Below the pieces are notes generated by a model. It worked only from the letters and a program-made list of their open reading frames with translations. It was not told the DNA's origin and searched no databases. Positions 1 to 64,000 of a DNA stretch of 64,000 nucleotides are shown here, piece after piece. The stretch is taken from NCBI RefSeq assembly GCF_900113015.1, contig NZ_FONV01000009.1, forward strand, positions 62,001-126,000. The letters run 5' to 3'. Position 1 is the first letter of the stretch. Every line of letters begins with the position of its first letter. The position numbers were made by a program, and so were the translations under genes. This stretch comes from Actinoplanes philippinensis. Its GTDB lineage: Bacteria > Actinomycetota > Actinomycetes > Mycobacteriales > Micromonosporaceae.

Positions 1-126
1 GTACGGGCCAGAGGCTGGGCGTTGTCACTCGCGGTGATCGCGCTGCCGTACTACCGGGCCCGGCGCAGCCCTGACGCCGTGCGTGACAGCCTCACCTACA
101 TCGAGGCCCTGCTCGCCGACGTCTAG
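1..126 (+). CDS. C-terminal end of an aminoglycoside-phosphotransferase-like protein (partial)
   Basis: Frame 1 is open from the window edge to a TAG at 124-126 and gives 41 residues. The stretch [17 protein letters not shown] followed by a short charged tail resembles the last helices of APH/choline-kinase-like phosphotransferases in actinobacteria, where an RGWAL...ALIALPYY segment is common. The kinase core lies outside the window, so substrate and activity cannot be judged. It ends 57 bases before the aldo/keto reductase start and just upstream of that gene's own promoter, so the two are probably separate transcription units. Confidence 0.5.
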
Positions 127-143
127 CACCTGTCCAGGAGCTC

Positions 144-182
144 TTGACCTGGAGCGCGCTCCAGGTCGTAGCTTTCGCCGGC
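144..182 (+). promoter_or_regulatory. MerR-type promoter/operator of the aldo/keto reductase gene
   Basis: A -35 TTGACC (144-149) and a -10 TAGCTT (169-174) are separated by 19 bases, the over-long spacer typical of MerR-family promoters. The spacer region holds a perfect 22-bp palindrome (146-167) with half-site GACCTGGAGCG. The ATG at 183 lies 9 bases after the -10, so the mRNA is probably leaderless or nearly so. No MerR-family gene is seen in the window. Confidence 0.75.
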
Positions 183-1160
183 ATGGAGCTCACCCGTCTG
201 GGCCGCACCGGCCTCCAGGTCAGCCGGCTGTGCCTGGGAACCATGACGTTCGGCCGTGAGATCGACGAGCCGGACAGCCACCGGCTGCTGGACCGGTTCG
301 CCGACGCCGGCGGCACCTTCGTCGACACCGCGGACGGCTACAGCGACGGCCGCTCGGAGCAGATCGTCGGCAGTTGGCTGGCCGGCCGCACCCGGCACGA
401 CGTGGTGCTGGCGACGAAGGTCCGCTTCGGAGGCGGCCTGAGCCGCCGGCACCTGCTGCACGCCGTTGACGCGAGCCTGCGGCGCCTGCGCACCGACCAC
501 ATCGACCTCTACCAGCTGCACATGTGGGATTACGGCACTCCGCTGGAGGAGACGCTCAGCGCCCTCGACGACATCGTCCGGGCCGGCAAGGTGCGCTACC
601 TGGGCGTCAGCAACTTCGCCGGCGCGCAACTGCAACGGGCCGTCGACCTGAGCACGGAGCCGATCGTCGCGCTGCAGCCGCTCTACAACCTGCTCGACCG
701 GGAAGCGGAGTGGGAGCTGATCCCGGTGTGCCTGGCCGAAGGGGTGGGTGTGCTGCCGTACAGCCCGCTGCGCGGCGGCTGGCTGACCGGCAAGTTCCGC
801 CGCGGCTCGTCCCCGATCGGCGGCACCCGGCTGGCGGCGACGGACCGCGCGGGCGAGCCGACGTGGACGGAGGCGTGGGCCAACTACGACAACGACCACA
901 CGTGGGCCGTCCTCGACGAGCTGACCGCCGTGGCCCGCGAGATCGGTCGCTCGCCGGCGCAGGTGGCACTGAACTGGCTGCTGCGACAGCCCGCCGTCAC
1001 CGCCCCGATCGTGGGCGCCCGCTCACCGGCCCAACTCGACGACAACCTCGGCGCGGCCGGCTTCACCCTCGATCCGGCGCTGACGGCCCGCCTCGACCGT
1101 GCGAGCGAACGCCCGAAGCCCTACCCGTACCAGCTGCTCGCCGACCTGCACGACGCCTGA
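183..1160 (+). CDS. Aldo/keto reductase
   Basis: A 325-residue cytosolic NADPH-dependent oxidoreductase of the aldo/keto reductase fold. The usual catalytic tetrad is visible: Asp48, Tyr53, Lys79 (LATK) and His113 (LHMWD). The GVSNF motif follows near residue 154. The length and the N-terminal [17 protein letters not shown] segment fit the Tas/YajO-like bacterial subgroup. The substrate cannot be told from sequence. ATG 183 was chosen because the family begins with M-x-L-T-R-L-G at this point, and because the upstream in-frame codons overlap the promoter. Expression is probably controlled by a MerR-family activator responding to a small toxic or reactive compound. Confidence 0.92.
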
Positions 1161-1280
1161 CGCCGCCGCCGGCCGGTCGCCGGTTCTCGTGCGTCATATG
1201 CGCGGGACATCGACAGGGGTCGACATGTTGGGGCCGCTGAACCTAGGGTCGCGACGAGTGACGACACGGGGGGAAACAGA

Positions 1281-4200
1281 ATGGACAGCCATGACAAGAG
1301 GCCTTCCGCTGCGCGTTTCGCGCTGACGGCCCTGCTCGCGGCCGGGCTCGCGCTGACCGGATCCGCGCAGCCGGCCGCGGCCACGCCGGTGGATCCGGTG
1401 GTCGCCGACCGTACCGCCGCCATCGATCTGATGTGCACCGGCGGACCCGTCGTCGCCCGCGCCGCCCAGGCCGCCCTGCTCGAATCGGACGCCGCCGTGC
1501 GGCGCCTCCTGGAAACCGAACTGCCCGGCCTCACCGCCCTCGACAACCGCGTCAAGGTCGCCAACCTGATGGCCCTGTCCGGCCCGTCCATGACCGCGGC
1601 CGGGCAGAACGTGCTGTCCGGCTCCGACGCCGACATCGCCGCGTTCCTCGCCGGCGGGCAGAACGCCCCGATGCGCAACGACCTGCGCGTCCGGGTCGCC
1701 CGCCTGATGGCCGTCGGCGGTCAGGCCACCCGTACCGCCGCGCAGGCCGCCCTCAACGACGGCGACGACGCCATCGCACGGTTCCTGCTCGAAGGCCAGT
1801 ACAGCGCGGCACGGACCGACGACCGGATCGCGATCGCCCGGCTCATCGCCGTCGGGGGACCGGAGATGGTCCGTACCGGGCAGCTCGCCCTCAACGGCAC
1901 CGCCCAGGACATCACCGACTTCCTCGCCCAGGGCCAGCACGTCGCCCGGGCCCGCGACGCCGAGATCGCCACCGTCAGCCACCTCGCCGAACTGGCCCGG
2001 CAGGCCCAGACCGAAGCGGCCACCCAGACCGAGATCGCCCGCGCCGAATCCGAACGCGCCGTCCAAGCCGCACAACTGGCCAAGGAAGCCGCGCTGCGCG
2101 CCGCCGCCGAAACCGTCGCCGCCGGCGCCTCCGCCCAACGCGCCACCGCCGCGGCGGCCCGCGCCGCCGACGCGACCCGCCGCGCCGCCGACGCCGCCCA
2201 GGACGCGATCGGCGCCGCCCGCGCCGCCAACGAAGCCGCCCGGGTAGCCTCCGCCGCGGCCAGCCGCGCCGCCACCGCCGCCGTCCTCGCCGGACAAGCC
2301 GCCACCCAGGCCAACCAGGCCGCCGCCGCGGCCGCCGGCGACGCCACCAAGGCCGCCGCCGCCCGGCAGGCCGCCGAACAGGCCCGCGCCGCCGCCCAGG
2401 CCGCCGACAGCGCCGCCGACGCCGCAGCCCAGGTCCAGGCCGCCGCCCTCGCCGCCGGAAACGCCGCCGGCGCCGCCCGGGGCGCCGTCGACAACGCCCT
2501 CGCCGCCGCGACCGCCGCCGAACAGGCCGGCGCACAGTCGAACGTGGCCGGCGCCGAAGCCGCCCGCGCCCGCGAAGCCGCCGCCCGCGCGCGAGCCCTC
2601 GCCGACCGGGCCGACCGCGCCGCGAACGCCGCCCAGAACCTGGCCGCCCAGGCCGCGGCCGCCGCACAGGAGGCCACCCGCTGGGCCCGCGACGCGGCCG
2701 GCCACGCCCGGGCGGCCGCCGCGGCCGCCGACGAAGCCGCCCAACACGCCGGAGAAGCCGCCGAGGCGGCCCGCCGTACCGCCGCCGCGGCCGACGCCGC
2801 CGACCGGGCCGCCACCGTCGCCGCCGGCGCCGCCACCGCGGCCCAGCAGGCCGAACAGACCGCACGCGCCGCCGACGCCGAACGACTGCGCACCCAGACC
2901 GACGAGGCGATGGCCGCCGCCCGCGAGGCCCGCCAGATCGCCTCCCGGCAGCCCGCCACCATCGCCTGGGACGACCCCGAATCGGTGCGCGTCGACAACC
3001 AGACCGCCGCCCTGCTCGCCACCGCCGAAGCCGCCGGCACCGACCCGCAGGTCGCCGTCCGCAGCGCACGACAGGCGGCGCTGCGGCTGATGACCGCCGG
3101 CGGGCCGTGGAGCCGTGAAGCCGCCGAATCCGCGCTCGGCGGCACCGAACAGGACCTGCGCCACTGGCTCGCCACCGGCCGGGAACTGGCCGCCGAACAG
3201 GACGACCGCAGCCGCGTCACCCAGCTCGCCGACAGCAGCGACAAACCCGCGCTCAAAACCGCGGCCGCCACCGCGCTCGGCGGCAACCACGCCCAGGTCG
3301 TCGAGTTCCTGCGGCTGCCCATGTACCCGACCAAGATCCAGGACGACCGGATCGCCGTCGCGCAGATCATCACCCGCGGCGGAACCGCCACCAAGGCCGC
3401 CGCCCAGGCCGCGCTGCGCGGCACCGCCGCCGACGTCCACGCCTTCCTGCGCACCGGCCAATACCAGGCGGCCGACACCGACGACCGGGTCGCCGTCGCC
3501 GCGGCCATCGCCGAGGGCGGAGACGAGGTCGACGCCGCCGCACAGATCGCGCTCGCCGGGCCCCGCGAATACCTGCGCCGCTTCCTGACCGTCGAGCTGC
3601 CGCGCGCCCGCCAGCGTGACCACGACGCCGCGGTGCACGTCGCCACCGTACGCCGCTATGTCGCCGAAGCCTCCGCCTCCGCCGCCACCGCCCGCAAGGA
3701 CGCCGCCGAAGCCGCCCGCCTCGCGGCCGTCGCCCGCCAGGCCCAGGAGGAAGCCGCGCGCTGGGCCGAACAGGCCCGCCAGTCGGCGGCCCAGGCCGCC
3801 GACTACGCCACCCAGGCCCAGCAGGCCGCCCAGGCCGCCCAGCAGTCCGCCGACCAGGCCGCCGCCTCGGCCGCCGCCGCCCGCAAGGCCGCCACCGACG
3901 CCGCCCGCGCCGCGCAGACCGCCACCAACGCGGCCACCCGCGCCACCGCCTCCGCGGCCCAGGCCAAAGCCTCCGCCGACAGCGCCGCCACCGCCGCCGC
4001 CCAGGCCCGCGACGACGCCCTGCGCGCCGGCCAGGACGCCGCCGCGGCCGCCCAGGCGTTCCTCGACACCTACCAGATCTGGCTGCAGAAACAGCGCGCC
4101 GAGGACCTCGCCCAGCTGCGCAACGGCGAAGGCCGGGAAGTCGTCACCTACAACGACGGCGACAGCGACCCCACCACCCCCGGCGCGAACGGCCCCTACG

Positions 4201-4766
4201 GCGGCAAGGACATCCCCTGGGACGAACCGACCGCCGCCATGGAGATGCGTGCCCAGCTGTGGCTGACCATCCAGGGCGTCTGCCAGGTCAGCGGCCGCGA
4301 CGGCCAGGCCTGCGCCCTGTGGTGGCACTACTACAACCGCAGCGGCGCCGACTTCATCGCCAGCGTCGACAACTACCTCAAGGACCGGCAGTTCAAAGCC
4401 GCCGTCGACGAGTCGCGCGAGCAGATGCTCGCCCAAGCCCGCAGCAAATGCCTCAGCAGCGGACGCTCCACCTGCGAATACTGGATGGACAGCCTCTGGT
4501 TCGGCGTCAGCATGACCGAGAACATCGACTACCGGCTCGGGGTGCGCGGCGTCCAGCTGCGCCTGCGCGGACCCATCACGGTGACCGTCGCCAACGGACA
4601 GGCCACCGTCCACGGACAGTACGGCGTCGACGTCTACAAGGACTGGAACTTCGACCACGGCGAGGAGATCTGGGGCATCTCCTTCGACGACTACGCCGAC
4701 ATGCACAGCTACGGCATCGCCCGCGAGTTCACCGTGCGCGGACGCAGCAGCGTGCAGACCATCTAG
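1281..4766 (+). CDS. Large secreted ALF-repeat protein with alanine-rich coiled coils
   Basis: A 1161-residue protein with a signal peptide (about residues 1-35, cleavage near AAA-TPV). It has two blocks of ALF-type repeats (about 35-215 and 560-785) built on units like AAQAALNDGDDAIARFL. Each block is followed by a long Ala/Arg/Glu-rich coiled coil (about 225-555 and 785-930). The C-terminal 230 residues are Trp/Tyr-rich with paired cysteines and resemble nothing I can name. ALF repeats (Pfam 'short repeats of unknown function') occur in long secreted actinobacterial proteins, some resembling polymorphic toxins, so the C-terminal part may be the effector; that is inference. A GGGGGGAAA ribosome site precedes the ATG. 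The following gene starts 11 bases downstream and is probably co-transcribed. Confidence 0.85.
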   Translation: MDSHDKRPSAARFALTALLAAGLALTGSAQPAAATPVDPVVADRTAAIDLMCTGGPVVARAAQAALLESDAAVRRLLETELPGLTALDNRVKVANLMALSGPSMTAAGQNVLSGSDADIAAFLAGGQNAPMRNDLRVRVARLMAVGGQATRTAAQAALNDGDDAIARFLLEGQYSAARTDDRIAIARLIAVGGPEMVRTGQLALNGTAQDITDFLAQGQHVARARDAEIATVSHLAELARQAQTEAATQTEIARAESERAVQAAQLAKEAALRAAAETVAAGASAQRATAAAARAADATRRAADAAQDAIGAARAANEAARVASAAASRAATAAVLAGQAATQANQAAAAAAGDATKAAAARQAAEQARAAAQAADSAADAAAQVQAAALAAGNAAGAARGAVDNALAAATAAEQAGAQSNVAGAEAARAREAAARARALADRADRAANAAQNLAAQAAAAAQEATRWARDAAGHARAAAAAADEAAQHAGEAAEAARRTAAAADAADRAATVAAGAATAAQQAEQTARAADAERLRTQTDEAMAAAREARQIASRQPATIAWDDPESVRVDNQTAALLATAEAAGTDPQVAVRSARQAALRLMTAGGPWSREAAESALGGTEQDLRHWLATGRELAAEQDDRSRVTQLADSSDKPALKTAAATALGGNHAQVVEFLRLPMYPTKIQDDRIAVAQIITRGGTATKAAAQAALRGTAADVHAFLRTGQYQAADTDDRVAVAAAIAEGGDEVDAAAQIALAGPREYLRRFLTVELPRARQRDHDAAVHVATVRRYVAEASASAATARKDAAEAARLAAVARQAQEEAARWAEQARQSAAQAADYATQAQQAAQAAQQSADQAAASAAAARKAATDAARAAQTATNAATRATASAAQAKASADSAATAAAQARDDALRAGQDAAAAAQAFLDTYQIWLQKQRAEDLAQLRNGEGREVVTYNDGDSDPTTPGANGPYGGKDIPWDEPTAAMEMRAQLWLTIQGVCQVSGRDGQACALWWHYYNRSGADFIASVDNYLKDRQFKAAVDESREQMLAQARSKCLSSGRSTCEYWMDSLWFGVSMTENIDYRLGVRGVQLRLRGPITVTVANGQATVHGQYGVDVYKDWNFDHGEEIWGISFDDYADMHSYGIAREFTVRGRSSVQTI

Positions 4767-4777
4767 GGTCGGAAGCC

Positions 4778-5257
4778 GTGAAACAGCGTCTCGTCACGGC
4801 CGTCCTCGCCGTGCTCGTGCTGGCGGTCGGCGCGACGCTGGTGACGACCCGGGGGGCCTGGCTGCTCGACCAGCGGGCCTACCCGGGCAGCCGGCTCGGC
4901 AGCAGCCTCGACGACCTGCTCGCCCAGTTCGGGTTGCGGCTGCCCGGCTGCCCGGCCGACGACCTGCGGTACTGGTCCGGCGACAACGTCGAGGACACGT
5001 TCTATCTCACGTTCACCGCCGACCCGTCCTGCGTGGCAGCGTTCCTGGCCGACAACGCGGTGACCGCGGGGGAGCCGCTGCCGGGGGACCGGCTGGCGCT
5101 CGGCAAGGACCCCCGGGTGCAGCGGTGGGGGTGGCCGTTCACGGAGGCGGGGCTCTACGCCACCTACAGCGGCGAACCGGTACCGGACGTCGACGTGGAC
5201 GTGGTCGTCGTGCCTTCAGGGCGGCGGGTGTTCGCGTACGCCTTCGAAACCGGGTAG
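4778..5257 (+). CDS. Small membrane-anchored or secreted protein of unknown function
   Basis: A 159-residue protein starting at GTG 4778, 11 bases after the ALF-repeat gene. Residues 1-25 (VKQRLVTAVLAVLVLAVGA...) form a single N-terminal hydrophobic segment that may be an uncleaved anchor or a signal peptide. The rest is extracytoplasmic with two cysteines (around GCPADD and DPSCVAA) and an acidic Val/Asp run near the end. I do not recognise a family. The tight spacing suggests that it works with the upstream secreted protein, for example as an accessory or immunity-like partner, but nothing in the sequence shows this. Confidence 0.7.
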   Translation: MKQRLVTAVLAVLVLAVGATLVTTRGAWLLDQRAYPGSRLGSSLDDLLAQFGLRLPGCPADDLRYWSGDNVEDTFYLTFTADPSCVAAFLADNAVTAGEPLPGDRLALGKDPRVQRWGWPFTEAGLYATYSGEPVPDVDVDVVVVPSGRRVFAYAFETG

Positions 5258-5683
5258 GCCGCCGGGCCGGTTGTGTCCACGCGCAAACCTCGTCCCGTAA
5301 CCGGCGCTGACGGTGGCGAGCCCTGAGGCGGCCCCGACCGCCGACCGGTCGCGGCCGTCGGTGCCGGGGTGGTCACCGCGGGCACGTCGACCTGATGACA
5401 CCTGGACCATCGGGGCTGCCCGCCGAGTTGGATCGGCGGCTGGTCGCCGAAGTTCCCGGTGCGGACCAGTGAGGGGGTGTCCGAAGCCGGCCGTTGCCGT
5501 TCCGTCGGCCCGCCCCCAGGACGCGAGGGTTATCCGGACCGCCCCCTGCCTCAATTAATGGATTACTGTTATCGGCAATCCGATAATCGCGAGAGAGGCT
5601 TGAAACGGACAAAACGCCGTTACACCATAAGGTCCGTTCTGTTGTAACTCGGATTGTCGGACCCTGGGCGTACGGTCTGCGCC
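5258..5683. other. Intergenic stretch with AT-richer 3' half
   Basis: No supported gene. The last 130 bases are clearly less GC-rich than the surroundings and contain a small inverted repeat (arms TTATCGG/CCGATAA at 5569-5575 and 5580-5586). A likely -10 TACGGT (5671-5676) sits seven bases before the HNH gene's ATG, the leaderless arrangement seen at several other genes in the window. Confidence 0.5.
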
Positions 5684-6295
5684 ATGGAACAGACCGACCA
5701 GATCCGGTGCCGCTATTGCCGGAAGACGTGGCCACCGGAGCAGTTCCGAACCCGCCACGGCAAGCCGACCACCCACTGCAGTGCGTGCCTTGAGGCCAAG
5801 CGCGAGAGAAGCCGCCTGAGACGGGAGCGGATGGGACCCGCAGGAGTTCGTGCTGCGAATCTGTGGGACAAGTACCGGATCACCGTCGAGCAGTACGATG
5901 CGCTGCGTGCGGCCCAGCAGTATCGGTGCGGGATCTGTGGAACGCACGAGGACGACATCACCGCGATCCCGACCGGCAGGCCTCGCCTCGACGGCACGCC
6001 GACAGCTCCGGCTGTCCGGCTGGTCGTCGACCACTGCCATGAGAGCCACCGTGTCCGTGGTCTGCTTTGCAACAACTGCAACACGATGATCGGGCTGTCC
6101 TCGGAGAACCCGATCATCCTGCGTGCCGGAGCGGCCTACCTGGAGGGGATGCCCGTAGTTGCGGCGCAGGACCCAACAGAGGTCGCTGACCAGGGGGAAC
6201 GCACGGTTGAGGTCGACTGGCCAGGGCCGCCGGGCGATGGCGGAATCGGCGGTGAAGGGAAGGTTGGACCACTGCCGGCCATGGTGCGCCGATAA
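5684..6295 (+). CDS. HNH endonuclease of the recombination endonuclease VII family
   Basis: A 203-residue protein. The nuclease core has the endonuclease VII pattern: zinc pair CGIC (Cys82, Cys85), catalytic DHCH (Asp116, His117), then LLCNNCN with Cys129, Cys132 and Asn133, matching the Asp-His and Asn active-site residues of phage T4 endonuclease VII. An extra N-terminal zinc ribbon is formed by Cys9, Cys12, Cys32 and Cys35. A C-terminal tail after residue 160 is low-complexity. Relatives are mostly phage or mobile-element nucleases that cut branched or nicked DNA. The AT-richer upstream flank and the decayed gene downstream suggest an acquired gene. ATG 5684 is preferred over the TTG at 5654 because of the -10-like element TACGGT just upstream. 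Confidence 0.88.
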   Translation: MEQTDQIRCRYCRKTWPPEQFRTRHGKPTTHCSACLEAKRERSRLRRERMGPAGVRAANLWDKYRITVEQYDALRAAQQYRCGICGTHEDDITAIPTGRPRLDGTPTAPAVRLVVDHCHESHRVRGLLCNNCNTMIGLSSENPIILRAGAAYLEGMPVVAAQDPTEVADQGERTVEVDWPGPPGDGGIGGEGKVGPLPAMVRR

Positions 6296-6325
6296 GGAAG
6301 TCCGGCCGCCGAGTCAGTGGCGGAC

Positions 6326-6625
6326 CTGGTGGAGGGCTGGGACGGATCGACGAGGCGATCGTCCTGCTGCGCACGCGAAGGACCACCTCGATCAACAACC
6401 GTGACCAGCTTGCCGACCTACCGGCCCGGCACGGCCGGATCGAAACCATGGGCGTACGCGGTCTTGGAGTGCCACGGGCACGCTGCGAAGCGTCGTGCGG
6501 ACCCGCTGGGAGAACACGGCGCCGTGGCGGTGGGACGGAGGTCTTGCGGCGCTTCTGTCGACGCCACGGCCGGGGCGACCAGGCCCTGGAGGCCCTGCTG
6601 ATCACTCGCGGACTCCCGGTAGGTG
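6326..6625 (+). pseudogene. Decayed tandem-repeat (TPR-like) protein gene
   Basis: Fragments of a common actinobacterial repeat family, with units of the type GRIDEAIxLLR and HGHAARRLADLLAEHG, are split between frames. GRIDEAIVLLRTR and LADLPARHGRIE read from 6340. ECHGHAAKRRADPLGEHG then reads in a second frame from about 6465. GDQALEALLITRGL returns to the first frame near 6570. No intact start or full-length frame exists. It appears to be the relic of a gene interrupted or replaced when the HNH gene arrived; the family name is from memory of similar proteins. Confidence 0.55.
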
Positions 6626-6661
6626 GACGAGGCAGTCGTCCGCCTACCGGGAATCCGCGAG
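6605..6661. repeat. Long inverted repeat (26-bp arms, 5-base loop)
   Basis: Arms 6605-6630 and 6636-6661 are complementary over 26 bases with two mismatches (left arm begins CTCGCGGACTCCCGG). The loop is GGCAG. The structure is too long for a typical terminator and lies at the end of the decayed repeat gene. It could be a bidirectional terminator, a recombination site or a mobile-element end. Confidence 0.75.
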
Positions 6662-6703
6662 GGCAGAACCTCGTCACGAGATCTTCACCTCCGCGCCCGG
6701 TGT

Positions 6704-6741
6704 CCCGCAGCAGGGGGCGGGACCCGCCGCCCCGCTGCGGG
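6704..6741 (-). terminator. Probable terminator of the secreted hydrolase gene
   Basis: Hairpin with CCCGCAGC (6704-6711) pairing with GCTGCGGG (6734-6741) and further G/C pairing inside. It lies directly after the stop of the minus-strand gene that ends at 6752. There is no U-run, as is usual for actinobacterial terminators. Confidence 0.55.
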
Positions 6742-6751
6742 AGGGGACCGG

Positions 6752-8005
6752 TCACCGGACGAAGTGGATCTCCGGGTAGCGCGGGTCCGGGGCGGCGAGC
6801 AGGCGGCCGTCGCGGCATCGCAGGTGCTGGTCGAAGAACGCGCGCAGGTAGGTGCGCTGGATCTCGACGGATCGTGGCGGGGCGAGGGTGCCGACCATGC
6901 CCGCCAGCTGTTGGGGGGTCAGGCCGATCTCGAGGGCGGCCTGGGGGTAGAGGGATACGCCGTCGTTGAACGAGCCGTGGACCGTGTCGCGCAGTCTGAG
7001 CTGCCTTTTCCAGCCCTGTTGGGCGGACCAGAACCTGGTCCACGTGGGGTCTTCGGCGTCGGGCCCGTGGTCGCTGCTGATCAGCAGGAACGGCCGGGCC
7101 GAACCGCCCGTGGCGGCGGGGCCCACGAAAGTGCCGTCCAGGTTGACGCCGGCCTTGAGGCGGGGGTCGTCGTGCATCACCGCGGCGGCGGTGCTGCCGC
7201 CCAGGGAGTGGCCGAACATGCCGATGCGGCTCAGGTCGAACGCGCCGCGCAGGCCGTCCGGCAGGCGGCGGCGGGCGGCGTCCGGATTGCGGCCGGCGTC
7301 GAGGGCGGCCAGCTGGTCGAGGACGAACCGGGTGTCGGCGTCCCGGACGGCGGCGGCCTGGACGACGACCTCGTCGGTGAGGTCGGGGGGAAGGGCCGCG
7401 ACCTCGACCCGCCCGCCGGGGAACTCGACCTCGGACGCGTCATGGGTGTGATCGATGGTCACGACGATGTAGCCGTGGGCGGCCAGATCCTCGACCAGGA
7501 CGGTGCCGGTGCCGCGGTCGCCGCCGAGGCCCGGCGAGTACAGCAGCACAGGGTGGCCGCCGCGCCGGGGCAGGACCGGCGCCCCGGTCCGGCCGTGCGT
7601 GCGGGTGCTGCGGATCCGGTCGGCGGGCAGGCCGAAGGTCTCGGCGAAATGGGGCACGGCGCCGGGGGACAGCCACGGCTCGGGCAGATGGCCGCACAGG
7701 TCCCGGGCCGGATACCAGATCTGGATCATGATTTCTCGCGGCGGGTGGCCCGGCGCCCACGGATCGGTGCGGGTCGTGTCGCGCAGGTGCACAGCGACGG
7801 TGCCGAGATCGGCGGGGCCGGTGGGCGCGGGCAGAACGTAGCCCGCGGCGGCCCGGCGGCCGGTGGCCGGGCCGGGATCGGACGTGCGGGCGGCGGCCGG
7901 TGCGGCGACGGCCAGGCCGGCACCGGAGGCCAGGACGGCGGTGAGCAGCGTACGGCGGCGCAGTGGCCGTACCGCGGCGGGCTTGTTCGTGATCGGTTCC
8001 AGCAT
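6752..8005 (-). CDS. Secreted PAF-acetylhydrolase-like alpha/beta hydrolase (Tat signal)
   Basis: A 417-residue hydrolase. The N-terminus carries a twin-arginine style signal (RRR at 16-18, then a hydrophobic stretch ending AAPAAARA-like), so export in folded form is likely. The catalytic triad can be read as Ser267 in GHSLGG, Asp290 in NLDGT and His343 in VHGSFND, the order and spacing of the platelet-activating-factor acetylhydrolase family. The oxyanion-side motif LLYSPGLGGDRG lies near 155-165. Relatives hydrolyse short-chain esters, oxidised phospholipids or polyesters; the actual substrate is unknown. The ATG at 8005 was preferred to upstream codons because it puts the signal peptide at the N-terminus. 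Confidence 0.88.
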   Translation of the reverse strand: MLEPITNKPAAVRPLRRRTLLTAVLASGAGLAVAAPAAARTSDPGPATGRRAAAGYVLPAPTGPADLGTVAVHLRDTTRTDPWAPGHPPREIMIQIWYPARDLCGHLPEPWLSPGAVPHFAETFGLPADRIRSTRTHGRTGAPVLPRRGGHPVLLYSPGLGGDRGTGTVLVEDLAAHGYIVVTIDHTHDASEVEFPGGRVEVAALPPDLTDEVVVQAAAVRDADTRFVLDQLAALDAGRNPDAARRRLPDGLRGAFDLSRIGMFGHSLGGSTAAAVMHDDPRLKAGVNLDGTFVGPAATGGSARPFLLISSDHGPDAEDPTWTRFWSAQQGWKRQLRLRDTVHGSFNDGVSLYPQAALEIGLTPQQLAGMVGTLAPPRSVEIQRTYLRAFFDQHLRCRDGRLLAAPDPRYPEIHFVR

Positions 8006-8059
8006 GCCGATCACGCTGCCGGACGCCGGACGCGTTGTCGGTGGGGCGGCCCGCCGGTC

Positions 8060-8136
8060 CGGGGTGGGGTTTTCCGCACCCCGAGCCGGCGGGTAGCCCC
8101 GTCGCCGAGGCACCGGACGGTGTCTACGGTGATCGC
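8060..8136 (+). promoter_or_regulatory. Promoter region of the sensor-kinase operon with an inverted repeat
   Basis: An inverted repeat CGGGGTG (8060-8066) / CACCCCG (8077-8083) lies in the divergent intergenic region. A -10-like TACGGT (8125-8130) precedes the ATG at 8137 by six bases, suggesting a leaderless transcript. No convincing -35 is seen. Confidence 0.4.
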
Positions 8137-9231
8137 ATGACAGCGGCGCATGCGGTGAGCTCCTGGCGGGTCGTGCTGCACACGCTCGTGGGTCTGCCGC
8201 TCGGGGTGTCCGGTTTCGTGCTGACCGGTGTCCTGCCGATCGGCGCCGCCTACTGCGCGGGCTGGAGCCTGCTGTATGCCGCGCCCGGCGACCGGCCGAT
8301 GACCGGCGTGTTCGTGCTGCTCGCGGTGGTGGCGCCGGGGCTGGCGCTGGCAGCCGTGGGTCGCCTGGCCGCGGTGCAGCGGCGGCGGTTCCGGGCGCTG
8401 CTCGGCGCCGGCATTCCCGCGCCGGCCCGGCCGGCCCGCGGGCGGCTGATCGCCTACCACCTGCTGGCGTTGTTCACCGCTCCGGTGTTCGCCGTGGTGG
8501 CGGTGGCGGCGCCGTGGGCGGCCGCCCGGGTGGCGCGGGCCGACACGGCGCTGGCGCGGGCGCTGCTCGGGCCCGGGCGTCGTGCGGAGCTGTCGATGCG
8601 GGTGGAGTCGCTGGCCCGCAGCCGGGCCGACATCGTCGCCGCGACCGACGCCGAGCGCCGCCGGATCGAGCGTGACCTGCACGACGGCGCCCAGCAGCGA
8701 CTGGTGTCGCTGGCGATGAACCTGGGCATGGCGCGTGCCGGTCTCGCCGGGACGCCGGGGCCGGCGATGCGCGCGATCGAGGACGCCCACGACGAGGCCG
8801 TCGAGGCTCTCGCCGCGATGCGCGAGTTCGTCCGGGGGCTGCATCCCGCCGTGCTCGACGACCGTGGGCTGGACGCGGCCCTGTCCGGTGTCGCCGCCCG
8901 CGCCCCGCTGCCGGTGCGGCTTCGTGTCGACGTGCCGGTGCGCTGTTCGCCGGCGGTCGAGGCGATCGCGTACTTCGTGGTCTCCGAGGCGCTCACCAAT
9001 GTCAGCAAGCACGCCGGCGCCACTCACGCCGAGGTGGCCGTGCACCGCGCGGCCGGCCGGCTGCGGGTGGTGGTCACCGACGACGGCCGGGGTGGCGCGA
9101 GCACCGGTGGTGACGGCACCGGGCTGCTCGGGCTGGCCCGGCGGGCGGCCGCTGTCGACGGGACGTTCGCGCTGCACAGCCCGGTGGGCGGGCCGACGAC
9201 GATCACCGTGGAGCTGCCGTGCGGATCGTGA
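8137..9231 (+). CDS. Two-component sensor histidine kinase (HisKA_3 type)
   Basis: A 364-residue membrane kinase. The N-terminal half has four or so hydrophobic segments (about 15-45, 56-76, 108-130), matching the short putative sensor domain common in actinobacterial NarL-type kinases. The dimerisation/phosphoacceptor helix ERRRIERDLHDGAQQRL carries His182. An HATPase domain follows, with ALTNVSKHAG (N box) and DDGRGG (G box). The downstream response regulator overlaps the last 13 bases, so the two form one operon. The signal is unknown. The start at ATG 8137 fits the leaderless promoter. Confidence 0.93.
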   Translation: MTAAHAVSSWRVVLHTLVGLPLGVSGFVLTGVLPIGAAYCAGWSLLYAAPGDRPMTGVFVLLAVVAPGLALAAVGRLAAVQRRRFRALLGAGIPAPARPARGRLIAYHLLALFTAPVFAVVAVAAPWAAARVARADTALARALLGPGRRAELSMRVESLARSRADIVAATDAERRRIERDLHDGAQQRLVSLAMNLGMARAGLAGTPGPAMRAIEDAHDEAVEALAAMREFVRGLHPAVLDDRGLDAALSGVAARAPLPVRLRVDVPVRCSPAVEAIAYFVVSEALTNVSKHAGATHAEVAVHRAAGRLRVVVTDDGRGGASTGGDGTGLLGLARRAAAVDGTFALHSPVGGPTTITVELPCGS

Positions 9232-9860
9232 TCGCCGAGGATTCGGTGTTGCTGCGGGCCGGGCTGACCAAACTGCTCACCGACGGCGGTTTCGAGGTCG
9301 TCGAGGCGGTCGCCGACGCTGACGCGCTGCTGCGTGCGGTCGCTGTGCACCGTCCCGATGTGGCGCTCGTCGATGTGCGGATGCCGCCGTCGCACACCGA
9401 CGAGGGCATCCGGGCCGCCCTGGTCATCCATCACGAGTTCCCGCGGGTCGCCGTCGTGGTGCTGTCCCAGTTCGTCGAGGAGCGGTATGCCACCGATCTG
9501 CTGTCGGTGCGTACCAGTGGTGTCGGCTACCTGCTGAAGGACCGGGTGGCGCATGTGCCCGACTTCCTGGCCGCGGTCCGCCGGGTGGCCGCCGGCGGCA
9601 CCGCTCTGGACCCGGAGGTGGTCGCTCAGCTCCTGGTCCGGCATCGGAGCGACCCGCGGGAGCGGCTCACGCCCCGGGAGTCACAGGTGTTGCGGCTGAT
9701 GGCCGAGGGCCGTTCCAACAACGGCATCACCGCCGAGCTGAGGGTCAGTCACAGCGCGGTGGAGAAGTACATCAGCAGCATCTTCACCAAGCTGGATCTT
9801 CCGCATACCGACTCCGACCACCGCCGGGTCCTCGCCGTCCTGAGGTATCTGCGTCCCTGA
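9219..9860 (+). CDS. NarL/LuxR-family response regulator
   Basis: A 213-residue regulator. The receiver domain has the acidic pocket near residue 7-8 (AED), the phosphorylatable Asp52 (LVDVRMPP) and the conserved Lys in GYLLKD. The C-terminal HTH (about 147-192) includes LTPRESQVLRLMAEG and SAVEKYISSIFTKL, which places it in the NarL/FixJ class. GTG 9219 lies inside the end of the kinase gene, giving a 13-base overlap and translational coupling. The targets are unknown. Confidence 0.94.
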   Translation: MRIVIAEDSVLLRAGLTKLLTDGGFEVVEAVADADALLRAVAVHRPDVALVDVRMPPSHTDEGIRAALVIHHEFPRVAVVVLSQFVEERYATDLLSVRTSGVGYLLKDRVAHVPDFLAAVRRVAAGGTALDPEVVAQLLVRHRSDPRERLTPRESQVLRLMAEGRSNNGITAELRVSHSAVEKYISSIFTKLDLPHTDSDHRRVLAVLRYLRP

Positions 9861-9920
9861 GGCGACCGCTCGGCAGGATTGCGGTCAGGAAGTGGCCGCT
9901 GTGCGGGGCAGGCTGGCACC

Positions 9921-10340
9921 ATGATACTTGACCGTTCAGGATCACGGATCGACCACCTCAACGTCGCGGTGCCGGATCTGGCCGCCGCGGTGGCCTTCTA
10001 CGAGCCGGTGCTGGCGGCCATCGGGATCAGCAAGATGCTCGAGATCCCGCCGAACGCGACACCCCACCAGCCGACGGCGATGACCGGGTTCGGGCTGGCC
10101 GGTGTCAAGCCGTACTTCTGGCTCATCGACGGCGGCGTCGTCGGCACGAACATGCACCTGGCCTTCACCGTCGACACCCGCGCGGACGTGGCGACGTTCC
10201 ACCGGGTCGCGCTGGAGGCCGGTGCCACGTCGCTGCTGGCGCCCGGCGTCCACCCGGAGTATCACGACGATTATTTCGGCGCGTTCGTGCTGGACCCGCA
10301 CGGGATCAACCTGGAAGCGGTCTGCCACCGCCCCGGATGA
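9921..10340 (+). CDS. VOC-family (glyoxalase/dioxygenase-fold) protein
   Basis: A 139-residue single-unit protein of the vicinal oxygen chelate superfamily. It starts with the usual first strand (RIDHLNVAVPDLAAAVAFYEP), has HLAFTVDTRADVATFHRVALEAGA in the middle and ends with AFVLDPHGINLEAVCH. The metal-ligand positions (His in IDHLN, His in MHLAF, Glu in NLEAV) are present. Members act as glyoxalases, ring-cleavage enzymes or drug-binding proteins; the specific function is not inferable. It is followed by a strong bidirectional terminator. Confidence 0.88.
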   Translation: MILDRSGSRIDHLNVAVPDLAAAVAFYEPVLAAIGISKMLEIPPNATPHQPTAMTGFGLAGVKPYFWLIDGGVVGTNMHLAFTVDTRADVATFHRVALEAGATSLLAPGVHPEYHDDYFGAFVLDPHGINLEAVCHRPG

Positions 10341-10350
10341 CGCGATCTGG

Positions 10351-10392
10351 CGTCTCCGGTGAGCAGGCCGGTCGGTCTGCTCACCGGAGACG
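10351..10392. terminator. Bidirectional terminator between convergent genes
   Basis: Perfect inverted repeat: arm CGTCTCCGGTGAGCAG (10351-10366), a 10-base loop, and the complementary arm (10377-10392). It sits between the VOC gene and the minus-strand secreted protein gene. Confidence 0.85.
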
Positions 10393-10398
10393 GCTCTG

Positions 10399-11316
10399 CT
10401 ACGGGGCGGTGCGCCAGCTGGTCGGCACGCCGGGCACGCCGATGGTGTGCTGCTGGGCGCCGGTGGCGGTCATCAGCCAGATCTGCGGGGTCAGGGACGC
10501 CGTGCTGATCGGGTCCGGCGGGCTCGGGTCCTCCGGGTCCGGCGGGGTCGGCGGGGCGGCCGGGCCGCTGCCGAAGGCGATCCACCGGCCGTCCGGTGAC
10601 CAGACCGGCGACGACTCGAACACGTCCGGCGTGTCGGTCAGCTGCCGTCGCCGGCCGGTGACCGCGTCGACCAGCCACAGGTCACCGGCGGCCTCGACGG
10701 CGAACGTACGGCCGTTCGGGCTCCAGTCGAGCTGCTGGGCGCGCGGCAGGTCGCTGACGGTTCGCGTGCCGGAGCCGGTGGCCCGGTGGACGGTCACGCC
10801 GGGCGCGTTCGCGGTGGCGAACCGGTGGCCGCCGGGTGACCACGACGGTGACATCTCGGTGAGCGCGCTCTGGGTGACGTTACGGAAACCGGCCGCCGCG
10901 CCGCCCCCGTCGACGGTGTAGATGTCGCCGCAGGACTCGAACGCGACCTGCGTGCCGTCCGGTGACCAGCGTGGGGTCGACGGCACGCACGGCCCGTCGA
11001 CGAGCCACCGGTCATCGGCGCCGCCCGCGGCCGTGGCGCGGACGCTGAACCCTTCGATGTAGGCGATCTGTGTTCCGTCCGGTGAGTAGTCCGGGCTGGA
11101 GTACCAGGCGAGGTCCCGGCCGTGGTCGATGGGTGCGCTGCCGTCGGGCCGGATGCTGCGCAGGTGGCCGGCCGCGTCGCTGCGCGGCAGGTCGAGGTAG
11201 AGGATGCGGCCGCCCGGGGCCGGCCCGGTCGCCGCCGCGACGGCTCCGGCCGGGGTGAGGGTCAGCAGCATCGCGGCGATCGCCCCCGTGGCGAGCATGG
11301 TGCTACTTCGGTGCAT
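10399..11316 (-). CDS. Secreted TolB/WD40-like (PD40) beta-propeller protein
   Basis: A 305-residue protein with an N-terminal signal peptide (about 1-28, ending AVAAA). It has several PD40-type repeats, each carrying a WSPDGTQIAF-like signature (for example SPDYSPDGTQIAYIEG, PRWSPDGTQVAFES, PSWSPGGHRFATA, LDWSPNGRTFAVEA, PVWSPDGRWIAFGS). A Pro/Asp-rich loop (PPTPPDPEDPSPPDP) interrupts the last blades. The fold is that of the TolB propeller; secreted actinobacterial versions have no assigned function. A good AAAGGAGC ribosome site lies upstream of the ATG at 11316. Confidence 0.85.
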   Translation of the reverse strand: MHRSSTMLATGAIAAMLLTLTPAGAVAAATGPAPGGRILYLDLPRSDAAGHLRSIRPDGSAPIDHGRDLAWYSSPDYSPDGTQIAYIEGFSVRATAAGGADDRWLVDGPCVPSTPRWSPDGTQVAFESCGDIYTVDGGGAAAGFRNVTQSALTEMSPSWSPGGHRFATANAPGVTVHRATGSGTRTVSDLPRAQQLDWSPNGRTFAVEAAGDLWLVDAVTGRRRQLTDTPDVFESSPVWSPDGRWIAFGSGPAAPPTPPDPEDPSPPDPISTASLTPQIWLMTATGAQQHTIGVPGVPTSWRTAP

Positions 11317-11516
11317 CAGGTGCTCCTTTCACCGCTCGACATCTGTCGGCCGCGACGATGTCAGGGCTGCTCGACGGTGCCGGGTCGTCGCCGTGTAGAT
11401 CAGCCGAACATTGGTGGTCACCTCTTCGTGACGATGACCTTCCTGCCGGACGGGGAGCGGATCCTCGTCGCGTGGCGGGCGGACCGCACCGGGGCCACTG
11501 CGGCGATACTCCTGGC

Positions 11517-11924
11517 ATGGGTTTCATCGACAAGATCGCCTGGATCCAGGTGGCGGACGGCGCGGTGCTGAGCACCCGCAGCGTGGGCCGGGACGTGTTC
11601 TATCTGCCCGGCGGCAAGCGCGAGCCCGGGGAGAGCGACGTCGACACGCTGGTACGTGAGGTCCGCGAGGAGCTCAGCGTCACGATCGTGGCCGGCAGCG
11701 CCGCGCATCTGGGCACGTTCGAGGCGCAGGCGCACGGCCACCCGGACGGCACGATCGTGCGGATGGCCTGCTACACCGCCGATTTCGACGGGGTGCTGCG
11801 GCCGGACAACGAGATCGAGGAGATCGTCTGGCTGACCGGTGCGGACCGGGACCGCGTGTCGCCGGTCGATCAGCTGGTCTTCGACGAGCTGCTACGGGCC
11901 GGGCTGCTGCGGCAGCGCCCGTAG
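11517..11924 (+). CDS. NUDIX hydrolase
   Basis: A 135-residue protein with a complete NUDIX box, GGKREPGESDVDTLVREVREELSV, broken here for length (Gly, Glu, REVREEL at about residues 31-54). It hydrolyses a nucleoside-diphosphate-linked substrate, unknown which. A -10-like GATACT (11505-11510) lies six bases before the ATG, so the mRNA is probably leaderless. It converges with a second NUDIX gene whose end lies 3 bases away; the two proteins are not close relatives by eye. Confidence 0.9.
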   Translation: MGFIDKIAWIQVADGAVLSTRSVGRDVFYLPGGKREPGESDVDTLVREVREELSVTIVAGSAAHLGTFEAQAHGHPDGTIVRMACYTADFDGVLRPDNEIEEIVWLTGADRDRVSPVDQLVFDELLRAGLLRQRP

Positions 11925-11927
11925 CGG

Positions 11928-12434
11928 TCAGAGGCCCAGCGGTGTCGGCCGGTCCGGTGGCCCGGCGGTGAGCAGCGCGGTCAGCGGGGTGGTCAGGTCG
12001 CGGGGCGAGAACAGGCCGGGTCCGGTGTGGCCGGCGATCTCCGCGAGCCGCCACCACCGGAAGGCGTCCAGGTGCTCCTCGGTGGCGAGCTCGTCGGCGG
12101 TCAGCTCGCCGCGGGGCTCGAAGTGGCTGGTCCGGACCAGGTAGTAGTCGTTGACGATGCCGTCGAGACCCGGCGCGTGGCCGGGGCCGATGATCTCCTG
12201 GTGCCAGATGTGCGGGGGATCGGCCGTGACCGTCAGACCGGTCTCCTCGCGCAGCTCACGGCGCAGGGCGGTCAGCCTGTCCTCGCCGGGCTCGATGCCG
12301 CCGCCGGGCGCGGCCCAGACGGTCGTCGTGCCCGCGGGCACCGCCGGGTGGGGGAAGACGAACCGGCACAGCAGGACCCGGTCGTGCTCGTCGACGACGA
12401 TCGCGCGCACCGAGCGGCGCAGGTGCAGCGTCAC
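11928..12434 (-). CDS. NUDIX hydrolase (MutT-like)
   Basis: About 168 residues from the GTG at 12434. The NUDIX box reads GGGIEPGEDRLTALRREL followed by REETGL. The first strand is HLRRSVRAIVVDEHDRVLL, and WAAPGGG precedes the box. A C-terminal Phe/Trp-rich segment (LDAFRWWRLAEIA) is typical of MutT/ADP-ribose-type members. The start is uncertain because there is no ATG in frame, but the GTG places the first beta-strand at the usual distance. The divergent S8 protease gene begins 135 bases away. Confidence 0.85.
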   Translation of the reverse strand: MTLHLRRSVRAIVVDEHDRVLLCRFVFPHPAVPAGTTTVWAAPGGGIEPGEDRLTALRRELREETGLTVTADPPHIWHQEIIGPGHAPGLDGIVNDYYLVRTSHFEPRGELTADELATEEHLDAFRWWRLAEIAGHTGPGLFSPRDLTTPLTALLTAGPPDRPTPLGL

Positions 12435-12569
12435 GGCGTGCCGGGCGCGGTGGCGGGGCGGGCGATGATCGGCACCACGGCAGCCTACCAACCGTCCTGG
12501 TAGGGCGGAGGCCGCCGATTGCACCCGGACTGCACCGGGGAAGTCCGACGATTGCGGGACGGCCGCACG

Positions 12570-15086
12570 ATGGTTCGCGGCGTGATCAACAAGAACAGGG
12601 CCCGCCGTGCTGCGGGGATCGTCGTCGCCGCCACGGCGGCCGGGGCTGTCGGGGTGGCGGGGCCGGGCGCGAGCGCCGCGACGGCCGGAGGATCGCCGGC
12701 CACGCCGGCGTCGCTGGGTGTCGCCGGGCTGGCCGCGCCGCTGTCGGGCGCCGAGGTGCCGTTGTCCGCGTCGGCGAAGGCGATCCTCGCCGGGCACGGC
12801 ATCGCCGTCGACGGGACGAGCCCGCAGGCGACGATCACCGCCACCGGCGCCGACACGTACCGCAATCAGCAGTGGGGTTTCGACGCGATCGACGCCCCGG
12901 CCGCGAACACGGTCAGCACCGGCGAGAACGTGGTCGTCGCGGTCATCGACACCGGCGTCGCGCGGGTCTCCGAGTTCGGGTCACGGGTGCTGCCCGGCAC
13001 CGACCTGATCGCCTCCGGCGACGGGACCAACGACCTGGACGGCCACGGTACGGGTGTCGCCAGCATCATCGCCGCGACCACGAACAACGCCTGGGGCATC
13101 GCGGGGATCGCCCCGAACGTGAAGATCCTGCCGGTACGGGTGTGCGCGCCCGGCGGGTGCCCGCTGGACGCGGTCGCCGCCGGCATCATCTGGGCCGTCG
13201 ACCACGGCGCCCAGGTGATCAACCTGAGTCTCGGTGGGGTCGGCACGCCCGCGCTGGAGTCCGCGATCACGTACGCGGAGGGCGCCGGCGTGCCGGTCGC
13301 GGCGTCGACCGGGAACTCCGCCAAGGACGGCAACCCGGTCCTCTACCCGGGTGGGTACGACAGTGTCGTCGGCACGGGCGCGGTGAACAACACGCGGGCG
13401 CGCGCCGACTTCTCCGAGTTCGGCCCGCAGGTCGACGTGGTCGCCCCTGGTGTCGGTATCGCCATGGCGTACCCCGCGGAGAAGTTCGTGCTCGGGTCGG
13501 GCACCTCGCAGGCCGCGCCGCACGTCGCCGCCGCGATGGCGCTGGCGAAGTCGGTCAAGCCGTCGGTGACCCCGGCGCAGCTGCGGGCCGCGATCGCCGC
13601 GTCCGCCGTCGACCTGGGCGTGGCCGGCCGGGACGACCAGTTCGGCGCCGGCCTGCTCAACGCGGCCGGGCTCCTCAAGGCCCTGGGCGCCGCGGCGGCG
13701 CCCGCGCCGGGACCGTCCGTCCCGGCGCCGGTGGTGTCGGCGGTCACGCCGGTCTCCGGGTCGACCGGCGGCGGCACCCTGGTGACGATCACCGGCAGCG
13801 GCTTCACCAGCGTGGACGCGTCGAACCCGGCCGCGGTGAGGTTCGGGTCGACCCCGGCTGCCTCGTTCACCGTCACGTCGAACACGGCGATCACCGCGAT
13901 CGCGCCGGCCGGCGCGGACGCGCAGCAGATCACCGTCACCAACGGCGCCGGCGCGAGTGTCAACACGAAGGTGACGTTCACCTACCGGGCTCCGCTGGGC
14001 GCGTCGTTCACCAGCACGGCGGTGCCGCTGACCGGCGGCACGGTGATCCCGGTGACGGTGACCGGCGGGACCGCCGGCGCCACGGCTGCCGCGTTCGCCG
14101 GCGAGCGGATCACCGCCAGGGTCGGCGGGGTCGCCGCCACCGTGGCGTGGGTCGACGCCACCCACCTGAAGGTCACCGCGCCCGCCTCGACCCGCTCGGC
14201 GGCGCTGCGCATGCAGCTGGTCCACGACGGGGTGGCCGGACCGGAGTCGGAGTCGGCCGTCCAGTACGGGCCGGCGGTCACGGCTGTGGCGCCGCAGATC
14301 GTCAACGGTGGCGGCGGGACCACGGTGAAGATCACCGGTGCCGGGTTCGCCGGTGTCGACGCGTCGGACCCGGCCGCGGTCCGCTTCGGTGACCTGAACG
14401 CGCAGTCGTTCACGGTCGTCAACGCCACCACGATCACCGCGGTCACCCCGGCGGGCCTCAGCGGCCCGGTGCCGGTGCGGGTCACCACCGGCGGCGGATC
14501 CAGCGCGGCGACGGTCGCGGCGACGGTACGGGCACGGGCGCCGCTCGGGTTCACCGTCGCGGACGGCACGGTCGCGAAGGCCAGCGGCGGCACCGTCGTC
14601 ACGCTGACCGTCACCGGCGGCACGGTCGGCGCGACGCCGAAGGAGTTCGCCGCCGAGTCGATCAGCCTGCTGCTCGGCACGACCCGGATCAGCCCGGTGT
14701 GGGTCGACGCCACCCACCTGAAGGCGACGCTGCCGCCGTCGGCGACGGCCGTCACCCTCGACCTGGTGATCGTGCACGACACCGTCACGGGCCCGGCGAC
14801 GCCGATCACGTACGTGCCGGTGGTGACCGGCCTGTCGGCGAACACCGACACCACCGCCGGTGGCCGCAAGGTCGTGGTCCGGGTCGCCGGCGCCGGTTCC
14901 GGCCCCGCCGGGTTCCGGTTCGGCGACACCCCGGCCGTGTGTACGGCACAGGCGGCCGGCGCCTGGTCGTGCACCGTGCCCGCCGTCTCGTCGGCCGGGC
15001 CGACCTGGGTGTCGTTCACCACCGCGTCGGGGGCGGTCAGCCGGTTCACCGCGGCGGCCGCGTTCTCCTACACCGACCTGGACTGA
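12570..15086 (+). CDS. Secreted subtilisin-like (S8) serine protease with IPT/TIG domains
   Basis: An 838-residue exported protein. A signal peptide covers about residues 10-38. The S8 catalytic domain (about 95-385) has all key residues: Asp127 (VIDTG), His159 (GHGTG), the oxyanion Asn249 and Ser313 (GTSQAAPH). The C-terminal half is modular. IPT/TIG immunoglobulin-like domains (VSAVTPVSGSTGGG..., VTAVAPQIVNGGGG..., and a last VTGLSANTDTTAGG unit) alternate with two copies of another beta domain that share WVDATHLK. Such extensions usually mediate binding to polymers or cell surfaces. No inhibitor_I9 propeptide is obvious. ATG 12570 is chosen; GTG 12582 is possible. A strong terminator follows. 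Confidence 0.92.
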   Translation: MVRGVINKNRARRAAGIVVAATAAGAVGVAGPGASAATAGGSPATPASLGVAGLAAPLSGAEVPLSASAKAILAGHGIAVDGTSPQATITATGADTYRNQQWGFDAIDAPAANTVSTGENVVVAVIDTGVARVSEFGSRVLPGTDLIASGDGTNDLDGHGTGVASIIAATTNNAWGIAGIAPNVKILPVRVCAPGGCPLDAVAAGIIWAVDHGAQVINLSLGGVGTPALESAITYAEGAGVPVAASTGNSAKDGNPVLYPGGYDSVVGTGAVNNTRARADFSEFGPQVDVVAPGVGIAMAYPAEKFVLGSGTSQAAPHVAAAMALAKSVKPSVTPAQLRAAIAASAVDLGVAGRDDQFGAGLLNAAGLLKALGAAAAPAPGPSVPAPVVSAVTPVSGSTGGGTLVTITGSGFTSVDASNPAAVRFGSTPAASFTVTSNTAITAIAPAGADAQQITVTNGAGASVNTKVTFTYRAPLGASFTSTAVPLTGGTVIPVTVTGGTAGATAAAFAGERITARVGGVAATVAWVDATHLKVTAPASTRSAALRMQLVHDGVAGPESESAVQYGPAVTAVAPQIVNGGGGTTVKITGAGFAGVDASDPAAVRFGDLNAQSFTVVNATTITAVTPAGLSGPVPVRVTTGGGSSAATVAATVRARAPLGFTVADGTVAKASGGTVVTLTVTGGTVGATPKEFAAESISLLLGTTRISPVWVDATHLKATLPPSATAVTLDLVIVHDTVTGPATPITYVPVVTGLSANTDTTAGGRKVVVRVAGAGSGPAGFRFGDTPAVCTAQAAGAWSCTVPAVSSAGPTWVSFTTASGAVSRFTAAAAFSYTDLD

Positions 15087-15100
15087 GCCGCACGTCGCAC

Positions 15101-15147
15101 CACCGGAGCCTGCACGGTCACCGCACGTGACCGTGCAGGCTCCGGTG
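15101..15147 (+). terminator. Terminator after the S8 protease gene
   Basis: Perfect 20-bp inverted repeat: arms 15101-15120 (CACCGGAGCCTGCACGGTCA) and 15128-15147, with a 7-base loop. Confidence 0.9.
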
Positions 15148-15172
15148 TCTGATCCCCGGCTAGGGTGGGGGC

Positions 15173-15214
15173 ATGGGTTGCTTCGCCTGCATGCAGATTC
15201 GCGCTGCCGCTTAG
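15173..15214 (+). CDS. Possible 13-residue leader peptide
   Basis: ATG 15173 to TAG 15214 encodes MGCFACMQIRAAA. A -10-like TAGGGT (15161-15166) precedes the ATG by six bases, the same leaderless layout as other genes here, so this short frame would be the very 5' end of the transcript for the downstream P-loop kinase gene. A hairpin (15243-15261) follows. Two cysteines in a row of 13 codons hint at a sensing leader, but there is no match to a leader family I know well. Inference only. Confidence 0.35.
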   Translation: MGCFACMQIRAAA

Positions 15215-15242
15215 CGGCGGTGTCACGGTTCCAGTGACGTGC

Positions 15243-15261
15243 CCGGCCCCGGGTGGGCCGG
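15243..15261 (+). other. Hairpin between leader peptide and kinase gene
   Basis: CCGGCCC (15243-15249) pairs with GGGCCGG (15255-15261) around a 5-base loop. It could be an attenuator acting with the short leader frame. Confidence 0.35.
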
Positions 15262-15361
15262 CGTCTGGCCGTACCGCCGGATCGAGGTCCTTTCCGGCAG
15301 CCCTGCCACGTGCCCTTTTCCGTGCTGCCGGTTCGTTCACGGATGGTCCGGGGAGCATGGG

Positions 15362-15937
15362 GTGCACGAGATCGGCGAGTCGGCGACGGGGCGGCGGTCA
15401 CCCGTATCCGGCACATTGTTCCTGATGGTGGGTCTTCCCGGCGCCGGGAAGACCACCCGGGCCCGGCAGCTGGCGGCCGCGCATCGCGCGTTGCGGTTGA
15501 CCCCGGACGAATGGATGGTCGCGCTGTTCGGCGATCCGGACGCCGGCGGCCGCCGCGACGTGCTGGAAGGCCTGCTGATCACGATGGCGTTGCGGGCGCT
15601 GGTGGCGGGCACGAACGTGGTGCTCGACTTCGGGTTGTGGGGCCGCGACGAGCGGTCGGCGCTGCGGTGGCTGGCGGAATCGGCGGGCGCGCCGTGCCGG
15701 GTGGTGTATCTGCCGGTCGACCCGCGGGTGCAGGCGGCCCGGGTCGCGCACCGGCAGGCCACCGCGCCGCACACCACGTTCCCGATGAGCGGCGCCGACC
15801 TCGACGCGTGGCGGCGGATGTTCCAGGAACCGGACGCGGCCGAGCTCGATACGGCGGCGCGGGTCCCGGCGCCGCCCGCGGGATGGGCCGGGTGGCCGCA
15901 GTGGGCGGCCGGGCGGTGGCCGTCGCTGGCCGGGTGA
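15362..15937 (+). CDS. P-loop kinase-like ATPase (AAA_33/zeta-toxin-like)
   Basis: About 191 residues from GTG 15362. The Walker A motif is VGLPGAGKTTRARQL, about 20 residues in. It is followed by RLTPDEWM, a long helical segment, and VVLDFGLWGRDER (Walker B region), then Arg-rich lid helices (DPRVQAARVAHRQA). This is the layout of the small ATP-dependent phosphotransferases (AAA_33) related to polynucleotide kinase and zeta toxins. The phosphorylated substrate is unknown. The frame is open further upstream to 15239, so the start is a choice; the GTG gives a normal-length N-terminus. A terminator follows at 16006. Confidence 0.8.
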   Translation: MHEIGESATGRRSPVSGTLFLMVGLPGAGKTTRARQLAAAHRALRLTPDEWMVALFGDPDAGGRRDVLEGLLITMALRALVAGTNVVLDFGLWGRDERSALRWLAESAGAPCRVVYLPVDPRVQAARVAHRQATAPHTTFPMSGADLDAWRRMFQEPDAAELDTAARVPAPPAGWAGWPQWAAGRWPSLAG

Positions 15938-16005
15938 CCGGTTGGTTCGATCCTCGGCACGACCAGGTTTGGGAAGCGGCCGGTGCGGACAAGGCGGTGG
16001 CCGGG

Positions 16006-16034
16006 CCCACCCTCGGGCGGTAACCCAGGGTGGG
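16006..16034 (+). terminator. Terminator after the P-loop kinase gene
   Basis: CCCACCCT (16006-16013) pairs with AGGGTGGG (16027-16034), with a 13-base loop. Confidence 0.6.
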
Positions 16035-16106
16035 TCATGCGCCGGTCGCCACGCTGGACGAGAATGAGCCTGCACGAAAGCTTCTCGACTTGAAGGGACC
16101 TCTTCC

Positions 16107-17195
16107 TTGAGCGCTGGACTCGCAGCCCTGCTGGACGACATCGCGGTGCTGGCGCGTGCGGCGGCCGCGTCCGTCGATGACGTGGGGGTCGCCGCCGCCA
16201 AGGCCGGGGCCAAGGCCGCCGGTGTGGTCATCGACGACGCCGCCGTCACCCCGCAGTATGTGCGCGGCCTGGCCGCCGAGCGGGAGATCCCGATCGTCAA
16301 ACGCATCGCCATCGGGTCGCTGCGCAACAAGTTCCTGATCATCCTGCCGGTGATCCTGGTGCTCAGCCAGTTCCTGCCGGTGCTGCTGACGCCGCTGCTG
16401 ATGGTCGGTGGCGCCTATCTGTGTTACGAGGGCGCCGAGAAGATCTGGGAGAAGATCGCCCACTCCGATCACGGCGAGGAGAAGCAGGAGCGCGTCGACG
16501 AGAAGACGCTGGTCGCCGGGGCGATCCGCACCGACCTGATCCTGTCGGCCGAGATCATGGTGATCTCGCTGAACGAGGTCGCCGCCGAGGCGTTCTGGTC
16601 GCGGCTGATCATCCTGTCGATCGTCGCGGTGATCATGACGGTGCTGGTGTACGGGGCGGTCGGCCTGATCGTCAAGATGGACGACGTCGGTCTGCGGCTG
16701 GCCGAGAAGCCCGGCAAGGGTGTCGCGAAGTTCGGCCGCGGGCTGGTCAAGGCGATGCCGAAGGTGCTGACCGGGCTGAGCGTGATCGGCACCGCGGCGA
16801 TGCTGTGGGTCGGCGGGCACATCCTGCTGGTCGGGGCGGACGAGCTGGGCTGGCACGGGCCGTACTCGATCGTGCACCACATGGAGGAGGCCGTCCACGA
16901 CGCGACCGGGGCGCTCGGTGGTGTGTTCGGCTGGTTCACCAACACTCTCGCGAGCGCGGTCGTGGGGCTGGTGATCGGTGCGGTGATCGTGGCGTTCATG
17001 GCGGTCACGTTCCACCGCAAGTCGCACTCCGCGCCCTCGGCTCCGGCCGCTGCCGCCCCGGCACCGTCCACGGCCTCGGATCCGGCCGCCGCCTCAGGTC
17101 CGGCCGCTGCTGTGGCGCCGTCGTCCGGTTCGGACGCGGCGGCCACCTCGGCGCCGTCGTCCTCCGCCGAGCCGTCCTCCGAATCCAAGCAGTAA
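16107..17195 (+). CDS. DUF808 family (YedI-like) integral membrane protein
   Basis: A 362-residue membrane protein that matches the DUF808 family. The conserved start SAGLAALLDDIAVLARAAAAS is followed by AGVVIDDAAVTPQYV, several transmembrane helices (about 73-105, 160-185, 205-220, 225-245, 290-315) and the family motifs GGAYLCYEGAEKIWEK and GAIRTDLILSAEIM. The function is unknown. The usual family length is about 300; this one has an extra C-terminal Ala/Ser/Pro tail (about 55 residues). The TTG start is preferred because a GAAGGGA ribosome site lies at the right distance and the family begins here. Confidence 0.88.
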   Translation: MSAGLAALLDDIAVLARAAAASVDDVGVAAAKAGAKAAGVVIDDAAVTPQYVRGLAAEREIPIVKRIAIGSLRNKFLIILPVILVLSQFLPVLLTPLLMVGGAYLCYEGAEKIWEKIAHSDHGEEKQERVDEKTLVAGAIRTDLILSAEIMVISLNEVAAEAFWSRLIILSIVAVIMTVLVYGAVGLIVKMDDVGLRLAEKPGKGVAKFGRGLVKAMPKVLTGLSVIGTAAMLWVGGHILLVGADELGWHGPYSIVHHMEEAVHDATGALGGVFGWFTNTLASAVVGLVIGAVIVAFMAVTFHRKSHSAPSAPAAAAPAPSTASDPAAASGPAAAVAPSSGSDAAATSAPSSSAEPSSESKQ

Positions 17196-17210
17196 CAGTG
17201 TGTGGTAGGG

Positions 17211-17242
17211 CGGGCCCGGCACCGATCACGGTGCCGGGCCCG
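17211..17242. terminator. Bidirectional terminator between convergent genes
   Basis: Perfect inverted repeat: CGGGCCCGGCACCG (17211-17224), loop ATCA, complementary arm 17229-17242. Confidence 0.88.
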
Positions 17243-17246
17243 TCTG

Positions 17247-17978
17247 TCACAGGTGGCGGGCGAAGAACCGGACGGCGCTGTCCAGCTCGTGCTCCGGCAG
17301 ACGGTCCGAGTGGCCGCCCGGGTTGGCGTGCAACGTCTTGTCCGGTGACGCGAACGCGTCGAACAGGGCCAGGCTCTGCTCGCGGGGCACCCGCTCGTCG
17401 TGCCACTGGACCAGGAACTCGACCGGCACGGTGATCCGGGCGGCGTCGCCGGCATTGGCCAGGCCGCTGCCCAGGCCCAGCACGGCGGCCCGGACCCGCG
17501 GCTCGGCGGCCACGAATGGCACCCCGAGCCCGCAGCCCAGCGACATGCCCCAGTAGCCGACCGGGCCGGCGCCGACATGATCGAGGGTTTGCACGGCGTC
17601 GAGCACGGCCCGCCACTCCGGGACGGTCTGCTCGGCCACCATCGCCTGGAACGCGGTGATCAGGGCGATCGGATCCTCGCCGGCGTCGATGCGGGCCTGG
17701 TTGGCGGTGGCGGCGGCGTCGAACGCGGCGTGGACCGGCCGGTCGCCGTGGCCGGGCGCGTCGATGCTGACGACCGCGGCGCCCAGATCGGCGACGAACC
17801 GGCGGGCCCGGTGCAACACGGCCGGGGCCGTCTTGTGCTGGCCACCCCCATGACCGATCACGATCAGGGGACGGGCGCCCGAGGCGCTCTGCGGGGTCCA
17901 GAGAGCGGCAGGGACGTCACCGACGGTGAGGATCAGATGTCGAACGCCATCAGCGGACGACGTGGAAAGGGAGCGCAC
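17247..17978 (-). CDS. Alpha/beta hydrolase (dienelactone-hydrolase-like)
   Basis: A 243-residue cytosolic hydrolase. Nucleophile Ser146 lies in GMSLG, with Asp194 (QWHDERVP) and His223 (PGGHSD) completing the triad. The oxyanion segment IVIGHGGGQHK is near residue 40. The arrangement resembles dienelactone-hydrolase/BAAT-like enzymes that hydrolyse small esters or amides; the substrate is unknown. It starts with GTG at 17978, with a GAAAGG-type ribosome site upstream. No signal peptide is present. Confidence 0.85.
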   Translation of the reverse strand: MRSLSTSSADGVRHLILTVGDVPAALWTPQSASGARPLIVIGHGGGQHKTAPAVLHRARRFVADLGAAVVSIDAPGHGDRPVHAAFDAAATANQARIDAGEDPIALITAFQAMVAEQTVPEWRAVLDAVQTLDHVGAGPVGYWGMSLGCGLGVPFVAAEPRVRAAVLGLGSGLANAGDAARITVPVEFLVQWHDERVPREQSLALFDAFASPDKTLHANPGGHSDRLPEHELDSAVRFFARHL

Positions 17979-18112
17979 GAGTAATCGAGGCCTTTCGGAA
18001 TGCCTGGACGGGCACTCCCCGGGCCATGCGAGGCGGGGAGCCCCGATCGGTCACAGCGTTTGATCGGTCTCACCTCCCCGGGTAGTCGTGGCGCACGGCA
18101 CCGGCGAACCTA
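17979..18112. other. Short intergenic region
   Basis: It separates two minus-strand genes and includes G/C-rich potential stems (for example around the CTCCCCG/CGGGGAG pair at about 18015-18040). There is no riboswitch or promoter signature I can name. Confidence 0.4.
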
Positions 18113-18523
18113 TCAGATCGTCTGGACGGCGACGTCGTGGCCGTCGTAGGGCTCCGGGACCCGGGTGACGATGACACCGTTGAGCATCTGCGCCTCGTGC
18201 AGCACCTGCGCGGTCATCAGCGGGCCGGCCAGCGGCGGGCGCACCGGGTGCCGGGCCAGCCGCGGCGCGGCGAGCCGGCCGATCTCGACGGCGACGTGCG
18301 GGCTCAGGTCGATGGTGAGCAGGCTGCGCACGCCGAGGATCCGGTCCCAGTGCGACTGGCGGGCGTTGAGCACGGCCTGCGCCTCGGCGATCGCCAGCGT
18401 CGGGACGATCACGAACCGGTCGCCGGCGTCGGCGTCGTCGAGCAGCCGCATCAGCCGGGGATGGCCGGAGAACAACTCGACCAGGGCGGAGGCGTCGAGG
18501 ATGTGCGGGCGGACCTGGATCAC
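18113..18523 (-). CDS. PIN-domain (VapC-like) protein with a degenerate active site
   Basis: A 136-residue PIN-fold protein read from GTG 18523, which overlaps the stop of the upstream small gene by GTGA. The first acidic residue is present (Asp10 in ILDASALVELF), as is the second (Glu47 in AIAEAQAVLNA). The segment that normally carries the third/fourth acidic residues reads HPVRPPLAGPLMTAQVLHEA with no Asp, then VIVTRVPEPYDGHD. VapC toxins are Mg-dependent RNases that need these carboxylates, so activity may be lost or altered. The genetic layout (small partner first, coupled start) is that of a type II toxin-antitoxin pair. Confidence 0.78.
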   Translation of the reverse strand: MIQVRPHILDASALVELFSGHPRLMRLLDDADAGDRFVIVPTLAIAEAQAVLNARQSHWDRILGVRSLLTIDLSPHVAVEIGRLAAPRLARHPVRPPLAGPLMTAQVLHEAQMLNGVIVTRVPEPYDGHDVAVQTI

Positions 18524-18699
18524 GCGGCGCGTTGCCGGCGGCGGGCGAGAAGGGCCTCGACCTGCGCGTCGCCGTCGGCGAGCCACTGCTGGTAGGCGCG
18601 CTCCTCGGCCTCGTCGAACGGTTTCGGCTCGGGCAGGCCGAGCAGGGCCGCCAGCCGGCGGCTCGGCGGGACGTCGGGGTTGTCGGCGTCGTCGGTCAC
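18520..18699 (-). CDS. Small antitoxin-like partner of the PIN protein
   Basis: A 59-residue acidic/charged protein from GTG 18699 to a TGA at 18520-18522, overlapping the PIN gene start by 4 bases. It has an Asp/Pro-rich start, a helix LAALLGLPEPKPFDEAEERA, and a C-terminal helix with QQWLADGDAQVEALLARRR. Size, position and coupling fit an antitoxin; no classical ribbon-helix-helix or AbrB motif is obvious. Confidence 0.65.
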   Translation of the reverse strand: MTDDADNPDVPPSRRLAALLGLPEPKPFDEAEERAYQQWLADGDAQVEALLARRRQRAA

Positions 18700-18911
18700 G
18701 CCGGGATTCTATCCGCGCCCCACGTGAACCGGATATGGGCCTCGCGGTGATAGAGGAGGTACGGGAGGTGGTGCGCATGGAGGGGGACGGGCACGCTGGG
18801 GCGTTTCCGCTCGTGCGGGGCGGGCGGTGGGGTTCGCCGGGCCGGTGGCCGTGTCTGGCGGCCCGAGCGGTCGAGCGGTGTGCAGGGCCGGCGCCTCTGG
18901 CGGGGTGGCCG
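18700..18911. other. Intergenic region of about 210 bases
   Basis: No supported gene or clear signal. It lies between the toxin-antitoxin pair and another minus-strand gene and should contain the promoter of the pair. Confidence 0.4.
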
Positions 18912-19595
18912 TCAGGCCAGCCGCGAGGGATACCCGAGGTGGGACAGGTCGGTGCGGAGGGCGGTTGTCGACCGGTCGGCGTTCAGGCGCCGGACCAGGG
19001 TCGTGGTCAGCGGGGTCAGGCCGAAGACCTCGCGGACCGCGTCGCGATCGACGGATCGGCCGTAGTTGTCCTCGGCGAAGCGATGGTATTCCCGGCCGGT
19101 CGGATCGAGGAGCACGGCGAAGAGCCGGTCGGCGCCGTCCGGGTCGGGGCGGTCGGGGAAGTCGATGTCGCCGGCGTGCCACCGGTCGTCGCCGGGCTGC
19201 CGCCACAGGCAGATCGTCGCTTCGAGCGCGTCGTCGTAGCTCAGTGCCGGCTCGGTCAGCGCGGCGGCGAACGCCTCCGGGACCGTGTCGATCAGTCCCG
19301 GCCACGGCTGTTCGTCGTTGGCGGCCGGGCTCATCGGCGACTCGTGGTCGAATCCCAGGAGGAACGCCCCGGCCGGGGAGAACTCGATCGACCAGGCGTC
19401 ACCGGAGCCGTTGTCCATCGACGCCGTCTCCGTGCCGTGCGGCCGGTCGGACCCGAACCCGTGGTGCCGCGACAGCTCCGCCGGGCTCAGGATCGCGTCC
19501 AGCACGGCCAGCGCCCGGCAGCGCTCGCGGAGGGTGGTGATGTCCGGCAGGGCAGCGGCCAGGTCGTGAGCGGTCACCGGCCCATTGAAGCGCAC
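18912..19595 (-). CDS. Conserved hypothetical protein
   Basis: About 227 residues, cytosolic and acidic. It has a FSPAGAFLLGFDHES segment followed by QPWPGLIDTVPEAF, a TICLWRQPGDDRWHAGDIDF strand-rich centre, and a C-terminal helix with FGLTPLTTTLVRRLN. I recall proteins with this W-P-G and ICLWR pattern in Streptomyces and relatives, often with SUKH-like context, but I cannot assign a function. The start could be GTG 19595 or a nearby GTG. It is divergent from the pseudoprotease gene at 19690. Confidence 0.7.
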   Translation of the reverse strand: MRFNGPVTAHDLAAALPDITTLRERCRALAVLDAILSPAELSRHHGFGSDRPHGTETASMDNGSGDAWSIEFSPAGAFLLGFDHESPMSPAANDEQPWPGLIDTVPEAFAAALTEPALSYDDALEATICLWRQPGDDRWHAGDIDFPDRPDPDGADRLFAVLLDPTGREYHRFAEDNYGRSVDRDAVREVFGLTPLTTTLVRRLNADRSTTALRTDLSHLGYPSRLA

Positions 19596-19689
19596 ACGCC
19601 CGTGTATCGTCCGGTCGTCGATATTCGATCACGTCTATGCCGACGGATGTGGGAGTCGGCGGCGGGGGACCATCATGGGGGAAACATCT

Positions 19690-21216
19690 ATGCGGCGAGT
19701 CTCGCGGCGGCGGGTCATCGGGGTGACGGTGGCAGCGGTGTCGGTGGCGGCGGTGCTGGTGCCGGTTCCGGTGGGGGCGGTGAGTGGCACGACGGTCGAC
19801 GGGGCCGTTCATCCGTATCTCGCCAAGGTTGTCGTGGGCGCTCCCGGCACCGGGTTCGCCTGCACGGGCGCGCTGGTCAACACGCGTTGGGTGGTGACGG
19901 CCAAGTCGTGTTTCGAGGCCGGTGGCCAGGTGGTGACCGACGGCGCGCCGAAGGTGGCGACCACCGTGACGGTGGCCGGGGTGGGCCGGGCGGCGACGCG
20001 GGTGGTGCCGCACGCGAGCCGTGACGTGGTGCTGATCAAGCTCGCGACCTCGGCGGCCGGGGTGACGCCGGTCACGGTGGCGACCGCGGCGCCGGTGGCG
20101 GGTGAGACGGTGTCGGTCATCGGGTATGGGCGGACCGCCACCGAGTGGGTGCCGGGCCAGGCGCATCTGGGCACGTTCACGGTGGCCGGGGTCGGCGCGG
20201 CGGCGATCACCGTCGAGCCGGCCGCCGAGGGTCAGGCCGGGCCGTGCCGGGGTGACGCGGGCGGGCCGGGGCTGCGCAGCGTGGCCGGCGGGTTCGAGCT
20301 GGCTGCGATCACCTCCTCGGGCGGCCAGGGTGGGTGTCTCGGCGCGCCGGCGGACGCCACGGCGGGTGGCACGCAGACGCGGCTTGACGACATCGCCGCC
20401 TGGGTGGCGCAGACGGCCGCCGAGATCAAGCCGCGCGGCGACTTCAACAACGACGGCAACCCGGACGTCGCGGCGATCAACAACAAGCAGGATCTGCTGC
20501 TGTTCCCCGGCGACGGGGCGGGCAGGCTGCCGTCGTATGCGGCGATGTGGCCGACCGGCGGCGCGTGGACCGGGTACAAGGCGATCGCCACGGGTGACTT
20601 CGACAACGACGGCAAGGCCGACCTGGCCGGCATCAACAAGAGCAACGACCTGCTGTTCTTCCCGGGCAACGGGGCGGGCAAGCTGCTCGGGTACACGGCG
20701 ATGTGGCCCGGCAGCGGCGCGTTCGCGAACTACAAGGCGATCACCGCGGGTGACTTCAACGGTGACGGCCATCTGGACCTGGCCGGCATCAACAACAACA
20801 ACGACATGCTGTTCTTCCCCGGCAACGGCACGGGCAAGCTGAGCACGTATGCGGCGATGTGGCCGACCGGTGGCGCGTTCGCGAACTACAAGGCGATCAC
20901 GGCCGGTGACTTCAACGGTGACGGCAAGGTCGACATCGCGGGCATCAACAACAACAACGACATGCTGTTCTTCCCGGGTAACGGGGCGGGCAAGCTGACG
21001 TCGTATGCGGCGATGTGGCCGACCGGTGGGGCGTTCGTGAACTACAAGGGCATTGCCGCTGGCGACTTCAACACCGACGGCCGGCTGGACATCGCGGCGA
21101 TCAACAACAACAACGACATGCTGTTCCTCCCGGGTGACGGGGCGGGCAAGCTGACGTCGTATGCGGCGATGTGGCCCACCGGTGGGGCGTTCGCCGGTTA
21201 CGGCGCGATCGGCTGA
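19690..21216 (+). CDS. Secreted trypsin-fold pseudoprotease with FG-GAP repeats
   Basis: A 508-residue exported protein with a signal peptide at about 1-31. The S1 (chymotrypsin-like) domain runs to about residue 240. The catalytic His is replaced by Ser73 (TAKSC instead of TAxHC) and the nucleophile by Ala190 (GDAGGP instead of GDSGGP), while the middle Asp112 is kept. It should therefore be inactive as a protease and may act as a binding domain. The C-terminal half has five or six FG-GAP/VCBS repeats of about 48 residues (GDFNGDGKVDIAGINNNND...LFFPGNGAGKL), with calcium-binding DxNxDG loops. ATG 19690 is chosen because GGGGGAAA lies 8 bases upstream. Confidence 0.88.
   Translation: MRRVSRRRVIGVTVAAVSVAAVLVPVPVGAVSGTTVDGAVHPYLAKVVVGAPGTGFACTGALVNTRWVVTAKSCFEAGGQVVTDGAPKVATTVTVAGVGRAATRVVPHASRDVVLIKLATSAAGVTPVTVATAAPVAGETVSVIGYGRTATEWVPGQAHLGTFTVAGVGAAAITVEPAAEGQAGPCRGDAGGPGLRSVAGGFELAAITSSGGQGGCLGAPADATAGGTQTRLDDIAAWVAQTAAEIKPRGDFNNDGNPDVAAINNKQDLLLFPGDGAGRLPSYAAMWPTGGAWTGYKAIATGDFDNDGKADLAGINKSNDLLFFPGNGAGKLLGYTAMWPGSGAFANYKAITAGDFNGDGHLDLAGINNNNDMLFFPGNGTGKLSTYAAMWPTGGAFANYKAITAGDFNGDGKVDIAGINNNNDMLFFPGNGAGKLTSYAAMWPTGGAFVNYKGIAAGDFNTDGRLDIAAINNNNDMLFLPGDGAGKLTSYAAMWPTGGAFAGYGAIG
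20440..21200 (+). repeat. DNA-level tandem repeats encoding FG-GAP units
   Basis: Near-identical units of about 144 bases encode the FG-GAP repeats, with recurring GACTTCAACGGTGACGGC and ATCAACAACAACAACGACAT. Such repeats can expand or contract by recombination. Confidence 0.8.
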
Positions 21217-21223
21217 TGCCCGG

Positions 21224-21268
21224 GCTGCGCAGCGTCACGCCAGCCCGCGCTGCGCAGCGTCACGCCAG
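21224..21268. repeat. 20-bp direct repeat at the convergent gene ends
   Basis: GCTGCGCAGCGTCACGCCAG occurs at 21224-21243 and again at 21249-21268, the second copy covering the last codons and stop of the questin-oxidase-like gene. A partial third copy (GCTGCGCAGCG) lies a little further inside that gene. It is probably a small duplication. Confidence 0.8.
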
Positions 21269-22381
21269 GTCGTCGACGCTGCGCAGCGCGGCCGCGAGCA
21301 GGGCCGGTTCCGGGCCGGAGGCCAGGACGTCGGCGACCGCGTCGGCGTATTTGATCGCGTGCGCGTCGCCGATGGCCGCGGCCCGGGCGGTGAGGTCGGC
21401 GACGGTGAGGCCGGGGCGCGGCGCCGGCAGCGGGCGGGGTTCGGCCGGGGAGTAGGCGGCGGTGATCGCGGCCGTCGCGGCCCAGGCGGCGGCCAGGCTC
21501 GCCGGCCAAAGGCTCGGCGGCAGGGCGGGCAGCACCCGCTGGACGGCGTTGGGTGCGGTGACGGCGTGGACCATCATCACCGGGCTGCCGTGGCCGTATT
21601 CGCCGTGGCGCCGGGCGGCCGCGGCCACGACGGCGGCAAGCCGTTCCCGCGTGTCACCGCCGCGACCGTCATCGCCATCGCCGCGGCCTTCACCGCGGTC
21701 GCCGTCACCGCCGTCACCGCCGCGGCCGTCACCTCGGTCGCCGTCGGCGCCGCGTCCGCTGTCGCCGTCGGCGACGGGTGGGGACGGTGGTTGTGGCAGG
21801 TCGGCGAGCTGGGCCAGCCGGTGTCGGATGCCGAACCGCTGGTCGGGGATCCGTGGCACCGCGTCGAGGGCGGCTCGCGGGTCGGACGTCCGGTACGGGC
21901 CGGCGCCGGCCGGTGCGAGCGGCTGCCAGCGGGCCGCCCAGTAGGCCAGTCCCTGTCCGAGTTCGGTGATCCGGGCCGGTGTCGGTGCGGCGCGCAGTGC
22001 CCGGACCGCGTGGCCGACCCGGATGACGCCGTGGGTGGCGCCGGCGGCGATGCCCGGCAGCAGCCGCGGCCACCAGCGCGTCAGCACGTCCTGCCAGGGT
22101 GCGGCGCGCAGCTCGATGTCGAACAGGTCGAGCCAGTCGCCGGTGCGGACCGGGTCGCCGAGCGGTTCGCGCCACTCGTCGGGGTGGATGCGGGCGATGC
22201 CGCGGGGCCGTTCTTCGAGGCGGTCGGCGTAGTCGTCGATCCATCGGTGCACGCGATCGCTGTGACCTGCGTGGACCAGCGCCTCCACGGCCATCGGCGC
22301 GTGGTTGGACAGCCAGCCGTCGCGTTCCGGGCCGGTGTCGCGCAGCCGGTCGAGGGCTTCGTCGAGGATCATCACGGTCAT
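21260..22381 (-). CDS. Questin-oxidase-like protein (DUF4243)
   Basis: About 373 residues. The N-terminal LSNHAPMAVEALVHAGHSDRV followed by WIDDYADRLEERP and a later THGVIRVGHAVRAL are hallmarks of the questin oxidase family, which includes the fungal enzyme opening the anthraquinone ring of questin in a Baeyer-Villiger-like step. Bacterial members are uncharacterised. A Gly/Asp/Arg repeat (about 210-245) is a low-complexity insertion that looks strain-specific. I chose ATG 22381 rather than 22396 because the MerR-type promoter upstream places the -10 over the 22396 codon, implying a leaderless start at 22381. Confidence 0.85.
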   Translation of the reverse strand: MTVMILDEALDRLRDTGPERDGWLSNHAPMAVEALVHAGHSDRVHRWIDDYADRLEERPRGIARIHPDEWREPLGDPVRTGDWLDLFDIELRAAPWQDVLTRWWPRLLPGIAAGATHGVIRVGHAVRALRAAPTPARITELGQGLAYWAARWQPLAPAGAGPYRTSDPRAALDAVPRIPDQRFGIRHRLAQLADLPQPPSPPVADGDSGRGADGDRGDGRGGDGGDGDRGEGRGDGDDGRGGDTRERLAAVVAAAARRHGEYGHGSPVMMVHAVTAPNAVQRVLPALPPSLWPASLAAAWAATAAITAAYSPAEPRPLPAPRPGLTVADLTARAAAIGDAHAIKYADAVADVLASGPEPALLAAALRSVDDLA

Positions 22382-22388
22382 GGTTTCC

Positions 22389-22419
22389 AGCCTCATCCCT
22401 CAACCGTTGTTGAGGTCAA
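22389..22419 (-). promoter_or_regulatory. SoxR/MerR-type promoter-operator
   Basis: On the minus strand, -35 TTGACC (22419-22414) and -10 GAGGCT (22394-22389) are 19 bases apart. Between them is a dyad CCTCAAC-N4-GTTGAGG (22398-22415), the half-site type bound by SoxR and related MerR-family regulators. The operator lies in the 49-base gap between the questin-oxidase-like gene and a divergent plus-strand gene, so it could affect both. Confidence 0.75.
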
Positions 22420-22430
22420 GCATCAGTGCG

Positions 22431-23546
22431 GTGGATCTGTTCGCGGGGCTGGTCGACACGTCGGTGCGGCGGATCGCGGAGATCGCCGCGGACGGGCGGC
22501 GGTTCGACCGGCAGGAGGTCGCCCGGCTCGCCGACGTGTGGGACAACAACACGTCGAACTTCTTCGGGGTGCTCGGGATCCGGGGCCGGTGGCGGCGGGA
22601 ACGGGCGGCGCGGGCCGCGCTGCGGTGGATGGGTGGGTTCGGCCGGGAGCGCTACGAGTGGATGGCCGGTGCCGGTGGTGACCCGATGCGGCGGCTGCTG
22701 CGGGAACCGGTGGACCGCAGGTACTCCCGCGACTATGGCGGGCGAATCCGTGCCGGTGTGCTGCCGGTGGCGGCTGCCGGGCTGGAGCGGGACTACGATC
22801 TGGCGCACGCGCAGGTCGAGACGGTGCGGATCGAGCGGTCGGGTGACGGGTTCGCCGGTTCGGTCCAGGTGCGTGCGCCGCGGACGTTCGCTGCCGGGGA
22901 CGGCGAGTTCTCGCTGTTCATGCCGGTCGAGGGGGCGCGTGTCGACACGGCGGACCTGCACGGGCTCGACCTGTCGGCCGGGCACGTCCGCATCGGCGGC
23001 GGGTCGCTGCGGGGTGGGCCGGTGACGGTCTGGCCGAGCGATGACCAGTGGTATCTGTCGCGCGCGGCCGGGCAGGTCGCGGCCGGGGTTCCGCCGTGGC
23101 GTAAACAGGTCGGTCGCCGGGTCTCCGGCGTGGTGGCGCAGGCGTCGGGGGCCGCGAGTGCCGCGTCGTTGGCGTTCTTCATGTCGATGCTGCACATCCG
23201 GCGGGTGCGGTATGCGGATCATGTCGGCCGGGTGGCGCTGGAACGGCTGGTGGAGCCGCTGGCCGGGGCCGGGACGCGGGCGGTGGCGGCGTCGCGGCTG
23301 CGGGGTGCGGCACGGGAGCAGGCGTTCCGGCGGATGGCCGACGCGTGGGGTGAGGTTCCCGACCGTCCCCGCGGTGACGAGCAGGTGCCCGACGGCGCGG
23401 TTCTGACGCTGGTGTCCTGCGGCGGCGGGGTGCTGGTCAACTTTGCGGAGCCGGTGGACGGGCGGTGGCCGGTGCGGGCGGCACGCCTGCAACGACCGGG
23501 CGGGATGGTCGTCAGCTGCGTGGACGGGGTGCTGCGGCTGCAGTGA
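22431..23546 (+). CDS. Conserved protein of unknown function
   Basis: About 371 residues from GTG 22431, cytosolic. It starts VDLFAGLVDTSVRRIAEIAADG. An Arg/Trp-rich segment follows (WRRERAARAALRWMGGFGRER), then a beta-rich middle with WPSDDQWYLSRAAGQVAAG. The end is GGVLVNFAEPVDGRWPVRAARLQRPGG. I recognise no domain. It is divergently transcribed from the questin-oxidase-like gene across the SoxR/MerR-type operator, so the two may share regulation. Confidence 0.65.
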   Translation: MDLFAGLVDTSVRRIAEIAADGRRFDRQEVARLADVWDNNTSNFFGVLGIRGRWRRERAARAALRWMGGFGRERYEWMAGAGGDPMRRLLREPVDRRYSRDYGGRIRAGVLPVAAAGLERDYDLAHAQVETVRIERSGDGFAGSVQVRAPRTFAAGDGEFSLFMPVEGARVDTADLHGLDLSAGHVRIGGGSLRGGPVTVWPSDDQWYLSRAAGQVAAGVPPWRKQVGRRVSGVVAQASGAASAASLAFFMSMLHIRRVRYADHVGRVALERLVEPLAGAGTRAVAASRLRGAAREQAFRRMADAWGEVPDRPRGDEQVPDGAVLTLVSCGGGVLVNFAEPVDGRWPVRAARLQRPGGMVVSCVDGVLRLQ

Positions 23547-23607
23547 CGCGACGGCCGGGAGGCCTCTTGCGCGGGTTTGGGGGCGCGTGGGCCGTACCCC
23601 CGCTTGA

Positions 23608-24456
23608 TTATTGTCGGGTGCCGGCCGGAAGCTGGCCGAAGCCTGGCAGGACGCGCTGGGTGACGGCTCGGGTGGCGGCGAGCTGCGCCGCGGAGCGGCG
23701 GCGGCGTTCGGCGAGGACCGCGACCAGGAACAGCCACGGTGGGGTGCCGGGTGGTGGTGGCGGGGTGACCTTGGCTTTGACCTCGGCGTGCAGGTTCTGG
23801 CCGAGGACGGAGCGGTACGGTTCGGCGAAGTTGAAGGAGCGGGCGGTGAACTGGCGGATCGCCTCGGCCAGGTCGTCGTCGACGGCGGACAGGTCGGCGT
23901 CGGCGGCCCAGGGGGCGAGGCCGGCGGGCATGCCGGGCACCAGGTTCCAGGGGACCGGGCGGCGTTCGTGGACGACCAGGGTGCCGGCGGCGAGGTCGCC
24001 GAGGCGGCGGCCACGTTCGGAGGCGATCATGGTGGCGAGGCTGCCGGCCCAGGTGATCAGCGGCAGCAGCAGGCCGGGCCATTCGACGGCCAGGCCGATC
24101 AGGGCGCGGGTGAAGGCGTGCCGGGCGCGGACCGGGCCGCCGTCCTCGCGGATGACGCGCAGCCCCATGATGCGTTTGCCGACGCTGCGGCCGTTGGTGA
24201 GCGTCTCGATCGTGGTGGGGTAGCCGACGGCGACGAGCGCGATGCCGATCAGGTAGGCGGTGTCGGGGCGGATCAGGTCGCTGTACGAGGCGGGCAGCAG
24301 GTCCAGGCCGATCAGGTACACCGCGGTGAGGAAGCCGAAGACGATCGCCTGCATCAGGATGTCGAACATCAGGGCGATCGCGCGGGAGCCCAGGCGGGCG
24401 GGGCGCACGTCGATCTCGACGGCTTCGGCGGTGGTGAGCACCCCGACAGTCAACAC
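23608..24456 (-). CDS. RDD-family membrane protein
   Basis: A 282-residue protein with the RDD domain: PARLGSRAIALMFDILMQ (Arg and Asp of the family name), four hydrophobic helices, TNGRSVGKRIMGLRVI, and SERGRRLGDLAAGTLVVHE. The cytosolic C-terminal 110 residues are charged, with a PPPPPG run. Start GTG 24456 lies 23 bases from the divergent SpoIIM gene. It belongs to the membrane cluster that extends to 30.4 kb. The function of RDD proteins is poorly defined; some are Na+/H+ antiporters. Confidence 0.9.
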   Translation of the reverse strand: MLTVGVLTTAEAVEIDVRPARLGSRAIALMFDILMQAIVFGFLTAVYLIGLDLLPASYSDLIRPDTAYLIGIALVAVGYPTTIETLTNGRSVGKRIMGLRVIREDGGPVRARHAFTRALIGLAVEWPGLLLPLITWAGSLATMIASERGRRLGDLAAGTLVVHERRPVPWNLVPGMPAGLAPWAADADLSAVDDDLAEAIRQFTARSFNFAEPYRSVLGQNLHAEVKAKVTPPPPPGTPPWLFLVAVLAERRRRSAAQLAATRAVTQRVLPGFGQLPAGTRQ

Positions 24457-24479
24457 GATGGGCCCTCTACGCTGCGAGG

Positions 24480-25442
24480 GTGGATCTCGATGCGTACGTG
24501 GCCGAGCACGGCGGTGAGTGGCGGCGGCTGGAGGTGCTGGTCGGGCGCCGGAGGCTGAACACGGCGGAGATCGACGAGATGGTGCTGCTGTATCAGCGGG
24601 CCGCGACGCATCTGTCGATCGTGCGCAGCCGCACCCCGGACGCGGTCGTGCTGGCCGATCTGTCGCGGCTGGTGCTGGCCGGGCGGGCGGCGATCAACCG
24701 GAGCGAGCGGTTGTCGTGGCGGCCGGTCGCGGCGTTCTTCGCGGTGCATCTGCCGGCCGCGTTGTACCGGACCCGCTGGTGGTGGCTGACCGTGATGGTG
24801 GTGATGGTCGGCGCGGCGTGGGGCCTGATCGAGTATGTGCAGGCGTATCCGGCGGTGCTGGAGGCGTGGTTCGGGGCGCATCCGGACGAGGCGCGGCTGG
24901 TGGAGCAGTTCGTCGGCTACTACAGCGAGTATCGGGCGGAGACGTTCTTCAGCGCGGTGTGGGTGAACAACGCGATGCTGGCCGCCCAGTGCCTGGCGTC
25001 GGGGGTGCTGATCCTGCCGGTGTTCTACCTGCTGGGCAGCAACCTGATCAGCATCGCGATGATGGGTGCGGCGATGTTCGACGCCGGGGCCGGTGACATC
25101 TATCTGACCTACATCGCGCCGCACGGTTTCCTGGAGCTGACGGCGATCTTCATCGGTGGCGGGGTGGGGTTGCGCATCGGCTGGGCGTGGATCGCGCCGG
25201 GTCCTTCGTCGACGCGCCGGGAGTCGCTGGTGCGGTGGGCGCGCGAGGGCATGGTCGTGGCGGTCGGGCTGGTGTTCGTGCTGCTGGTGTCGGGGCTGCT
25301 GGAGGCGTATGTGACGCCGTCGGGGCTGCCGGCGGCGGCGCGGGTCGGCATCGGGGCGGTGCTGTGGCTGCTGTTCCTGGGTTACGCGCTGGTGTGGGGC
25401 CGGGCGGTTCAGAGGCGGCCGGAGGCTTTGAGCAGCAGGTAG
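24480..25442 (+). CDS. Stage II sporulation protein M-like (SpoIIM/DUF95) membrane protein
   Basis: A 320-residue protein. A cytosolic N-terminal helical part (RRLNTAEIDEMVLLYQRAATHLSIVRSR) is followed by six or so transmembrane helices, with FSAVWVNNAMLAAQCLASGV and LIAP/YIAPHGFLELTAIFIGGG, the signatures of the SpoIIM/DUF95 family. In spore formers SpoIIM supports peptidoglycan hydrolysis at engulfment. In actinobacteria the gene sits, as here, beside RDD, DUF58 and MoxR genes, role unknown. Its last 34 bases overlap the 3' end of the convergent DUF58 gene. Confidence 0.9.
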   Translation: MDLDAYVAEHGGEWRRLEVLVGRRRLNTAEIDEMVLLYQRAATHLSIVRSRTPDAVVLADLSRLVLAGRAAINRSERLSWRPVAAFFAVHLPAALYRTRWWWLTVMVVMVGAAWGLIEYVQAYPAVLEAWFGAHPDEARLVEQFVGYYSEYRAETFFSAVWVNNAMLAAQCLASGVLILPVFYLLGSNLISIAMMGAAMFDAGAGDIYLTYIAPHGFLELTAIFIGGGVGLRIGWAWIAPGPSSTRRESLVRWAREGMVVAVGLVFVLLVSGLLEAYVTPSGLPAAARVGIGAVLWLLFLGYALVWGRAVQRRPEALSSR

Positions 25443-26721
25443 ACGTCGGCGACCTGCCCGGCGAAGGTGTCGGCGTCGGCGTCGACGACGGTGGCCCCGG
25501 AGTGGGCGAGCACGTCGCGGACCCGGTCGCGTTCGGTGAGCACCCGCTGGGCGGCGGCGGCCCGGTGCACGTCGGCGGGGCCGGGGTCGGCGGGCAGTTC
25601 GGCGAGGCGGCTGACCAGCGGGTCGCGGACGGCGGCGACGATCACCTTGTGCCGGGCGGTGAGCCGGGGCAGCAGCGGCAGCAGCCCGGCGATCATCGGG
25701 GCGGTGTCCAGCGCCGTGAAGATCACCAGCAGGGCGCGTTTGCGGTCGCGGCGCAGCATCTCCTGGCCGAGCAGGGTGAAGTCGGTCTCGGCCAGTTGCG
25801 GGTGCAGTGACGCCATGCCGTCGATGAGCCGGGACAGTTTGCGGTTGCCGTGGCCTTCGATGCGGGTTCGTACCGTCGCGTCGAGGGCGAGCAGGTCGAC
25901 GCGGTCGTCGGCGCGGGTGGCCAGCACCGACAGCAGCAGCGCGGCGTCGATCGAGGCGTCCAGGCGCGGGGCGTCGCCGATCAGCACGGCCGAGGTGCGG
26001 CCGGTGTCGAGGACGCAGAAGACGCGCCGGTCACGTTCCGGGCGCCAGGTCCGTACGACCACGTCGGAGGCGCGGGCGCTGGCCCGCCAGTCGATCGAGC
26101 GGACGTCGTCGCCGATCACGTATTCGCGCAGCGCGTCGAACTCGGTGCCGTGGCCGCGGCCGCGGGTCACCACGGTGCCGTCGACGACGCGCAGGCGGGC
26201 CAGTTTCTCCGGCAGCACCCGGCGTGACGGGAAGCGGGGCAGCACCCGCAGCGTCCACGGCGGGGTGTGGTGTTCGTTCCAGGCGCGGCCGCGCTGGCGG
26301 TAGGCCAGTCCGAGCGGGCCGGCCGAGCGCAGCGTGACCCGCACGGCGGGCCGGTCGCCGTGCCGGGTCGGGGTGAGTGTGGTGGTGACCGAGTGTTCGG
26401 TGCCTTCGCGCAGGGTGGCGGTGTGAAAGAGCGGGCCGGCGCCGGCGGACGGGACCCAGCTGTCGCGCAGGTGCAGGCGCACCGTGCGGGGGCCGGTGTT
26501 GGCGACGGTGAGGATGACCCGGGCGCCGGCGCCGAGCCACACGGTGCGGTCGCCGTCGCGGCGCAGCCGCAGCCCGGTCAGCGGTCCGGCCATCGCCACG
26601 TCCAGCAGTGCCAGCAGCACCGCGGCGGCGGTGACGGCGGCCAGCGCGTACCAGGGTTGCGGGGTGAGCGCGGTGAACGGCAGCCCGAGGGCCAGCAGCA
26701 CGGCGAAGCGGTGGGTGACCA

Positions 26722-26722
<1 letters not shown>
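25409..26722 (-). CDS. DUF58 domain protein
   Basis: A 437-residue membrane-anchored protein. Two N-terminal transmembrane helices (about 5-45) are followed by a beta-rich part and the DUF58 signature GTEFDALREYVIGDDVRSIDW, given here as overlapping parts: GTEFDALREYV and GDDVRSIDW. A VWA-like fold follows with FCVLDTGRTSAV. DUF58 proteins pair with MoxR ATPases in complex assembly. The ATG overlaps the MoxR stop by one base (TGATG), so translation is coupled. Confidence 0.92.
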
Positions 26723-27680
<958 letters not shown>

Positions 27681-27684
<4 letters not shown>

Positions 27685-28988
27685 GACTGCTCTCCTTCGA
27701 AGGGCTGGGTGGTCACGTCGCGGACCAGGCGTTGCAGCAGGGTGGCGGCCTCGACCAGGTCGGCGTTGCTGCCGGGGGCCTCGCCGTCGAGGATGTCGCG
27801 AACGTAGCGGACCGGCAGGCCGGCGTGGGCGGCGATCTGTTCGCTGTCGGCGTGCGGGGGCAGGCCGAGGTGGGTGGTGAGCCGGCGGCGGGCCTGGGCG
27901 CGCAGGATGTCCAGCGACGCGGTGCGGGCGCGGGCGCGCTGGTAGAGGCGGGCGTGGCCGAGCATGGTCTCGTTGGCGGGGACCTTCGACGGCAGCGGCT
28001 CGCTGACCGGGGTGCCCAGCCGGCGGGCCGCGGCGGCGGCCAGGGCCAGCAGCACCAGGGCGAGCAGGATGAGGGTGGCCAGCAGGGCCGGGGGCAGGCT
28101 CTGCAGCAGCGGGTCGTCGGGCGGGCCGCCGGCCTGCTGGTCGCCGCCGCCTGGGCCGCCGTTGCCGCCGCCCGGGCCGCCGCGCCCGCCGTTGCCGTTG
28201 CCGGGATTGCCGCCGCCCTGGTCGTAGGGGTCGGTGCCGGCCGGGGCGGGGCTGCGTGACGGCGGGCCGTCGGTGGTCACCGGGGGCCGGGGCCGGGTGG
28301 TGGTGGGTGTCGGGGACGGGGTGGGCCGGTCGCGTTCGTGGACGTCGAGCCAGACGACCCGGTCGTGGCGCGACAGCAGGCCGACGGCGAGGGTGGCGTT
28401 GCCGTGTTCGGCGATCCGGTCGTCGCGGAACGGGTCGGGCGAGCCGACGAGGGTGACGGTGTGCTCGCCAGCCGGGAAGGTGGCCATCGCGCCGTCGTAG
28501 CAGACGCCGCCGCGGGTGACGGCGTACGCGGTCTTGCGGACGGCGGCGGGCCCGGCTTCGACGGCGATCCGGTCGTCGCAGGCGGGGTCGGTCACGGTGG
28601 TGTTCCAGTAGGTGGCGTCGACCTCGGCGGGCCAGCCGCTGCGGCGCAGCGCCGAGGCGGACGGGTCGACGGCCACCACGTGGCTGCCGGCCGGCAGGGT
28701 CCGCAGGCGGGGCAGGTCGGCCAGGTCGGGGGTGGCGACGAAGACGGTGACCGGCTCGTCGCCGATGGTGTCGAGCGCGGCGCGGGTGGTGGTGACCCGG
28801 TCGACGGTGACGCCGCGTTCGCGCAGCCGCTGGGCGAGCGTGCCGCCGCCGATGCCCTGCGCCTTCGCCGGGGTCAGGTAGGCGGGGTCGTCGTCGTCGG
28901 GCTGCTCGATGGCGTGGACGATCAGGGTGCCGGTGATCAGGGCGGTGAGGGCGGCGAACGGGATCGCGGCGCGCAGCCAGCGTCTCAT
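27681..28988 (-). CDS. DUF4350-domain membrane protein
   Basis: A 435-residue protein. One transmembrane helix lies near residues 8-28 and a second near 310-330. The DUF4350 domain (about 40-240) is extracytoplasmic, with LRERGVTVDRVTTT and NATLAVGLLSRHDRVVWLD. A Gly/Asn/Pro-rich linker (about 250-300) precedes the second helix, and a helical cytosolic tail ends the protein. DUF4350 occurs almost only in this MoxR/DUF58 neighbourhood. It overlaps both neighbours by 4 bases. The start was placed at the codon for MRRWLRAAIPF. Confidence 0.85.
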
Positions 28989-29557
28989 CGGCCGCCTCCG
29001 AGCCGGTCGCGGACCTCGGTGGTCAGGTGGCGCATCCGGTCGTCCTCGGGTGGGCCGGCGGGGCGGTGGCCGTACCAGATGTCGGAGAACAGGTCGGTGG
29101 CGCCGGTGAGGGCGGGTCCGACGGCGGGGTGGCCGGTGCCGGCGGCGGTGGTCAGTTCGGCGGCGGTGGTGCCGGGGTCGGGGTCGATCAGGCCGGCGCG
29201 GGTGAGGTCGGCGACGGTGTCGCGCAGCCGTTCGCGGATGGCTTCGGCGTAGCGGCCCTCGGCGGCGAGCCGGTCGGCGAGTGTTCCGCCCGGCGCCGGC
29301 GCGGCGGTGGCGCCCGGTGTGCCGGGGGCGGCGGGGCGAGCCGGGGCGGATGTCGCCCGTTTCGGTTTGCGGCGCCGCCACCTCGGCAGGGTGAGCCGGG
29401 GCAGCCGCGGCAGCCGGGGCCGGCGGCGGGGGATCCAGGCGGGATACCAATACCACAGGGCGGCGGTCAGGGCGGTGGCGGCCAGCAGCAGGAGCAGCAG
29501 CAGCGGCGGCGACACGATCGTGAAGACCCGGCCGACCAGGTCGTCGTAGCCTCTCAT
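28985..29557 (-). CDS. DUF4129-domain membrane protein
   Basis: A 190-residue protein with a transmembrane helix at about 14-38, a basic Arg/Pro linker, and a C-terminal DUF4129-like helical domain (EGRYAEAIRERLRDTVADL and PGTTAAELTTAA). DUF4129 is often found in transglutaminase-like proteins and next to MoxR/DUF58. The ATG overlaps the upstream stop by one base and the stop overlaps the DUF4350 start by four. Confidence 0.85.
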   Translation of the reverse strand: MRGYDDLVGRVFTIVSPPLLLLLLLAATALTAALWYWYPAWIPRRRPRLPRLPRLTLPRWRRRKPKRATSAPARPAAPGTPGATAAPAPGGTLADRLAAEGRYAEAIRERLRDTVADLTRAGLIDPDPGTTAAELTTAAGTGHPAVGPALTGATDLFSDIWYGHRPAGPPEDDRMRHLTTEVRDRLGGGR

Positions 29558-30408
29558 CAGCGCACCACCAGGGCGGCGGCCGGGTCGGCGCCGAGGCTGC
29601 GGGCCCGGTTCACGCTGATGTCGAGCCCTTCGGTGCGGATCCTGATCTCCAGCAGCAGCACGGCGTCGAGGCAGGCCAGCGCGGCGTAGGCGACGGCGTT
29701 GGCCAGCGCCCAGGCGACCGGGACGGCGAGGCCGACCCACCAGGAGCCGCCGGTGATCGGGGTGATCATGTTGGCGGCCAGGATCCAGCCGCTGCCGAGG
29801 GCGAGCCGGATGGCCAGCCACACCAGGTAGCCGAGCAGCCGCAGGAACACCCCGCGCATGCCGCTGCGGGTGGCTCGGCCGACGGCGCGGCCCATCGCGG
29901 TGAAGGGGTTGGCGGTCCGGTCGACGGTCAGCACCGCGGTGGCCAGGCCGGCCAGCCCGTAGACGAAGATCACGCCGAGGAAACCGGCGACCGCGGCGCC
30001 GAAGGTGAGGGCGGCCAGGGTGACGGCCAGCAGCAGGGCGGGCAGCGGCCGGGCCCGGCGCAGCATGTCACGGGCGCGCAGCCGCCGGCCGAGCAGCGCG
30101 GGGCCGGCGGCTGCGCCCGCGCAGGCGCCGAGGATCGCGATGATGAACGCCTCGGCGGCCAGCCCGGCGGCCACGACCGGCACCCAGTCGATGTCCTCGG
30201 AGTTGATCCGCCAGTAGTAGATCAGGGGACTGAGCTCGGCGAACGTGCGCAGTTTGCCGAGCAGGAACTGCTCGAGCGCGGACAGGGCCAGCGACAGGCC
30301 GAGCAGCGGCGCGGCGTGCCGGCGCAGCAGCGCCACCGCCGCGTCCAGGATCTCCCCCGCGGTCATCGCCCGCAGCGGGATGATCCCCGTTTCCCCGTCC
30401 ACCCGCAT
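29557..30408 (-). CDS. Multi-pass membrane protein, first gene of the MoxR operon
   Basis: A 283-residue integral membrane protein with about six helices and a cytosolic N-terminus beginning MRVDGETGIIPLRAMTAGEILDAAV. That start resembles the glycerophosphodiesterase-membrane-domain-like proteins that often precede DUF4129 genes. No enzymatic motif is present. The ATG at 30408 was chosen over upstream codons because it starts the conserved part and leaves room for a promoter before the divergent LLM gene at 30470. Confidence 0.8.
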   Translation of the reverse strand: MRVDGETGIIPLRAMTAGEILDAAVALLRRHAAPLLGLSLALSALEQFLLGKLRTFAELSPLIYYWRINSEDIDWVPVVAAGLAAEAFIIAILGACAGAAAGPALLGRRLRARDMLRRARPLPALLLAVTLAALTFGAAVAGFLGVIFVYGLAGLATAVLTVDRTANPFTAMGRAVGRATRSGMRGVFLRLLGYLVWLAIRLALGSGWILAANMITPITGGSWWVGLAVPVAWALANAVAYAALACLDAVLLLEIRIRTEGLDISVNRARSLGADPAAALVVR

Positions 30409-30469
30409 GGCGGGCATCCTAGGTGAACCGGGCGCGGGGCCCGGCGTCCGGTCTGGCATGGTTGCCGGC

Positions 30470-31354
30470 ATGCGACTCTCGATCTGGCCCACCGCCGCCC
30501 AGCCGTATGCCGACATTCTGGAGGTGGCCGCGCACGCGGCGGCGACCGGCTGGGACGGGGTGTGGATCGCCGATCACTTCATGGCCAACAAGCCGGTCGG
30601 TGAGCCGGTGGATCTGCCGGTGCTGGAGGCGGGTTCGCTGGTGGCGGCGCTGGGTGCGGCGGTGCCGCGGGTGCGCATCGGCACGCTGGTGTACGGCAAC
30701 ACCTACCGGCATCCGGCGGTGGTGGCCAACATGGCCGCGACGGTCGATCACATCACCGGTGGCCGGTTCGTGCTCGGGGTCGGGGCGGGCTGGCAGGTCA
30801 ACGAGCACGCCCAGTACGGTATCGGCCTGCCGCCGGTGTCCGAGCTGCTGGACCGGTTCGTGGAGGCGCTGCAGGTGCTGCGGGGGCTGCTGCGCACGCC
30901 GGTGACGACCTTCCACGGCGAGCACTACCGGCTCACCGACGCGACCTGCGACCCGAAGCCGGTGCAGGACCCGCTGCCGATCCTGATCGGCGCCAAGGGC
31001 GAGAAGCGGATGTTGAAGGTGGTCGCCGAGTATGCCGACGAGTGGAACACGTGGGGCCTGCCGGAGCTGATCGCGCACAAGTCGCGGGTCCTCGACGAGC
31101 ACTGCGCGACGGTCGGCCGTGATCCGGGGGCGGTCAAACGCACGGCGCAGGCGCTGGTCGTGGTCGACGGGCCGGTCCCGGCGGATCTGACGGCGCCGGT
31201 CTACGGCGGGTCGCGCGCGGCGATCGCGGCCGCCGTCGAGGGTTACCGTGAGCTGGGCCTCGACGAGTTGATCATCCCGGATGGGCTGCTCGGCAAGGGT
31301 GCGGCGAAACTCAAGGCCCTCGACACCATCCGGTCGATCGTCACCACCTTCTAG
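30470..31354 (+). CDS. LLM-class F420-dependent oxidoreductase (TIGR03560-like)
   Basis: A 294-residue luciferase-like enzyme. It has the (beta/alpha)8 signature stretches LSIWPTAAQPYADILEVA, GWDGVWIADHF, VRIGTLVYGNTYRHP, GGRFVLGVGAGW and EHAQYGIGLPP. In actinobacteria this subgroup uses coenzyme F420 rather than FMN. The substrate is unknown. The start at ATG 30470 fits the family N-terminus. Confidence 0.92.
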   Translation: MRLSIWPTAAQPYADILEVAAHAAATGWDGVWIADHFMANKPVGEPVDLPVLEAGSLVAALGAAVPRVRIGTLVYGNTYRHPAVVANMAATVDHITGGRFVLGVGAGWQVNEHAQYGIGLPPVSELLDRFVEALQVLRGLLRTPVTTFHGEHYRLTDATCDPKPVQDPLPILIGAKGEKRMLKVVAEYADEWNTWGLPELIAHKSRVLDEHCATVGRDPGAVKRTAQALVVVDGPVPADLTAPVYGGSRAAIAAAVEGYRELGLDELIIPDGLLGKGAAKLKALDTIRSIVTTF

Positions 31355-31452
31355 GGGTACGACCCACGCCGGGAGCCGTGGCTGTCCCCGCGAGGCAGGC
31401 GGTGCGTCGCGGTCCCGGCGCGTCCGCCGGGGCGGCGGGCGGTGCGTGCCGG

Positions 31453-31962
31453 TCAGATCCCGAACGCCTGCGCCCAGCGGATCGTCCCGGCCGGCACGGG
31501 TTGCCGTGGATCCAGGGCGAGCGCCATCAGGGCGTCGTCGGGCACCTCGATCGGGGCGGTGATCCCGAACCCGGAGGCGCGGGTGAACCCGAACCGCGGG
31601 TAGTAGGAGGCGTGGCCGAGCACGACGACCAGGTTCTCCCGGCGGCGGGCGCGGGCGGCGTCGAGCACGGCGTGGATGGCCGCGGTGCCGGCGCCGGTGC
31701 GCTGGGCCGCGGGCAGCACGGCGCAGGGGGCCAGCGCGAGGGCGGGTGTGCCGTCGATGTGGCAGCGGGTGAGCAGCGCGTGCCCGGTGACCGTGCCGTG
31801 CTCGTCGACGGCCAGCATGGACAGCCCGTCGATCCAGGCGTCCTGGTCGGCGCGCAGCGCGTCGACCAGGTGGGCCTCGTCGGCGGTGGGGAACGCGGCG
31901 GCGACCAGGGCGTGGATCGCCGGGATGTCGGCGGGTGTCTCGGGACGGGTGGTCCAGGTCAT
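31453..31962 (-). CDS. GNAT-family N-acetyltransferase (YhbS-like)
   Basis: A 169-residue acetyltransferase. Its acetyl-CoA loop region is VLPAAQRTGAGTAAIHAVL. The N-terminal RPETPADIPAIHALVAAAFP and the late LGHASYYPRFGFTRASGFG match the YhbS group. The acceptor is unknown. ATG 31962 is preferred over the GTG two codons upstream. Confidence 0.88.
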   Translation of the reverse strand: MTWTTRPETPADIPAIHALVAAAFPTADEAHLVDALRADQDAWIDGLSMLAVDEHGTVTGHALLTRCHIDGTPALALAPCAVLPAAQRTGAGTAAIHAVLDAARARRRENLVVVLGHASYYPRFGFTRASGFGITAPIEVPDDALMALALDPRQPVPAGTIRWAQAFGI

Positions 31963-32047
31963 CAGCACGGTGTCCGTTTCGCGAGGCGAGGCGGGCTGAC
32001 GCTAACACGACGGTGACCGGGGGCTTGCGGAGCGCGCATGCTCTATG

Positions 32048-32069
32048 GTTCGTTAGTTGAGTAACGAAC
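32048..32069 (+). promoter_or_regulatory. Operator of the GntR-ABC operon
   Basis: Perfect inverted repeat GTTCGTTA (32048-32055), six-base spacer, TAACGAAC (32062-32069), 16 bases before the GntR gene start. Position and symmetry suit autoregulation by the YtrA-type repressor. Confidence 0.7.
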
Positions 32070-32084
32070 TGAGGGAGTCGGGGA

Positions 32085-32453
32085 GTGTTCGACGACCGGA
32101 GCCCGATCTACCGGCAGATCGCCGATCAGATCAAGGACGACGTGCTGCGCGGGGTGCTGAGCGCCGACGACCAGGTGATGTCGACGAATCAGTACGCCGC
32201 CTGCTACCGCATCAACCCGGCCACCGCGGCCAAGGCCTTCGCGCAGCTCGTCGACGAGGGGGTGCTCTACAAGCGCCGCGGGGTCGGCATGTTCGTGCAC
32301 GCCGGCGCGCGGGAGCGCATCCGCGGTGACCGGCGGGAGCGGTTCTTCGCCGAGGTGCTCGAGCCGATGGCCGACGAGGTCCGGGCCCTGGGCATCCCGG
32401 TCGCCGACGTGGTGGCCCGCCTACAGCAGCTCATCCCGGGAGACAGCCGATGA
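32085..32453 (+). CDS. GntR-family transcriptional regulator (YtrA subfamily)
   Basis: A 122-residue regulator starting at GTG 32085. A winged HTH (SPIYRQIADQIKDDVLRGVLS... INPATAAKAFAQLVDEGVLY) is followed by a short helical tail with no ligand-binding domain, as in YtrA proteins. These repress adjacent ABC transporter operons. Its stop overlaps the ATPase gene start by ATGA. It starts with GTG directly after the palindromic operator. Confidence 0.92.
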   Translation: MFDDRSPIYRQIADQIKDDVLRGVLSADDQVMSTNQYAACYRINPATAAKAFAQLVDEGVLYKRRGVGMFVHAGARERIRGDRRERFFAEVLEPMADEVRALGIPVADVVARLQQLIPGDSR

Positions 32454-33316
32454 TCAGCACCAGTGCTCTGCAGGTCCGCTACGGCGACGTGGCGGCTCTG
32501 CATTCCCTCGATCTGGATCTGCCGGCCGGGCGGATCTACGGTCTGCTGGGCCGTAACGGCGCCGGCAAGACCACTCTGCTGTCCACGCTGGCCGGCCTGC
32601 GCCGGCCGTCGGCGGGCTCGGTCACCGTCGACGGCGCGCCGGTGTTCGAGAACGCGCGGGTCACCACGCGGATCTGCCTGATCCGTGACGACGGCGGCCT
32701 GGGTGACGGCACCGACACGTTGCACGACATCCTGACGATGGCGGCGATCCTGCGGCCCGGGTTCGACACCGGCTACGCCGCGTCGCTGATGGACCGGTTC
32801 GCGCTGCCGCGCCGGCGCACGCTGCGGGCCCTGTCGCGGGGGCAGCGTTCGGCGTTCGGGATCGTGGTGGGCCTGGCGTCGCGGGCCGATCTGACCATGT
32901 TCGACGAGGCGCACCTGGGGATGGACGCCGCCAACCGGCAGGTGTTCCACGACGAGCTGCTGGCCGACTACGCGAGCCGGCCGCGCACGGTGATCCTGTC
33001 GACGCATCTGATCGAGGAGCAGGGTCCGTTGTTCGAGCAGGTGCTGATCCTGCACGAGGGCCGGCTGCTGCTGCGTGCCGACACCGACGAGCTGCGCTCG
33101 CAGGGGGTCGCGGTGACCGGTCCGGCGGGGCTGGTCGACGATTTCGTGTCGGGGCTGACGGTGCTGGGTGAGCGGCGGCTGGGCCCGACCAAGCAGGTCA
33201 CCGTGTTCGGCGCGCTTGACGAGCGGCGCCGGGCGCTGGCGCGCTCGCTGCAGCTGCAGCTGGGACCGGTGGCGTTGCAGGAGCTGTTCATCCATCTGAC
33301 CGGAGGTGCCGCGTGA
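32450..33316 (+). CDS. ABC transporter ATP-binding protein
   Basis: A 288-residue ATPase. Walker A is GRNGAGKTTLLSTL, the signature is LSRGQRSAFG (a variant of LSGGQ), Walker B is LTMFDEAHLGMD, and the His-switch is ILSTHLIEEQ. Its domain order and the C-terminal 80 residues resemble YtrB-type exporters. Operon partners are the GntR regulator and the permease, both overlapping by 4 bases. The substrate is unknown; YtrA-type operons often respond to cell-envelope stress. Confidence 0.92.
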   Translation: MISTSALQVRYGDVAALHSLDLDLPAGRIYGLLGRNGAGKTTLLSTLAGLRRPSAGSVTVDGAPVFENARVTTRICLIRDDGGLGDGTDTLHDILTMAAILRPGFDTGYAASLMDRFALPRRRTLRALSRGQRSAFGIVVGLASRADLTMFDEAHLGMDAANRQVFHDELLADYASRPRTVILSTHLIEEQGPLFEQVLILHEGRLLLRADTDELRSQGVAVTGPAGLVDDFVSGLTVLGERRLGPTKQVTVFGALDERRRALARSLQLQLGPVALQELFIHLTGGAA

Positions 33317-34005
33317 GCCGTTGGCCGATCCTGCGTTTCCTGCTGTCGCAGCATCTGGTGTTCCTGACCCTGTTCGTGGCCGGTGGTTGCCTGCTGGCGG
33401 CGGTGGTGACGCCGGTGTTCCTGCTGTTCACGCCGATCACCCTGTCCGCGGTGGACATCGGTGGGCAGGTGCTGTTCTGGCTGGCGGTGGGGTACGGCTA
33501 CGGGGCTGCGGGCATGCTGGCCACGATGGTGGCCCACGGGCGCACGCGCCGGGAGTTCGCCGTGCAGTATCCGGTGTTCCAGCTGGTGACGGCGGTGGTG
33601 CTGGCCGCGTTGATCACCGGGGCGTATGCGGCCGAGGCGGTGCTGTACCGGCTGGCCGGGTGGACGCGGCATCTGCAGGATCAGCGGGTGTTCGCGGCCG
33701 GCGACTATCCGTCGATCTTCGTGGCGTACCTGTGCATGCTGGTGTTCTGCCTGATCACCGGCGCGTTCGTGGCGACGGCGTTCTACCGGTGGGAGGCCGG
33801 TGGGGTGCTGGCGCTGCTGCCGGCGGCGGCCGTGCTGGGGTGTGGCGGTGCGGCTACGGGTTTCTTCAGCCTGTCGTTCGCGCGGTTCGCGGTGGCCGGG
33901 CCGCCGGCGATGGCGGTGGTGACCGTGGCGGCGGTCGTCGTGGGGTGGACGCTGCTGTGGGTGAGCGTCCGGGACGTGGCGGTGCGCACCGGGGTTTCGG
34001 CATGA
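33313..34005 (+). CDS. ABC transporter permease
   Basis: A 230-residue integral membrane protein with six predicted helices (about 8-45, 50-75, 90-120, 135-165, 170-195, 200-220). It has no extracytoplasmic domain, as expected for the membrane partner of a YtrB-like ATPase. GTG start overlaps the ATPase stop (GTGA) and its stop overlaps the next gene (ATGA). Confidence 0.85.
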   Translation: MSRWPILRFLLSQHLVFLTLFVAGGCLLAAVVTPVFLLFTPITLSAVDIGGQVLFWLAVGYGYGAAGMLATMVAHGRTRREFAVQYPVFQLVTAVVLAALITGAYAAEAVLYRLAGWTRHLQDQRVFAAGDYPSIFVAYLCMLVFCLITGAFVATAFYRWEAGGVLALLPAAAVLGCGGAATGFFSLSFARFAVAGPPAMAVVTVAAVVVGWTLLWVSVRDVAVRTGVSA

Positions 34006-34823
34006 TCGGTCGTCTGCTCGTCACCGGGGGTACCGGTTCGCTGGGTCGCCGGGTGGTGGCCCGTGCGGCCGCGGCCGGCTGGGAGGCGGTGGGCACCTAT
34101 CTGTCGGCGCCGGCCGCGACGGCCACGGTGCGCCTGGACATCCGGGACCCGGCCGACGTGCGGCGGGTGATCGCCGCGGTGGCGCCGGACGCGATCGTGC
34201 ACGCGGCGGCCGGGCGCAGCCGTGACGACTGGCCGGCCACGGCGGACGGGGCGGCGCACGTGGCGGTCGCCGCCGCGGGGATCCGTCTGGTGCACGTCTC
34301 CAGTGACGCGGTGTTCTCCGGCCGGCAGGGGGAGTACGACGAGGACGCGACCCCGGATCCGGTGTACGCCTACGGGGCGGCGAAGGCGGCGGCCGAGACC
34401 GCGGTGCGGGCGGTGGATCCGGGGGCGGCGATCGTGCGTACCTCGCTGATCCTGGGTGACGGGCGCGGAGCGCACGAGGTTCTGACCCACGACCTGGTGG
34501 CCGGGCGGGTGCGGGGCGCGTTGTTCACCGACGAGGTGCGCAAGCCGGTGCACGTCGACGATCTGGCCGATGCGCTGCTGGAGCTGGCGGCCGGTGACTA
34601 CGCCGGGGTGCTCAACGTGGCGGGCGCGGACGCGATCAGCCGGTACGACCTGGGGGTGCTGGTGGCGTTGCGCGACGGGCTGGATCCGGCGGCGATCCCG
34701 GCGGGGAGCCTGGCGCAGCTGGGTTTGAGCCGGCCGCCGGATCTGCGGCTGGTCACCGATCGGGCCCGGGCACTGCTGTCGACGCGGTTGCGCGGGGCGA
34801 CGGAATTCGTTCGCCCCGGGTGA
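34002..34823 (+). CDS. NAD(P)-dependent RmlD-like reductase (extended SDR)
   Basis: A 273-residue Rossmann-fold protein: GGTGSLGRRVVARA (GxxGxxG), VSSDAVFSG (active-site Ser/Thr region) and YAYGAAKAAAE (YxxxK). C-terminal features such as RKPVHVDDLADALLEL match dTDP-4-dehydrorhamnose-reductase-like proteins and sugar-nucleotide epimerases. It is the last gene of the GntR-ABC operon by ATGA overlap, which is unusual for a nucleotide-sugar enzyme, and the link to the transporter is unclear. Confidence 0.88.
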   Translation: MIGRLLVTGGTGSLGRRVVARAAAAGWEAVGTYLSAPAATATVRLDIRDPADVRRVIAAVAPDAIVHAAAGRSRDDWPATADGAAHVAVAAAGIRLVHVSSDAVFSGRQGEYDEDATPDPVYAYGAAKAAAETAVRAVDPGAAIVRTSLILGDGRGAHEVLTHDLVAGRVRGALFTDEVRKPVHVDDLADALLELAAGDYAGVLNVAGADAISRYDLGVLVALRDGLDPAAIPAGSLAQLGLSRPPDLRLVTDRARALLSTRLRGATEFVRPG

Positions 34824-34845
34824 GGGAGCGCACGATACTGGCGCG

Positions 34846-35199
34846 ATGAGCACGAGCCGTACGATCCGTGTCACCGTGCGCGGGTCCTTCGACAACCTGT
34901 CCGAGCAGCAGAAGGCGGAGCTGATGGCCGCCGGTGACGCCCACGCCGACATCCTGGCGGTGCAGTACACCGAGCAGGGGCACCTGACCTACGACCTGGC
35001 GGCGCGGCCGTTCTTCACGTTCCGTTTCGCCGAGCAGGTCGACGACGAGCGGGAGGTGCCGAAGGTGACGGCGAGGTCGGAGGCCAAGGCGGCGGCGTGG
35101 ATGACCGAGCGGGGGTACGGGTTCAAGCGCATCACCTCGCAGACGGTGGATCTGTCGGAGGTACCGTTGGGCAAGGCCGGCCGCAAGCGTCAACTCTGA
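34846..35199 (+). CDS. DUF6204 family protein
   Basis: A 117-residue cytosolic protein with the pattern I associate with DUF6204: IRVTVRGSFDNLSEQQKAEL, then FFTFRF, and AAAWMTERGYGFKRI. The function is unknown. A -10-like GATACT (34834-34839) six bases before the ATG suggests a leaderless transcript separate from the upstream operon. Confidence 0.75.
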   Translation: MSTSRTIRVTVRGSFDNLSEQQKAELMAAGDAHADILAVQYTEQGHLTYDLAARPFFTFRFAEQVDDEREVPKVTARSEAKAAAWMTERGYGFKRITSQTVDLSEVPLGKAGRKRQL

Positions 35200-35240
35200 G
35201 TTGACGATCCGCATGCCGTCAACCTAGAGTTGACGGCATG
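35188..35240 (+). promoter_or_regulatory. Promoter with two palindromic operators (HTH-ClpN gene)
   Basis: First palindrome: CGTCAACTC-T-GAGTTGACG (35188-35206). Second: 12-bp arms 35212-35223 and 35229-35240 around CTAGA, sharing the half-site TCAAC/GTTGA and including the ATG itself. A -35 TTGACG (35201-35206) and -10 TAGAGT (35225-35230), 18 bases apart, lie within them, and the ATG at 35238 is seven bases after the -10, so the mRNA is probably leaderless and occupied operators would block transcription. Confidence 0.75.
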
Positions 35241-35915
35241 ACACAGTCTTCCGTTCGTCTCGACGACCTCATCCACGCCGTCACCGCCGGCCACCCGGAC
35301 AGCCCGCTCGACCGGGTGGCCGGCGCCGTCGCGCTCGGCGAGCATCTCGGCGAGCTGGCCGACCACCTGGTCGGTCACTTCGTCGACCAGGCCCGCCGCT
35401 CCGGCGCCTCGTGGACCGACATCGGCCGCAGCATGGGCGTCAGCAAGCAGGCCGCGCAGAAACGCTTCGTCCCCGCCGCCAAGGAGGACGTCTCCCAGGG
35501 GTTCTCCCGTTACTCCGACCTCGCGCGCGCCGCGGTGGTCGCCTCGATGGCGCACGCCGCCCGGCTGCGCCACGCCGAGATCAGCCCGGGCCACCTGGTG
35601 CTGGGCCTGCTGGATCAGGCCGACGGCCTGGCCGTGCAGGCGGTGCTCGCCCAGGGCCGCACCGTCGACGAGGTGCGCACGGCGATGACCGCGGCGCCGG
35701 GCGAGGCCGAGCCGGCGCCGCTGATCCCGTTCGACAGCCACGCCCGCAAGGCTCTGGAGCTCAGTTTCCGCGAGGCGTTGCGGCTGGGCCACGAGCGGGT
35801 CGGGACCGGGCACGTGCTGCTGGCGCTGCTGGAGGAGCAGGAGCCCGAGGGCGGCCCGCTGGATCTGCACAAGGCGGCGGTGGAGCAGACCGTGCTGACC
35901 GGCCCCCAGGAGTAG
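35238..35915 (+). CDS. HTH plus Clp N-terminal (ClpR) domain protein
   Basis: A 225-residue protein. The first 75 residues hold a helix-turn-helix of the form GASWTDIGRSMGVSKQAAQKRF. The rest is a double Clp_N repeat (DLARAAVVASMAHAARLRHAEISPGHLVLGLL and HARKALELSFREALRLGHERVGTGHVLLALL), the peptide-binding N-domain of ClpC/ClpA, without any ATPase. It may be a DNA-binding regulator that senses Clp clients or that delivers proteins to ClpC. The HTH could bind the twin palindromes at its own promoter; both are inferences. Confidence 0.85.
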   Translation: MTQSSVRLDDLIHAVTAGHPDSPLDRVAGAVALGEHLGELADHLVGHFVDQARRSGASWTDIGRSMGVSKQAAQKRFVPAAKEDVSQGFSRYSDLARAAVVASMAHAARLRHAEISPGHLVLGLLDQADGLAVQAVLAQGRTVDEVRTAMTAAPGEAEPAPLIPFDSHARKALELSFREALRLGHERVGTGHVLLALLEEQEPEGGPLDLHKAAVEQTVLTGPQE

Positions 35916-35955
35916 CCGCCGGCCGCCCCGCAGCACTTGAGGAAAAATTCTCGGT

Positions 35956-35973
35956 GCAACCAAGCGGCAACCG
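35956..35973 (+). promoter_or_regulatory. Candidate TcrA box upstream of the sigma factor gene
   Basis: Direct repeat GCAACCA-AGCG-GCAACCG (35956-35973), spaced as in the TcrA box I recall from Actinoplanes missouriensis (GCA[A/C]CCG, 4 bases, GCA[A/C]CCG), with one mismatch. A third GCAACCG lies on the opposite strand at 35985-35991. The same bases also form inverted repeats: GGTGCAACC (35953-35961) with GGTTGCACC (35986-35994), and TCTCGGT (35949-35955) with ACCGAGA (35970-35976). Confidence 0.5.
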
Positions 35974-36009
35974 AGAGTGCCCGCCGGTTGCACCCGTAGC
36001 CGCGAAAAG

Positions 36010-36045
36010 TTCCCCCTGCCAGCCGGTCAGCCGACACAGGGGGAA
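36010..36045 (+). promoter_or_regulatory. Hairpin that masks the ribosome-binding site of the sigma gene
   Basis: TTCCCCCTG (36010-36018) pairs perfectly with CAGGGGGAA (36037-36045). The right arm contains the ribosome site, 5 bases before the ATG at 36051, so the fold would block translation until opened. Confidence 0.65.
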
Positions 36046-36050
36046 TCGCA

Positions 36051-36923
36051 ATGACCGCTATCGTCCAGCCTCAGCCCGCCGGCCCCGCCGTTGTCGACCG
36101 GGCTCAGGAGGAGCTCATCCGCGACAACATGGCGCTGGTCGGTCACATGGTCCGCGAGATGCTGTTCAAGGTGCCGCCGCACGTGCACCGTGACGATCTC
36201 GCGTCGGCCGGCTACGCCGCCCTGGTGACGGCGGCGCAAGCCTACGACCCTGAACGCGGCATCCCGTTCGGCCGGTTCGCGGCCGTCCGGGTCCGCGGCG
36301 CCCTGCTCGACGAGTTGCGCAGCATGGACTGGGCCAGCAGGTCGGTGCGGGCCCGGGCCCGGCGCGCCGACGTGGCCCGCGAGGAGCTGACCCGCCGGCT
36401 GGGCCGTACGCCGACGCCGGAGGAGCTGGCCGAGCTGCTCGGTGTCGCCGTCGGCGAGCTGTCCAGCGTCGACGACGACGTGCAGCGGGCCGCCGTGCTG
36501 TCGCTGCAGGGGTTCGCGGCCGGCACCGCCGAGGACATGGTCACCGAGTCCGCGATGAACCCGGAGGAGATGCTGCTGCACCGGGAGCGGCTGGGGTATC
36601 TGCACGACGCGGTGGAGGTGCTGCCGGAGCGGCTGCGCTTCGTGGTGGAGGCGTCGTTCCTGCAGGAGCGTCCACTCGCCGAGGTCGCCGCCTCGCTCGG
36701 GGTGACCGAGTCGCGGGTGTCGCAGCTGCGCACCGAGGCGCTGGCGCTGCTGCGTGACGGCCTCAACACCCACATGGAGCAGAAGAAGTCGCCGGCGGCC
36801 AAGGACGGCTGCGTGGCCCGGCGGCGGGCGGCCTACGCCGCGCAGATCGCCGCCCGGTCCACGATGAGCACCCGGCTGTCGGTGACCGACGTGCACGGTC
36901 AGCGGCTCGCCGCGGCGGCGTGA
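36051..36923 (+). CDS. FliA/WhiG-type RNA polymerase sigma factor
   Basis: A 290-residue sigma-70 family factor of group 3. Region 2 includes NMALVGHMVREMLFKVPPHV and YDPERGIPFGRFAAVRVRGALLDELR. The hallmark segment WASRSVRARARR is typical of FliA. Region 3 is TRRLGRTPTPEELAELL, and region 4 is LPERLRFVVEASFLQERPL with a recognition helix TESRVSQLRTEAL. In Actinoplanes, FliA-family factors drive flagellar and sporangium-dehiscence genes; here the upstream TcrA-box-like repeat fits that. No flagellar genes lie in the window. A basic tail of about 50 residues follows region 4. Confidence 0.93.
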   Translation: MTAIVQPQPAGPAVVDRAQEELIRDNMALVGHMVREMLFKVPPHVHRDDLASAGYAALVTAAQAYDPERGIPFGRFAAVRVRGALLDELRSMDWASRSVRARARRADVAREELTRRLGRTPTPEELAELLGVAVGELSSVDDDVQRAAVLSLQGFAAGTAEDMVTESAMNPEEMLLHRERLGYLHDAVEVLPERLRFVVEASFLQERPLAEVAASLGVTESRVSQLRTEALALLRDGLNTHMEQKKSPAAKDGCVARRRAAYAAQIAARSTMSTRLSVTDVHGQRLAAAA

Positions 36924-36927
36924 CGCG

Positions 36928-37434
36928 TCAGCCGCCGGTGGCGGGGCGCAGGTAGACGTCCTCCAGGCCGTCCTCGGGATCCCACTGTTCACCGATCTTG
37001 CGGAACCCGAAGCCGGCGATCACCTTCTTCGAACCGATGTTGTCCGGCCGGATGCTGGCCCGTACCGCGGTGACCTCAGGGTCGGCGTCGGCGCGGGCCA
37101 GCAGCTGTTCGAGCATCTGCCGGGCGTAGCCACGCAGCCGGTACTGCGGCGCCACCGTGTACGCGACCTCGACCACCCCGTCGGCGTCCGGTGGGCCGTG
37201 GAAGCCGCCGTGGCCGACGACCACCCCTTCGGGTTCGGCTATCGCCGCCCGGGCGATCCAGTCCGCGGCCCGCGGGTCGCGGCGGATGTCGTCGAGCCGG
37301 ATCTCCCACAGCCAGTTCTCCTCGATGAGAAACGGGCTCAGCGGATGGCCCGCGGCGCTGCCGGCCGCGTCGAGGTCGCCGTCGAGCAGGGCGGCCAGGG
37401 CGGTGGGGGAGAGCTTCAGGAAGCGGATCGCCAT
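36928..37434 (-). CDS. GNAT-family N-acetyltransferase
   Basis: A 168-residue acetyltransferase. The acetyl-CoA binding motif is VAPQYRLRGYARQML, and the late IRPDNIGSKKVIAGFGFRKIG is a RimJ/RimL-like region. The acceptor is unknown. The start at ATG 37434 was chosen over 37473 since the conserved MAIRFLKLSP begins there. It converges with the sigma gene across a 4-base gap, with no terminator between. Confidence 0.88.
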   Translation of the reverse strand: MAIRFLKLSPTALAALLDGDLDAAGSAAGHPLSPFLIEENWLWEIRLDDIRRDPRAADWIARAAIAEPEGVVVGHGGFHGPPDADGVVEVAYTVAPQYRLRGYARQMLEQLLARADADPEVTAVRASIRPDNIGSKKVIAGFGFRKIGEQWDPEDGLEDVYLRPATGG

Positions 37435-37477
37435 GGCCGCATGATCACACAACGTGGTGACCTGCGGCACCAATCAG

Positions 37478-37506
37478 TTGTGCACAATTGAATTGGGCAC
37501 TACTGT
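37478..37506 (+). promoter_or_regulatory. ohrR-ohr promoter with OhrR operator
   Basis: -35 TTGTGC (37478-37483) and -10 TACTGT (37501-37506) are 17 bases apart. The spacer contains CAATTGAATTG (37485-37495), matching the core of OhrR boxes (ACAATTnAATTGT), and a palindrome TTGTGCACAA (37478-37487) overlaps the -35. The ATG at 37514 follows the -10 by seven bases, suggesting a leaderless transcript repressed by OhrR. Confidence 0.75.
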
Positions 37507-37513
37507 TCCGGGC

Positions 37514-37963
37514 ATGCGAGAGAGCACCGCCCTCGACCGGATGATCTGCTTCCAGCTCTATGCGGCCAGCCGGGCGATGACCTCGCTCTACCGGCCACAC
37601 CTCGACCCACACGGCCTCACCTACCCCCAATACCTCGTCATGCGCGTCCTCTGGCACGACGGCCCCACCACGGTCCGTGACCTCGGCCGCACCCTGCGCC
37701 TCGACTCCGGCACCCTCAGCCCCCTGCTGAAACGCCTCGAAACCCAGGGCCACATCCGCCGCGAACGCGGCACCCACGACGAACGCACCGTCTGGATCCA
37801 CCCCACCCCGACCGGCACCCGCCTGCAGACCGACATCGGCGACCTCAGCCACGCCCTCGCCTGCGCCACCGGCCTGACCACCGACGAACTCCACCAACTG
37901 CACACCCTGCTGCACCGCGCCAACGGCACAGCACCGACCCCTCCCGGAGGAACCCCCGCATGA
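37514..37963 (+). CDS. ohrR: OhrR, MarR-family organic hydroperoxide sensor
   Basis: A 149-residue winged-HTH repressor. The peroxide-sensing cysteine is Cys12 in ICFQLYAASR, with the tyrosine-rich surroundings (LYRPHLDPHGLTYPQYLVM) of OhrR. The wing region is RLDSGTLSPLLKRLETQG and RGTHDERTVWIHPT. Oxidation of the cysteine by organic hydroperoxides releases DNA and derepresses ohr. Its stop overlaps the ohr start by ATGA. Confidence 0.93.
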   Translation: MRESTALDRMICFQLYAASRAMTSLYRPHLDPHGLTYPQYLVMRVLWHDGPTTVRDLGRTLRLDSGTLSPLLKRLETQGHIRRERGTHDERTVWIHPTPTGTRLQTDIGDLSHALACATGLTTDELHQLHTLLHRANGTAPTPPGGTPA

Positions 37964-38382
37964 GCACCCTCTACACCGCCTCGGCCACCGCAACCGGCGA
38001 CGGCCGCAACGGCCACGTCCGCTCCAGCGACGGCGTCCTCGACCTCGACCTCGCCGTCCCCAAGGAACTCGGCGGCGCCGGCGGCGCCCTGACCAACCCC
38101 GAACAACTGTTCGCCGCCGGCTACGCCGCCTGCTTCCACAGCGCCCTCAAACGCGTCGCCTCGGCCCAGAAGATCACCCTCACCGACACCGCCATCACCG
38201 TCGACGTCGGCATCGGCCCGCTGCCCTCCGGCACCGGCTTCGGCCTCGCCGTCACCATCGAAGCCGAACTGCCCGGCCTCGACGAGACCACCGCCAAAGC
38301 CGTCCTCGACGCCGCCCACCAGGTGTGCCCCTACTCCAACGCCACCCGCGGCAACATCGAGGTCCAGCTTAACCTCGCCTGA
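37960..38382 (+). CDS. ohr: Ohr, organic hydroperoxide reductase
   Basis: A 140-residue OsmC/Ohr-fold peroxidase. The reactive cysteine is Cys58 (AACFHSAL) and the resolving one is Cys123 (VCPYSNATRGN), with the conserved catalytic Arg (near residue 21, GHVRSSDG). It reduces organic and fatty-acid hydroperoxides using lipoyl or dihydrolipoyl thiols and acts as a cytosolic homodimer. The gene is coupled to ohrR and followed by a strong terminator. Confidence 0.95.
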   Translation: MSTLYTASATATGDGRNGHVRSSDGVLDLDLAVPKELGGAGGALTNPEQLFAAGYAACFHSALKRVASAQKITLTDTAITVDVGIGPLPSGTGFGLAVTIEAELPGLDETTAKAVLDAAHQVCPYSNATRGNIEVQLNLA

Positions 38383-38391
38383 CCCACACAC

Positions 38392-38423
38392 GACGGGCCG
38401 CGCCGACACCGGCGCGGCCCGTC
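38392..38423. terminator. Terminator after ohr, shared with convergent methyltransferase gene
   Basis: Perfect inverted repeat: GACGGGCCGCGCCG (38392-38405), loop ACAC, complementary arm 38410-38423. Confidence 0.88.
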
Positions 38424-38457
38424 ACCGTTTCCACCGGCACACCTCACCCGGCACATC

Positions 38458-39090
38458 TCACCGATGAGCGAACAGGAACACACCCTCCGACTTCGGATCC
38501 GGACGGTGCACCAGCTCACCCTCCACCGTGAAACCCGCCTCCACCAGCCAGCCCGCCACCCGCGCCGCCGACCGCCGATGCACCAGCACATTCATCGGAT
38601 GACCGCCGTACCCCTCCGTCACATGCCGCACCCCCTCACCGGCATGAAACCCCAGCAGCACCACCCCACCCGGCGCCAGCACCCGGCAAAACTGCGCCAA
38701 CACCCCCGGCACCGCCTCATCCGGCACATGAATCAGCGAAAACCACGCCAACACCCCACCCAGCGACCCGTCCGCCACCTCCAGAGCCGTCATCGACCCC
38801 ACCTCGAACCGCAACCCCGGATGATCACGCCGCGCCTGCTCCACCATCCCCGGCGACAGATCGACACCGAACACGTCCACCCCCAGCCCCCGCAGGAACC
38901 CGGTGATCCGCCCCGGCCCACACCCCACATCCACCACCGGCCCACGCCCACGCACCAACTCCGCGAACAACCCCAGAATCCCGCGCTGGAACGGCTCCTC
39001 GGCCAACCTGCCGCGCAGCAGATCCGCATAACTCGCGGCCACCGTGTCGTACGAGATCCGCGTCTGATCGAGCCACTCCGGAACACGCAT
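38458..39090 (-). CDS. Class I SAM-dependent methyltransferase
   Basis: A 210-residue Methyltransf_11/25-like protein. Motif I is VVDVGCGPGRITGFL, motif II has FGVDLSPGMVEQAR, and later motifs are SMTALEVADGSLGGVLAWFSLIHVP and LAPGGVVLLGFH. The substrate is unknown; the layout resembles ubiquinone/menaquinone-type or small-molecule methyltransferases. ATG 39090 is preferred because it begins the conserved RVPEWLDQTRISYDTVAASYADL. Confidence 0.9.
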   Translation of the reverse strand: MRVPEWLDQTRISYDTVAASYADLLRGRLAEEPFQRGILGLFAELVRGRGPVVDVGCGPGRITGFLRGLGVDVFGVDLSPGMVEQARRDHPGLRFEVGSMTALEVADGSLGGVLAWFSLIHVPDEAVPGVLAQFCRVLAPGGVVLLGFHAGEGVRHVTEGYGGHPMNVLVHRRSAARVAGWLVEAGFTVEGELVHRPDPKSEGVFLFAHR

Positions 39091-39100
39091 GGCCCGCACC

Positions 39101-39919
39101 CTAGCCCGACACACCCGGCGACCGGTGCTCCCGCATCCACGCCGTCGCGAAATCCACCACCGCCCGCTGCGACATCAACCGCGACACCGCCGCACCCACC
39201 AGCCCCACCGACACCGGCCCCACCGCATCGAACGCCACACCGATCTCCTCGAAATCCGAGGAATCACTCGCCGGCGCCGTCCACGTCACCCACCGCGCCC
39301 TACCGTCCGGATCACGCACCGCCGCACCGTTGACGTCCATCCGCGGCCGCAGCTGACGCGTCTCCGACAGATGCATCGACGTGTTGTTGCCGTGCCCACA
39401 CCCGATCAGCAGCACCTTGCCGTCCACCCGGTACACCGCACCCAACGGCGACCCGTCACCCAACTCGTCCTCCACCGGATGACCAGCGACGATCTCCGCC
39501 GCCCGCGCACCCACCGCCGCGAACGACACCTGCGGATGACCACTGCGCACCGCCCCCGGCCACGTCCGCACCACCTCCGGCAGCACCCCCACCCACCGGC
39601 TCGGCGACAACACCCGATCGAACCCCGGATTCTCGTCCCGGATCACCGGCCACCACGACTGCGGCACCGGCGGATTGCTCCACCCCGCCGGATCCGAGTT
39701 GTACCCCGTGTGCGTCGGCACCACCAGCGTCCCCGCCGGCCCCAGCACCTCCAGCAACGCATGCACCACCGACTGCACATGCCCCACCACGAACCCCACC
39801 GACCGCAATGCCGAATGCACCAGCACCACATCACCGGCCGCCAACCCCAACCGCCGCAGATCGACAACCAGCGAACCGACCGTGTACGGCACATCCTGAG
39901 CGGGACTCTCCTGAATCAC
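39101..39919 (-). CDS. AAC(3)-family aminoglycoside N-acetyltransferase-like protein
   Basis: A 272-residue protein. Family landmarks: DVVLVHSALRSVGFVVGH, LVVPTHTGYNSDPAGW, SVGARAAEIV region (FAAVGARAAEIVAGH), SPLGAVYRVDGKVLLIGCGHGNNTSMHLSE. The His/Glu pair near GNNTSMHLSE is the catalytic site. Actinobacterial chromosomal members may be housekeeping acyltransferases or confer resistance; which is not known. GTG 39919 has a GGAG-like site inside the reading frame region and is the best start; no ATG is in frame nearby. Confidence 0.87.
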   Translation of the reverse strand: MIQESPAQDVPYTVGSLVVDLRRLGLAAGDVVLVHSALRSVGFVVGHVQSVVHALLEVLGPAGTLVVPTHTGYNSDPAGWSNPPVPQSWWPVIRDENPGFDRVLSPSRWVGVLPEVVRTWPGAVRSGHPQVSFAAVGARAAEIVAGHPVEDELGDGSPLGAVYRVDGKVLLIGCGHGNNTSMHLSETRQLRPRMDVNGAAVRDPDGRARWVTWTAPASDSSDFEEIGVAFDAVGPVSVGLVGAAVSRLMSQRAVVDFATAWMREHRSPGVSG

Positions 39920-40122
39920 CGCGCAAGTATCCCGGCGCCCCCACCCGGTGTCGCCCCAATAACCACCCCACCGGTCCCGCCTGCCCCACACCCGCACCGC
40001 CGGCACCGAAGCCGTCCGCCGAACTCGGCCAGCCGTAACGGCCGCTCAACGGTGGGCCGGGTGCACGACTCGGGCACCCACACCGGCTCAGCTGCGGTCA
40101 CGAAACGACGGTAAGAACGACA
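39920..40122. other. Intergenic stretch
   Basis: About 200 bases without a supported gene, C/A-rich on the plus strand. Nothing recognisable apart from the terminator that follows. Confidence 0.4.
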
Positions 40123-40153
40123 ACGGCCACGCCCGCAGCAGGGGAGTGGCCGT
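40123..40153 (-). terminator. Terminator of the small lipoprotein gene
   Basis: ACGGCCAC (40123-40130) pairs with GTGGCCGT (40146-40153), located 22 bases after the lipoprotein stop. Confidence 0.55.
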
Positions 40154-40174
40154 CATCCGTACCCATGTCCGAAC

Positions 40175-40324
40175 TCAATCGTCGTCGTCCTCGCCACCGT
40201 CGTCATCGTCATCGTCCTGGTCACCACCGGGACACCCGGTCAACGTCGTCAACGTCGCCACGCCCCCGGCCACCAGCAGCACCCGCCCGAACAGCGACCG
40301 CCGATTGAACCTCTCCTCACTCAT
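40175..40324 (-). CDS. Tiny acidic lipoprotein
   Basis: A 49-residue protein from ATG 40324. It has an Arg-rich start (FNRRSLFGR), a hydrophobic core (VLLVAGGVATLT) and a lipobox LTGC, then only 17 further residues, almost all Asp, Glu and Gly (two runs of four or more Asp). It has the form of a lipid-anchored acidic tail on the outer face of the membrane. Codon use fits its neighbours and a terminator follows. Function unknown. Confidence 0.7.
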   Translation of the reverse strand: MSEERFNRRSLFGRVLLVAGGVATLTTLTGCPGGDQDDDDDDGGEDDDD

Positions 40325-40350
40325 ACCCCCGGATTCTGGCAGACCAGAAG

Positions 40351-41298
40351 TCACCCCAACTCACTCAACACCCGATTAGTCCGATTAGCCTGAACCGCCG
40401 CGCGCTGCTGCTCCGCCGTCACCTCGATGTACGACTGCGACGTCGCCAACGACGCATGCCCCAGCAACCGCATGATCTCCGACGCGTTCGCCCCGTCCTC
40501 CGCCAACCGCGTCGCGAACGTATGCCGCAACGCATGCAACTGCGCACCCCGCGGCACCCGATCCCCGACACCCGCCCGCCGATAACACGACCGCACCAGA
40601 TACTGCAAACCACCCCGCTGCAACGCCGCCCCGCGCCGATCCACCAGCAGGGGAGCAGTGGCGCCCACCCGCCCGAACCGCACCCGCCGGCTGTCCAGAT
40701 ACCGCGACACCGCCGCATCCAGCCCCGACTCGATCGGCACCGTCCGCGGCCGCCCACCCTTGCCCGCCACCTCGACCCGCCGCTCACCGGGCCGGCCACT
40801 CACCGAACCGACCCGCAACGCCAGCATCTCCGACAACCGCAGACCAGCACACAACGCCAACGCCAGCACCACCACATCCCGCTCCGGCCACGGATCACGC
40901 TGCGTGTCATCCGCCGTGCTCACCGCCCGCAACAACACCTCCGGCGTGTCCTCACCCTTCAACGGCTTCGGCACCAGCACCGACTGCCGCGGCTTGTCCA
41001 CCGCCGACATCGGATTCCCCGGAATCACCTGCTCAGTGACCAGAAACGTGAAGAACGCATTCCACGACGACCAGGCCCGCGACACACTCGCGGGGGAGCG
41101 GGACGCGGCGAAACGCGCAAAAGCGCCGCGCAGCACGCGAGGGGAGAGGTCACTCACCGTTAGCGGGGCGGGCTCGACAAGCTGCACCACGAGATGCAGA
41201 TCGCGACGGTACGCCGAAAGCGTGTGCACCGAGGGTTTACGAGTGGCCCGCGCCGCCAGAAACTCGTCGATCAACTCAGCGATTGACAGATCGTGCAT
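40351..41298 (-). CDS. Tyrosine recombinase (XerC/XerD-like)
   Basis: A 315-residue site-specific recombinase. The SAM-like N-terminal core-binding domain has LIDEFLAARATRKPSVHTLSAY and RAWSSWNAFFTFLV. The catalytic domain has the full set: Arg154 (GLRLSEML), Lys180 (KGGRPR), His255 and Arg258 (HALRHTFATRL), His281 (LLGHASLATSQ) and nucleophile Tyr290. Length and motifs are those of XerC/XerD, not of phage integrases. Its start codon lies inside a dif-like core (41290-41317), and a full dif candidate lies 370 bases upstream. It could be a terminus-resolving recombinase, an unpaired XerS/XerH-like enzyme, or belong to a dif-using element. Confidence 0.93.
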   Translation of the reverse strand: MHDLSIAELIDEFLAARATRKPSVHTLSAYRRDLHLVVQLVEPAPLTVSDLSPRVLRGAFARFAASRSPASVSRAWSSWNAFFTFLVTEQVIPGNPMSAVDKPRQSVLVPKPLKGEDTPEVLLRAVSTADDTQRDPWPERDVVVLALALCAGLRLSEMLALRVGSVSGRPGERRVEVAGKGGRPRTVPIESGLDAAVSRYLDSRRVRFGRVGATAPLLVDRRGAALQRGGLQYLVRSCYRRAGVGDRVPRGAQLHALRHTFATRLAEDGANASEIMRLLGHASLATSQSYIEVTAEQQRAAVQANRTNRVLSELG

Positions 41299-41317
41299 AA
41301 GGCATATTATGCACGAC
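41290..41317. other. Dif-like recombination core overlapping the recombinase start codon
   Basis: Arms ATCGTGCATAA (41290-41300) and TTATGCACGAC (41307-41317) flank a 6-base centre GGCATA. The inner CATAA/TTATG pattern with a 6-base centre is the layout of Xer/dif core sites, and the arms are perfectly symmetrical over 9 bp. The recombinase ATG (41298-41296) is inside the left arm. Alternative: an ordinary operator palindrome. Confidence 0.6.
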
Positions 41318-41665
41318 TTTGCGACGTTCGTCCTGGTCCACGCATGATCATGACTGTGAGTGCCTGTTATGAACCCAAAGTCCGGTTCGCCTGCCGTCGC
41401 GGACCGGATCGTCAGGCCTCGACGCCGGGGCAGGGGCACCCGCCACCAACCTGCAGACCCTTGTCCGGGGTAGGCCTTCCGTCCGCGGCATCACACAGGT
41501 GCAGACCTCACGCCGCCCGTGTCGGCGACTCCGGCAGTCCGTCGCCCAGGCAGGCAATTCAGCACGATCCAACGCCCCTGAAGGCTCAGCCAGGTTCGCT
41601 CGGCCCGCGAGCCGTCGCCCTGAGAGGACACTTCGCACTCTTGGGGGAAGCCCCTCCCAGGCTCT

Positions 41666-41693
41666 ACTTGACATAATATAGATTATCGACCTG
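41666..41693 (-). other. dif: Candidate chromosomal dif site
   Basis: Read on the minus strand: XerC arm CAGGTCGATAA, centre TCTATA, XerD arm TTATGTCAAGT. The XerD arm matches E. coli dif (TTATGTTAAAT) at 9 of 11 positions and the centre (TGTATA) at 5 of 6; the XerC arm keeps the invariant inner ATAA. It lies in a gene-poor, locally AT-rich spot next to a Xer-like recombinase gene. Confidence 0.75.
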
Positions 41694-42212
41694 AGAAATA
41701 TCAGGCGTTCGGCGGCTGTCAGGCCGCGGGCGCGACGCGGAAGTTCGCCAGGAACGGTTGTGTGGGAGTTTCGTGCGCATGCGCCACGTCGCCCGCTCGG
41801 TTTCGACAGTGTCGCGAGCATGTCCTCTCACGTCCGGGTGCCGACCAGGCGCCGGCGCACCGTCGCGCCCCTGTGCACCCTGTGCGGCGGTGCGGACGAA
41901 CTCCACTCCCCTCGCTGCGACCAGCGCCACCAAGATCACCTTGCCCGACCCGGGCGCGCGACGTGGGCCGGTTCGCACGGTCTTGCCGATCACCCGCGGA
42001 AGGCGGGCGGGCCACCGCATGGCCGAGACGCCCTCGGGATCGCGGTCCGCGTCGCCATGGGCGAGAGTCCCGGCCACCTCGGCATAGTGGCGCTTCGTGT
42101 CGGTGGCGCGAGCGGCTCCGGGATAGCGTCGTAACCGTTTTTGGCGATCCGCACCTTTCGTCATCTGAATACTCTCCGTGGTGACAACCGGGCGAGTGTC
42201 GCCGGCGGTGTC

Positions 42213-42218
42213 TACGGT
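42213..42218 (+). promoter_or_regulatory. -10-like element of the SMP-30-like gene
   Basis: TACGGT (42213-42218) precedes the ATG at 42225 by six bases, a leaderless arrangement. No clear -35 was found. Confidence 0.45.
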
Positions 42219-42224
42219 TCAATC

Positions 42225-43256
42225 ATGACCATCGATTTAATACGGTCGCCTGCTCGCCGGTCGGCGGCCCTCGCCGGCGCCCTGTGTCTCGTGCTGGCCG
42301 CGGTGTCGCCCGTCCCGGCCGCCGCGGATCCGGGGACACCGCCGGGGGCGCCGCCGGGAGTGTGCGACACCGGCACCCCCGGCGGACCGCCCCTGCCGGG
42401 CACCGCGCCGGCGGCGACGCGGCTTCTCGGCGGGTTCTCGTTTCTCGAAGGTCCGGTCTGGATCGCCGGCGCCGGGCAGCTGCTGGTCTCGGACATGAGC
42501 CCGGCCACCGGCGCGCAGCAGGTGCAGCCGTCGACGATTCACCGGCTGGTGCCGCCGGCCCGGGCGGGGACGTTTGTCGGTGCTTCGGGAAGCAACGGGC
42601 TGGCGTTGAGCCCGGACGGGCAGCAGGTGATCGCCGCGACCCACGACAGCCGTACGGTCTCGGCGTTCCGGCTCTCCGACGGTGCGCGGACCGTGGTGGC
42701 GAGCGGGTATCAGGGGCGGGCGTTCAATTCACCGAACGATGTCACGGTCCGTGGCGACGGAGTCGTCTACTTCACCGATCCGAATTTCCAGCGGGGGCGT
42801 CGCGCCGATGAGATGGGCGGCCGGACCAATGTGTTCCGGGTCGTCAACGGGCAGGTTTTTCTTGTCGACGGTACGGTGCGCCAGCCCAACGGCATCGCTC
42901 TGTCGCCCGACGGGCGGGTGCTCTACGTCGGTGCGTACGGCGAGAACAGGATCTATGCGTACGCCGTTCAGCCGGACGGCAGCACGGGGGCTCGGAGCGT
43001 GTTCGCGTCGATCGCCACGCCGGACGGGGTGACCGTGGACTGTGCGGGCAACGTCTACTGGGTGTCCAACGGCGAGGGCCGTGTTCATGTCTTCTCCCCC
43101 GCCGGTGTCGAGCTCGGCACCATCTCCTCCGGTGCGGGCGCCACGAACGTGGCGTTCGGTGGGTCCGGTAGGCGCACCTTGTTCATCACCGCGGGTCGGA
43201 CCGGCGATTACGGGGTCTACGGCATCGAGCTCGGCGTTCCCGGCTACCCGTACTGA
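42225..43256 (+). CDS. Secreted SMP-30/gluconolactonase-like beta-propeller protein
   Basis: A 343-residue protein with a signal peptide (about 1-33). The six-bladed propeller has the SMP-30/LRE signatures FSFLEGPVWIAGAGQLLVSD, GSNGLALSPDGQQVIA, FNSPNDVTVRGDGVVYFTD, VRQPNGIALSPDGRVLYV and TPDGVTVDCAGNVYW. The metal ligands typical of gluconolactonases (Glu in FLEGP, Asn in SPNDV and QPNGI, Asp in FTD) are present. It may hydrolyse a sugar lactone outside the cell, next to a secreted sugar dehydrogenase that could make one; this pairing is inference. The next gene is 14 bases downstream. Confidence 0.88.
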   Translation: MTIDLIRSPARRSAALAGALCLVLAAVSPVPAAADPGTPPGAPPGVCDTGTPGGPPLPGTAPAATRLLGGFSFLEGPVWIAGAGQLLVSDMSPATGAQQVQPSTIHRLVPPARAGTFVGASGSNGLALSPDGQQVIAATHDSRTVSAFRLSDGARTVVASGYQGRAFNSPNDVTVRGDGVVYFTDPNFQRGRRADEMGGRTNVFRVVNGQVFLVDGTVRQPNGIALSPDGRVLYVGAYGENRIYAYAVQPDGSTGARSVFASIATPDGVTVDCAGNVYWVSNGEGRVHVFSPAGVELGTISSGAGATNVAFGGSGRRTLFITAGRTGDYGVYGIELGVPGYPY

Positions 43257-43270
43257 GGAAGGTGTTTTCG

Positions 43271-44920
43271 ATGCGCTCTGTTGCGCTGTCTCTGGTTGGT
43301 CCTCTGCTGATGGTCGGCCCGGCGGCTGTGGTGTCGCCGGTGGCGGCCGATACCACGCCGCCGAGTGCGCCGGCCCGGTTGCGGGTCACGGCGGTCACCT
43401 GTGATTCGGTGAGTCTGCGCTGGTCGGCGGCGACCGACAATGTGGCGGTGACCGGTTACGACGTGTATCACGACGGGCAGTTGGTGAGGTCGGTGCAGGG
43501 TGGCAGCACGCAGGCGACCCTGCCGGCTGTCGGTGGTGCCAGTTGGGGTTGGTATGTCAACGCCCGTGACGCCGCCGGTAATGTCTCGCAGGCCGGTCCG
43601 ACGGTGTCGGTCACCCCGCCGTTCTGTCAGGCGGACACTCAGGCGCCGACGGTGCCCACCGGGCTGAGCGGGGTGGCGAGCGGCACCACGGTGACGTTGT
43701 CGTGGGCGGCCGCTACCGACAACGTGGCGGTGACGGCGTATGTGGTGTATCGCGACGGTGTGGTGGCCGGGACTGTCAGCGGGTCGGGGGCGAACCCGCC
43801 GGCGACGACGTTCATCGACAGTGGGTTGCGTGCGGACACCGCGTACCGGTATGCGGTTGTGGCGCGCGATGCTCAGGGCAATTCGTCGGCGCAGAGTGCT
43901 GCGGCGGCGGTCACCACCGGTGGGGCTTGTACCAGTGGGGTGTGTGGCAGCAGTCAGGTGACCGCTGAGCGGGATCTGCCGTGGGGGTTGGTGCAGATTT
44001 CCGACGGTACGGTGCTCTACGGTCGGCGTGACGTGTTCGACATCGTCGCGATGAATCCGGACGGTAGTGGTAAGCGCAGCGTCGGCACTGTGCCGGGGGT
44101 GCAGGGCACCAATGGTGAGGGTGGGGTGCTGGGTCTGGCGGTCTCGCCTGAGTTCGCGTCCGACCGGTGGTTGTACATCTATCACACCAGCGCGACGGAC
44201 AACCGGATCGTGCGGATCCGTTATGACGGCACGTTGCGTACCGAGACTCGTGAGGTGTTGCTTACCGGGATTCCGCGCAACAAGTACCACAACGGTGGCC
44301 GGTTGCGGTTCGGTCCGGATGGCATGTTGTATGCCGCGGCGGGTGACGGTCAGGATCCGGATCAGGCGCAGGATCTGGCGAGTCTGGGTGGGAAGGTGCT
44401 GCGGCTGCGGCCGGACGGTGGGGTGCCGGGTGACAATCCGTTCGCCGGTAGTTATGTGTGGAGTTACGGTCACCGGAATCCGCAGGGGCTGGCGTTCGAT
44501 TCGCAGGGGCGGCTCTGGCAGCAGGAGTTCGGCAACAACGTGATGGACGAGACGAATCTCGTGGTGAAGGGTGGTAATTACGGCTGGCCGGCGTGTGAGG
44601 GCACGGTCGGTGATTGTGCGGGGTCGGTGGCGCCGGTGCGGACGTATCCGGTCGCGGCTGCCTCGTGCAGTGGTATCGCGATCGTGCGTGATGTGCTGTA
44701 CATCGCCTGCTTGCGGGGTGCTCGTCTGTATCGTGCGTCGATCAGTGGCAGCTCGCTGACTGACGTGCAGCAGTATTTTGTGGGTACGTACGGTCGGTTG
44801 CGTACGGTCGAGCCGACGATCGACGGCAATCTGTGGTTGACCACGAGTAGCGGTGGTGACAAGGACAGTACGCCCAACAACAGCAATGAGCGCATCTTCA
44901 AGGTGGCCGTCGGTCTGTGA
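43271..44920 (+). CDS. Secreted FN3-domain protein with PQQ-dependent sugar dehydrogenase domain
   Basis: A 549-residue exported protein. A signal peptide (about 1-28) is followed by two fibronectin type III domains (about 30-125 and 125-220, each with PSAPARLRVTAVT or PTVPTGLSGVASG starts and WSAATDNVAVTGYDVY). The C-terminal glucose/sorbosone dehydrogenase propeller (about 235-549) has GEGGVLGLAVSPEF, YHNGGRLRFGPDGMLY with the catalytic His, YGHRNPQGLAFD and GGNYGWPACEG. PQQ is the likely cofactor. ATG 43271 is chosen because GAGGAAGG lies 8-10 bases upstream. A strong terminator follows. Confidence 0.92.
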   Translation: MRSVALSLVGPLLMVGPAAVVSPVAADTTPPSAPARLRVTAVTCDSVSLRWSAATDNVAVTGYDVYHDGQLVRSVQGGSTQATLPAVGGASWGWYVNARDAAGNVSQAGPTVSVTPPFCQADTQAPTVPTGLSGVASGTTVTLSWAAATDNVAVTAYVVYRDGVVAGTVSGSGANPPATTFIDSGLRADTAYRYAVVARDAQGNSSAQSAAAAVTTGGACTSGVCGSSQVTAERDLPWGLVQISDGTVLYGRRDVFDIVAMNPDGSGKRSVGTVPGVQGTNGEGGVLGLAVSPEFASDRWLYIYHTSATDNRIVRIRYDGTLRTETREVLLTGIPRNKYHNGGRLRFGPDGMLYAAAGDGQDPDQAQDLASLGGKVLRLRPDGGVPGDNPFAGSYVWSYGHRNPQGLAFDSQGRLWQQEFGNNVMDETNLVVKGGNYGWPACEGTVGDCAGSVAPVRTYPVAAASCSGIAIVRDVLYIACLRGARLYRASISGSSLTDVQQYFVGTYGRLRTVEPTIDGNLWLTTSSGGDKDSTPNNSNERIFKVAVGL

Positions 44921-44931
44921 CGGGTGCTGGT

Positions 44932-44974
44932 GGGCCGTGCCGGTGCGGACGTGGGGTTTGCGCCGGCACGGCCC
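44932..44974. terminator. Bidirectional terminator
   Basis: GGGCCGTGCCGG (44932-44943) pairs perfectly with 44963-44974, with a 19-base loop, between two convergent genes. Confidence 0.82.
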
Positions 44975-44981
44975 GTGGGGG

Positions 44982-45284
44982 TCAGCGGGTCTGGAGTTTG
45001 GCGGAGCCCTGGAGCGGGGCGGTGCCGCTGCGGCAGTTGGCGTAGTTGGTGGTGGGTGCGTTCTTCCAGGTGCCCCACTGGAAGTAGGACTGTCCGCCGG
45101 AGCCGAGGATGAGGCAGGTGGCGCCGACGCGGAAGCTGCCGCTGCCGGAGCAGGTGACGCCGACCCAGTTGGCGGTGTAGTTGGGTGCGCCGCAGGCGAG
45201 TGCGGCGTGGGCGGCGGTGGGGCCGAGTGCTACTGCCCCGATGCCGGCGATGGTTGCTGCGGTGATGCCGATGATTCTGCGCAT
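44982..45284 (-). CDS. Small secreted protein with four cysteines
   Basis: A 100-residue preprotein. A signal peptide (about 1-28, ending AHA-AL) is followed by a mature part of about 72 residues with four cysteines (CGAPNYTANW, VTCSGSG, ATCLILG, ANCRSG), probably two disulfides, and Gly/Ser/Tyr-rich strands. No family recognised. A strong AAGGAGG ribosome site upstream of the ATG suggests high expression. Confidence 0.8.
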   Translation of the reverse strand: MRRIIGITAATIAGIGAVALGPTAAHAALACGAPNYTANWVGVTCSGSGSFRVGATCLILGSGGQSYFQWGTWKNAPTTNYANCRSGTAPLQGSAKLQTR

Positions 45285-45389
45285 GTGTGGCCTCCTTGTG
45301 CGCCCCCCGTTGGAGCAGCATGGCCAACGTAGCGGTGGTGATCTATGGGTGGTGTCCCGTTGACGGAGACAAATATCACGGAAACTTTC

Positions 45390-46145
45390 CTAAGAGATGA
45401 TTGCGGCGTCGTCCAGCACCCACGGTGCCCAGCTGTCGGCTCCCATGCGGCCGTGTTTCGGGTCCACCGCCACGAAACAGCCGCCGGTCAGCCGGGTGAC
45501 GGTTCGTCGGGCGTCCCAGTCGGCCGTGGACCGGACCCGGATCCGTTCCTCGCACACCCAGGAACGGTGCTGGTAGTCGACCACCGCCGAGTGCCCGTGT
45601 GCCTGCGAGAACGGCATCGTCAGCCGCTCGTCGAGCCACGATCCGTAGACCTGTGCGGGCTCGGCCCACAGCGGGCCGCCGTAGCTCCACAGCAGCGTTT
45701 CGGGGCGGGTGTTGAGCAGGTCGGCGGCGGTCGAGGCGGTCACCGGCTCCCCCAGTTCCCGCCAGGCCGCGACGGTGAGTCCGGCGTGGGTGAGCAGGAA
45801 CTCCTCCCCCTCGGCCGTACGTATCGCGGCGGCGACCCGGAGCCGTTCGGTCAGCCACCAGTGGCGCAGCAGTGCCGCGTCCGCGTCGTCGAGGGGTTCG
45901 GGCCAGAACGGTTCGGCGCCGAGGTAGGGCGACTCGTGGTTGCCGATCAGCTGTATCCAGCGGGGTGCGGTGGCGGCGAGTCGTCGGCTCACCAGTCGCA
46001 GCACGCCGGGTGAGTCGGGTCCGCGGTCGATCAGGTCGCCGACCTGGATCACGACGGTGTCCGGTGTGCCGATCAGGGGTTCGAGCGCGCGGGTGAGGTG
46101 GTCGGCGCAGCCGCCCACGTCGCCGATGACCACGATGCGTGTCAT
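45390..46145 (-). CDS. PPP-type metallophosphatase (calcineurin-like)
   Basis: A 251-residue phosphatase. The metal-site motifs are GDVGGCADHL, GDLIDRGPDSPGV and IGNHESPYLG, as in the PPP serine/threonine phosphatase family, with AHGHSAV and a HAGLT motif (LLTHAGLTVAA) later. The bacterial PPP group includes PrpA/PrpB and Ap4A hydrolases. The ATG overlaps the upstream gene stop by ATGA, coupling it to the GrpB-domain protein. Confidence 0.9.
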   Translation of the reverse strand: MTRIVVIGDVGGCADHLTRALEPLIGTPDTVVIQVGDLIDRGPDSPGVLRLVSRRLAATAPRWIQLIGNHESPYLGAEPFWPEPLDDADAALLRHWWLTERLRVAAAIRTAEGEEFLLTHAGLTVAAWRELGEPVTASTAADLLNTRPETLLWSYGGPLWAEPAQVYGSWLDERLTMPFSQAHGHSAVVDYQHRSWVCEERIRVRSTADWDARRTVTRLTGGCFVAVDPKHGRMGADSWAPWVLDDAAIIS

Positions 46146-47119
46146 CGCACCGTCCAGCCGGAGGTGGTGGCCCACTGCTCGGCCACGACGGCGACGAGGT
46201 CGACGACGGGGTCCTTGACGTCGGTGTACCGGTCCGGGTCGTGGGAGACGGCGGCGGCGAGGCTCTGCTTGAAGGCCGCGTACGCCGGTACGGCTTCGGG
46301 GTGTGCCCGCAACCAGTCCCGGAACAGCAGGGCCAGCCGTTCGTTGGGTGAGCCGGCTGTGCGGCAGTGCAGGTTGACCGGCTCGGTGATGTCGGGTCCG
46401 CGCAGGTGCCAGAAGCGTTTGGCCCACCGGTGCGGTTCGTCGGGGTGTCCGGCGGGGACGTGGTCGTGCAGGTACGGCAGGCGCACGAAGCCGAGGTCGG
46501 TGAGGGGTCCGTCGAAGGCGTCGGCGGCGGTGTCCAGGTCGGTGACGCTGACCTGGATGTCGTAGACGGGTTTCGCCGCCATGGCGGGCACTGCCGTGCT
46601 GCCGATGTGGTCGACCCGCAGAGCCAGTGGTCCGAGGGCGGTGCGCAGGTGCCGGGCGATGGCGGCGCCACGGCCGGCCCATCGGGTGTCGGGCGCGGTG
46701 ATCAGTGGCGGGGCGGGGGCCGTGCGGGAGTTCCGGTCCGGGGGAAGGGCGAAGAGGTCGTCGACGGGGATGACGCAGTTGCTGAGCGGGCCGGGTGCCA
46801 GCGGCCAGGGGTCGCCGGTGACCACCTCGGCGCGCCATCCGCCGGGGTCGAGGCCGTCGTCGCGGTAGGTGGCCAGCCGGTCGTCGGTGGCGTCGCCGAT
46901 CAGGCCGGCGTGCTCGAGGACGACGTAGAGGGCGTCGGCGGCGCCGGTCACCATCGTGTCGGCGGTGTCGCTGCCGGCGTCGGGGTTGAGGTCGCGGTAC
47001 GTGCGGCGGGCGGCGGTGAGCAGGCGGGCGGCGTCGGTGACGGTGAAGTCGCGGCGCAGCCGCAGCGACAGGTTCATGCCGTCGGCCAGTGGTTCGGCGG
47101 TGTCGTCGGTCCCCGTCAT
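46142..47119 (-). CDS. GrpB (UPF0157) domain protein with an extra N-terminal domain
   Basis: A 325-residue protein. The C-terminal 170 residues match the GrpB/UPF0157 nucleotidyltransferase-like fold: LRVDHIGSTAVPAMAAKPVYDIQVSV, followed by HLHD and CGTA-type segments (VNLHCRTAGSPNERLALLFRDWLR). The first 140 residues (DFTVTDAARLLTAARRTYRDL...) are unrelated to GrpB and I cannot name them. GrpB proteins often add or transfer nucleotides; their targets are unknown. The downstream phosphatase is translationally coupled. Confidence 0.82.
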   Translation of the reverse strand: MTGTDDTAEPLADGMNLSLRLRRDFTVTDAARLLTAARRTYRDLNPDAGSDTADTMVTGAADALYVVLEHAGLIGDATDDRLATYRDDGLDPGGWRAEVVTGDPWPLAPGPLSNCVIPVDDLFALPPDRNSRTAPAPPLITAPDTRWAGRGAAIARHLRTALGPLALRVDHIGSTAVPAMAAKPVYDIQVSVTDLDTAADAFDGPLTDLGFVRLPYLHDHVPAGHPDEPHRWAKRFWHLRGPDITEPVNLHCRTAGSPNERLALLFRDWLRAHPEAVPAYAAFKQSLAAAVSHDPDRYTDVKDPVVDLVAVVAEQWATTSGWTVR

Positions 47120-47210
47120 GCCGGCAGGATAGCGGGGCGTGTCCGGTGGGCGGGGCCGGTGGTTTCGCGGGGCGTGCCGGGTGGGCGGGTGGCCGTACCA
47201 TCGCGGGTTT

Positions 47211-47571
47211 ATGGATGTGGGTTTGCTGGAACGGGCGATGGCCGGGCCGGGTGGGCCGGTGCGGGTGCTGCCGGCGGAGGTGGCGCGGTTGCTGGTGGCG
47301 GGGTGTGCCGCAGCGGCTGGCGCGGTTCGCCGGGACGCACGGGTCCTGGGCGGCGCCGGAGGTCGTGGTCGAGGATCTGCTGGTCAGTGTGGCCGACAAG
47401 GTGTGGAAGGCGAAGCGGGTCGAGGATCTGGAGCAGCTGCTGACGGAGCGGATCGCTGTGGCGTCGGGGGTGGCGCCGTGGGAGGCGCTCCTGTCGCTGG
47501 AGGACTGTCTGCAGTCTCTGGCCGCGGGGGCGGACTGGCGGCTGGAGTTTCAGAACGCGTTCCCGGTGTAA
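47211..47571 (+). pseudogene. HD-domain phosphohydrolase remnant with an internal deletion
   Basis: Start ATG 47211 encodes MDVGLLERAMAGPGG and about 30 residues up to LLVAG. Reading then continues, one base shifted, from about 47305 with VPQRLARFAGTHGSWAAPEVVVEDLL, broken here for length (VPQRLARFAGTHGSW, then PEVVVEDLLVSVADKVWKAK), ending QNAFPV. The second part is the C-terminal half of a common actinobacterial HD phosphohydrolase; the HD metal-binding middle (about 60 residues) is missing. Probably a deletion that also shifted the frame, leaving no active protein. Confidence 0.65.
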
Positions 47572-47578
47572 TGGCGCG

Positions 47579-48322
47579 ATGCGTATCGCGGTGATCTCGG
47601 ATGTGCACGGCAATCTGCCGGCGTTGACGGCGGTGCTGGCGGCGATCGACGCCGAGGGGGTTGATCTGACGGTCAATCTCGGTGATCTGTTGTCCGGTTA
47701 TGTGCAGCCGGCGCAGACGGCGGACCGGTTGCTCGCGGCGGGTCTGGTGACGGTGGCGGGCAATCATGAGCGGCAGGTGCTGACGTTCGGCGCGGATCGG
47801 ATCGGGATGGCCGACCGGCTGGCCCGGCAGGTGTTGTCGGATCGGCATCTTGGCTGGTTGCGGTCGCTTCCGGTGACGGTGTCGCCGGTGGCCGGGGTGC
47901 TGGCGTTCCACGGTACGCCGTCGGATGACCTGCAGTACCTGCTGCACACGGTGGAGCCGTCGGGGGTGCGGGCGGCGACGGTCGACGAGGTGGTGGCGCG
48001 GCTGGGTGACGTGTCCGGCGTCGATCTGTTGTTGTGTGGGCACACGCATCTGCCGGGGTCGATGCGGTTGCCGGGTGGGGCGCTGGTGGTGAATCCGGGC
48101 AGTGTGGGGTGGCCGGCGTACGAGGACGACGAGCCGTTTCCGCATCGGATGGAGGCGGGGTCGCCGCATGCGCGGTTCGCGGTGGTGGACGACGTGTCGG
48201 GGCGGTGGGAGGTGTCGTTGCGGGCGGTGGAGTATCCGTGGGAGCAGGCGGCTCGGGCGGCGGAGGGCTTCGGGCGACCGGATGTGGCGGCGGCGCTGCG
48301 GACGGGGCGGGTGGGGTCGTGA
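47579..48322 (+). CDS. YfcE/YvnB-like metallophosphoesterase
   Basis: A 247-residue calcineurin-like phosphoesterase. The metal ligands are in ISDVHGNLPAL, NLGDLLSGYVQP, VAGNHERQVL, CGHTHLPG and NPGSVGWP, the classical five-motif set. The substrate is unknown; relatives act on cyclic or simple phosphodiesters. The VOC gene starts inside its stop codon (GTGA overlap). Confidence 0.92.
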   Translation: MRIAVISDVHGNLPALTAVLAAIDAEGVDLTVNLGDLLSGYVQPAQTADRLLAAGLVTVAGNHERQVLTFGADRIGMADRLARQVLSDRHLGWLRSLPVTVSPVAGVLAFHGTPSDDLQYLLHTVEPSGVRAATVDEVVARLGDVSGVDLLLCGHTHLPGSMRLPGGALVVNPGSVGWPAYEDDEPFPHRMEAGSPHARFAVVDDVSGRWEVSLRAVEYPWEQAARAAEGFGRPDVAAALRTGRVGS

Positions 48323-49023
48323 CGGTGCGGTGGGTGACGGGGTTCCTGGATTCGCCGTCGCGGGCGGCGGAGCCGTTCTGGGTGGCGGTGACGGGCTGGT
48401 CGTTGTCGGCGCGGCGTGGTGGTGGGGTGTTCGCGACGCTGGTGCCGGCGGCCGGGGATGCGTGTCTGCGGGTGCAGGTGGTCGGGGACGGTCCGGCGCG
48501 GTCGCATCTGGATCTGCATGTCGATGACATCGGCGAGGCTGCGGTACGGGTGGTGGGGCTCGGTGCGGTCGAGGTGGCGGATCACGGTGATGTGCGGGTG
48601 CTGCGCTCCCCCGCCGGGATCGTGTTCTGTCTGGTGCCGTGGCGGGGTGAGCGGGTGCGGCCGTCCGGTGGGGTGAGTGTGGTGGATCAGTTGTGTCTGG
48701 ATGTTCCGGCGGTGGCGTATGAGCGGGAGGTGGGGTTCTGGTCGGCGGTGACGGGGTGGGCGGTGCGGGCGACGGATCTGCCGGAGTTCTCGTATCTGCA
48801 GCGGCCGGCGGGGATGGGTGTGCGGTTGCTGCTGCAGCGGGTCGGCGGTGAGGTGGCGGGGGTGCATGTGGATTTCGCGTGTTCGGATGTGGATGCCGAG
48901 ATGGCGCGGCATGTGGAGGCGGGGGCGAGTGTGGTGCGTCGGGTGCCGGGCGAGTGGACGACGTTGCGGGATCCGGTGGGCCGGGAGTATTGCGTGACGG
49001 GGCGGGCGCCGTTCTCGTCATGA
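48319..49023 (+). CDS. VOC-family protein with two glyoxalase-like units
   Basis: A 234-residue protein with two VOC modules: the first starts WVTGFLDSPSRAAEPFWVAVTG and has SHLDLHVDDIGEA; the second starts VVDQLCLDVPAVAYEREVGFWSAVTG and has VHVDFACSDVDAEM ... VREYCVTGR-like end. The usual metal ligands are only partly conserved, so it may be a binding protein. It overlaps the phosphoesterase gene by 4 bases. Confidence 0.82.
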   Translation: MTVRWVTGFLDSPSRAAEPFWVAVTGWSLSARRGGGVFATLVPAAGDACLRVQVVGDGPARSHLDLHVDDIGEAAVRVVGLGAVEVADHGDVRVLRSPAGIVFCLVPWRGERVRPSGGVSVVDQLCLDVPAVAYEREVGFWSAVTGWAVRATDLPEFSYLQRPAGMGVRLLLQRVGGEVAGVHVDFACSDVDAEMARHVEAGASVVRRVPGEWTTLRDPVGREYCVTGRAPFSS

Positions 49024-49109
49024 TCACTTCGGTGTGGTGTGCGGTTGTTGTCGGTGGGTGCTGGTAGAAAGAAGCCGCTCTCATACAGGCGTACGAAGGT
49101 GGTGGGGTT

Positions 49110-49826
49110 GTGACGGCGGCAGGCGTGCAGGCCGGTGGGCTGTCCGCGGATGAGTTGCAGCAGATCCGGGATGCGCTGGCGGCCGGGCGGAAGCCTCGGG
49201 TGCAGTTCACCGAGTCGGCGGGGCAGATCTCCGGGCAGATCGGGCAGGTGGTGGGGCTGGAGGATCCGGCGGTGTCGGATGAGTGGGTGGTGGTGAAGTT
49301 CGGGCGTGACGAGTTGCCCTTCTCCCCCGCTGATCTGCGGATCGCGCCGAAGGGTCCGGTGCCGAAGAAGGTGGCGCCCCCGGTGGCCGAGCCGGTGGAG
49401 CCGGTGTTGTCGGGTCCGGAGTTCCTGATCGACAAGCCGCTTCCGGTGAAGGCTCCGGTGCAGCGCAGGAGTGAGCCGCCGGCGCAGCGGCGCGGTGAGG
49501 AGGAGGTGCCGGTGGCTGCTCCGCGTAAGGCGGCGCGTCCGGTGAAGGCGAAGCCGGGCCCGAGTCTGACGGTGACGCTGGCCTACGGTGAGGGCGAGTG
49601 GACGATCGCCGCCAATCAGGGGGCGAAGGCTCTGGCCCGGCCGTATGTGATTCGGCCGGCGGAGGCGTTGAAGATGGTGTCGCTGATCGACGTGCCGGGG
49701 GTGCAGGAGGCGGTCGATCAGATCATGGCGGCGGAGCGGGCCGAGGCCGAGCAGCAGGCGCAGCGGTTGCGGGCGGAGCTGGCCGAGGTGGAGGCCCGCC
49801 TGGCCGAGCTCGGCGAGGCGGGCTGA
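49110..49826 (+). CDS. DUF6319-like actinobacterial protein
   Basis: A 238-residue protein from GTG 49110. It has a leading LSADELQQIRDALAAGRKPRVQF, a Pro/Lys-rich middle, a strand-rich VTLAYGEGEWTIAANQGAKAL, and a C-terminal helix ending in Glu/Ala heptads (AERAEAEQQAQRLRAELAEVEARLAEL). It matches the pattern of DUF6319 proteins in Streptomyces and relatives, function unknown. Cytosolic. Confidence 0.65.
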   Translation: MTAAGVQAGGLSADELQQIRDALAAGRKPRVQFTESAGQISGQIGQVVGLEDPAVSDEWVVVKFGRDELPFSPADLRIAPKGPVPKKVAPPVAEPVEPVLSGPEFLIDKPLPVKAPVQRRSEPPAQRRGEEEVPVAAPRKAARPVKAKPGPSLTVTLAYGEGEWTIAANQGAKALARPYVIRPAEALKMVSLIDVPGVQEAVDQIMAAERAEAEQQAQRLRAELAEVEARLAELGEAG

Positions 49827-49842
49827 CCTGGGTGTGCCGGGC

Positions 49843-50157
49843 TCAGTGGAAGTATTTGAGCCCGGCGACGCCGGTGATGACCAGGAGCAGGCACAGGATG
49901 CGGGGCAGGGTGGCCGGCTCGTTGAGGGCGAGCATGCCGGCCAGCGCGGTGCCGACGGCGCCGATGCCGACCCAGACGGCGTATCCGGTGCCGACCGGGA
50001 TGGTGCGCAGGGCGTAGCCGAGGCCGGCCATGCTCAGCACGACGGCGACGCCGAAGACGGCGGTGGGTGCGGGGCGGGTGAATCCGGCGCTGCGGTCCAG
50101 GGCGATGGCCCAGACGGTTTCGAGCAGGCCGGAGATGATCAGGACGAGCCAGGCCAT
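49843..50157 (-). CDS. gdx: Guanidinium exporter Gdx (SMR family, SugE-type)
   Basis: A 104-residue four-helix small multidrug resistance protein. The proton-coupled Glu13 lies in ISGLLETVWA, and the four helices are at about 1-25, 32-53, 58-78 and 85-103. The subgroup SugE/Gdx, rather than EmrE, is supported by the residues around Glu13 (LLETVWAIALDRS) and by the guanidine-III riboswitch just upstream, whose class controls guanidinium exporters. It exports guanidinium in exchange for protons. The ribosome site GGAGGTGA is at 50165-50172 (minus). Confidence 0.9.
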   Translation of the reverse strand: MAWLVLIISGLLETVWAIALDRSAGFTRPAPTAVFGVAVVLSMAGLGYALRTIPVGTGYAVWVGIGAVGTALAGMLALNEPATLPRILCLLLVITGVAGLKYFH

Positions 50158-50173
50158 GACGGGTCACCTCCAG

Positions 50174-50217
50174 GGCGGTCGTCTTGTCAGTCCGGGTACG
50201 ACACGCAACTCGTCCGG
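50174..50217 (-). promoter_or_regulatory. Guanidine-III riboswitch (ykkC-III)
   Basis: The minus strand holds the class-defining segments in order: CCGGACGAG (50217-50209), TTGCG, TCGTACCCGG, then ACAAGACGAC, ending about 7 bases before the ribosome site GGAGGTGA. The pairing of the two CCGG segments and of GUCGU with ACGAC reproduces the known pseudoknot. It sits 17 bases from the gdx start, so control is likely translational. Confidence 0.88.
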
Positions 50218-50325
50218 GGCGTCCGTGGTCACGGGCCGTCTCCGAGGGTATCCAGCCGGCCGGCTGGGCGGGACGCGGCGGGGTGTGCCGGTGACCGATC
50301 ACACCCCGGGCCCGCGCGGTGTGGG
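50218..50325. other. Upstream region of the gdx transcript
   Basis: Short stretch carrying the gdx promoter on the minus strand; it also has a G/C-rich inverted segment (CCGGCC/GGCCGG, about 50258-50270). Nothing else is recognised. Confidence 0.4.
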
Positions 50326-50847
50326 TCAGGGGCAGCGGATGCGGTCGTTGAGGGTGGCGAGCTGGCCGGCCGGGTTGGTGAGGTAGAGCCAGACGTGCAG
50401 GTCGTAGTGGACCGGCATGGGTGGGGCTCCGGCGGGGACCTCGTGGCCTGCCATGGGGCCGTCGAAGGGGTTGCCGAACAGGGTGGGCCGGTCGGTGTCG
50501 GTGGTGAGTCTGCCGTCGGCGTCGGGTTTGAAGTATTCGACGCCGACCAGGCGGACGGTGTCTTTCGGGCCGGGCACGTAGAGCAGCACTTCCGGCCAGA
50601 CCGGGTCGATGGCGGTGTCGGCGGCGAGCTGGGGGTTGAGGTAATGCCAGCCCATGCCGGGGACGCACAGGTCGGTGGGCTGGTATCCGGCTTTGATCGC
50701 CTCGTCGACGTCCTTGAAGCGGTGGGTGGCGTCGATGAGGACTTTGCGCTGGGCGGCGCTGAGGGTGGCCGGGTCGGCGTGTGCGGGCAGGGCCGGGGTG
50801 ACCGTGCAGGTCGCGGCGAGGGCGGCGGTCAGGAGACGCTTGATCAT
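50326..50847 (-). CDS. Secreted conserved protein of unknown function
   Basis: A 173-residue preprotein with a signal peptide (about 1-25). The mature part has a pattern seen in many actinobacteria and in soil bacteria: AIKAGYQPTDLCVPGMGWHYLNPQL, broken here (AGYQPTDLC and GMGWHYLNP), PEVLLYVPG, RLVGVEYFKPDADG, DRPTLFGNPFDGPM and PVHYDLHVWLYLTNP. The His/Tyr/Trp-rich set is suggestive of ligand or metal binding. No function is known. Confidence 0.75.
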   Translation of the reverse strand: MIKRLLTAALAATCTVTPALPAHADPATLSAAQRKVLIDATHRFKDVDEAIKAGYQPTDLCVPGMGWHYLNPQLAADTAIDPVWPEVLLYVPGPKDTVRLVGVEYFKPDADGRLTTDTDRPTLFGNPFDGPMAGHEVPAGAPPMPVHYDLHVWLYLTNPAGQLATLNDRIRCP

Positions 50848-50888
50848 GCGGCTCAGGGTGGGTCACCGGGTCCGGGGGTGTCCCGGTT

Positions 50889-51473
50889 TTACGGCGGGTC
50901 CATCCGCGGGAGGTGGATCTCGACGTCGCCCTCGTAGGCGAGCTGGGTGAACCAGCCGGTTTTCGCTGTCGGCAGCCAGGTGGTCGTCGCCCGGAACCAG
51001 CGGACCGCGGTGTCCTGTGCCGGCGATGACGGCCGGCCGGTGAGCCAGACGGAGGCGTGGCGCAGGCTCGGGGCCTCGCGGGTTCGCACGTCGATCTCGG
51101 TGTCGCGGATGCAGGTGTGCTCGCCGCACGGCCGGTCGCCGGGGTCGGCCGTGTACCTGACCACCGCTTGGAGATCCCCGTAGGAGTAGATGTCGACCAC
51201 CCCGTCGTCGGAGGGGCCGTCGACGGGTTCCATCGCGACCAGGCCGGGCGGCAGGTGTTGCCGCAGGATGGCGAAGTGTTCGCCGCGTCCGGCCCGGCGG
51301 GCCAGGTCGATGTCGGCGGCGGATCTCTGCAGCGGGGTACGCGCGGCGAGCCGCTCCTGACGGGCCCGTTCGGCGGCGGCCTCGCGGTGGTGGCGGCGCA
51401 CCAGCCCGTAGCCGCCGATCCCGGCGCACAGCCCGGTCACCACCACGATCAGAGTGATCAGGACGCGTTTCAC
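50889..51473 (-). CDS. Membrane-anchored protein of unknown function
   Basis: A 194-residue protein from GTG 51473. An N-terminal hydrophobic segment (about 3-24, VLITLIVVVTGLCAGIGGYGL) is followed by a charged linker (RRHHREAAAERARQERLAAR) and an extracytoplasmic domain with two cysteines (PCGEHTC) and a Trp-rich C-terminal segment. No family recognised. Confidence 0.7.
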   Translation of the reverse strand: MKRVLITLIVVVTGLCAGIGGYGLVRRHHREAAAERARQERLAARTPLQRSAADIDLARRAGRGEHFAILRQHLPPGLVAMEPVDGPSDDGVVDIYSYGDLQAVVRYTADPGDRPCGEHTCIRDTEIDVRTREAPSLRHASVWLTGRPSSPAQDTAVRWFRATTTWLPTAKTGWFTQLAYEGDVEIHLPRMDPP

Positions 51474-51525
51474 GACGCTAGCATGCCCGTCGATACGTGG
51501 CCTGCTGCCGGCCCGATGGCTCCTG

Positions 51526-52296
51526 TCAGGGGCGCGGGCGTACCCGCGACAGGTCGTGCGGGCGCGACGTGTCGATCACCTTCGGGGTCTGCATCTCGTC
51601 GCGGCGCAGGGGCGCGAGGGTCTCGTCGAGCGCGTCCATGATCAGCCGGGTGGCGTGCAGGGCCTGCGCGCCGGGGGTGCCGGTCTCGGCGCCGGTCAGG
51701 TCGACCGGCCGGCCGGCGAAGCGGACCTGCACGAGCGGGCGGGTCAGCAGGGCACGCAGCAGGGCCCGGCCGAGGTGTTTCGGGGCCTCCCACGGCAGGA
51801 CGGCGTGGGTGCCCCACTGGGCGACCGGCAGGACGGGCGCGCCGGACATCTGCGCCATCCGGGCGGCGCCGGTCTTGCCACGTTCGGGCCACATCCACGG
51901 GTCCAGGCCGATGCGGCCTTCCGGGTAGACCAGCACCGCCGAGTTCTCGGCCAGGGCTTTCGCGGCGTTGGGCAGGGCATCGGCGACGTGGGCGGTGTTG
52001 CGGTCGACGCGGATGTGCCCGCAGTGCCGCATGATCGAACCGACGATCGGTGCACGGAACACCCCGCCGGTGGCCATGAACCGCGGGGCGATGCCGGCTT
52101 TGTGGCATGCCGCCATGACGATGACCGGGTCGAACGGGCTGACGTGGTTGGCGGCCAGGATGACCGGGCCGCCACGCAACTGCTCGGGCAGCCCGCCGGA
52201 CACCCGCAGCCGGGCCAGCGGGAACACCACGATCCGGGCGACGACGAGCAGCCACCGCCACAGCCGCGGCGCCCGCCAGACAGGTGAGGTCTCCAT
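51526..52296 (-). CDS. Lysophospholipid acyltransferase (PlsC-like)
   Basis: A 256-residue membrane-associated acyltransferase. Motif I is NHVSPFD (catalytic His/Asp), motif III is YPEGRI, and motif IV is PVLPVAQWG, with MDA region at the N-terminal hydrophobic segment. It should acylate 1-acyl-glycerol-3-phosphate or a similar acceptor. The start at ATG 52296 gives the usual distance to motif I. Confidence 0.9.
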   Translation of the reverse strand: METSPVWRAPRLWRWLLVVARIVVFPLARLRVSGGLPEQLRGGPVILAANHVSPFDPVIVMAACHKAGIAPRFMATGGVFRAPIVGSIMRHCGHIRVDRNTAHVADALPNAAKALAENSAVLVYPEGRIGLDPWMWPERGKTGAARMAQMSGAPVLPVAQWGTHAVLPWEAPKHLGRALLRALLTRPLVQVRFAGRPVDLTGAETGTPGAQALHATRLIMDALDETLAPLRRDEMQTPKVIDTSRPHDLSRVRPRP

Positions 52297-52400
52297 GAGG
52301 TCTCGAATGATCGCACGGCCGCGCGAGGTCACGGCATCCGCCGGTCGGGGCGGCGAAAGTGGGATGCGCCGGTGGCCACGGCCGGTTTAGCGTCGCGGGC

Positions 52401-53054
52401 GTGGACCACACCTATCCCCCGCTGAACGTCACCGTCGTCACACCCCGGCTGACGCTGGCCGGCGCGAGCGACGATCTGCTGGAGCGTCTGGTGCCGCTGG
52501 TACGGGCGGGGATCGCCGACACCGAGCCGTGGCCGTTCGACGATCCGATGTCGTTCTACGCCGACAGCCCGCAACGGGAGTGGCGGTGGCTGCGCGGCAT
52601 CTGGGCGGGCCGTGGGCGGGTCACCGCGGACTCGTGGCGGTTGTACTTCGTCGTGCTCGTGGACGGGCAGCCGGTCGGCATGCAGGACTTGACCGGCCGC
52701 GACTTCACCCGTTTCGGTACGGTGACCAGCTTCTCCTGGCTGGCGCCGGCCCATCGTGGGCGGGGGCTGGGCCGGCAGATGCGGGCGGCGATCCTGCATC
52801 TGGCGTTCGCCGGGCTCGGCGCGCGGGAGGCCGGCAGTGACGCGTTCGCCGACAACCACGCCTCCAACCGGGTGTCGCAGGCGCTGGGGTATGAGCGCAA
52901 CGGCACCGACTGGGACACCCGCCGCGGGGAGCCGGCCCTGATCCAGCGGTGGCGGCTCACCCGGCAGGTGTGGCAGCAGCACCGCCGCGACGACATCACC
53001 CTGACCGGTGTCGAGCAGTGCCTGCCGGTGCTGGGCATCGACCGGCCGGAGTGA
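52401..53054 (+). CDS. GNAT-family N-acetyltransferase
   Basis: A 217-residue protein from GTG 52401. The acetyl-CoA loop is WLAPAHRGRGLGRQMRAAIL and the later ASNRVSQALGYERNGTDW follows the RimL/RimJ pattern, with a strand-rich start LTLAGASDDLLERLVPLVRAG. A C-terminal extension (about 30 residues) lacks a known motif. Acceptor unknown. Confidence 0.87.
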   Translation: MDHTYPPLNVTVVTPRLTLAGASDDLLERLVPLVRAGIADTEPWPFDDPMSFYADSPQREWRWLRGIWAGRGRVTADSWRLYFVVLVDGQPVGMQDLTGRDFTRFGTVTSFSWLAPAHRGRGLGRQMRAAILHLAFAGLGAREAGSDAFADNHASNRVSQALGYERNGTDWDTRRGEPALIQRWRLTRQVWQQHRRDDITLTGVEQCLPVLGIDRPE

Positions 53055-53060
53055 CAGCTG

Positions 53061-53338
53061 TCAGTAGTGCGCGAGGATCTGCGTGACGGGGTGGCCGAGC
53101 AGGGCGGCGACGGCGCCGAGTTCGGCGGTGTCGAGTTCGTAGGCGGCGCGGACCGGGTTGGTCACGCAGATCTCGAACCGCGCGAACCCGACCGGCCAGT
53201 CGTAGCGCAGCGAGTCCAGCGCGACGGTCGCCGCGCAGCACGGCACCTGCCGGTCGAGGCTGGTGAAGGTACGGCCGCGGCCGTATCGGGCTGCCACCGT
53301 GTGTCGGTGGGGATCAGCCGGAGGTAGTCGTCGCTCAC
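53061..53338 (-). pseudogene. Truncated actinobacterial protein gene with an internal deletion
   Basis: From GTG 53338 the frame gives a typical start (MSDDYLRLIPTDTRWQPD) but runs into unrelated residues; about 20 codons later a different frame continues with GRTFTSLDRQVPCCAATVALDSL and ends VTQILAHY at 53061. Start and end segments together match a common actinobacterial family with an N-terminal SDDYLRLIP and a C-terminal PCC...YDWPVGFARFE...LGHP...AHY. The middle is missing. Assignment is from pattern recognition. Confidence 0.55.
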
Positions 53339-53378
53339 CGTGCCATCATGACCGTTCCCCGGGTCAGAGCAGCGGCGA

Positions 53379-53414
53379 CACCTGCCTCTGCACCAGATGG
53401 CGCAGAGGCAGGTG
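53379..53414 (-). terminator. Terminator of the pseudoprotease gene
   Basis: CACCTGCCTCTGC (53379-53391) pairs perfectly with 53402-53414, 12 bases after the minus-strand gene stop. Confidence 0.85.
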
Positions 53415-53426
53415 ATCCGGAGCCGG

Positions 53427-54977
53427 TCAGAGGTTGTTCAGGTCGAATTTCTCCCACGACCCGCCGACGGTGTCGCGGTTGGCGATCAGCGGCTCCGCGC
53501 CGGCGCTCTCCGCGGTGACGAACTTGCCGTTGACCACCGCCTTGAGGCTGACACTGCCGTCGGTGTTGCGCACGAGCAGGAACTTCTCCCACGTTCCGCC
53601 GACGTAGTCCCGGTTGGCGATCAGCGCCCGGTCGCCGGCGCCGTCAGCTGTCACGTACTTGCCGTTGACCTGCGCCCGCAGGGCGATCAGGCCGTCACCG
53701 AGTTCGAAGGAGTCGAATTTCTCCCACGACCCGCCGACGGTGTCACGGTTCGCGATCAGCGGCTCCGCGCCGGCGTTTGCCGCGGTCACGTACTTGCCGT
53801 TGACCCGGGCGCGGAGGCTGACCGCCGTGGCCGGGGTGACCGACAAGACCCGGAACGGTGTGCCCTGGGAGCACTTGGTGACCCCGGAGATCGGGTAGCC
53901 GGCGATGCTCAGCTTCGCACCCACCGTGACGACGGCCGGATCACCGCCGAACGGGCTGTAGGTCACGCCGCCGGACGACAGCAGCGAGCAGCCCTCGACG
54001 CCCTTGGTCACCGTTCCGGTCAGGGTCTGCACCGTGTACGCCTGGGTGACCTGGACCCGGACGCCCTGGGTGCAGGCGCCGGCCGGGTTCGGGGCCCGGT
54101 AGCCGTAGACGTGCACTGTCTGCCCGGCCTTGACGACAGTGGCGTCGCCGCCGGCCAGCTGGTAGGTGCCGGTGCCGTCGGTGACGACCAGGCAGCCGGT
54201 CCCGCCGGCGGCCTCCACCCGGCCGGTCACCTCGAACTCCTTGAGCTGGGCGATCCAGGCGCCGAGCCCGTCGACGCGGCTCGCGGTGGCGTCGCGGCGG
54301 GTGCCGGTCTCGCCGAGACATCCGCCCTGCCACGAGGTGCTGAGCACGGCGACCAGTTCGGCGGTGCCGTCGCTGTTCTCGCGGATCACCGGGCCGCCGG
54401 CGTCGCCCCGGCAGATCGTGGCGTCGCCGAGCGGGACGAGTCCCAGGGTGGTCGCGGTGGTGTCCTGCACCGCGATCTGGCCGGTGTGCGGCAGGTCCGG
54501 CAGCCAGTCGCGGGCGGTCCGGCCGAAGCCGAGGACCCGCAGCGTCTCACCGGCCGCCGACGCGGACGCCGACACGGGGGCGCTGCCCCGTACGCCGGTC
54601 ACGGTCTTGGCCAGATGCGCGACGACCAGGTTGCGGTCGTCGCGGACGTGCAGGTAGTCGACGGTGACGGTCTGTGCGGCCACCGGCTGGTCCGAGCGGG
54701 TCGTCACGGTGCTGCCGGCCGGCGCGGGCCCGGTGACCGGCGCGGTGGCGAAGCAGTTCTTGGCGGTGGCGACCAGGTGGGGGTCCACCAGCACCCCGGT
54801 GCAGGCGCGGTCGGCGCCGACGCGCACCTTGACGACGTATCCGTAGGCGGCATCGGCGGTGGCGCCGGCGACCGCGGCCGCCTGGTCGGCGGTGACCAGC
54901 CCGGTCAGGCCGATGGCCGCGGCGGTCAGCACCGCCATGCCCCAGCCGCCGAGCAGCCGTCTTCTGTTTCGTGCCAT
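53427..54977 (-). CDS. Secreted trypsin-fold pseudoprotease with fascin-like repeats
   Basis: A 516-residue exported protein with a signal peptide (about 1-35). In the S1 domain (to about residue 240) the catalytic triad is fully lost: Asn74 for His (TAKNC), Asn116 for Asp (RNLVVAHL) and Ala193 for Ser (GDAGGP). Two DUF5818-like beta domains follow (LTGTVTKGVEGCSLL type), then three fascin/actin-crosslinking-like repeats (LRARVNGKYVTAANAG, LRAQVNGKYVTADGAG, LKAVVNGKFVTAESAG, each ending GGSWEKFD). It should be a secreted binding protein. Confidence 0.85.
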   Translation of the reverse strand: MARNRRRLLGGWGMAVLTAAAIGLTGLVTADQAAAVAGATADAAYGYVVKVRVGADRACTGVLVDPHLVATAKNCFATAPVTGPAPAGSTVTTRSDQPVAAQTVTVDYLHVRDDRNLVVAHLAKTVTGVRGSAPVSASASAAGETLRVLGFGRTARDWLPDLPHTGQIAVQDTTATTLGLVPLGDATICRGDAGGPVIRENSDGTAELVAVLSTSWQGGCLGETGTRRDATASRVDGLGAWIAQLKEFEVTGRVEAAGGTGCLVVTDGTGTYQLAGGDATVVKAGQTVHVYGYRAPNPAGACTQGVRVQVTQAYTVQTLTGTVTKGVEGCSLLSSGGVTYSPFGGDPAVVTVGAKLSIAGYPISGVTKCSQGTPFRVLSVTPATAVSLRARVNGKYVTAANAGAEPLIANRDTVGGSWEKFDSFELGDGLIALRAQVNGKYVTADGAGDRALIANRDYVGGTWEKFLLVRNTDGSVSLKAVVNGKFVTAESAGAEPLIANRDTVGGSWEKFDLNNL

Positions 54978-55098
54978 TGCTGTCCCCCGTTGTGTATCGA
55001 GCAGATCCACACCGGACAGTAGTGGCAGTCGTCGATCCCCGGAAGAAACGGGTGTCGAAGTTGGCATCCCGTCGCCGGTCAGCGGCGGGGCCGGAGGC

Positions 55099-55635
55099 TC
55101 ATTCCGGGGAACGCCGGCGCTGGCGCAGGTAGGCCAGGACCGCTTCGCGGGTGGTTCGTACCCCGAAAAGGGCTCTCGCCTCGGCGATGCGGCGGTTGGC
55201 GGTGCGCAGGGACAGGAATTCGGCGGCCGCCGCGGCGGCGATGGTGTCGCCGGCGGCGAGCCGGTCGAGCAGGGCCCGCTGTTCGGGGATGAGGTTGGCG
55301 ATGGTGTCGGCGCCGTCGATGCCGCGGTGCACCGGGCCGAGCCGGGACAGGTCGTCGATGAGGGCCCGCCCGGCCGCCGACTCCGGGTCGCACACCGCCA
55401 CGACACCGGCGCCGCGGGCCGCGGCCAGGACGGCGAGCTGCGCCGATTCGAGGTCGTCGTCGCCGACGCGGCCGTGCAGGATCAGGTGGGCGGCGCCGAC
55501 GTCCCAGGAGGGGTCGGGCAGGGCGAATCCGGCCCGGGCGGTCCATCCGTCACGGGTCAGCCTCCGCAGAACGGTGTCGGCTTCGGCCGCCGTGGCAACT
55601 ACGTGGCGTGGAGCATCGTCGGGCTGTCGTATCAC
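55099..55635 (-). CDS. LuxR-type HTH regulator with an N-terminal sensing segment
   Basis: A 178-residue protein from GTG 55635. The N-terminal 115 residues include AHLILHGRVGDDDLE and AVCDPESAAGRALIDDL, similar to REC-like or PAS-less regulator starts without a phosphorylatable Asp motif I can identify. The C-terminal HTH (about 118-165) has EQRALLDRLAAGDTI and SLRTANRRIAEARALFG. GTGA overlap with the upstream AAA-LuxR gene couples the pair. Confidence 0.8.
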   Translation of the reverse strand: MIRQPDDAPRHVVATAAEADTVLRRLTRDGWTARAGFALPDPSWDVGAAHLILHGRVGDDDLESAQLAVLAAARGAGVVAVCDPESAAGRALIDDLSRLGPVHRGIDGADTIANLIPEQRALLDRLAAGDTIAAAAAAEFLSLRTANRRIAEARALFGVRTTREAVLAYLRQRRRSPE

Positions 55636-58127
55636 CGGCCATCCTCGCTGATGTCGAAGGGTTCGGGCCTTGCCGGGGTGGTGGCGAAGGCCAGTGCCGC
55701 TGCCTCGGTCCGGGTACGTGCCCCGAGTTTGCGCATGCTCGCGCGGATGTGGGTGTCGACGGTCTCGGCGGAGATGCCGAGCTGCCCGGCGATCCGGCGG
55801 GTCGGCTCCCCTGCCGCGACCAGGCCCAGCACGTCCAGCTCGCGGCGGGTGAGCCGCCCGTCGGAGCGGGGGCTGCGGCTGTCGCGCTGCACCTGGTGGC
55901 GGCGCAGCCCGCGGCGGGCCCGGCCGGCCAGCACGGTCAGCCCGGCGCTGTCGGCGAGCTGCTCGGCGCGCAGCAGCGCGGTGACGGCCTGGTCCCGGTC
56001 GCCGCTGGTGAGGCCGGCGGCGATCAGGCAGCGGACCTGTTCGCGCAGGGCGACCGGCTGCCAGCTGTCGGCGGCGCTGTCCAGGCCGGAGCCGACGGCC
56101 CACGCGGTCAGGGTCCGGCGTGCGGCGACGGGCAGGTCGACGGGGATCGCCGCGGCGCCGGGCATGCCGAGGTCGTAAGCGGCCCACCGGGCGGTGATCG
56201 CGTGCAGCCCGGCGAGCAGACCGGTCCCGGCGTCGGCGGGGATCCGGGCGGCCCGGTCGGGTTGCCCGTCGAGCCAGGCCGCCTCCCGCGCGACCCACGC
56301 GGCGGCCGGATGCGCCGGAGCGCTCTCCAGGCGGGCCCGGGCGGCGGCGAGCAGCCCGGTGTCGGCCTCGATCAGCGCGGTCGCGGCGGTGGCGTAGGCG
56401 CGGGCCTGCTCCGGCAGGGACCGGTCGGTGAGGTTCGCCGCGCGGCGCAGCACCCCCTCGATGCCGTCCCACGACAGCTCGGCCGGGAAGTCGGGGCCGT
56501 GCAGCGCCAGCGCCCAGTCGGCGGCGGCCAGGAACCGGGTCTGCCAGCCGTAGGCGAGCGCTTCGCCCGCGGCGGCCGCGGCGGTCAGGGCGGCGCCGGC
56601 CGCGTCGGTGAGCCGGCCCTCCGCGGCCAGGTGCTCCACCAGCAGCCACGCCGACCAGCGGGCGATCAGCGGGTCGGCGAACCCGGCGGCGGCACGCAGC
56701 GCGGTGTCCCAGCCGGGCAGCCGGTGGGTGGCGCGGACCGCGGCCAGGGCGGCGACGATCCCCGGCGGCGGCTGCGGATGCCGCACGGCGATCTTGTCGG
56801 CCAGCTCGAGCGCGCTCATCGGTTCGGTGGCCAGCGCGCACAGCAGCAGGACCCGGTCGCGGGCGGCGACGACCCCGCCGGCGGCGGTGTCCGGCACGAC
56901 GCGGACCGCGTCGCGGGCGGCGCCCGGCTCACCGGCCTGCAACAGCGCCTCCCCGCGCAGGGCGGCGCCCTCCAGGGCGAGCGGGTCGGCCGGTGCGCCG
57001 GTGCGGGCGGCGGGGTGCCCGGCCAGCGCCGCGAGCGGGCGCAGCACCTCGGCGGCGTCGGCGGCCCGGCCGGTGGCCAGGGCGGCGTCGGCGGCGGCCA
57101 GCCGCACCCGCGGGTCGACGTCGGTGGGCAGGGCGCACGCGAACAGCAGCAGCGACGCCCGTTCGGCGCCGGCGGCCCGGTCGGCGGCGGCCAGCGCCGT
57201 GCGGTAGGCGCCGGGGGCGTCACCGGCGGCGGCCCGGTGCCGGGCGGACTCCGCCGGTGGGGTCAGCTCGGCGAGCCGGGCGTGCAGGTCGGCGCGGGCC
57301 GCCGGGTCGAGCAGCCCGGCCGCGGTCTCGGCCACATACGCCGACACCGGCAGCAGCGACCCGCCCGGCTCGGCGGTGACCAGCCCGGCGGCCAGCAGGT
57401 CGGCGGCGCCGGTGCCCAGCAGCGCGGGCGCGGCGGGACGCCCGAGCAGGCCGAGCGCGGCCAGCGCGGTGCGCGCCGGGCGGGGCAGGTCGGCCAGGGC
57501 GGTGGCCATCGCGTACGCCACCTGGTCGATGTCCTCCCCGATCGGCGCGCGGCCCGCGGCAGCCTGCCGGGCCAGCGCGATGATCGCGAGGGGGTTGCCG
57601 CCGGCCCGGGCGACGACCGCGGCCGCGCTCGCCTCGTCGAGGCCGCCGGCGCTCTTGCGGACCAGGGCGTGGGCGTCGGCGGGGGTCAGCGGCGGCACCG
57701 GCAGCCACGCGGTCGCGGCCTCGCGCAAGGCGGTGGCCAGCGGCTCGGGCAGCCGGTGCGGGGTCCGCACGGCGACCAGCACCCGGCAGGTGCGGGCCAG
57801 GTGCGGCAACGCGGCCACGGTGGCCGGGTCGGCGTGCTGCAGGTCGTCGATGACCAGCAGACCGCCACGGACCCGGGAGCGGACCGCCTCGGCCAGCAAC
57901 GGCACGTCGTCGGCGGGCAGCCGGGCCCGCACCGCCCGCGACAGGGCGAACGCCGGGACCTCCGACAGCATGGCCAGGCCGCCGCCGAGGTGGGCGGGGC
58001 CGGGCACGGCCGCGGCGATGCGGCGCAACAGGGTGGTACGCCCGCAGCCGGGCGGACCGGTCAGCACGACGAGGGCGGGCCCTTGACGCAGAGCGGTACG
58101 GGCGGCCACCTCTGGCTCGTCCGTCAC
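55632..58127 (-). CDS. Large LuxR-family regulator with AAA ATPase domain (LAL/MalT-like)
   Basis: An 831-residue protein from GTG 58127. Walker A is LTGPPGCGRTTLLRRIAA (near 23-40) and Walker B is GGLLVIDDLQHADP. A winged-helix and tetratricopeptide-like alpha-helical region (about 300-740) follow, then a LuxR HTH at about 759-810 (LTRRELDVLGLVAAG, ISAETVDTHIRASMRKLGA). These LAL proteins are ligand-responsive activators. It is divergent from the dynamin operon, with about 110 bases between starts, making regulation of that operon plausible. Confidence 0.9.
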   Translation of the reverse strand: MTDEPEVAARTALRQGPALVVLTGPPGCGRTTLLRRIAAAVPGPAHLGGGLAMLSEVPAFALSRAVRARLPADDVPLLAEAVRSRVRGGLLVIDDLQHADPATVAALPHLARTCRVLVAVRTPHRLPEPLATALREAATAWLPVPPLTPADAHALVRKSAGGLDEASAAAVVARAGGNPLAIIALARQAAAGRAPIGEDIDQVAYAMATALADLPRPARTALAALGLLGRPAAPALLGTGAADLLAAGLVTAEPGGSLLPVSAYVAETAAGLLDPAARADLHARLAELTPPAESARHRAAAGDAPGAYRTALAAADRAAGAERASLLLFACALPTDVDPRVRLAAADAALATGRAADAAEVLRPLAALAGHPAARTGAPADPLALEGAALRGEALLQAGEPGAARDAVRVVPDTAAGGVVAARDRVLLLCALATEPMSALELADKIAVRHPQPPPGIVAALAAVRATHRLPGWDTALRAAAGFADPLIARWSAWLLVEHLAAEGRLTDAAGAALTAAAAAGEALAYGWQTRFLAAADWALALHGPDFPAELSWDGIEGVLRRAANLTDRSLPEQARAYATAATALIEADTGLLAAARARLESAPAHPAAAWVAREAAWLDGQPDRAARIPADAGTGLLAGLHAITARWAAYDLGMPGAAAIPVDLPVAARRTLTAWAVGSGLDSAADSWQPVALREQVRCLIAAGLTSGDRDQAVTALLRAEQLADSAGLTVLAGRARRGLRRHQVQRDSRSPRSDGRLTRRELDVLGLVAAGEPTRRIAGQLGISAETVDTHIRASMRKLGARTRTEAAALAFATTPARPEPFDISEDGR

Positions 58128-58241
58128 CTGCGCCCTCCCCTTCCGGAAGCGGACATCACTGGCACGATCTCGGGATCCCGGTCACGGGGTGGACCTCCGT
58201 AGGCTCTGCGAGACTGCGGTGGACTACAGGAGGGCCCTTTC

Positions 58242-58307
58242 GTGACGCCGACTTCCGCGATAAGCACATTGTCGCCGACGGTGTGCTGCGCTGACGAGTC
58301 GAAGTGA
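58242..58307 (+). CDS. 21-residue micro-ORF preceding the first dynamin gene
   Basis: GTG 58242 to TGA 58307. A strong ribosome site (AGGAGGG, 58229-58235) lies 7 bases upstream. The stop overlaps the GTG start of the dynamin-like gene (GTGA), so ribosomes terminating here can start the next frame. The peptide begins MTPTSAISTLSPT and holds a Cys pair. It may be a leader peptide or only a coupling device. Confidence 0.55.
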   Translation: MTPTSAISTLSPTVCCADESK

Positions 58308-59767
58308 ACGGGCCGCTCACCTCCGGTATCGCGACTCTCTGTCACGAGATCGTCACCCGGGTTTCCTCCGATGCTGGTCAACAGGTCCAGCAGATTAGCA
58401 ACCGCCTTCACGATCCGTTACGTGTGGCGATCGCGGGCCGCCTTAAAGCCGGAAAGTCGACACTAGTCAACGCACTGATCGGGCGGCGGGTCGCCCCCAC
58501 CGCGGCCGGTGAGTGCACGCGCGTGGTCACCCGATTCCGTTACGGGCCCGCCGACCGCATCGACGTGGTCACCCGCGACGGTGACCGGCACAGCCTGCCG
58601 CTGGACGAGGACGGCATGGTCCCCGACCGGCTCGGCGTGCCCGCGTCGCGCATCGCCCACGTCGACGTCGCCCTCACCAGCGACCGGCTGCGGGACCTGA
58701 CCGTCGTGGACACCCCGGGCCTGGCGTCGACCGACACCGCCGGCAGCGCCCGCGCCGAGGCGGCCGTCGGCATCGACGACGACTCGGCCGGGGAGATCGC
58801 CGCCGCCGAAGCCGTCGTGTACGTGTTCACCCAGGCGGTCCGCGCCGACGACGTGCGCGCGCTGCAGGCCTTCCACAACGCGTCGGCGCGGCTGGCGACC
58901 AGCCCGATCAACGCGATCGGCGTGCTGGGCCGCATCGACACCCTCGCCGGCGGGGCCGCCGATCCGTGGCCGGTCGCCGGTCCGCTGGCCCGCCAGCAGG
59001 CGCAGCTGCTGGCCCGTACGGTCGGCGACGTCGTGCCGGTGGCCGGGCTGCTGGCCGAGACCGCCGAGGCCGGCCGGCTGACCGGCGCCGACCGTGACGC
59101 GCTCGCCAAGCTGGCCGCCCTGCCCGCGGCCGACCTGGCGCTGCTGCTGATGTCGGCCGACCTGTTCCGCGGCCGGCCCGCCCCGATCAGCGCCGGCCAG
59201 CGTGAACGGCTGCTGACCCGCCTCGACCTGTACGGCATCGGGTTCGCCTGCGCGCAGCTGGCCGCCGAGCCGCGGCTGGGCACCGGCGAGCTGGTGCGCC
59301 GGCTGGCCGCCGCGTCCGGGCTGGCCCGGCTGACCGCCACCGTCGACCAGACGTTCCGCTGGCGCTCCGACGCGATCAAGGCCGGGTGGGCGCTGACCCG
59401 GCTGGAACGGCTGGCCTCCCTCGACCAGCGCAACCGCGACACCATCCGCGACGCCGTCGAGCAGGCGCTGCGTGATCCGGCCTACCATCGGCTGCGGCTG
59501 CTCGACGCCGCCCAGCGGGCCGCGACCGGCGCGGTGCCGTTGCCCGCCGACCGGGAGCAGGAGCTGATCCGCCTGGCCACCTCGTCCGACCCCCGTTTCG
59601 TCCTGGACCTGCCGGAGGCCACCGGCCCCGAGCTGGCCACCGCGGCGATCGCCGCGGCCGGCCGGTGGCGGGCCTACGCCGTCGACGGCGCCGGCCCGGC
59701 ACAGGCCCGGATCGCGCACGTCGTCCACCGCGGATTCCAGCTGCTGGCCCAGGAGGCGCGCCGGTGA
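58304..59767 (+). CDS. Dynamin-like GTPase, first subunit
   Basis: A 487-residue protein. The GTPase domain has G1 GRLKAGKST (45-53), a G2 Thr72, G3 DTPG (136-139) and a variant G4 region VLGRIDTL. The rest is helical, with no clear transmembrane hairpin. This matches the bacterial dynamin family; such proteins work in pairs, as in Mycobacterium IniA/IniC and Streptomyces DynA/DynB, in membrane repair or septation. The start is GTG 58304, coupled to the upstream micro-ORF. Confidence 0.87.
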   Translation: MNGPLTSGIATLCHEIVTRVSSDAGQQVQQISNRLHDPLRVAIAGRLKAGKSTLVNALIGRRVAPTAAGECTRVVTRFRYGPADRIDVVTRDGDRHSLPLDEDGMVPDRLGVPASRIAHVDVALTSDRLRDLTVVDTPGLASTDTAGSARAEAAVGIDDDSAGEIAAAEAVVYVFTQAVRADDVRALQAFHNASARLATSPINAIGVLGRIDTLAGGAADPWPVAGPLARQQAQLLARTVGDVVPVAGLLAETAEAGRLTGADRDALAKLAALPAADLALLLMSADLFRGRPAPISAGQRERLLTRLDLYGIGFACAQLAAEPRLGTGELVRRLAAASGLARLTATVDQTFRWRSDAIKAGWALTRLERLASLDQRNRDTIRDAVEQALRDPAYHRLRLLDAAQRAATGAVPLPADREQELIRLATSSDPRFVLDLPEATGPELATAAIAAAGRWRAYAVDGAGPAQARIAHVVHRGFQLLAQEARR

Positions 59768-59832
59768 ACGACCACGACCGGCCTGCGGGCCCGCCGGCAG
59801 GCGACCTGACCGTCACGGGGGTGCGCCGGTGA
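59764..59832 (+). CDS. 22-residue micro-ORF between the two dynamin genes
   Basis: GTG 59764 overlaps the first dynamin stop (GTGA), and its own TGA (59830-59832) overlaps the second dynamin GTG (59829). The peptide is Pro/Gly/Asp-rich with an acidic N-terminus (NDHDRPAGPP). Both flanking overlaps are of the same GTGA type as at the first micro-ORF. Confidence 0.5.
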   Translation: MNDHDRPAGPPAGDLTVTGVRR

Positions 59833-61610
59833 AAGACCTGACCACCGTGCTGGACACCGCCGTGCGCGACACGATCGCCTATCTGCGCACCGCCGACCCG
59901 GACGCGGCCGCCGACCTGGTCCAGCTGCGCCGCGCGCACCTGACCCGGCCCGGCGTGGTCGTCGTCGGCGAAACCAAACGCGGCAAGAGCTCCCTGGTCA
60001 ACGCGCTGCTCGGGGTGCCCGGCCTGTCCCCGGTCGACGCCGCCGTCACCACCGCGGCATACCTGAGCTTCGTGCCCGGCGACACCTTCACCGCCCGGGC
60101 ATGGCTGCCCGGCGGCGAGGAGATCGACATCGACGACCTGTCCGCGTGGGCCCGCGGCCACCAGCGCACCCGCAAGATCGAGGTCACCCACCCGGCGCCG
60201 CTGCTGCAGTACCTGACCCTGCTGGACACCCCGGGCGCCGGCGGCCTCGACCCGGTGCACGCCACGATCGCCCTGGACGCGGTACGCCGCGCCACCGCCC
60301 TGCTGTTCGTCGCCGACGCCTCCGCCCCGCTGTCGCAGCCGGAGCTGGACTTCCTGGCCGCCGCGACCGAACGCGTCGACGCCGTCGTCTTCGCCCTCAC
60401 CAAGATCGACGCGTATCCGCAGTGGCGCACCATCGCCGAGGACAACCGGTCACTGCTGCAGGCCCACGCCCCCCGGTTCGCCGCCGCACCCTGGTTCCCG
60501 GTGTCCGCCCGGCTGGCCGAGGCCGCACTGACCGCCGACCCCGCCACCCGCGACACCCTGGCCGGCGAGTCGAAGGTGCCCGCCCTGCAGCACGCCCTGG
60601 TCGAGCTGGCCGGCCGCGGCCACCAGCTGTGCCTGGCCAACGTGCTGCGCGCCGCCCACCGCGACCTGACCCGGCTGCGCGACGTCGCCGAGGAACGCGT
60701 CGCGGCGGCCGCCGCCGGCGCCACCGCACAGGCCGCCACCCGCGCCGAACGCTCCGCGCTGGCCGCCCGCAAACGCACCGAGTCGAGGCAGTGGACCCTG
60801 AAACTCAACGCCGAGATCCAGCACGCCCGGGTCGCGGTCGTCGGCCGGCTGCGGACCCGGCTCACCGAGGTCCAGCACGACTACGCCCAGCGCATCGACG
60901 AGGCGAAGGGCGAGACGCTGACCGCGCTGCCCGACGACCTCGACACCCAGCTGCAGGCCGTCGCGGCGGAGCTGTCGGCCACCCTGGAGGACACCTACCG
61001 CGACGTGGCCGAGAAGGTCCTCGCCGACACGTTCGACCCGGCCCGCGTCAGCGCCACCCTGCGCCACACCATGTCGGCCGGGCCGCCCCGCGACGGCTCC
61101 GGCGACAACATGCTCATCGCCCTGTCCGCCGGCGGGATCGCCCTGGTCGCCGGCCGCGGCGCGATGCTCGGCGTGTCCGCGCTCGGCATCGCCGGCGCCG
61201 GGCTGCTGATGCCGTTCGCCGGCCTCGGCCTCGGCCTGGCCGCCGGCGGCTACGTCATCTACCGCCGCCGCGTGCACACCGACCGCCGGCACGCCCACAC
61301 CTGGCTGCGCGATGTGCTCGCCGAGGCGCGTGCCGCGCTGACCGACGAGATCAGCGGCCGGTTCACCGACCTGCAGTACGCGCTGTCGGTCGCCCTCGAC
61401 GACGCCATCGAACGCCGGCTGCGTGAACTCGACGCGCTGATCGCCGAGATCGACGCGGCCGCCGCCGAGGACGCCGCCGGACGCGCCCGCCGCCGCACGG
61501 CCGCCACCACCGACCGTGACACCGCGGCGGCCCGCCTGCGGGCCGCCGACGAAGCCCTGCTACGGGCCCGTTCCCTCACCCCCACACCCACCGACGAAGG
61601 ACAGGCCTGA
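59829..61610 (+). CDS. Dynamin-like GTPase with membrane-hairpin, second subunit
   Basis: A 593-residue protein. G1 is GETKRGKSS (47-55), G2 Thr near 74-75, G3 DTPG (133-136), G4 ALTKID. A hydrophobic hairpin near residues 430-475 (LIALSAGGIALVAG and AGLLMPFAGLGLGLAAGGYVIY) would insert into the membrane as the paddle does in bacterial dynamins. Long helical stretches flank it. It is the membrane-inserting partner of the first GTPase. The downstream acidic protein starts one base after its stop. Confidence 0.9.
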   Translation: MKDLTTVLDTAVRDTIAYLRTADPDAAADLVQLRRAHLTRPGVVVVGETKRGKSSLVNALLGVPGLSPVDAAVTTAAYLSFVPGDTFTARAWLPGGEEIDIDDLSAWARGHQRTRKIEVTHPAPLLQYLTLLDTPGAGGLDPVHATIALDAVRRATALLFVADASAPLSQPELDFLAAATERVDAVVFALTKIDAYPQWRTIAEDNRSLLQAHAPRFAAAPWFPVSARLAEAALTADPATRDTLAGESKVPALQHALVELAGRGHQLCLANVLRAAHRDLTRLRDVAEERVAAAAAGATAQAATRAERSALAARKRTESRQWTLKLNAEIQHARVAVVGRLRTRLTEVQHDYAQRIDEAKGETLTALPDDLDTQLQAVAAELSATLEDTYRDVAEKVLADTFDPARVSATLRHTMSAGPPRDGSGDNMLIALSAGGIALVAGRGAMLGVSALGIAGAGLLMPFAGLGLGLAAGGYVIYRRRVHTDRRHAHTWLRDVLAEARAALTDEISGRFTDLQYALSVALDDAIERRLRELDALIAEIDAAAAEDAAGRARRRTAATTDRDTAAARLRAADEALLRARSLTPTPTDEGQA

Positions 61611-61611
61611 G

Positions 61612-62064
61612 ATGACCGACCACTGGGACCACGACGACGACGCGTTCGGCTTCGACCTGCCCGACGACCACACGCCGCTGCACGAACCCCTCGACCCGGC
61701 CGGCCACCACGACGACCACGACACGTGGGACCTGCCCGACGCCGACGACCTCCCCCACGCCCCGGACCTGCCGGACCTGCACGAGGAGGTCGCCGCCGTC
61801 GCCGACGACACGGTCTTCCCGCCCGCGCTGGAGGTCGACCTGCCCGAACCCATCGACGGTTTCCCGTGGACCGACCCGGCCACCCTGGGCGCCGCCGACC
61901 CCACCGGCTTCCTGCCCCCGGTCGAGAACGTCACCCCGCAGGAGCTCGCCGCGTACGCCGGCATCGAGATCCCCGACGGCGCCGACCCGTGGGCGGTGCT
62001 CGCCGCCTCCGACGACCCCGCCACCGCCGCCCTGGCGAAGTGGTGGACGACGGGTGAACAGTGA
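61612..62064 (+). CDS. Acidic His/Asp-rich protein, co-transcribed with the dynamins
   Basis: A 150-residue protein. The first 70 residues are rich in Asp, His and Pro (DHWDHDDDAFGFDLPDDHTP). The C-terminal part (GFPWTDPATLGAADPTGFLPP ... PQELAAYAGIEIPDGADPWAVLAASDDPATAALAKWW) is a compact repeat-like region with aromatic tail. No known domain. It is one base from the second dynamin gene and probably works with it. Confidence 0.75.
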   Translation: MTDHWDHDDDAFGFDLPDDHTPLHEPLDPAGHHDDHDTWDLPDADDLPHAPDLPDLHEEVAAVADDTVFPPALEVDLPEPIDGFPWTDPATLGAADPTGFLPPVENVTPQELAAYAGIEIPDGADPWAVLAASDDPATAALAKWWTTGEQ

Positions 62065-62137
62065 TCCACATCTCCCGCCGGGAGCGTACTGATGGCATCA
62101 TGACCGCGCACCGACCACATTCGTAGGAGCGCACCCG

Positions 62138-63514
62138 ATGGCCGTCGACGGCAACACCACCACTCTCGCGAGCAAGCGGGAACGCACCGGCTGGTACTTC
62201 TACGACTGGGCGAACTCGGCGTTCTCCACCACGGTCATCACCGTCTTCCTCGGCCCGTTCCTGACCAGCGTCACCGAACGCGCCGCCGGCTGCGCCATCG
62301 ACGCCGACACCTGCGACGGCACGGTCCACCCGCTGGGCATCCCGGTCGCGGCGGGGTCCTACTACGCGTACCTCGTCAGCCTGTCGGTGTTGCTGACCGT
62401 CTTCGTGCTGCCGGTGATGGGCGCGATCGCCGACCGTGCCCCACGCAAGAAACCGCTGCTGGCCGGGGCCGCGTTCACCGGCGCCGCCGCCACCGTGGCG
62501 ATGGCCTTCGTCACCGGCGACCGCTACCTGCTCGGCGGGCTGCTGTTCATCGTCGCGAACATCTCCTTCGGCGCGGCGATCGTCGTCTACAACTCGTTCC
62601 TGCCGCAGCTGGCCGGCCCCGACGACCGCGACCGGATCTCCAGCCGCGGGTGGGCCATCGGGTACCTCGGCGGCGGTGTCCTGCTGCTGCTCAACCTGGT
62701 CGCCGTGATGAGCCTGTCGCAGGAGGGCAACCCGCAACGCACCCTGGACCTGGCCCGCTGGTCGATCGTGTCGGCCGGCGTGTGGTGGGCGGCGTTCACC
62801 GTCGTGCCGCTGCTGTGGCTGCGCGAGCACCCCACCGTCGCCTCGGACACCGGCGCCGGCGGCAACGTGCTCACCGACGGGTTCAAACAGCTCGGCCGCA
62901 CCATCAAGGGCATGCGCGCCTACCCGCTGACCCTGGCGTTCCTGGGCGCCTACCTGATCTACAACGACGGCATCCAGACCGTCATCGCCCTGGCCAGCCA
63001 GTTCGGCACCGAGGAACTCAAACTCGAGCAGTCGGCGCTGATCCTGACCATCCTCATCGTGCAGTTCCTGGCCTTCGGCGGCGCCCTCGCCCTCGGCGCG
63101 CTGGCCACCGTCATCGGCGCCCGCAAGACGATCCTGATCGCCCTGGCCCTGTGGCTGGGCGTGGTGACGGCCGCCTACTTCCTGCCCGAGGGCGAACCCG
63201 TCCCGTTCATGCTGCTCGGCGCCGGCATCGGCATCGTCATGGGCGGCAGCCAGGCCCTGTCGCGAAGCCTGTTCTCCCAGCTCATCCCGGCCGGCAAAGA
63301 AGGCGAGTACTACGGCTTCTACGAGATCAGCGACAAGGGCACCAGCTGGCTCGGCCCGCTGTTCTTCGGCCTGATCTTCCAGCTCACCAGCAGTTACCGC
63401 GCCGGCATCGTGTCGCTGGTCGTGTTCTTCCTCGCCGGTGGGGTGCTGCTGGCGTTGGTGCCGGTCCGGCGCGCCATCCTCGCCGTCGGCAACACCCCGC
63501 CCAAGCTGATCTGA
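62138..63514 (+). CDS. UMF1-family MFS transporter
   Basis: A 458-residue membrane protein with 12 predicted helices and UMF1/Atg22-like landmarks: ERTGWYFYDWANSAFSTTV, PVMGAIADRAPRKKP, ISSRGWAIGYLGGGVLLLLNL, DGIQTVIALASQFGTEEL, GGSQALSRSLFSQLIPAGKEGEYYGFY, broken here (GGSQALSRSLFSQLI, then GEYYGFYEISDKGTSWLGPL). The substrate is unknown. ATG 62138 has an AGGAGCGCA ribosome site. Its stop overlaps the GntR gene start by one base. Confidence 0.93.
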   Translation: MAVDGNTTTLASKRERTGWYFYDWANSAFSTTVITVFLGPFLTSVTERAAGCAIDADTCDGTVHPLGIPVAAGSYYAYLVSLSVLLTVFVLPVMGAIADRAPRKKPLLAGAAFTGAAATVAMAFVTGDRYLLGGLLFIVANISFGAAIVVYNSFLPQLAGPDDRDRISSRGWAIGYLGGGVLLLLNLVAVMSLSQEGNPQRTLDLARWSIVSAGVWWAAFTVVPLLWLREHPTVASDTGAGGNVLTDGFKQLGRTIKGMRAYPLTLAFLGAYLIYNDGIQTVIALASQFGTEELKLEQSALILTILIVQFLAFGGALALGALATVIGARKTILIALALWLGVVTAAYFLPEGEPVPFMLLGAGIGIVMGGSQALSRSLFSQLIPAGKEGEYYGFYEISDKGTSWLGPLFFGLIFQLTSSYRAGIVSLVVFFLAGGVLLALVPVRRAILAVGNTPPKLI

Positions 63515-63873
63515 TGGACATCACCATCGACCCGGCGTCGGCGACCCCACCGTACGAGCAGGTCCGCCTCCGCATCGCCGCCCTCGCCGCCGACGGTGAC
63601 CTGGCCGCCGGCACCCGGCTGCCCCCGGTCCGCCAGCTCGCCGGCGACCTGGGCCTGGCCGTCAACACGGTGGCCCGCGCCTACCGCGAACTCGAACAGG
63701 CCGGCCTCGTCCAGACCCGCGGCCGGCACGGCACGGTGATCACCGCGAAGGCCACCAACACCTCCGGCCAGGCCGCCCGCGCCGCCCACGCCTACGCCGA
63801 ACGCATCCGGGCGCTGGGCATCCCGCCGGAGACAGCGTTGGCGCTGGTCAAGGCCGCCTTGGAAGATCAATGA
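63514..63873 (+). CDS. GntR-family regulator (YtrA-like, short)
   Basis: A 119-residue protein. A winged HTH opens it (TPPYEQVRLRIAALAADGDLAAGTRLPPVRQLAGDLGL, shown in part, with VNTVARAYRELEQAGLV) and a short helical tail follows (AAHAYAERIRALG). It is coupled to the UMF1 transporter by a one-base overlap and its stop overlaps a further start (ATGA) at 63870, so the operon continues to the edge. Confidence 0.9.
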   Translation: MDITIDPASATPPYEQVRLRIAALAADGDLAAGTRLPPVRQLAGDLGLAVNTVARAYRELEQAGLVQTRGRHGTVITAKATNTSGQAARAAHAYAERIRALGIPPETALALVKAALEDQ

Positions 63874-64000
63874 CCGGTTTCGGTACGCCGTCGGCCGCCC
63901 CACGCCGCACCACCCCTCCCGCCGTCGTCGACCGCGAGGCGGCCGGCCGCTCCCGCCCGCCGGCGCGCCTTTCGGGCGAAATCCCGGCGCACCACCCCAC
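63870..64000 (+). CDS. Possible partial gene running off the window
   Basis: ATG 63870 overlaps the GntR stop (ATGA) and the frame stays open to the window end (MTGFGTPSAAPRRTTPP...). The 43 visible residues are Pro/Arg-rich and unlike any known start. It could be a real downstream gene or chance. Confidence 0.3.
   Translation, partial: MTGFGTPSAAPRRTTPPAVVDREAAGRSRPPARLSGEIPAHHP

Follow-up and report, generated by a model that had tools for sequence, protein, structure and literature searches.

An additional Xer-like recombinase with its own dif-like palindrome near dif in Actinoplanes philippinensis and other actinobacteria

What would a further Xer recombinase do beside a chromosomal dif site? 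In the available text of PMC5357621, chromosome dimer resolution usually depends on one system per chromosome, either XerC/XerD acting at dif or a single-recombinase substitute. The stretch of Actinoplanes philippinensis DNA analysed here (64,000 nucleotides, hereafter the window) carries a gene for an Xer-like tyrosine recombinase, which we call xerX, close to a dif site. A second resolution system would have no obvious need in this genome, which has a canonical dif as well as an XerC-like and an XerD-like gene. The initial annotation of the locus had described the start codon of the recombinase gene as lying inside a symmetrical 11-6-11 site and had placed a dif candidate about 370 bases upstream. 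Both descriptions hold, and the candidate is a canonical dif (Table 1).

Table 1. Coordinates of the features of the xerX locus in the window.
Feature	Position	Strand	Remarks
Xer-like tyrosine recombinase gene (XerX), 315 aa	40351..41298	minus	intact
28-bp 11-6-11 palindrome	41290..41317		proposed cognate core site of XerX
Start codon ATG	41296..41298	minus	in inner arm of palindrome
-10-like hexamer CATAAT	41306..41311	minus	other arm; inferred promoter, spacing suits a leaderless transcript
Palindrome-dif interval, 348 bp edge to edge	41318..41665
Chromosomal dif, ACTTGACATAA-TATAGA-TTATCGACCTG	41666..41693	plus	presumed XerC/XerD site

XerX belongs to the tyrosine recombinase superfamily (simple type). 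It matches PF02899 and PF00589, with a SAM-like domain and a catalytic domain that has the R-K-H-R-H-Y residues. These residues (R157, K183, H258, R261, H284 and Y293 in the P0001 numbering, which includes three extra residues ahead of the Met) are invariant in all 66 aligned homologues. P0001 scores 172.7 bits against the XerC NCBIfam equivalog (cut-off 335.15) and 151.6 bits against that of XerD (cut-off 329.6), below the cut-off in both cases; its 68.5 bits against NCBIfam XerS (cut-off 267) leave it outside that family as well. By sequence, XerX is neither XerC nor XerD. In a tree that took in 72 of the 91 extracted proteins, a XerX clade of 45 rows (support 100/100) excludes both XerC and XerD as well as a fourth Xer-like protein, and the plasmid forms described below make up one subclade (98/85) inside it. 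The joins of L248, L249, L250 and L251 are possibly long-branch artefacts. Four proteins grouped away from their provisional labels: L264 and L265 (XerC) with XerD, and L278 and L279 (XerD) with XerC. One sequence alignment covers 43 of the 79 available sequences (the window and L104-L181). Among solved structures, the nearest in sequence are XerD 1a0p and the Xer protein 4a8e. The structure model of XerX (mean pLDDT 82.7, with the segment 286-293, including the tyrosine, below 50) matches the folds of XerA, XerD, XerH, lambda Int and Cre at TM-scores of about 0.4-0.7.

The possibility of a third Xer had been raised, together with a search for XerC and XerD elsewhere in the genome. That search recovered an XerC-like gene (L001) and an XerD-like gene (L002), beside which XerX stands as a further Xer in a clade of its own. 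L002 scores 328.1 bits against XerD, just under the cut-off of 329.6, and 371.6 bits against PRK00283, over the cut-off of 279. L001 scores 300.4 bits against XerC, under the cut-off of 335.15, and 279.1 bits against PRK00283, which is at the cut-off. Both XerC and XerD seem to be present in the genome besides XerX. A long Ala/Gly/Glu-rich insertion divides the profile match of L001 (G000:C21) into two stretches. A fourth Xer-like gene (L004, L077; G000:C35:132653-133438) lies outside the window, about 29 kb from xerX; its 316-residue frame scores 153 bits against the XerD model and has its own clade in the tree. Among the matches listed, this gene is linked to the xerX locus in many same-genus genomes at a distance of about 5-36 kb, and no ATAA-type palindrome was found within 900 bp upstream of it in the eight loci examined. 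The downstream neighbour of xerX (39101-40006, minus strand) presumably encodes an aminoglycoside N(3)-acetyltransferase, judging from its translation.

The palindrome in the window reads ATCGTGCATAA-GGCATA-TTATGCACGAC. The pattern TGCATAA-N6-TTATGCA has one match in the window at up to three mismatches, against 0.06 expected from shuffles, and a single copy without mismatches in the 10.4-Mb genome. At up to two mismatches it occurs in three places genome-wide, the same number as for a reversed-pattern control. The open frame of xerX can be extended upstream to a GTG at 41439. Among 75 loci (the window and 74 named ones from Micromonosporaceae), 26 have an in-frame stop ahead of any upstream start and all have the palindromic ATG in frame, so that this ATG is the best-supported start of xerX. 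A Shine-Dalgarno-like word precedes it in none of the 75. The other arm of the palindrome holds a -10-like hexamer, which is CATAAT in 69 loci, TATAAT in four, and TATATT and GATAAT in one each, and its spacing from the ATG would fit a leaderless xerX transcript. Leaderless mRNAs are common in actinobacteria. The site thus overlaps the position of the putative promoter in most Micromonosporaceae examined, as the initial annotation had suggested for the window.

Each of the 35 other genomes of the genus that were searched holds one high-identity orthologue (72-94%), and further same-genus matches, among those listed, are at 36% identity or less. On these matches xerX is a core gene of its genus. 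In the family, xerX is matched at E≤1e-45 in 167 of 250 genomes and 20 of 44 genera. The gene is dispensable, since the other 83 genomes have no match at this threshold (three of them only through contig ends). Seventy-eight named loci (L104-L181, including Actinoplanes, Paractinoplanes, Couchioplanes, Micromonospora, Plantactinospora and Kineococcus) were compared around the start codon; L181 (25% identity, outside the group) was excluded from all counts. With a finder that tolerates two substitutions in the ten inner bases, the palindrome was found at the start codon in 74 of the 77 actinobacterial loci L104-L180. The misses are L165, whose contig starts inside the gene, and two Kineococcus loci. 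All 74 informative Micromonosporaceae loci in this set and the window have the palindrome at the ATG, degenerate in some (symmetry is below 8/11 in eight of the 74), and the 75 sites comprise 55 unique 28-mers. Conservation above 0.7 bit runs from -2 to the far edge of the site and is then found at scattered coding positions only. Nothing exceeds 0.7 bit from -60 to -3, and the conservation is confined to 28 bp. The initial annotation had staked its proposal on this symmetry being conserved in orthologous loci; the symmetry is kept, and the proposal therefore stands on that count.

Changes in both arms were counted in the 81 unique sites that are symmetric at 8/11 or better, after 11 of 116 rows with lower or no symmetry had been dropped. 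They are seen at pair 3 (C-G 27, G-C 33), pair 4 (A-T 30, C-G 29, G-C 1), pair 6 (G-C 76, A-T 5) and pair 7 (C-G 71, G-C 7). Within Micromonosporaceae alone covariation is modest (pair 3, 24 of 2000 shuffles; pair 2, 150 of 2000; none at pair 1), and the other arm pairs hardly vary. A background of 1.455 Mb contains no further ATAA-type palindrome at 9/11 or better and four at 7/11 or better. The three g35 genomes, which belong to the window's own family, have a different layout. Their best site (8/11) lies 0.8-1.8 kb from dif on the side of the gene, whose start is about 0.8-1.5 kb from the site and 1.6-3.3 kb from dif. The site does not overlap the start codon throughout the family, and, judging from these genomes, the overlap is not the essence of the arrangement.

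The gene and the site occur together. Across the 250 family genomes, 140 have the gene and an exact site, 27 the gene only, three the site only and 80 neither (Fisher 1.4e-37, a value that ignores relatedness); among the dif-bearing genomes the corresponding counts are 138, 18, 3 and 31. In the three genomes with the site only, contig ends cut the gene right after its start. Eleven of the 27 genomes with the gene only were inspected: four have 8/11 sites (G071, G108, G128, G149), one a 7/11 site (G266), one a contig that ends at dif (G254), and five, which correspond to the named loci L133, L123, L117, L114 and L127, sites that differ from the exact pattern. Of the 31 genomes that bear dif but have neither the gene nor the site, 12 were inspected over about 5 kb on each side of dif, or up to the contig end, and none has an ATAA-type palindrome. 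Among 394 genomes of the class, the exact site is present in 30, with one copy each, and 29 of these have an xerX homologue; the exception (G310) has dif and the site on a 4.9-kb contig without the gene. Conversely, the exact site is present in 28 of the 30 genomes whose homologues are closest (E≤1e-80). No second exact copy was found in any genome searched (250 of the family and 394 of the class). GC skew in the window is noisy, and the terminus was placed by the distance to dnaA. In 50 single-contig family genomes chosen from among the matches listed, most with lengths rounded to 0.1 Mb, xerX lies at a median of 0.486 of the genome length from dnaA, at 0.467-0.500 in 49 and at 0.384 in one.

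The dif at 41666 has no mismatches to the actinobacterial form (0 copies expected in the window) and agrees with the Frankia alni dif quoted in the available text of PMC3025954. It is the only copy without mismatches in the genome, and one other place requires three. The dif pattern is found in 190 of the 250 family genomes and never twice in one genome. All sampled genomes of two genera of the family (g34 and g39) have neither the dif pattern (up to one mismatch) nor XerX (E≤1e-45), and dif may be diverged or absent in them. In the Micromonosporaceae loci, the window included, the gap between dif and the palindrome has a median of 475 bp (range 250-2647) and is below 700 bp in 57 of 75. The distance to dif is not fixed, because in a genome of genus g32 (L295), which keeps a palindrome of 11/11 at the start of the gene, the gene and site are 5.4 kb from dif. 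No block in the 348-bp interval is common across loci, and the 8-mers shared between palindrome and dif are G+C-rich words only.

Beyond the family, 37 of the 394 class genomes match xerX at E≤1e-32, 28 of them in one family (f31). All 19 f31 loci with dif (L220-L238) have an ATAA-N6-TTAT palindrome 301-950 bp from dif, between dif and the gene, with 8-11 of 11 arm positions symmetric. The gene start in these loci is 0.7-7.6 kb from dif, on either side; the site is 0.3-6.9 kb from the gene where it lies upstream of the start, and 2.7-3.3 kb where it lies on the gene's 3′ side. Since the palindrome is off the ATG in f31 and near dif in 19 of 19 loci, it is by this comparison a site in its own right and not a promoter accident. 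Seven other f31 loci (L239-L245) have no dif in the stretch. Five of them (L239, L241, L242, L243, L244) have sites of 10-11/11 from 92 bp to 7.4 kb upstream of the gene; the site of L245 is 8/11 and that of L240 only 6/11, the exact copy of that genome being on another contig. Beside two more distant f31 homologues (L248 and L250, about 34% identity) stand ATCCAGGATAA-TATGTA-TTATCCTGGAT and a 9/11 copy. The f31 genera g115, g161, g168, g174 and g185 (L239-L245, L248, L250) have XerX or a 34% homologue and no dif at up to two mismatches. XerX may be the sole system in f31 genomes of this kind; other possibilities are a diverged dif or a linear chromosome.

Two contigs of another family (f8; L246 and L247) have sites of 8/11 and 9/11, and no site was found beside the gene in L249 and L251. 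On the first f8 contig, which is of plasmid size (G615:C2:102505), an exact palindrome lies about 10 kb from the XerX homologue and a second, degenerate palindrome 90 bp upstream of it. In two order-level loci (L074, L075) a palindrome whose perfect arms are 10 bp long precedes the aligned start, and dif is 560 and 370 bp upstream; a third (L076) has the palindrome and no dif in 16 kb. The Kineococcus loci L177 and L178 have only a weak palindrome upstream of the gene, with dif at 637 and 1212 bp. XerX relatives were also found in 54 PLSDB plasmid records from Mycobacterium, Rhodococcus, Mycolicibacterium and Prescottella, at 36-40% identity among the best 40 of the 54. An 11-6-11 palindrome (10-11/11) is located 81-1015 bp upstream in six of the eight plasmids fetched, all six from Rhodococcus; the two Mycolicibacterium plasmids examined have none. 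A phage collection gave no XerX match at E≤1e-20 and one pattern-based scan of viral contigs gave none either, and a phage origin of XerX was rejected on these grounds.

The reading that we favour, at a probability of roughly 0.57, is that XerX and the palindrome would form a two-part Xer module, a single recombinase with its own 28-bp core site, located in the terminus and mostly near dif. Its probable role is dimer resolution, and where the start of the gene is covered by the site the module probably represses its own expression as well. Dimer resolution fits best because the site is unique and has an asymmetric overlap, the catalytic residues are intact, the placement is in the terminus and there are relatives on plasmids. 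Each site would be occupied by two XerX protomers, one on each 11-bp arm. Synapsis of two such sites, carried by sister chromosomes or by plasmid copies, would then allow strands to be exchanged across the asymmetric 6-bp overlap, and the dimer would be turned into monomers. XerX resolution would run parallel to that by XerC/XerD at dif, and FtsK may have a role in it. As the site forms the -10-like region and the start of xerX, bound XerX should also shut its own promoter in the window and in most Micromonosporaceae examined. Self-repression cannot be the general role, because the f31 and g35 sites are away from the gene start.

The same observations can be read in other ways. If the palindrome were an operator only, XerX would repress its own leaderless promoter and act elsewhere, e.g., at dif with or against XerC/XerD. 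This would account for the presence of both the -10-like hexamer and the ATG within the site in the window and the 74 named loci of Micromonosporaceae, and the ATAA/TTAT inner arms are common to XerX and XerC/XerD sites. We nevertheless think it unlikely. The f31 and g35 sites are hundreds of bases to several kilobases from the gene, the f31 ones still 301-950 bp from dif, and at least those copies that lie far off cannot serve xerX as an operator. Dif-like arms with a 6-bp spacer are also what a recombinase core site requires. There is little chance, in our view, that the palindrome is instead a dif-associated accessory or decoy site for XerC/XerD or another terminus factor, and not for XerX: it is near dif in most loci and has its inner arm in common with dif, but none of the 12 dif regions examined in genomes without XerX contains it, the site follows the gene among dif-bearing family genomes (138/18/3/31), and the plasmid relatives have equivalent palindromes with changed arms.

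An integrative element that inserted near dif could have left its integrase behind together with its attachment site. Xer-exploiting mobile elements are known (in the available text of PMC5357621), and XerX relatives sit on plasmids. The chance of such a remnant is nonetheless slim, with one high-identity orthologue in each of 36 same-genus genomes, catalytic residues invariant in 66 of 66 homologues and a site conserved over several families; no phage match was obtained at E≤1e-20 and none in the one pattern-based scan of viral contigs, nor did any genome searched have a second exact copy of the site. Finally, two dif-like sites 348 bp apart invite the idea that they recombine with each other and thereby excise or invert the interval or switch the expression of xerX, and an excisable or invertible segment between 41.3 and 41.7 kb had been part of the initial annotation. 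Excision or inversion is not supported, because the 6-bp overlaps of palindrome and dif differ in all 75 loci, in either orientation and by at least two mismatches. The distance also varies from 250 to 2647 bp and is 5.4 kb in one genome, and we see hardly any chance that the two sites recombine with each other.

The favoured module of XerX and palindrome has likenesses to several known systems. XerS/difSL of streptococci and lactococci and XerH/difH of epsilonproteobacteria likewise consist of a single tyrosine recombinase gene beside its own core site. The resemblance noted at the outset is real in that xerX is linked to one dif-like site, which is unique and in the terminus. However, XerS and XerH replace XerC/XerD, whereas XerX coexists with XerC-like and XerD-like genes and dif and is not the only Xer system of its chromosome. 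The XerX site also differs in its 6-bp overlap and near-perfect palindromic arms, and the protein is closer to the XerC/XerD profiles than to XerS. As described in the available text of PMC9765430, XerL/dif of Legionellales resembles XerX in being a lineage-specific single Xer whose dif is close to the terminus and which has an orthologue on a plasmid in one genus, but XerL is the host's single-recombinase system and XerX is an addition. XerC/XerD-dif of Actinobacteria (Kono 2011; available text of PMC3025954) has a 28-bp 11-6-11 site with ATAA/TTAT inner arms, as does XerX. In contrast to that two-protein heterosite the XerX site is symmetric, and the scores of XerX are far under both NCBIfam cut-offs. 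Another comparison is with the recombinase modules of large plasmids. All six Rhodococcus plasmids fetched have XerX relatives accompanied by 11-6-11 palindromes, whereas the copy of xerX in the window is chromosomal, at the terminus and adjoining dif. Among the matches listed, with most subscription papers outside the search, there is no description of an extra dif-adjacent Xer in Micromonosporaceae. The remark that the two-site layout has no close parallel is thus fair for the literature matches listed and does not apply to the layout itself, which is widespread.

An extra recombinase with its own target-like site near dif in many actinobacteria suggests a second chromosome-separation or site-specific recombination module. 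More tentatively, and at a little short of even odds, several actinobacterial families would run two independent terminus systems, XerC/XerD-dif and XerX-palindrome, usually a few hundred bases apart, the latter derived from or shared with plasmid dimer-resolution modules; XerX may be the only one left in some f31 genera without the dif pattern. If this is true, it would raise the questions of whether the two systems share FtsK control, why the neighbourhood of dif is selected, how modules are exchanged between plasmids and chromosomes, and whether XerX takes the place of dif in genomes in which no dif was found. Work in actinomycetes would also gain a compact and possibly self-limiting pair of recombinase and site.
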